In this document: piece by piece, positions 1 through 15,043 of the stretch
Numbering within the stretch: position 1 is the first letter of the stretch
Layout: every line of letters begins with the position of its first letter
Assembly (NCBI GenBank): GCA_043820025.1
Contig: JBDRED010000032.1
Coordinates: 1 to 15,043, forward strand
Reading direction: 5' to 3'
From: JBDRED01 sp043820025 [NCBI: Elusimicrobiota bacterium]
GTDB lineage: Bacteria; RUG730; JBDRED01
Length of the DNA: 15,043 nt
Translations under genes and position numbers: made by a program
The notes under the pieces: generated by a model
Databases searched by the model: none
Told to the model about the DNA's origin: nothing
What the model saw: only the letters and a program-made list of their open reading frames with translations

Positions 1-1070
1 TTCTCCTGAAATTCTCTGCCAAAATTATAATCTATTTTAACATCTGGAAATGCCTTTTTAAAGAAATTAGGAATTTGAACTGTGCCTATATCTTCTCCAA
101 TCCTGGAATGATTGCAGGCTTCAACTATTAATATCTTATCATTTGCCTTTAACGTATCGAGCGTTTTTATACCTTCGGCAAACTCATTAAGCCTGCCTCC
201 GCTAAAGTAATTAATCATTGTGATTGAGAAGGTAGTAAGAGATATGTCTTTGGGACACCAATCCTTCATAATGTCCATTGCCTGCGAATCTGTAATAATT
301 GCCTTTGGCTTTTTCGTGAAATTATTCAGAAATTTTTGAAACCGTTCTTTCTCCTGATCAGAGTCTTTGGAACGAGCCTTTGTCAAATTAAGCCTGAAAG
401 AAACCGGATATGCCCAGTTCCTTGTGATATACTCTTCTACCATTGCCTGAGGCCTCAAATACCTTCCCGGAGGAGTTTCAACATCCATGGGTATTATTAA
501 AATATAATATTCATCTTTTTCCAAAAAAGGCAGTAATTCGATCTTTTTATTTTTTGGTTCATAGTTCTCTAGAATAAAGTTCAATAGAGGCTGCCTAAAT
601 TTATCATCAACAGCTTTTAAAATAATTTTTTTGTAAAACCTGAGTAATGGCATCTCTTTTTCGACTTTCTCTATATAACTCTCATCTTTCTCTTGGAAAA
701 TGTTATATATAACCAATATCTGTTTATCCAATTCTCTGGCTTTATCTATTATTTCGCACTCGATATGGAAGGACTTTGAAGCCGGGTCCAAGATGATGAG
801 AACCAAATCGCATTCTTTTAAATCGGAAAACACCTTCTTCCTCTTCTTTTCTCCTAACATATCCGTTTCGTCGGCTCCTGCAGTATCGAATAACTTAACA
901 GGCCCTAAACCATGCAGTTCCTGTAAGGCAGTCTTTGTATCTGCTGTAGTACCGGGTTTAGAATCTACAATAGACGTTTCCTGCTGTGTTAATAAATTCA
1001 TAACACTGCTCTTTCCGGAATTCATCTTGCCAAAAATACCTATATGATCTCTTTCAACCAAAATTGACAT
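1..1070 (-). CDS. hydF: [FeFe]-hydrogenase maturation GTPase HydF (5' part, runs off left edge)
   Basis: The first 356 codons of HydF are present; the 3' end is outside the window. HydF is the scaffold GTPase that carries the 2Fe precursor of the H-cluster and delivers it to HydA. The N-terminal GTPase domain shows a P-loop (G14 to S21, GKMNSGKS), the GTT switch I at residues 40-42 and DTAG at 62-65. The dimerisation region carries PMDVETPPGRYLRPQ (194-208). The cluster domain begins with ITDSQAM (259-265), LTTFSI (278-283), and EACNHSRIGEDIGTVQIP (317-334), with C319 and H321 where the family keeps its CxH pair. The distal HCxxC should lie past the edge. The start at 1070 is supported by GGAGG seven bases upstream. 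The G4 position reads NIFQ instead of NKxD, and the dimerisation region looks longer than in well-known HydF proteins. Family assignment is firm; activity of the GTPase is open. Confidence 0.92.
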   Translation of the reverse strand, partial: MSILVERDHIGIFGKMNSGKSSVMNLLTQQETSIVDSKPGTTADTKTALQELHGLGPVKLFDTAGADETDMLGEKKRKKVFSDLKECDLVLIILDPASKSFHIECEIIDKARELDKQILVIYNIFQEKDESYIEKVEKEMPLLRFYKKIILKAVDDKFRQPLLNFILENYEPKNKKIELLPFLEKDEYYILIIPMDVETPPGRYLRPQAMVEEYITRNWAYPVSFRLNLTKARSKDSDQEKERFQKFLNNFTKKPKAIITDSQAMDIMKDWCPKDISLTTFSITMINYFSGGRLNEFAEGIKTLDTLKANDKILIVEACNHSRIGEDIGTVQIPNFFKKAFPDVKIDYNFGREFQE

Positions 1071-1135
1071 TTGTTCCTCCAGCTCTCAGATAAACAAGTC
1101 ATTAACCGCAAACTATTGTTTTTTTTGCGTATGCA

Positions 1136-1429
1136 TCATTTTGCTGTTAAACCAATCTTTCTTTCCAAAAGTTTCATTTTTTCTATTCTAGATAGTTTCT
1201 TAATTCTATATTCTTCCCTCAGCGCTTTACTAAGAGTATTATATATTCTAAACCACCTAAGTTTTACAGGCGCGCGCCCGCTCGTGTATTTAGCGCCCTT
1301 GCCTGTATTGTGGCTATCTATCCGCTTATCTAAATCTTTCGTATAGCCTGTATAGAGAGTATTGTCACTACATTCAACGATATAGACATAATACCTGCTT
1401 TTTGCTATTTTACTTTTTTTTTGATTCAT
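1136..1429 (-). CDS. GIY-YIG domain protein, UPF0213 (YhbQ-like)
   Basis: A 97-residue single-domain GIY-YIG protein, the usual length for the UPF0213 group. The motif pair is YYVYI (13-17) and YTGYT (26-30). R36 and E72/E73 fall where the family has its catalytic arginine and metal-binding glutamate, and the group's KYTSGRAPVKL block is at 47-57. Members are structure-selective or non-specific nucleases proposed to act in DNA repair; the cellular role is poorly defined and is not shown by this sequence. It lies 65 bases upstream of hydF in the same direction and could share a transcript with it. I see no good ribosome binding site ahead of the ATG; the space holds a 10-bp palindrome GATGCGCATC at 1438-1447. 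A codon-usage or homology check would settle the start, but the GIY motif lies close to the N-terminus and leaves little room for another. Confidence 0.9.
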   Translation of the reverse strand: MNQKKSKIAKSRYYVYIVECSDNTLYTGYTKDLDKRIDSHNTGKGAKYTSGRAPVKLRWFRIYNTLSKALREEYRIKKLSRIEKMKLLERKIGLTAK

Positions 1430-1437
1430 AATAATAA

Positions 1438-1452
1438 GATGCGCATCCCGGG
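1438..1452. repeat. Back-to-back palindromes before the GIY-YIG gene
   Basis: GATGCGCATC (1438-1447) is a perfect 10-bp palindrome. It is followed by CCCGGG (1447-1452). Together they fill the place where a ribosome binding site would be expected. They could be a small operator or mere chance. Confidence 0.3.
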
Positions 1453-1498
1453 AATCATTGTATAACTAATCTGCGCCGCTTAATTTCCCCTTATAAAC

Positions 1499-1530
1499 AA
1501 AATACCCTAACATTACTGCTAGGGTATTTT
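1499..1530 (-). terminator. Intrinsic terminator downstream of the cold-shock gene
   Basis: A perfect 11-bp stem pairs AAAATACCCTA (1499-1509) with TAGGGTATTTT (1520-1530) around a 10-base loop. Read on the minus strand the stem ends in a T run and sits 55 bases past the cold-shock stop codon. The A and T ends make it symmetrical, so it could work in both directions. Confidence 0.8.
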
Positions 1531-1585
1531 AATTAAATGGTTATACCGGATTTAAACAGATTAATTTTGCAATCAAAACATTCTA

Positions 1586-1774
1586 TTAAATCTTTTTAAC
1601 ATTTACTGCGCATGGGCCTTTCTTTCCGTCAGTTATTTCGAATTCGACTTTGTCTCCTTCTGCAATAGATCCCTGAACATCATTTTTATGAACAAATACA
1701 TCTTTTCCTTTTTCTTGTTCAATAAATCCAAAGCCCTTTGTCTCGTTAAACCATTTCACTGTTCCTTTTTCCAT
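1586..1774 (-). CDS. Cold-shock domain protein (CspA family)
   Basis: A 62-residue single cold-shock domain, slightly shorter than the usual 65-70. It starts [18 protein letters not shown], with the RNP1 motif KGFGFI at 13-18 and RNP2 VFVHK at 26-30, the aromatic patches that bind single-stranded RNA and DNA. Such proteins act as RNA chaperones that melt secondary structure, often at low temperature or during growth transitions. The gene has its own AGGAG site eight bases from the ATG, a candidate promoter at 1811-1841 and a terminator at 1499-1530, so it is probably a one-gene unit. The leader predicted from that promoter is only about 30 bases, unlike the long thermosensing leader of E. coli cspA, so cold induction cannot be assumed. 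It shares the window with a DEAD-box helicase and TypA, both often linked to cold adaptation. Confidence 0.95.
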
Positions 1775-1810
1775 AACAAACTCCTATTTTCTTAAAAATC
1801 TAACTGTTAT

Positions 1811-1841
1811 ATTATACATATTTTTTAAAAAAATATAACAA
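1811..1841 (-). promoter_or_regulatory. Candidate promoter of the cold-shock gene
   Basis: Read on the minus strand there is a perfect -10 box TATAAT (1811-1816) and TTGTTA (1836-1841) as a possible -35. The 19-base spacer is longer than ideal. Transcription would begin near 1804, giving a leader of about 30 bases. The whole interval is very AT-rich, which lowers the weight of the match. Confidence 0.5.
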
Positions 1842-1940
1842 ATATTTTTTATTAGACGACAAACAGCGCTTTTAGATTGTTCGTACAACTATAAAAAAGA
1901 AATAATTTGATGATGAAAAGAAGTTTTTAACACTTTTTTC

Positions 1941-2978
1941 CTATGAAAAATGCTGATGATGAAGCATTTCGTCCATAATACTCTGGGTATTGCCAAGTCC
2001 TTTTATTTCTACTACTGCGTCTTTTAACAATATAGTATATTTTCTGCTGATCTTCTCCCTATTAATACACTTATTTGCAACATCTACGATAGTATTAGCG
2101 GTATGCTCGACAATATTATCCGGGATTCCATTTGGCACTTCTCTTTTTGTTGTCATATCGCATTGGTCATTTACATAATCAATTGTAACAAAACGGAGTT
2201 TATCATTTTTCTTATCAATAGCAATTTCCGTAGAAAACCATACCATCTTTGTCATAGAAGCTATTTTAGCAACAATCTTTACAAGCTGGAAAAGCCTGTT
2301 ATTATTAAATTCTTCGTATCCTACATGAACATACTCGCTTGTTTGGTCATCCCACCAGCATGGAATAATTGTGTCAAAAACATGAATAATTCGAAACCAG
2401 GCTTTTTTGTTTTCTAAGGTTACAGGCAGTATCTTTTCCTGCAAAAGAAAATTATCGCCTCTGTCAAAATTACGCGCAGCAGCTATCTCATTAATTGAGC
2501 CTTTTGCGTTTCGTATTACTCCTAATTGTCCATAGCCTAAAGCCGGTTTTATAATAAAAGGAACTCCAAGTTTATTCCTTTCCTCACTCGTTAATTTAAA
2601 ATTATTCGGCTCCCAGTTTCTCACTATAACGGTATATGGAACCTCTATTCCAACATTTAATAATTCATAATGCATAGCGGATTTATCTATTGCGATCCTT
2701 GCTCTGTCCGGATCATTTATCACAGCGCCGCCGGCATCCTTTACCGCATAAGATAACCTCGCATAAACATCTTTTGGTTTATTGTATGTAGCGGCTGTAT
2801 CCAGCAAAACCTTTATTCGCAGTTTATTTCTTTCTAAATCGCCAATGACTTCTCTAATATTTTGTTCAGAAACCCACAAAAACGAAAGCTCTTTAATTTT
2901 ACACTCAGCTATCAAAAATTCAATAAAGTCTTCTTTAACTGCTGATTCCCACCCTAAAGCAAAATCATATGTTCTCAT
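1941..2978 (-). CDS. ATP-grasp domain protein, substrate unknown
   Basis: A 345-residue ATP-grasp protein. The N-terminal domain begins MRTYDFALGW and carries INDPDRARIAIDK (87-99). The ATP-grasp core has the nucleotide-binding lysine in FIIKP (141-145), a glycine-rich loop GYGQLGV (148-154), the QEK stretch (180-182), and a metal-site region with EIAID (251-255) and TIDYVNDQ (265-272). ATP-grasp enzymes join a carboxylate to an amine or thiol through an acyl phosphate; which one is joined here cannot be told. An in-frame ATG at 3041 would add 21 residues and overlap the upstream gene, but it has no ribosome binding site. The ATG at 2978 follows a GGGGGG run (2983-2988) and starts at the MRTYDF block, so I prefer it. 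It follows the S66 carboxypeptidase by 43 bases and is probably co-transcribed. I recall similar uncharacterised ATP-grasp proteins but no assigned function. Confidence 0.85.
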   Translation of the reverse strand: MRTYDFALGWESAVKEDFIEFLIAECKIKELSFLWVSEQNIREVIGDLERNKLRIKVLLDTAATYNKPKDVYARLSYAVKDAGGAVINDPDRARIAIDKSAMHYELLNVGIEVPYTVIVRNWEPNNFKLTSEERNKLGVPFIIKPALGYGQLGVIRNAKGSINEIAAARNFDRGDNFLLQEKILPVTLENKKAWFRIIHVFDTIIPCWWDDQTSEYVHVGYEEFNNNRLFQLVKIVAKIASMTKMVWFSTEIAIDKKNDKLRFVTIDYVNDQCDMTTKREVPNGIPDNIVEHTANTIVDVANKCINREKISRKYTILLKDAVVEIKGLGNTQSIMDEMLHHQHFS

Positions 2979-3021
2979 GATTCCCCCCGAATTGAAATTC
3001 AAACACGGCCTAATTTTCGTA

Positions 3022-3948
3022 TTACGAAACTGCTGACTCATTAAAGATTATAGATAATGCTTCAGTATCCATGGTAACAGATATTCCAAAAGGCAAAGTC
3101 ATATGCAAATCTTCTCTGTCTCGTGTATGCCCGGAAGGAAATTTAGAAATAATCGGGATATTATATTCAGAGAATATTTTGTTTATAATATCTTTAAAAT
3201 CAGTTTCTTCATCAAAACATCCAACCATCTTTCCCAATATCAATCCTTTAATGTTTTTCAATTTACCTAACTGTTTCAACTTAGTAAGAAAATTATTTAT
3301 GGATTCAGATTCTTCTCCAATATCCTCTAAGAATAATATTTTATCAGTCGTGTCAATTTCGTAATCTGTGCCAAGCGTTTCGATTATTACCGATATATTT
3401 CCTCCTACTAAGACACCTGTTGCCTTACCCGGATTTAACACTTTGATTTTAGGAAACTTCACAGATCCAAGAGCCAATGGTGTTGTAAGTAAACGAGTCA
3501 TGCAGTCAATTGTCATTGGATTCATACCCTTATACATCTCTCCTGAAACCACAGGCCCATGAAATACGACAAACTTAGCGATATTTTGTAAATAAAGGAG
3601 CAGACTGCTTATGTCGCTATATCCGACAAATATCTTTGGATTTTTTCTAATAATTGTTTTATCTAAATAGGGTAATATTTCCAGAGTGCCGTACCCGCCC
3701 TTTGCGCACAAAATAGCTTTTACATCCTTATCCGCGAACATTTTGTTTAATTGCTCTCCGCGCTCTTGATTAAATTCGGGCTGAGACCAAGATTCATTAA
3801 ACATTGATTCTGAGTATTTAACTATAAATCCCATTTCTTCAAGAACGCTTACGCCATTTTTAAAATTTTCTATATTAAACGAACTTGATGGAGCGGCTAT
3901 GGCAATAGTGTCCCCTTTGTTTATATGCTTTGGTTTTTTCAGCTTCAT
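3022..3948 (-). CDS. S66 family LD-carboxypeptidase (LdcA/MccF-like)
   Basis: A 308-residue serine peptidase of family S66, normal length. The catalytic triad is visible: the nucleophile S111 in VGYSD (108-112), E208 in FLEDIGE (206-212) and H274 in PSGHT (271-275). CAKGGYG (81-87) matches the oxyanion-region block of the family. LdcA members remove the terminal D-Ala from murein tetrapeptides in the cytoplasm during wall recycling; MccF members instead cleave the antibiotic microcin C and related amides. Sequence alone does not separate the two. No signal peptide is seen, in keeping with a cytoplasmic enzyme. The start at 3948 has AGGAG at an ideal distance. An ATP-grasp gene follows directly, so the pair may make and trim, or make and detoxify, a peptide-like compound (inference). 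Confidence 0.93.
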   Translation of the reverse strand: MKLKKPKHINKGDTIAIAAPSSSFNIENFKNGVSVLEEMGFIVKYSESMFNESWSQPEFNQERGEQLNKMFADKDVKAILCAKGGYGTLEILPYLDKTIIRKNPKIFVGYSDISSLLLYLQNIAKFVVFHGPVVSGEMYKGMNPMTIDCMTRLLTTPLALGSVKFPKIKVLNPGKATGVLVGGNISVIIETLGTDYEIDTTDKILFLEDIGEESESINNFLTKLKQLGKLKNIKGLILGKMVGCFDEETDFKDIINKIFSEYNIPIISKFPSGHTRDREDLHMTLPFGISVTMDTEALSIIFNESAVS

Positions 3949-3985
3949 AAATTCTCCTGGGTGTTTTTCTGTAATTACTATTCAC

Positions 3986-4015
3986 AACATAGTCAATATA
4001 TCTAATTCTTATCAA
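3986..4015 (-). promoter_or_regulatory. Weak promoter candidate for the LD-carboxypeptidase gene
   Basis: On the minus strand TTGATA (4010-4015) and TATGTT (3986-3991) are 18 bases apart, and transcription would start about 30 bases before the ATG. A second reading uses TTGACT nearby. Neither is a strong match. Confidence 0.3.
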
Positions 4016-4034
4016 AATTCAATCTCCTTTGCAA

Positions 4035-4120
4035 TATGAAAGTTAGCGCATATGAAGGTTAGCGCAGCCTCTGCTTTACGCTAAATTTCCGGGGGTATGG
4101 GATGCAGTTGGGATGCAGTA
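4035..4120. repeat. Short tandem duplications and a weak hairpin between typA and the S66 gene
   Basis: TATGAAAGTTAGCGCA (4035-4050) is followed at once by TATGAAGGTTAGCGCA (4051-4066), a 16-bp tandem repeat with one mismatch. A second tandem pair, GGGATGCAGT with an 11-base period, lies at 4099-4119. Between them TTAGCG (4059-4064) can pair with CGCTAA (4079-4084) around an inner CAG/CTG stem, with a five-base bulge. No T run follows in either direction, so I do not call it a terminator. This fills most of the 212-base gap; I see no gene in it. Confidence 0.6.
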
Positions 4121-4160
4121 GAGTACAAAGAAGCATATACGAAGAAAAAATCTTTAATAA

Positions 4161-5969
4161 CTATTTCTTATTTTCTCTTTTTCTCTCGTGTTCCTTTAGG
4201 AGGCTTTTCCTGACCCGGATAGATTTTGGCGTTACCTCAACAAGCTCGTCTTCAGCGATAAATGTTAAACAATTTTCAAGACTCATTCTTTTGTAAGGCG
4301 TCAAAACAATCGCGTCATCAGAACCTGAAGCGCGCATATTGGTAAGCTTTTTACCTCTGCAGACATTTACAACCAGATCATTGCTTCTGGTGTGTATGCC
4401 AATTAACTGGCCTTCGTACACCTTTTCTCCCGGCCCTATAATCATTTCCCCTCTGCTTTGCAAATTAAATAATGAAAAAGCTGTAGTTGTCCCGGTTTCC
4501 ATTGAAATCAATACGCCATTTTCTCTTTTTGAAATTTCACCTACATATTTCTCATAATCAAGGAATATTGAATTAATTGTGCCCATTCCTTTTGTTAGCG
4601 TCATAAACTCTGCCCTAAAACCTAAAAATCCACGCGTAGGAATTTTGTATATTAATCGCGCTAAATCATTTTCCTGCCTCAAATCAAGCATTAGTCCTTT
4701 TCTTTGGCCAAGCCTCTCAATAACACCACCCATTGCCTCTTCGCTCACATCAATGGTAAGCTCCTCATACGGCTCTGTTTTAACGCCATTCTTCTCCTTA
4801 AATATCACACGCGGCATAGTAACTTGCAATTCGTATCCTTCCCTTCGCAGCTTTTCAATTAAAACCGACAAATGCAGTTCTCCTCTGCCGGAAACCTTAT
4901 AACCGGGCTGGGCGCCTAAAGGCTCAACATGCAGAGCAACATCTGTTAAGACCTCTTCGTCCAATCGTTCTTTTAACTGCCTGGCATTTACAAAATCCCC
5001 TTCTTGGCCTGCAAACGGCGAATTATTCGGCAAAAAATTCATTGTTATTGTCGGAGGATCAATTTCAGGAGCCTCTATAAGCTCCGGGGTCAATGGATCA
5101 GTTATAGTTTCACCTAACGTGATGTTCTCTATACCCGCGACAGCAACAATATCACCTGCGCTGGCTTTATCAATCACTTCCATTTCATTGCCTACAAACT
5201 TATATATTTTAGTAATACGCGCTGATCTTAATTGATTTATATCGCGCGCAATAACAATATCTTGACTAATAGATATACTGCCTTGCATTATCTTGCCTAC
5301 AGCCAAGCGGCCCAGAAATTTATTAAATTTGATCAAGCTTACCAACATAATTAATGGTTTATTTCTATCGCCGGAAGGATGAGGAACATGTTTGATTATT
5401 TGATCAAACAGAGGAGTCATATTACTGCCCTTCTCCTTATGATCCAGCATAGCGTATCCGTCACGAGCAGACGTGAAAACTATTGGAAAATCCATTATAT
5501 GATCAGGAGCGTCAAGTTTACCCATAAGGTCAAAAACCTCGTCAACAACCCATTCAGGCCTAGCGCTTGGTTTATCAATCTTATTAATAACAACAATAAC
5601 AGGCAACTCCAAATTTAACGCTTTTTTTAGCACAAAGTATGTCTGAGGCATAGGGCCTTCGGAAGCATCTACTAAAAGAAGCACTGCATCAGCCATCTTC
5701 AGCACACATTCAACCTGCCCGCCGAAATCAGCATGGCCGGGAGTATCAATAATATTGAACCAGTAATCTTTATATTTAAACCCGCCATTCTTTGCCATGA
5801 TCGTGATTCCCCGTTCTTGTTCTTGGTCCATAGAATCCATAAGCCTGTCAGCAACTACTTGATTATCGCGAAATAAACCGCTTTGCTTAAACATTTGATC
5901 AACTAAACTGGTTTTTCCATGATCAACGTGAGCGATAATCGCAAAATTTCTAATTTTATTTTGTTCCAT
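4161..5969 (-). CDS. typA: Ribosome-associated translational GTPase TypA/BipA
   Basis: A 602-residue TypA, close to the usual length of about 605-615. The GTPase domain carries AHVDHGKTS (13-21), RGITI (53-57), DTPGH (75-79), NKID (129-132) and SAR near 167. These are followed by the EF-Tu-like domain 2, EF-G-like domains III and V and the TypA-specific C-terminal domain (for example TRGFLGFR and [17 protein letters not shown] blocks). The protein binds the 70S ribosome at the EF-G site and helps 50S assembly and growth at low temperature or under stress. The start has AGAGG seven bases upstream. It seems to be transcribed alone: gaps of about 200 bases flank it on both sides, and the upstream gap carries a promoter overlapped by a perfect dyad (6031-6062). 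All GTPase motifs are intact and nothing looks truncated. Confidence 0.97.
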
Positions 5970-6017
5970 TTTTTCCTCTTAATTTATATCCGGCGCTCCT
6001 CTAATCCTTGATATTTT

Positions 6018-6062
6018 TAGTCTTAGACTATATATTGTTTAACATATTTTGTAAACAATATA
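6018..6062 (-). promoter_or_regulatory. Promoter and operator-like dyads upstream of typA
   Basis: TATATTGTTT (6031-6040) and AAACAATATA (6053-6062) form a perfect 10-bp inverted repeat with a 12-base centre. On the minus strand the same stretch supplies TTGTTT (6053-6058) and TATATA (6029-6034), 18 bases apart, as a sigma-70-like promoter. A further palindrome TAGTC-TTA-GACTA (6018-6030) touches the -10 box and the expected start site. The overlap of dyad and promoter suggests a repressor site, though AT-rich dyads also arise by chance. Confidence 0.45.
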
Positions 6063-6120
6063 AATAATCAAATACCAGACTGATTATTTTACCAGATATC
6101 AGATGATTTTGCATGCGAAC

Positions 6121-6142
6121 TTATTGCGAAGTTATTGTGAAG
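6121..6142. repeat. 11-bp tandem repeat upstream of typA
   Basis: TTATTGCGAAG (6121-6131) is followed at once by TTATTGTGAAG (6132-6142), one mismatch. It lies between the UPF0316 stop codon and the typA promoter region. No function can be read from it. Confidence 0.5.
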
Positions 6143-6173
6143 CCGGCCAAAGGTCTTATCTACGCAGTATCGA

Positions 6174-6743
6174 TTATTTACTTTTTCGCATCTTTTGCAG
6201 GAGGCGTTTTGGCAAACTATTACTATGCGAATTTACTTTTGAACTAACAAGACGCATATCTTGAATTGAATAAAATATATTCGGGTCTTCTTTTTTTACA
6301 ATCTCAATCACATTACGCAAATCGCTTCGCTCAATAATTACTGTAACAATATTTATAGGATTAAATATTCCTTTTCCTGAAACAAGGCTTGCTCCATACT
6401 TGTTATTCTTTAATACTTGAACAATCTTATCGCTATTCGACTGTAAAAACATTTGAATCAATACTTGTCCAAGAGCCAGCCTATCCTCGATCAACACACC
6501 TATGTATGTGCCGACAGCAAAACCTCCGGCATACGCTGTATACGCAAATACATTTGATAGGTTACGCATAATTGTGCTTAAAACCGTTATCCAGGTTAAT
6601 ATTTCCACAAATCCAAATAATGCGGCCAAAAATCTATAACCCTTTGAAATAAAAATTATGCGCATAGTTCCTAAGGAAACATCAAAAATACGCGCAAAGA
6701 AAATAAAAAATATTATAGCGTTAATTGTTAAATGAAGATGCAT
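6174..6743 (-). CDS. UPF0316 membrane protein with C-terminal DUF2179 domain
   Basis: A 189-residue protein with three hydrophobic helices at about 5-20, 36-56 and 66-85, then a soluble C-terminal DUF2179-type domain from about residue 105. The FARIFDVSLGTMRIIFISKG stretch (16-35) and the YAGGFAVGTYIG block (71-82) are hallmarks of UPF0316 (B. subtilis YebE-like). The family has no established function; its soluble domain is shared with YitT-type membrane proteins. The length is typical, and the basic tail (KRLLQKMRKSK) should face the cytoplasm. It begins 22 bases after the stop of the methyltransferase/ATP-grasp fusion, behind a modest AGGA site, so both are probably on one transcript. Whether it serves the product of that enzyme, for instance in transport or sensing, is only a guess from position. 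Confidence 0.9.
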   Translation of the reverse strand: MHLHLTINAIIFFIFFARIFDVSLGTMRIIFISKGYRFLAALFGFVEILTWITVLSTIMRNLSNVFAYTAYAGGFAVGTYIGVLIEDRLALGQVLIQMFLQSNSDKIVQVLKNNKYGASLVSGKGIFNPINIVTVIIERSDLRNVIEIVKKEDPNIFYSIQDMRLVSSKVNSHSNSLPKRLLQKMRKSK

Positions 6744-6765
6744 ATTTTATCCTAAAGAATTAGTT

Positions 6766-8676
6766 TTACTTCTTTCTTGATTCTGCGGCTTTTAAAATCA
6801 ATTCGATCATCTCAGAATATGACAAGCCGTATAGTTTTGCCATCTTGGCCAAGTGTCCATCCCAGCACCAGCCGGGATTGGGATTAACTTCAAGAAGTTT
6901 AGGTTTTCCATTCTTATCAAGACGCCAGTCGAACCTGCAGTAATCCTTGCATTCAAGGCGTTCAAATAACTTTAACGAACTCTCTTCAATATATTTTTGA
7001 ACATCATCAGGAAGAACCGCCGGTATTGATTTGAGCTTTGCATAAGGAGAATCCGGCATCCACTTTGCTTCATAACCGCACAATTTTGGGAGCCCTTCCG
7101 GAAGTTCCGAGTAGTCCTCTTCTATTATAGGGAAAATTGTATAGCTGTTTGGAAGATTGCCTATTATGCCTATAGTTAAGTCTTTTCCTTCTAAAAACTC
7201 CTCAATAAGAATAGGATTTCCTTCCCCAACCACTGTTCTGATCTCATCTATTGCAGAAATTATCTGTTCAAGATTTTCAGCAAAACTGCGCTGTGTAATT
7301 CCAAAACTTGAATCCCCAAAATTAGGCTTAATAATTACAGGAAACGGAAAATGGATTTCATACATATTATCTTCAGGTTTAATATAAAATGCCTCGGGAA
7401 CAGCTATATCCATTTCTCTTGCTATACCTCTAACCAATGATTTATCATAACAATACGCAAGACATTGCGGCCCGCATCCGGTGTAATGAATATTGAGCAT
7501 TTCCAATAATGCAGGCACATGCAGTTCGCTTCGCGCGGAGTTATTAAAGCCTTCATCGCATAAATTAAAAACATAATCAATTTTATGTCTATTCTTTGAC
7601 AGTTCCTCTATTAATGTGTCATGGTTATGTAAATATAAATAATTATACCCTTTTATACTTACCAAACCTCTTTTTAATTCATTAATAGTAAACATATCGT
7701 CTTCATCAAACACAGCCGCAGGTTTGATTATATCTTTTTTAGTCGGATCGCCAAACAACACAGCAACAGTTTTTGTTATTGTTTTATCCCTGCCTGCAGA
7801 GACATGCACAGGCCAGTCTTTTTTGATATGCGACGATATAAGTATTCGTCTTTTCATCATTCCTAAATCTTGGTTTCGCTGGGAGTTTGTTTCCAATGTC
7901 CTGTGAACTGTGATATTTTTATACCCGGTTGTTGTGAGCAGATTCTCTATTGTGTCTCTTGAATATAATCTTTCCGCATAAAATTGATCTACCAATACAC
8001 CCTTCTGAGTATGCGTAATCACTTCTCTTGAAATCAAGCGCTGTTTATCCGCTGATAATTCTCTTTCTCTGCAGACGAAGTAGTTTTTATCAATCCATTC
8101 CCAGCTTCTGGATTCAAAATTTTCAAGCAAATAAGATCCGTCTGTAATATCAAGAAAGATCTTGCCGTTTGGTTTCAATATTCGTGACACCTCTTTTAAA
8201 ACCTTTAAATCATCTTGCGCGTTCTCAAAATAACCAAAACTGTTCCCGAGAATTAAAACTACGTCAAAGCTTGATTCATGATAAGGCAGTTTCCTCGCAT
8301 CACCCTCTTTAAATGAAATTGGCAGTCCCTTTTTGCGAGCATAACTTCTAGCTCTCTTAATTAAATATCTTGAACGGTCAAATCCGCTGATATTTGAAAA
8401 TCCTCTTTTTGCCAACGCAATACTATGCCTTCCCTGTCCACAGCAGAGATCCAGTATCTTATTCGATTTCTCTAAGTTAAGCAGTTCTTGAAATACATCT
8501 ACTTCAGTATTTGTAATGGCTTCGTCATTTACTACATCCGCATCTGTTTTTAAATAATGCGCGTTAAAAATATCTTTCCACCAATCTCTTTTAACATAGT
8601 CTTCTAAATTTTTTACAGGCCCTAAAATTTTGCTGACTACATTACTTTGCGCAGCAGCGCCATTTTTCGTAATCAT
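6766..8676 (-). CDS. Fusion: SAM-dependent methyltransferase + D-Ala-D-Ala-ligase-like ATP-grasp
   Basis: A 636-residue two-domain protein. Residues about 30-285 form a class I methyltransferase: ILDLCCGQGRHSIALA (74-89) is the SAM-binding motif I, D100 is the acidic residue closing strand 2, and GDARKL (125-130), SFDVVLILGN (136-145) and ILKPNGKIFLD (166-176) follow as expected. Residues about 303-632 resemble D-Ala-D-Ala ligase: AVLFGD (305-310), CDEGF (373-377), YTGC (398-401), FPVIIKP (445-451) with lysine 450, the loop GDSSFGI (454-460), EEFLEG (492-497), RFDWR (581-585) and the metal-binding EVNPNPGW (596-603). Known relatives ligate amino acids or similar carboxylates with ATP; the replacement of the usual ENxxPG-type ending by NPNPGW suggests a substrate other than D-Ala (inference). 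A good promoter lies upstream and a UPF0316 gene follows. AGGTG precedes the ATG. I do not know a characterised protein with this layout. Confidence 0.88.
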   Translation of the reverse strand: MITKNGAAAQSNVVSKILGPVKNLEDYVKRDWWKDIFNAHYLKTDADVVNDEAITNTEVDVFQELLNLEKSNKILDLCCGQGRHSIALAKRGFSNISGFDRSRYLIKRARSYARKKGLPISFKEGDARKLPYHESSFDVVLILGNSFGYFENAQDDLKVLKEVSRILKPNGKIFLDITDGSYLLENFESRSWEWIDKNYFVCRERELSADKQRLISREVITHTQKGVLVDQFYAERLYSRDTIENLLTTTGYKNITVHRTLETNSQRNQDLGMMKRRILISSHIKKDWPVHVSAGRDKTITKTVAVLFGDPTKKDIIKPAAVFDEDDMFTINELKRGLVSIKGYNYLYLHNHDTLIEELSKNRHKIDYVFNLCDEGFNNSARSELHVPALLEMLNIHYTGCGPQCLAYCYDKSLVRGIAREMDIAVPEAFYIKPEDNMYEIHFPFPVIIKPNFGDSSFGITQRSFAENLEQIISAIDEIRTVVGEGNPILIEEFLEGKDLTIGIIGNLPNSYTIFPIIEEDYSELPEGLPKLCGYEAKWMPDSPYAKLKSIPAVLPDDVQKYIEESSLKLFERLECKDYCRFDWRLDKNGKPKLLEVNPNPGWCWDGHLAKMAKLYGLSYSEMIELILKAAESRKK

Positions 8677-8747
8677 TTAATTATCACCTTTTGATTTTTT
8701 AAAATACTAACTTTAAGATAAGTCAGCTTGTTTAAGAATTGAGATAT

Positions 8748-8776
8748 AATATATACTTAAAATAATAAATTGTCCA
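8748..8776 (-). promoter_or_regulatory. Promoter of the methyltransferase/ATP-grasp gene
   Basis: On the minus strand TGGACA (8771-8776) and TATATT (8748-8753) are separated by exactly 17 bases, each one mismatch from consensus. Transcription would begin near 8741, giving a leader of about 65 bases. This is the best sigma-70-like promoter in the window. The rest of the 192-base gap (8677-8868) shows no gene or strong hairpin. Confidence 0.6.
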
Positions 8777-8868
8777 TTAAATACATCATTTAGGCATACA
8801 ATAATAAAGGTTTGAATTTGGTGAAATCCCGAATTTCCGCTTATTTTACAATATGTTTTAGCGCTTAG

Positions 8869-9156
8869 CTATGATAATTCAACCCACTTATTCAGACATT
8901 CAATAATTTTTACAGCTTGTTCTTTGTTTGATATGTTGAATTTTGATTTTTGACTAAACTCGCCATTTTGCTTTTTATATCGCCTGATTGAGTACTTGTC
9001 GTCGCCGTATTCCTTTGTTTTAGGATCCCACTGCTTATACTTAAATACAATCGTCGTCCACGCGCCTTTGCTCAAAATTTCCTTATCTATCTCTTTAACT
9101 AATACTACGCCGTCCTCTTCATATGTGATAGTAATATCTTCAATTTTCTCAAACAT
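8869..9156 (-). CDS. Small conserved hypothetical protein
   Basis: A 95-residue soluble protein, rich in charged and aromatic residues, with no signal peptide or membrane segment. It has a β-rich first half with KGAWTTIVFKYKQWD (30-44), then YSIRRYKKQNGEFSQKSKFN (55-74) and a final helix (ISNKEQAVKIIECLNKW, 75-91). The overall look is of a short β-sheet followed by a helix, recalling small single-strand nucleic-acid-binding folds, but I cannot show that. I recall similar uncharacterised proteins with the same KGAW and FNIS blocks in other anaerobic bacteria. It is convincingly a gene: a GGAGG site sits nine bases from the ATG, and a TATAAT box lies about 40 bases upstream. No function is proposed. 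Confidence 0.85.
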   Translation of the reverse strand: MFEKIEDITITYEEDGVVLVKEIDKEILSKGAWTTIVFKYKQWDPKTKEYGDDKYSIRRYKKQNGEFSQKSKFNISNKEQAVKIIECLNKWVELS

Positions 9157-9193
9157 AATAAATCCTCCATTTATTTTAATTATTTCGCTTGCG

Positions 9194-9222
9194 ATTATAC
9201 AACATTATTTTTTGCATAGTAA
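9194..9222 (-). promoter_or_regulatory. Promoter of the 95-residue hypothetical gene
   Basis: A perfect TATAAT (9194-9199, minus strand) lies 17 bases from TTACTA (9217-9222), a poor -35. The predicted leader is about 30 bases. It lies just past the REP-like element, so this gene is probably uncoupled from the upstream operon. Confidence 0.5.
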
Positions 9223-9243
9223 CAAATTTCTTTGCTGCATTTT

Positions 9244-9328
9244 AGTAACCGAAATGAGGGACAGACCCCAAAGTTCGGTTACTTTATCAATAACCGAACT
9301 TTGGGGTCTGTCCCTCATTTCGGTTACT
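9244..9328. repeat. Perfect 85-bp inverted repeat: REPIN-like pair of REP hairpins
   Basis: The 38-base left arm (9244-9281) and right arm (9291-9328) are exact reverse complements around a nine-base centre. Each arm is itself a hairpin: TAACCGAA (9246-9253) pairs with TTCGGTTA (9274-9281) in the left arm, and 9291-9298 pairs with 9320-9327 in the right arm. GGG/CCC pairs lie inside both, within the core GGGACAGACCCC and its complement. Two REP units in opposite orientation is the layout of a REPIN, the form mobilised by RAYT (IS200-like Y1) transposases in other genomes. I recall the GGGACAGACCCC core from such elements. No transposase lies in this window. It begins 13 bases past the stop codon of the U32 gene and could also stop or stabilise that transcript. 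Confidence 0.85.
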
Positions 9329-9341
9329 CATATTTAATGAT

Positions 9342-11399
9342 TTATTTCAATCCAAACTTAAAATTAAATCTAATTGAATTATTAAAGTTTATTCTCTCGC
9401 TAAAGCTTGTTTTCAGAGATAGTAAAAATGACTTCTGCGGCTCAATATAACTTAAGTCTATAAGAAAGTTACCTATTCCCGTCTCCTTTAATTTTGGAAT
9501 TGAGTTGAATATCATAAATGGATTTTCCGGAATAAGAATACTAATATTGCCTTCAGCAAGCTGATTAAATTTTAAATCTTTTTTCTGTGATGACACAATT
9601 CCATAGTTAGTATCCTTTGGCAGCATTCTTGACCGCGCTAAAACCGGATAGCCGAAAACATTAACAATCATCTTATTCGATAAACCTGAATTCACAAGTC
9701 TTCTAATATTTATATAGTCATCCTCCCAAGATGTAATAAAGCTGTCTGCGCCAAATTCATATAATATTTTTGCAGAGTAAGCATTAAGGGTATATAAGTA
9801 CGGGCCTGCTATCATTTTCAAATCATTAGAAATTAATTCAAAATGGCTTATATTATTAAGAACCCATCCATTTACGCCTTTCGCGTCCATCTCTTTAATA
9901 AAATCCGCATAATCGCATAATTCCCTTTGCGCGATAAAAGGCGGCAATTCAACGTATATATTTTTAGAATGAAATTCATTGTTCTTTAGAAATGTTTTAA
10001 CTGCATTGAGATTAGTTTTATTTATATTTACTATTATATTATGATCAGCGTTTTTTTCGTTCAGCATAGATAACCAATTATTATTATTTACTCTAAACCA
10101 CAATCTTTCCGCATTAGGTTTATTATTACCTTCGTTTTGCCTCAATCCGGATATTAAACTCGTATATTCATTTGAATACTTTATATTTTCCTTATGTAAA
10201 TTATTATGCTCAGTTTTATATAAGCCATAAATTTTATCCAATTGCTTTGTTAGGATTTTAACATGCCACTCACTGCTTCCTACCTTAAAAACCGGATTTC
10301 CCGTCTTATATCCTTTATCAATAGAGACGTTTATACAATACTCATCCTTATTTATTTTGTTATATTTGTCTAGTTTGAATACCTTTCTTTGATCATTAGC
10401 AGGATTTGCTATTGCCAGCCTGTCTCCGGACTGAATAATTTCTTGAGAATATATTTTCATATTATTATCATTAATTTCTTTGATTTCCCCAATTTCCTTA
10501 CCAACACACTGCGCTTTGTCGGGCTCAAAAAGCCGGTTATCGCGTCCTGACAATAAACATATAGATTTTTTCCTTGCATAATCATTGTTTAATATCTTCT
10601 TTGCTTCTGCCGCAATACCTGCTTCTTCGCCTTCTTTCGCGTCAATAAGCATTCTATATGCCTTCGTGGCATTATACACATATTCACTGCTCCTCATTCT
10701 TCCTTCAATTTTTAATGAATGTATACCGATTTTCTTAAGTTCGCCTACATAATCAGCCAGCTCAAGATCCCTTGGCGAAAATAAATATCCGCTTTTTTCT
10801 GCTGAACGCCATACGCACCTGCATGGCTGCGCGCATCTTCCCCTATTACCGCTATATCCTCCCATTACGCTTGAGAAAAGGCATAGTCCTGACAAGCTGA
10901 AACATAATGCTCCATGAGCGAATACTTCCAGCTCAATCCGGGATTTATTTGAAATTAATTTAATTTCAGCAAGCGTAAGTTCCCGCGCTAAAATTGCCCT
11001 TTTAAATCCTATTTGCTTTAAGATACGAACCCCTGCTGAATTATGCGCGGCCATCTGTGTGCTTGCGTGAATAGTTATATTTGGAAAGTATTCTGATACA
11101 ATGCGCGCTATACCAAGATCTTGTATTATCAGCGCGTCAGGATTGAGCCTGCTTATGGTTGTTATGGCGCGTACAGCCTCATTAATCTCCTCGTGCCTTA
11201 CAAGAGTATTAAATGCGATATATACCTTTACACCCATTTTCTTCGCGTAATCAATTAAAACTTCTAAATCATAATAATTAAAATTATCAGCATTTATCCT
11301 TGCGTTAAATTTTTGCGCGCCAAGATAAACAGAATCCGCTCCTGCATTGATTGCCGCAATAAATGATTCCTTTGATCCTGCAGGAGATAATAATTCCAC
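9342..11399 (-). CDS. U32-family protein, RlhA/TrhP-like RNA hydroxylase (peptidase U32 annotation)
   Basis: A 685-residue member of peptidase family U32. The N-terminal TIM-barrel part opens MELLSPAGSKESFIAAINAGA. The family signature runs from E158 to C173 (EVFAHGALCFSLSGLC), and the four iron-sulfur cysteines are C166, C173, C189 and C193 (CX6C-X15-CX3C). A middle section (about 295-390) fits DUF3656. In E. coli the two studied members are not proteases: RlhA hydroxylates C2501 of 23S rRNA and TrhP makes ho5U34 in tRNA, both depending on prephenate. Length and the DUF3656 section favour the RlhA side, but target choice is inferred. Residues about 532-652 look like a degenerate second copy of the barrel without cysteines. 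The start is GTG, overlapping the upstream stop in TAGTG, with GAGGAG ahead of it; translation is probably coupled. Confidence 0.92.
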   Translation of the reverse strand: MELLSPAGSKESFIAAINAGADSVYLGAQKFNARINADNFNYYDLEVLIDYAKKMGVKVYIAFNTLVRHEEINEAVRAITTISRLNPDALIIQDLGIARIVSEYFPNITIHASTQMAAHNSAGVRILKQIGFKRAILARELTLAEIKLISNKSRIELEVFAHGALCFSLSGLCLFSSVMGGYSGNRGRCAQPCRCVWRSAEKSGYLFSPRDLELADYVGELKKIGIHSLKIEGRMRSSEYVYNATKAYRMLIDAKEGEEAGIAAEAKKILNNDYARKKSICLLSGRDNRLFEPDKAQCVGKEIGEIKEINDNNMKIYSQEIIQSGDRLAIANPANDQRKVFKLDKYNKINKDEYCINVSIDKGYKTGNPVFKVGSSEWHVKILTKQLDKIYGLYKTEHNNLHKENIKYSNEYTSLISGLRQNEGNNKPNAERLWFRVNNNNWLSMLNEKNADHNIIVNINKTNLNAVKTFLKNNEFHSKNIYVELPPFIAQRELCDYADFIKEMDAKGVNGWVLNNISHFELISNDLKMIAGPYLYTLNAYSAKILYEFGADSFITSWEDDYINIRRLVNSGLSNKMIVNVFGYPVLARSRMLPKDTNYGIVSSQKKDLKFNQLAEGNISILIPENPFMIFNSIPKLKETGIGNFLIDLSYIEPQKSFLLSLKTSFSERINFNNSIRFNFKFGLK

Positions 11400-13246
11400 T
11401 ATTCCGACTCCTCTAATTTTGCCTTAAATTCATCTTCCTTAAAAACTAATTCATCTCCGTATTGTTCCAATTTGCTATAAAAATCCGCGATTTGGAGCGA
11501 TATTTCGTGCATCCTTTTAGAGAGCTCCGAAATCTGCTTTCCGTCGCTATTCAAGGACGCTGTTATAAGCTCTTTAGAAATATCGTCCTTATCGCTCTCT
11601 AATTTAATAATTTGATTTTCTAAATCATTTATTTGCGCTTTAATAGGATTCAAAGTCAGTGATTTTTCTTTTAAAAGATCGGCGTTGATTTTTTTTGCTT
11701 CTTTTGACTTATTGGAGTTTTTTGGCGTTTCCTTTTTTTTATTATTGCTTTCATTTCTCTCGTCCTGCCAGCCAATATCATTTAAAAACTCATTATATGT
11801 TTTTGAATAATTCCTGATTTTATTATCATCAAAAACGACCAGCTTATTTGCGAGTCTGTCTAGATACATTTCATTGTGAGTCACTATCACCACACTCCCT
11901 TCAAATCTGTCAATAGCCGTGAAAAGCGCGTCGCAGGACTCAAGATCCAAATGATTAGTCGGCTCGTCTAATAAAAGCAGGCTGCAGGGTTTAGTAAGAA
12001 TTTTGCCGAGCGCAACTCTATTTTTTTCGCCGCCTGACAGAACAGCGATTTTCTTTAGAGCGTCATCGCCCTTAAACATTAGATTAGCGCTTATATCACG
12101 CGCTTTTTGATTTGTAATATCAGCGGCCGAATTCATAATTTCATCAAGCACAGTATTATACTCTGACAATGTTTTTATATTTGTCTGCGAGAAAAAACCA
12201 ATCTCCAATTTTTGATGACTTTTAATATTTCCATGATTCGGTTTTAGCTTTGAACTTAATAAGTTAAGTAATGTTGACTTGCCCTTCCCGTTTTTACCAA
12301 TTACCGCGATCCTATCGCCTTTATCAATTTCAATCGATAGATTATTTATCAAAAACGGCTCTTCTCCATTGTATGAAAATGAAATGCCTTGAGCGCTCAT
12401 CATTTGCGAAGCCGGAAATTCCCGGTATCTGAAGCTGAAGTCTAAATTTTCAATAGCGTCGAGCTTTGCTAAGTCTTCCTGTTTATTTAAAGATTTAATT
12501 CTTGATTGGACCATGCCGCCTAACCGCGCTTTTGCCCTAAACCTTTTTATGAAAAGTTCTGTCTGCTTTTTCTTCTTTTCTTTGTTTAATCTTGTTTTCT
12601 CAAATATTTCCTCGTCTTTTGATACTTGATTATATATTTTTTCAGTTGTGCCTTTCATCTTTATGGTTTTCTTTCTATGAATTAAAAGCGTATGCGTTGT
12701 AACGCTGTCCATAAAATACCTGTCATGGGTAATTATCATTAGTTCGTTCTTCCATGACTGTAAAAAATCTTCCAGCCATCTTAAAGCGACAATATCAAGG
12801 TAGTTATTTGGTTCGTCTAAGAGCAGTAAATCGGGATTTGATAAAAGCGCCTTTGCCAGGTTCAACCGGATCTGAAACCCTCCGGAAAATATTTTTGGAG
12901 ACTTATCCATATCATCGGAACTGAAACCCAATCCATGGAGAATTTTTCTTGCTTTCCAAACTGAATCTTTTTCTGATGTATCTAACCCCAGGCATGCTTC
13001 CTTAAGAATGGTATTTTCTGAAAATGTTAAATGTTGAGAAAGGCAGCCAATCCTGTAATTCTTTGGAATATATACTTCACCGGCATCTAATTCTAACTCG
13101 CCTAAAATTAATTTAAATAAGGTTGTTTTGCCATATCCATTTCTTCCAATAAGGCCAATCTTTTCACCCTTATTTATATTGAAGCTGACGTCTGTAAATA
13201 AGTTATTGCCGCCAAATGATTTTTTTAATCCTGATACCTTTATCAT
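11399..13246 (-). CDS. ABC-F family ATPase (Uup/YheS type)
   Basis: A 615-residue protein with two ABC cassettes and no membrane segments. Cassette 1 has Walker A GRNGYGKT (34-41), signature FSGGF (120-124) and DEPNNYLD (144-151). Cassette 2 has GKNGKGKS (317-324), LSGGE (403-407) and DEPTNHLD (427-434). The basic linker at about 195-255 is the ABC-F element that reaches the ribosomal P-site tRNA, and a charged region (495-530) leads into a C-terminal coiled coil (about 535-612). ABC-F proteins bind the ribosomal E site and relieve stalled or antibiotic-blocked translation; which sub-role applies here is unknown. Cassette 1 departs from LSGGE and DEPTNHLD, and the second H-loop reads VTHNEM where HD is usual. 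It starts 20 bases after the helicase stop and overlaps the U32 gene by one base, forming one operon. The ribosome binding site is weak (GGGTT). Confidence 0.94.
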   Translation of the reverse strand: MIKVSGLKKSFGGNNLFTDVSFNINKGEKIGLIGRNGYGKTTLFKLILGELELDAGEVYIPKNYRIGCLSQHLTFSENTILKEACLGLDTSEKDSVWKARKILHGLGFSSDDMDKSPKIFSGGFQIRLNLAKALLSNPDLLLLDEPNNYLDIVALRWLEDFLQSWKNELMIITHDRYFMDSVTTHTLLIHRKKTIKMKGTTEKIYNQVSKDEEIFEKTRLNKEKKKKQTELFIKRFRAKARLGGMVQSRIKSLNKQEDLAKLDAIENLDFSFRYREFPASQMMSAQGISFSYNGEEPFLINNLSIEIDKGDRIAVIGKNGKGKSTLLNLLSSKLKPNHGNIKSHQKLEIGFFSQTNIKTLSEYNTVLDEIMNSAADITNQKARDISANLMFKGDDALKKIAVLSGGEKNRVALGKILTKPCSLLLLDEPTNHLDLESCDALFTAIDRFEGSVVIVTHNEMYLDRLANKLVVFDDNKIRNYSKTYNEFLNDIGWQDERNESNNKKKETPKNSNKSKEAKKINADLLKEKSLTLNPIKAQINDLENQIIKLESDKDDISKELITASLNSDGKQISELSKRMHEISLQIADFYSKLEQYGDELVFKEDEFKAKLEESE

Positions 13247-13266
13247 AACCCGTTATTTATCCTGAA

Positions 13267-14850
13267 TCATTTTTTATTCGCTTTCTCAACATTAATCTGT
13301 TTGCCTCTTATCAGTTTCTTTTTCATAGTAGTAATGACTCTATCAGCTTCATCCTCCGGAACCTCAACAAAACTAAAATTATCATACAATTCTATTTGGC
13401 CGATAGACCTGCCGCTTATACCTGTTTCACCGGCTATGGCTCCAACTATATCTCCGGGTTTTACGCCTTGTTTTTTTCCGACATTAATAAAAAGCCTTGT
13501 TGTTTTTCCGCAGCTTTTTGATTCCTTTTCGCCTTTATCATCTTCTTTGCCGGAGCTTGGCTGTTGATTTAACGCCATCTTTATTAAAGCGCCGCAGACT
13601 TCAAGAGAGGTATGATGATCGCCCATAATATGTTCAACCATATTTGTATACTTCGTAATATCCTCAGTCAATAATACATTCTTTACCTTTTCAAAATATT
13701 GACTTATTCTTCTTTCTTGAACATCCTTTAAAGAAGGAACTGTTCTTCGCTCCAGATTAATCTTTCCGTATTTTTGTATATTCTTTAGTTTATACATATC
13801 TCTTCCTGATGTGAGTGTAAACGCATATCCGGATTTTCCGGCTCTTCCTGTGCGCCCGATCCTATGAACATAATATTCTTCATCCTGAGGAAAATCATAA
13901 TTAAAGACTGCCTCAATACTTTCCACGTCTATGCCACGTGCCGCTACATCAGTAGCAACCAATATCTCTATTCTGCCATTTCTAAAACTTTTCATAACTC
14001 GGTCGCGTTTACTCTGATTCATATCTCCATGTATTGCGTCTGCAGAATACCCCCGCACCTGAAGGTGTGAGACAACATCATCAACCTTACGCTTTGTATT
14101 GCAAAACACAAGCGAGAGTTTCAGGTTATTCATATCAATTATTCTTGATAAAACATCCAGCTTATCATCTTCTTTGACCTCATAATAGATTTGTTGGATA
14201 TCCGGAATTGAGAATTTTCCATGAACCACCTTAATATGCTCAGGATTCTTTTGATATTTTTTTGTGAGTTCAATGAAATCTCTTGGCATTGTCGCAGAAA
14301 AGAATATTGTCTGCCTGTTTACCGGTATACTTTGAATTATAAGTTCAATGTCATCTCGAAAACCCATATCTAACATTTCATCAGCTTCATCTAATACAAG
14401 CTGTTGAATAGAACCGAGCTTCAATGTTTTCCTTCGTAAATGATCAAGCACTCTTCCGGGCGTGCCAATTACGATTTGAACGCCTCTCTTTAGGCCTGTT
14501 ATCTGCCTGTCAATAGGCTGGCCGCCATAAACAGGAAGTATTTTTATTCCCTTTTTATACTTTGATAACGAAGTCATTTCTTCTGCAACCTGTATGGCAA
14601 GTTCCCGTGTCGGGCACAATACAATTGACTGCGGCAGCTTATTTGCCGGATCTATTTTTTCAAGCATAGGAATACCGAATGCTGCTGTCTTTCCTGTACC
14701 TGTATGAGCCTGGCCTACAACATCCTTGCCTTCCATTAGCACAGGAATAGATAATGACTGTATAGGCGTAGCTTCTTCAAATCCCATATCTGACACTGCC
14801 TGCTGTATTTCAGAAGATAGATTTAATTCTTTAAATAGTAGTTTATTCAT
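13267..14850 (-). CDS. deaD: DEAD-box ATP-dependent RNA helicase with DbpA-type RNA-binding domain
   Basis: A 527-residue DEAD-box helicase with every core motif: Q motif (ATPIQ, 27-31), I AHTGTGKT (48-55), Ia PTRELA (80-85), Ib TPGR (130-133), II DEAD (154-157), III SAT (185-187), IV VFCNT (248-252), V ARGID (304-308) and VI HRIGRTGR (329-336). After a charged linker (about 430-450) comes a DbpA/DeaD-type RNA-binding domain (450-524) with TRLFINVGKKQGV and DIVGAIAGETGISGRSIG. This type remodels rRNA during 50S assembly and mRNA structure in the cold. It is longer than DbpA (457) and shorter than E. coli DeaD (629), so the gene symbol is by analogy. The ATG follows GAGAGG. It is the first gene of an operon with ABC-F and the U32 hydroxylase, and it is isolated from the gene on its right by a strong terminator. 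Confidence 0.95.
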   Translation of the reverse strand: MNKLLFKELNLSSEIQQAVSDMGFEEATPIQSLSIPVLMEGKDVVGQAHTGTGKTAAFGIPMLEKIDPANKLPQSIVLCPTRELAIQVAEEMTSLSKYKKGIKILPVYGGQPIDRQITGLKRGVQIVIGTPGRVLDHLRRKTLKLGSIQQLVLDEADEMLDMGFRDDIELIIQSIPVNRQTIFFSATMPRDFIELTKKYQKNPEHIKVVHGKFSIPDIQQIYYEVKEDDKLDVLSRIIDMNNLKLSLVFCNTKRKVDDVVSHLQVRGYSADAIHGDMNQSKRDRVMKSFRNGRIEILVATDVAARGIDVESIEAVFNYDFPQDEEYYVHRIGRTGRAGKSGYAFTLTSGRDMYKLKNIQKYGKINLERRTVPSLKDVQERRISQYFEKVKNVLLTEDITKYTNMVEHIMGDHHTSLEVCGALIKMALNQQPSSGKEDDKGEKESKSCGKTTRLFINVGKKQGVKPGDIVGAIAGETGISGRSIGQIELYDNFSFVEVPEDEADRVITTMKKKLIRGKQINVEKANKK

Positions 14851-14897
14851 AATACCTCTCGTTACAATAAGATAGTATATAATACATTATGTTTTTA

Positions 14898-14925
14898 ATA
14901 ATAGCCATCATTAAATTCGACTCAA
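14898..14925 (-). promoter_or_regulatory. Candidate promoter of the helicase operon
   Basis: On the minus strand TTGAGT (14920-14925) and TATTAT (14898-14903) are 16 bases apart. The leader would be about 40 bases. Other AT-rich boxes occur nearer to the gene, so the exact start is unsure, but the promoter must lie in the 106 bases between the terminator and the ATG. Confidence 0.45.
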
Positions 14926-14956
14926 AAGCAAGCTTTTTGTCAGGAGTTTATAGGAT

Positions 14957-15009
14957 AAAAAAAAGAGGCTGCATGATTCTATAAGTGTTATAGTAATTAT
15001 GCAGCCTCT
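14957..15009 (-). terminator. Strong intrinsic terminator of the gene at the right edge
   Basis: AGAGGCTGCAT (14964-14974) pairs perfectly with ATGCAGCCTCT (14999-15009). The loop continues as a second stem, CTATAA (14979-14984) with TTATAG (14988-14993), closed by GTG. On the minus strand the hairpin is followed by an eight-T run (14957-14964), so it ends transcription coming from the right. Confidence 0.9.
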
Positions 15010-15023
15010 AGGCCTAGTAAAGA

Positions 15024-15043
15024 TTATTTCTTTTTCTTCTTAA
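15024..15043 (-). CDS. 3' end of an unidentified gene with a lysine-rich tail
   Basis: Reading in from the right edge on the minus strand, five lysine codons (AAG and AAA) run into a TAA stop at 15024-15026. A strong terminator begins 14 bases later, which supports a real gene end here. Too little is present to identify the protein. Other frames through these 20 bases are not excluded. Confidence 0.45.

Follow-up and report, generated by a model that had tools for sequence, protein, structure and literature searches.

A SAM methyltransferase fused to a Ddl-fold ATP-grasp ligase forms a two-domain protein family found in 20 named phyla, Promethearchaeota included

An open reading frame of 636 amino acids that fuses a methyltransferase to a Ddl-fold ATP-grasp ligase is found in JBDRED01 sp043820025 (Elusimicrobiota bacterium), in a stretch of 15,043 nucleotides (contig JBDRED010000032.1, assembly GCA_043820025.1) that was analysed at its full length and is termed the window here. 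The fusion is best explained as one ancient and transferable family. As to function, the prospect is an even one that the protein is a bifunctional enzyme, which would combine ATP-dependent amide ligation with a probable N-methylation and yield a small diffusible metabolite other than D-Ala-D-Ala.

The fusion gene is on the minus strand at positions 6766–8676 and has no internal stop. The class I SAM methyltransferase domain forms residues ~18–286 (7819–8625, minus strand) and displays a beta-rich cap at 190–236; the Ddl-fold ligase domain forms residues ~300–634 (6775–7779, minus strand). Both domains are intact. Methyltransf_25 is found at residues 74–171 (E-value = 1.2e-21, 77.7 bits against a cut-off of 27) and Dala_Dala_lig_C at residues 442–628 (E-value = 4.4e-26, also over its gathering score), and the two-domain fusion proposed in an initial, sequence-only reading is thus borne out in one open frame. 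A structure model built from 72 family members gives a mean pLDDT of 85.4 and a pTM of 0.66, a value that leaves the relative placement of the two modelled domains open. Low confidence is limited to residues 1–15 and 295–298, the latter likely a linker between the predicted domains. By VIA-align, residues 300–636 match Ddl-type ligases with Z up to 26.7 (1ehi_A, rmsd 3.5, 308 residues), and the methyltransferase part matches the SAM methyltransferases 3d2l_A (Z = 24.2, 226 residues) and 1wzn_A (Z = 24.1, 225 residues).

A scan of genome contigs showed 83 relatives, of which 80 loci were retained. Both domains are present in the same order in 76 of the 80, with 46–65% identity to the window protein, which excludes an assembly artefact as the source of the fusion. 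Three loci (L075, L077, L080) run off the contig end. Bacterium HR37 (L081, positions 9983–10843) carries the methyltransferase half alone, a 286 aa sequence with 60% identity that ends where the linker starts, and a Ddl-model search of the HR37 genome showed no fusion-type ligase half. The methyltransferase is thus kept without its ligase half in this genome, and the two halves need not always act together. Split halves side by side, the arrangement that the sequence-only reading had named as one that would count against its proposal, are found in 0 of the 80 loci, in a scan that requires an exact 8-residue match and that distant split forms could therefore escape.

The distances of the two halves correlate with r = 0.85, a value reached in 0 of 999 permutations; leaving out the outliers L069 and L071 gives r = 0.82. 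These correlated distances indicate a long joint evolution. The HR37 gene, together with an extra stand-alone ATP-grasp gene beside the fusion in L038 (26% identity) and L119 (46%), favors the explanation that these are two independent enzymes with different substrates, fused for co-expression only. This explanation is improbable, given that the fusion is kept in a single order in 76 of 80 loci and that its halves evolve together. The alignment on which residue counts are based consists of the window protein and 71 of the 80 loci (72 members); L024, L046 and L072 were omitted by choice, L062 and L070 for a short C-terminus, and L075, L077, L080 and L081 as partial sequences. In L071 (positions 4168–8002, a Chlamydiae contig), two full-length fusion genes are found in tandem, 7 bases apart, both with 45–46% identity to the window protein. 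The L063 homologue comes from a cultured bacterium, Desulforhopalus vacuolatus DSM 9700.

The fusion is carried by 20 named phyla, Promethearchaeota included, with 63 of 72 tree rows assigned. The window protein groups with that of L004, an Omnitrophota contig (SH-aLRT 96), and the six Lokiarchaeota sequences are placed together without support (23). Several phyla require more than one label change on the tree, which is consistent with transfer but is not proof, the sequences coming mostly from metagenome-assembled genomes. With a strict threshold, 4 of 285 genomes sampled from the L004 phylum have the fusion, as do 33 of 195 in the Asgard sample, drawn from the phylum to which L007 (Lokiarchaeota) belongs. 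Several Asgard copies are situated on contigs longer than 1 Mb (G307, G463, G466), and bin contamination is therefore unlikely there. The window BipA shows no more than 50% identity to those of 145 sampled genomes of the L004 phylum (67 with a match at 1e-100), thus the window lineage is not close to these genomes. A search for viral relatives gave eight pattern matches, none of them a relative. Among plasmids, 492 records match, none covering 80% of the query, and the rows listed show the ligase half only.

In the ligase half, K412, K450, S457, R581, D583, E596 and N598 are conserved in 72 of 72 members, and E492, the E180 equivalent, is kept in 70 and replaced by Q in 2. The ATP/Mg residues K412, K450, R581, D583, E596 and N598 are the same in 9/9 canonical Ddl sequences, taken from other genomes of the set (10 regions were fetched, and L145 was left unused for a wrong frame). 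We take the E. coli Ddl equivalents to be K97, K144, R255, D257, E270 and N272, and the E. coli substrate residues to be Glu15, Tyr216 and Ser281. The substrate residues are replaced in the fusion. W539 is found in place of Tyr216 and G607 in place of Ser281 in all 72 members, where all nine canonical Ddls have Y and S, respectively. The Glu15 column has E in all nine canonical Ddls but no Glu in the 12 members aligned with them (12/12). D315, one column past the Glu15 position, is D in 72/72 members and H/R/K in the nine Ddls; it is followed by an insert, KP...FDxDD, that is specific to the fusion family. D606, invariant in the 72 members, corresponds to V/H/T/S in the Ddls. The terminal metal-site motif is EVNPNPGWCWDGH (residues 596–608; 6853–6891, minus strand); its form EVNPNPGWCWDG differs from E(V/I/A/L/T)N(T/S/A).PG(M/F)T in the nine canonical Ddls. 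The two stand-alone ATP-grasp genes of L119 and L038 are situated near or beside complete fusions. That of L119 (5318–6439) has 46% identity to the ligase half, the same WCWD motif and a Ser at the Gly607 position; that of L038 (8565–9560) has 26% identity.

The best sequence relatives of the ligase half are Ddl and Van ligases, which favors the idea of an additional Ddl for a modified wall precursor of the D-Ala-D-X kind. Such a function is very improbable, as the family cut-offs are missed by far and the equivalents of Tyr216, Ser281 and Glu15 are replaced. TIGR01205 (D-Ala-D-Ala ligase) gives 113 bits, under half of its cut-off of 245.65, and the best Van D-Ala-D-Lac or D-Ala-D-Ser score listed is 94.7 bits against 550. 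These scores and the replaced residues show that the ligase is not a true Ddl, and the different terminal motif agrees with what the sequence-only reading had seen. Canonical Ddl was searched for in the genomes of 20 of the 80 loci (19 with the full fusion, and HR37). It passes the cut-off in HR37 and in 12 of the 19 genomes with the full fusion (13/20), so that in these 12 relatives the fusion is not the only ddl, as the sequence-only reading had allowed it might be. The best Ddl match in L005 (Phycisphaerales) is a 716 aa frame with 179 bits, below the cut-off. In six Lokiarchaeota genomes the fusion itself is the best Ddl match and no canonical Ddl passes the cut-off; archaea of this group have, to our knowledge, no murein. 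Replacement of the Ddl substrate residues, coexistence with canonical Ddl and the Lokiarchaeota that carry the fusion alone all indicate that this is not the wall Ddl, and the suggestion of a wall precursor as substrate finds no support, given the last of these. A wall Ddl or Van-type ligase was accordingly rejected as a candidate, in view of the missed cut-offs, the changed pocket residues and the Lokiarchaeota that carry the fusion.

In the methyltransferase half, the SAM-site residues D76, G80, G82, D100 and D126 are present in 72/72 members. With the ATP/Mg residues of the ligase half, this agrees with the earlier claim that both halves keep their predicted cofactor motifs, and the putative cofactor chemistry follows from the two enzyme families. 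There are 27 NCBIfam matches to this half, and among the 25 listed, only two extend across the cap, namely glycine/sarcosine N-methyltransferase NF051855 (residues 32–262, 62.2 bits against a cut-off of 350) and daptide methyltransferase NF041820 (residues 41–268, 42 against 175). Both families are amine N-methyltransferases. UbiE-type C-methylases give slightly higher scores, over the core only. Since the cap-spanning matches are far below cut-off and are rivalled by the UbiE-type scores, N-methylation is only a lead. In the HR37 copy, a DVU_1556 match also reaches into the cap. Of the anti-phage defence models of PADLOC, one matched, mad2, over residues 56–203 only, which is the generic methyltransferase core.

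Methylation could alternatively protect or activate one carboxylate as a methyl ester while the ligase joins the other end, comparable to the cryptic methylation that leads to beta-lactone peptides. This seems unlikely: the full-length matches are to amine N-methyltransferases, no carboxyl methyltransferase spans the cap among the 25 of 27 NCBIfam matches listed, and no dedicated esterase recurs, although a recurrent Zn hydrolase, AstE (11 of 101 loci), could act later. Such an ester has a precedent in the pathway of CysG and CysD, which also uses an ATP-grasp ligase, but in the accessible passages of that source the methyl ester serves lactone formation by CysF and not the ATP-grasp step (PMC11427300). 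The CysG/CysD pathway is thus a works-like analogue only and is not claimed as the same family.

Neighbouring genes were surveyed in 101 loci (the window, the 80 loci and 20 Asgard regions), with genes called as longest open reading frames and not by a trained gene finder. No neighbour gene is constant in the 101 loci, and a fixed operon was not found. The genes seen repeatedly near the fusion encode aspartoacylase-type hydrolases, Mg2+ channels and UPF0316; the rest of the neighbours are mostly housekeeping genes. The p-values given here for genes within three genes of the fusion against those farther away ignore kinship and multiple testing. The AstE/AspA-type (aspartoacylase-type) Zn hydrolase is within three genes in 9 of its 11 loci and farther in 2 (p = 0.020). 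It shows 8 changes on the tree, a count made with no shuffled control and with short-flanked loci scored as lacking the neighbour; none of the Asgard loci has it, and 90 of the 101 loci examined, some with short flanks, lack it. CorA, found in 9 loci, is within three genes in all nine (9 against 0, p = 0.0011), but three Atribacteria and two Spirochaetia among them are close kin. An aldo/keto reductase is near in 5 loci and farther in 1 (p = 0.08). L066 shows UPF0316, the fusion, AstE and, at +3, MgtE, and L049 carries CorA, a CNNM protein, AstE, RimK and a RimB-type protease.

RimK, found in 5 of the 101 loci, two of which (L049 and L068) also have AstE and a Zn protease of the RimB type, brings in a protein substrate, to the end or side chain of which the ligase would add an amino acid in a RimK-like manner, the methyltransferase then capping it. 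We give this little credence, as RimK does not cluster around the fusion (within three genes in 3 loci, farther in 2, p = 0.44), the fold and residues of the ligase are Ddl-like, which is a small-molecule family, and no substrate protein recurs among the loci.

The UPF0316 membrane protein gene (DUF5698 and DUF2179) is found at 6174–6743 on the minus strand, 22 bases downstream of the fusion gene. It passes the cut-offs of PF18955 (76.6 against 27.5), PF10035 and NF003191 (182.8 against 179). UPF0316 and the fusion are immediate neighbours in the window, L054 (Actinomycetota), L066 (Gammaproteobacteria) and L131 (Asgard), and UPF0316 is present in 10 of the 101 loci, within three genes in 6 and farther in 4 (p = 0.30). 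Of the 195 Asgard genomes, 8 have UPF0316, and the fusion is present in 7 of these (Fisher p = 1.6e-5, kinship ignored). The exception is G447; conversely, UPF0316 is missing from 26 of the 33 Asgard fusion carriers. Bacterial carriers were counted in 50 of the 80 loci (six Lokiarchaeota and 24 others were left out), and UPF0316 is missing from 33 of the 50 and present in 17, a share to be compared with 27 of 149 Planctomycetota in general. All six Planctomycetota carriers among the 50 have UPF0316, which may be a lineage effect. The placement of UPF0316 beside the fusion thus recurs in other lineages, but the fixed compact pathway proposed earlier finds no support, with 33/50 bacterial carriers lacking UPF0316 and neighbours that are mostly housekeeping genes. 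UPF0316 is thus a plausible partner of the fusion, though an optional one. A UPF0316 protein is among those detected only under gliotoxin in the passages available from a metal-depletion study (PMC10533825), which is a lead at most.

Upstream of the fusion gene, a Shine-Dalgarno-like AAAGGTGAT (8683–8691, minus strand), read by eye, is 6 bases before the ATG. A promoter-like TGGACA-17-TATATT (8748–8776, minus strand) has a 10/12 match, which is not above chance for the region: 15 promoter-like sites were observed, and shuffles give 12.9 +/- 3.6. The single strong promoter of the sequence-only reading thus finds no support. The intergenic region at 9241–9331 shows a near-perfect inverted repeat (ggggtctgtccctcatttcggttac and its complement), also read by eye; such repeats are common in some metagenome-assembled genomes.

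Elsewhere in the window, the minus strand at 1941–3948 carries an S66 LD-carboxypeptidase-like gene and, after it, an ATP-grasp-like one. The latter shows no Pfam match at 1e-3 and weak matches to RimK/LysX models of NCBIfam. Translation of this ATP-grasp-like gene probably begins near 2978, since alignments with its relatives start at about residue 20. Relatives are found in 12 of 193 genomes of an Omnitrophota-like sample. A full S66 gene is beside the ATP-grasp-like gene in 5 of 8 fetched loci (L150–L154), and L157 gives a fragment match. The predicted S66 peptidase and the putative ligase are a conserved pair.

No NCBIfam or Pfam family model names the fusion, and no description of it was found in the open-licence literature, subscription papers being outside the search. 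In the accessible passages of a paper on archaeal protein fusions, 'D-ala' and 'Lokiarch' do not occur and the ligase and methyltransferase-domain passages concern other proteins (PMC11237513). Ddl and Van ligases have in common with the fusion the ATP-grasp fold (Z up to 26.7) and the Lys, Arg, Asp, Glu and Asn of the ATP/Mg site, but the fusion differs in its attached methyltransferase, the Tyr216 to Trp and Ser281 to Gly replacements, the loss of Glu15 and the KP...FDxDD insert. Glycine/sarcosine N-methyltransferase and daptide methyltransferase match the fusion in core and cap, far below cut-off, and have no ligase part of their own. The best plasmid matches are stand-alone Ddl-like ATP-grasp proteins of rhizobial plasmids, with ~30% identity to the ligase half, no methyltransferase and EINPLPGL-type or EINSMPGL-type ends. 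MysD is a Ddl-like ligase as well. In the passages available on mycosporine-like amino acids, the MysD pathway has an ATP-grasp ligase and an O-methyltransferase in gene clusters (PMC11983340, PMC9918943). These are separate genes for a phototroph sunscreen, likened to the fusion by pathway description only. Carnosine synthase is an ATP-grasp enzyme, and with carnosine N-methyltransferase it makes up a pair of animal proteins of other families that is a works-like analogue of the fusion only. According to the passages available, the dipeptide made by carnosine synthase is N-methylated by carnosine N-methyltransferase to give anserine (PMC3660329, PMC10539627).

In the bifunctional enzyme proposed here, the C-terminal half would use ATP and Mg2+ to convert a carboxylate to an acyl phosphate, which would then be joined to an amine, as in Ddl. 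The rebuilt substrate pocket points to an amide or dipeptide other than D-Ala-D-Ala as the product. The N-terminal half would methylate the substrate or the product of the ligation, most likely on nitrogen, so that both domains would have a substrate in common and the product would most likely be an N-methylated dipeptide or acyl amino acid. Its use can be guessed at, e.g. as a stress or osmotic solute, a buffer or a metal ligand, and in some hosts an aspartoacylase-type hydrolase would take it apart.

A wider proposal is tentative and on the doubtful side: that a small N-methylated amide is a cross-domain metabolite, the gene for which has been exchanged between Asgard archaea and no fewer than 19 named bacterial phyla. 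UPF0316 would then transport or sense the metabolite in some hosts, and in others an aspartoacylase-type hydrolase would recycle it. If true, the uncharacterised UPF0316 family would gain its first pathway, and the fusion offers a first handle on that family. The ~60% identity across 20 named phyla means that the product must have a very strict structure. Where archaea that have no wall carry an annotated D-Ala-D-Ala ligase, it may be the fusion enzyme, and as the fusion is a self-contained single gene, the question of its product is directly testable.
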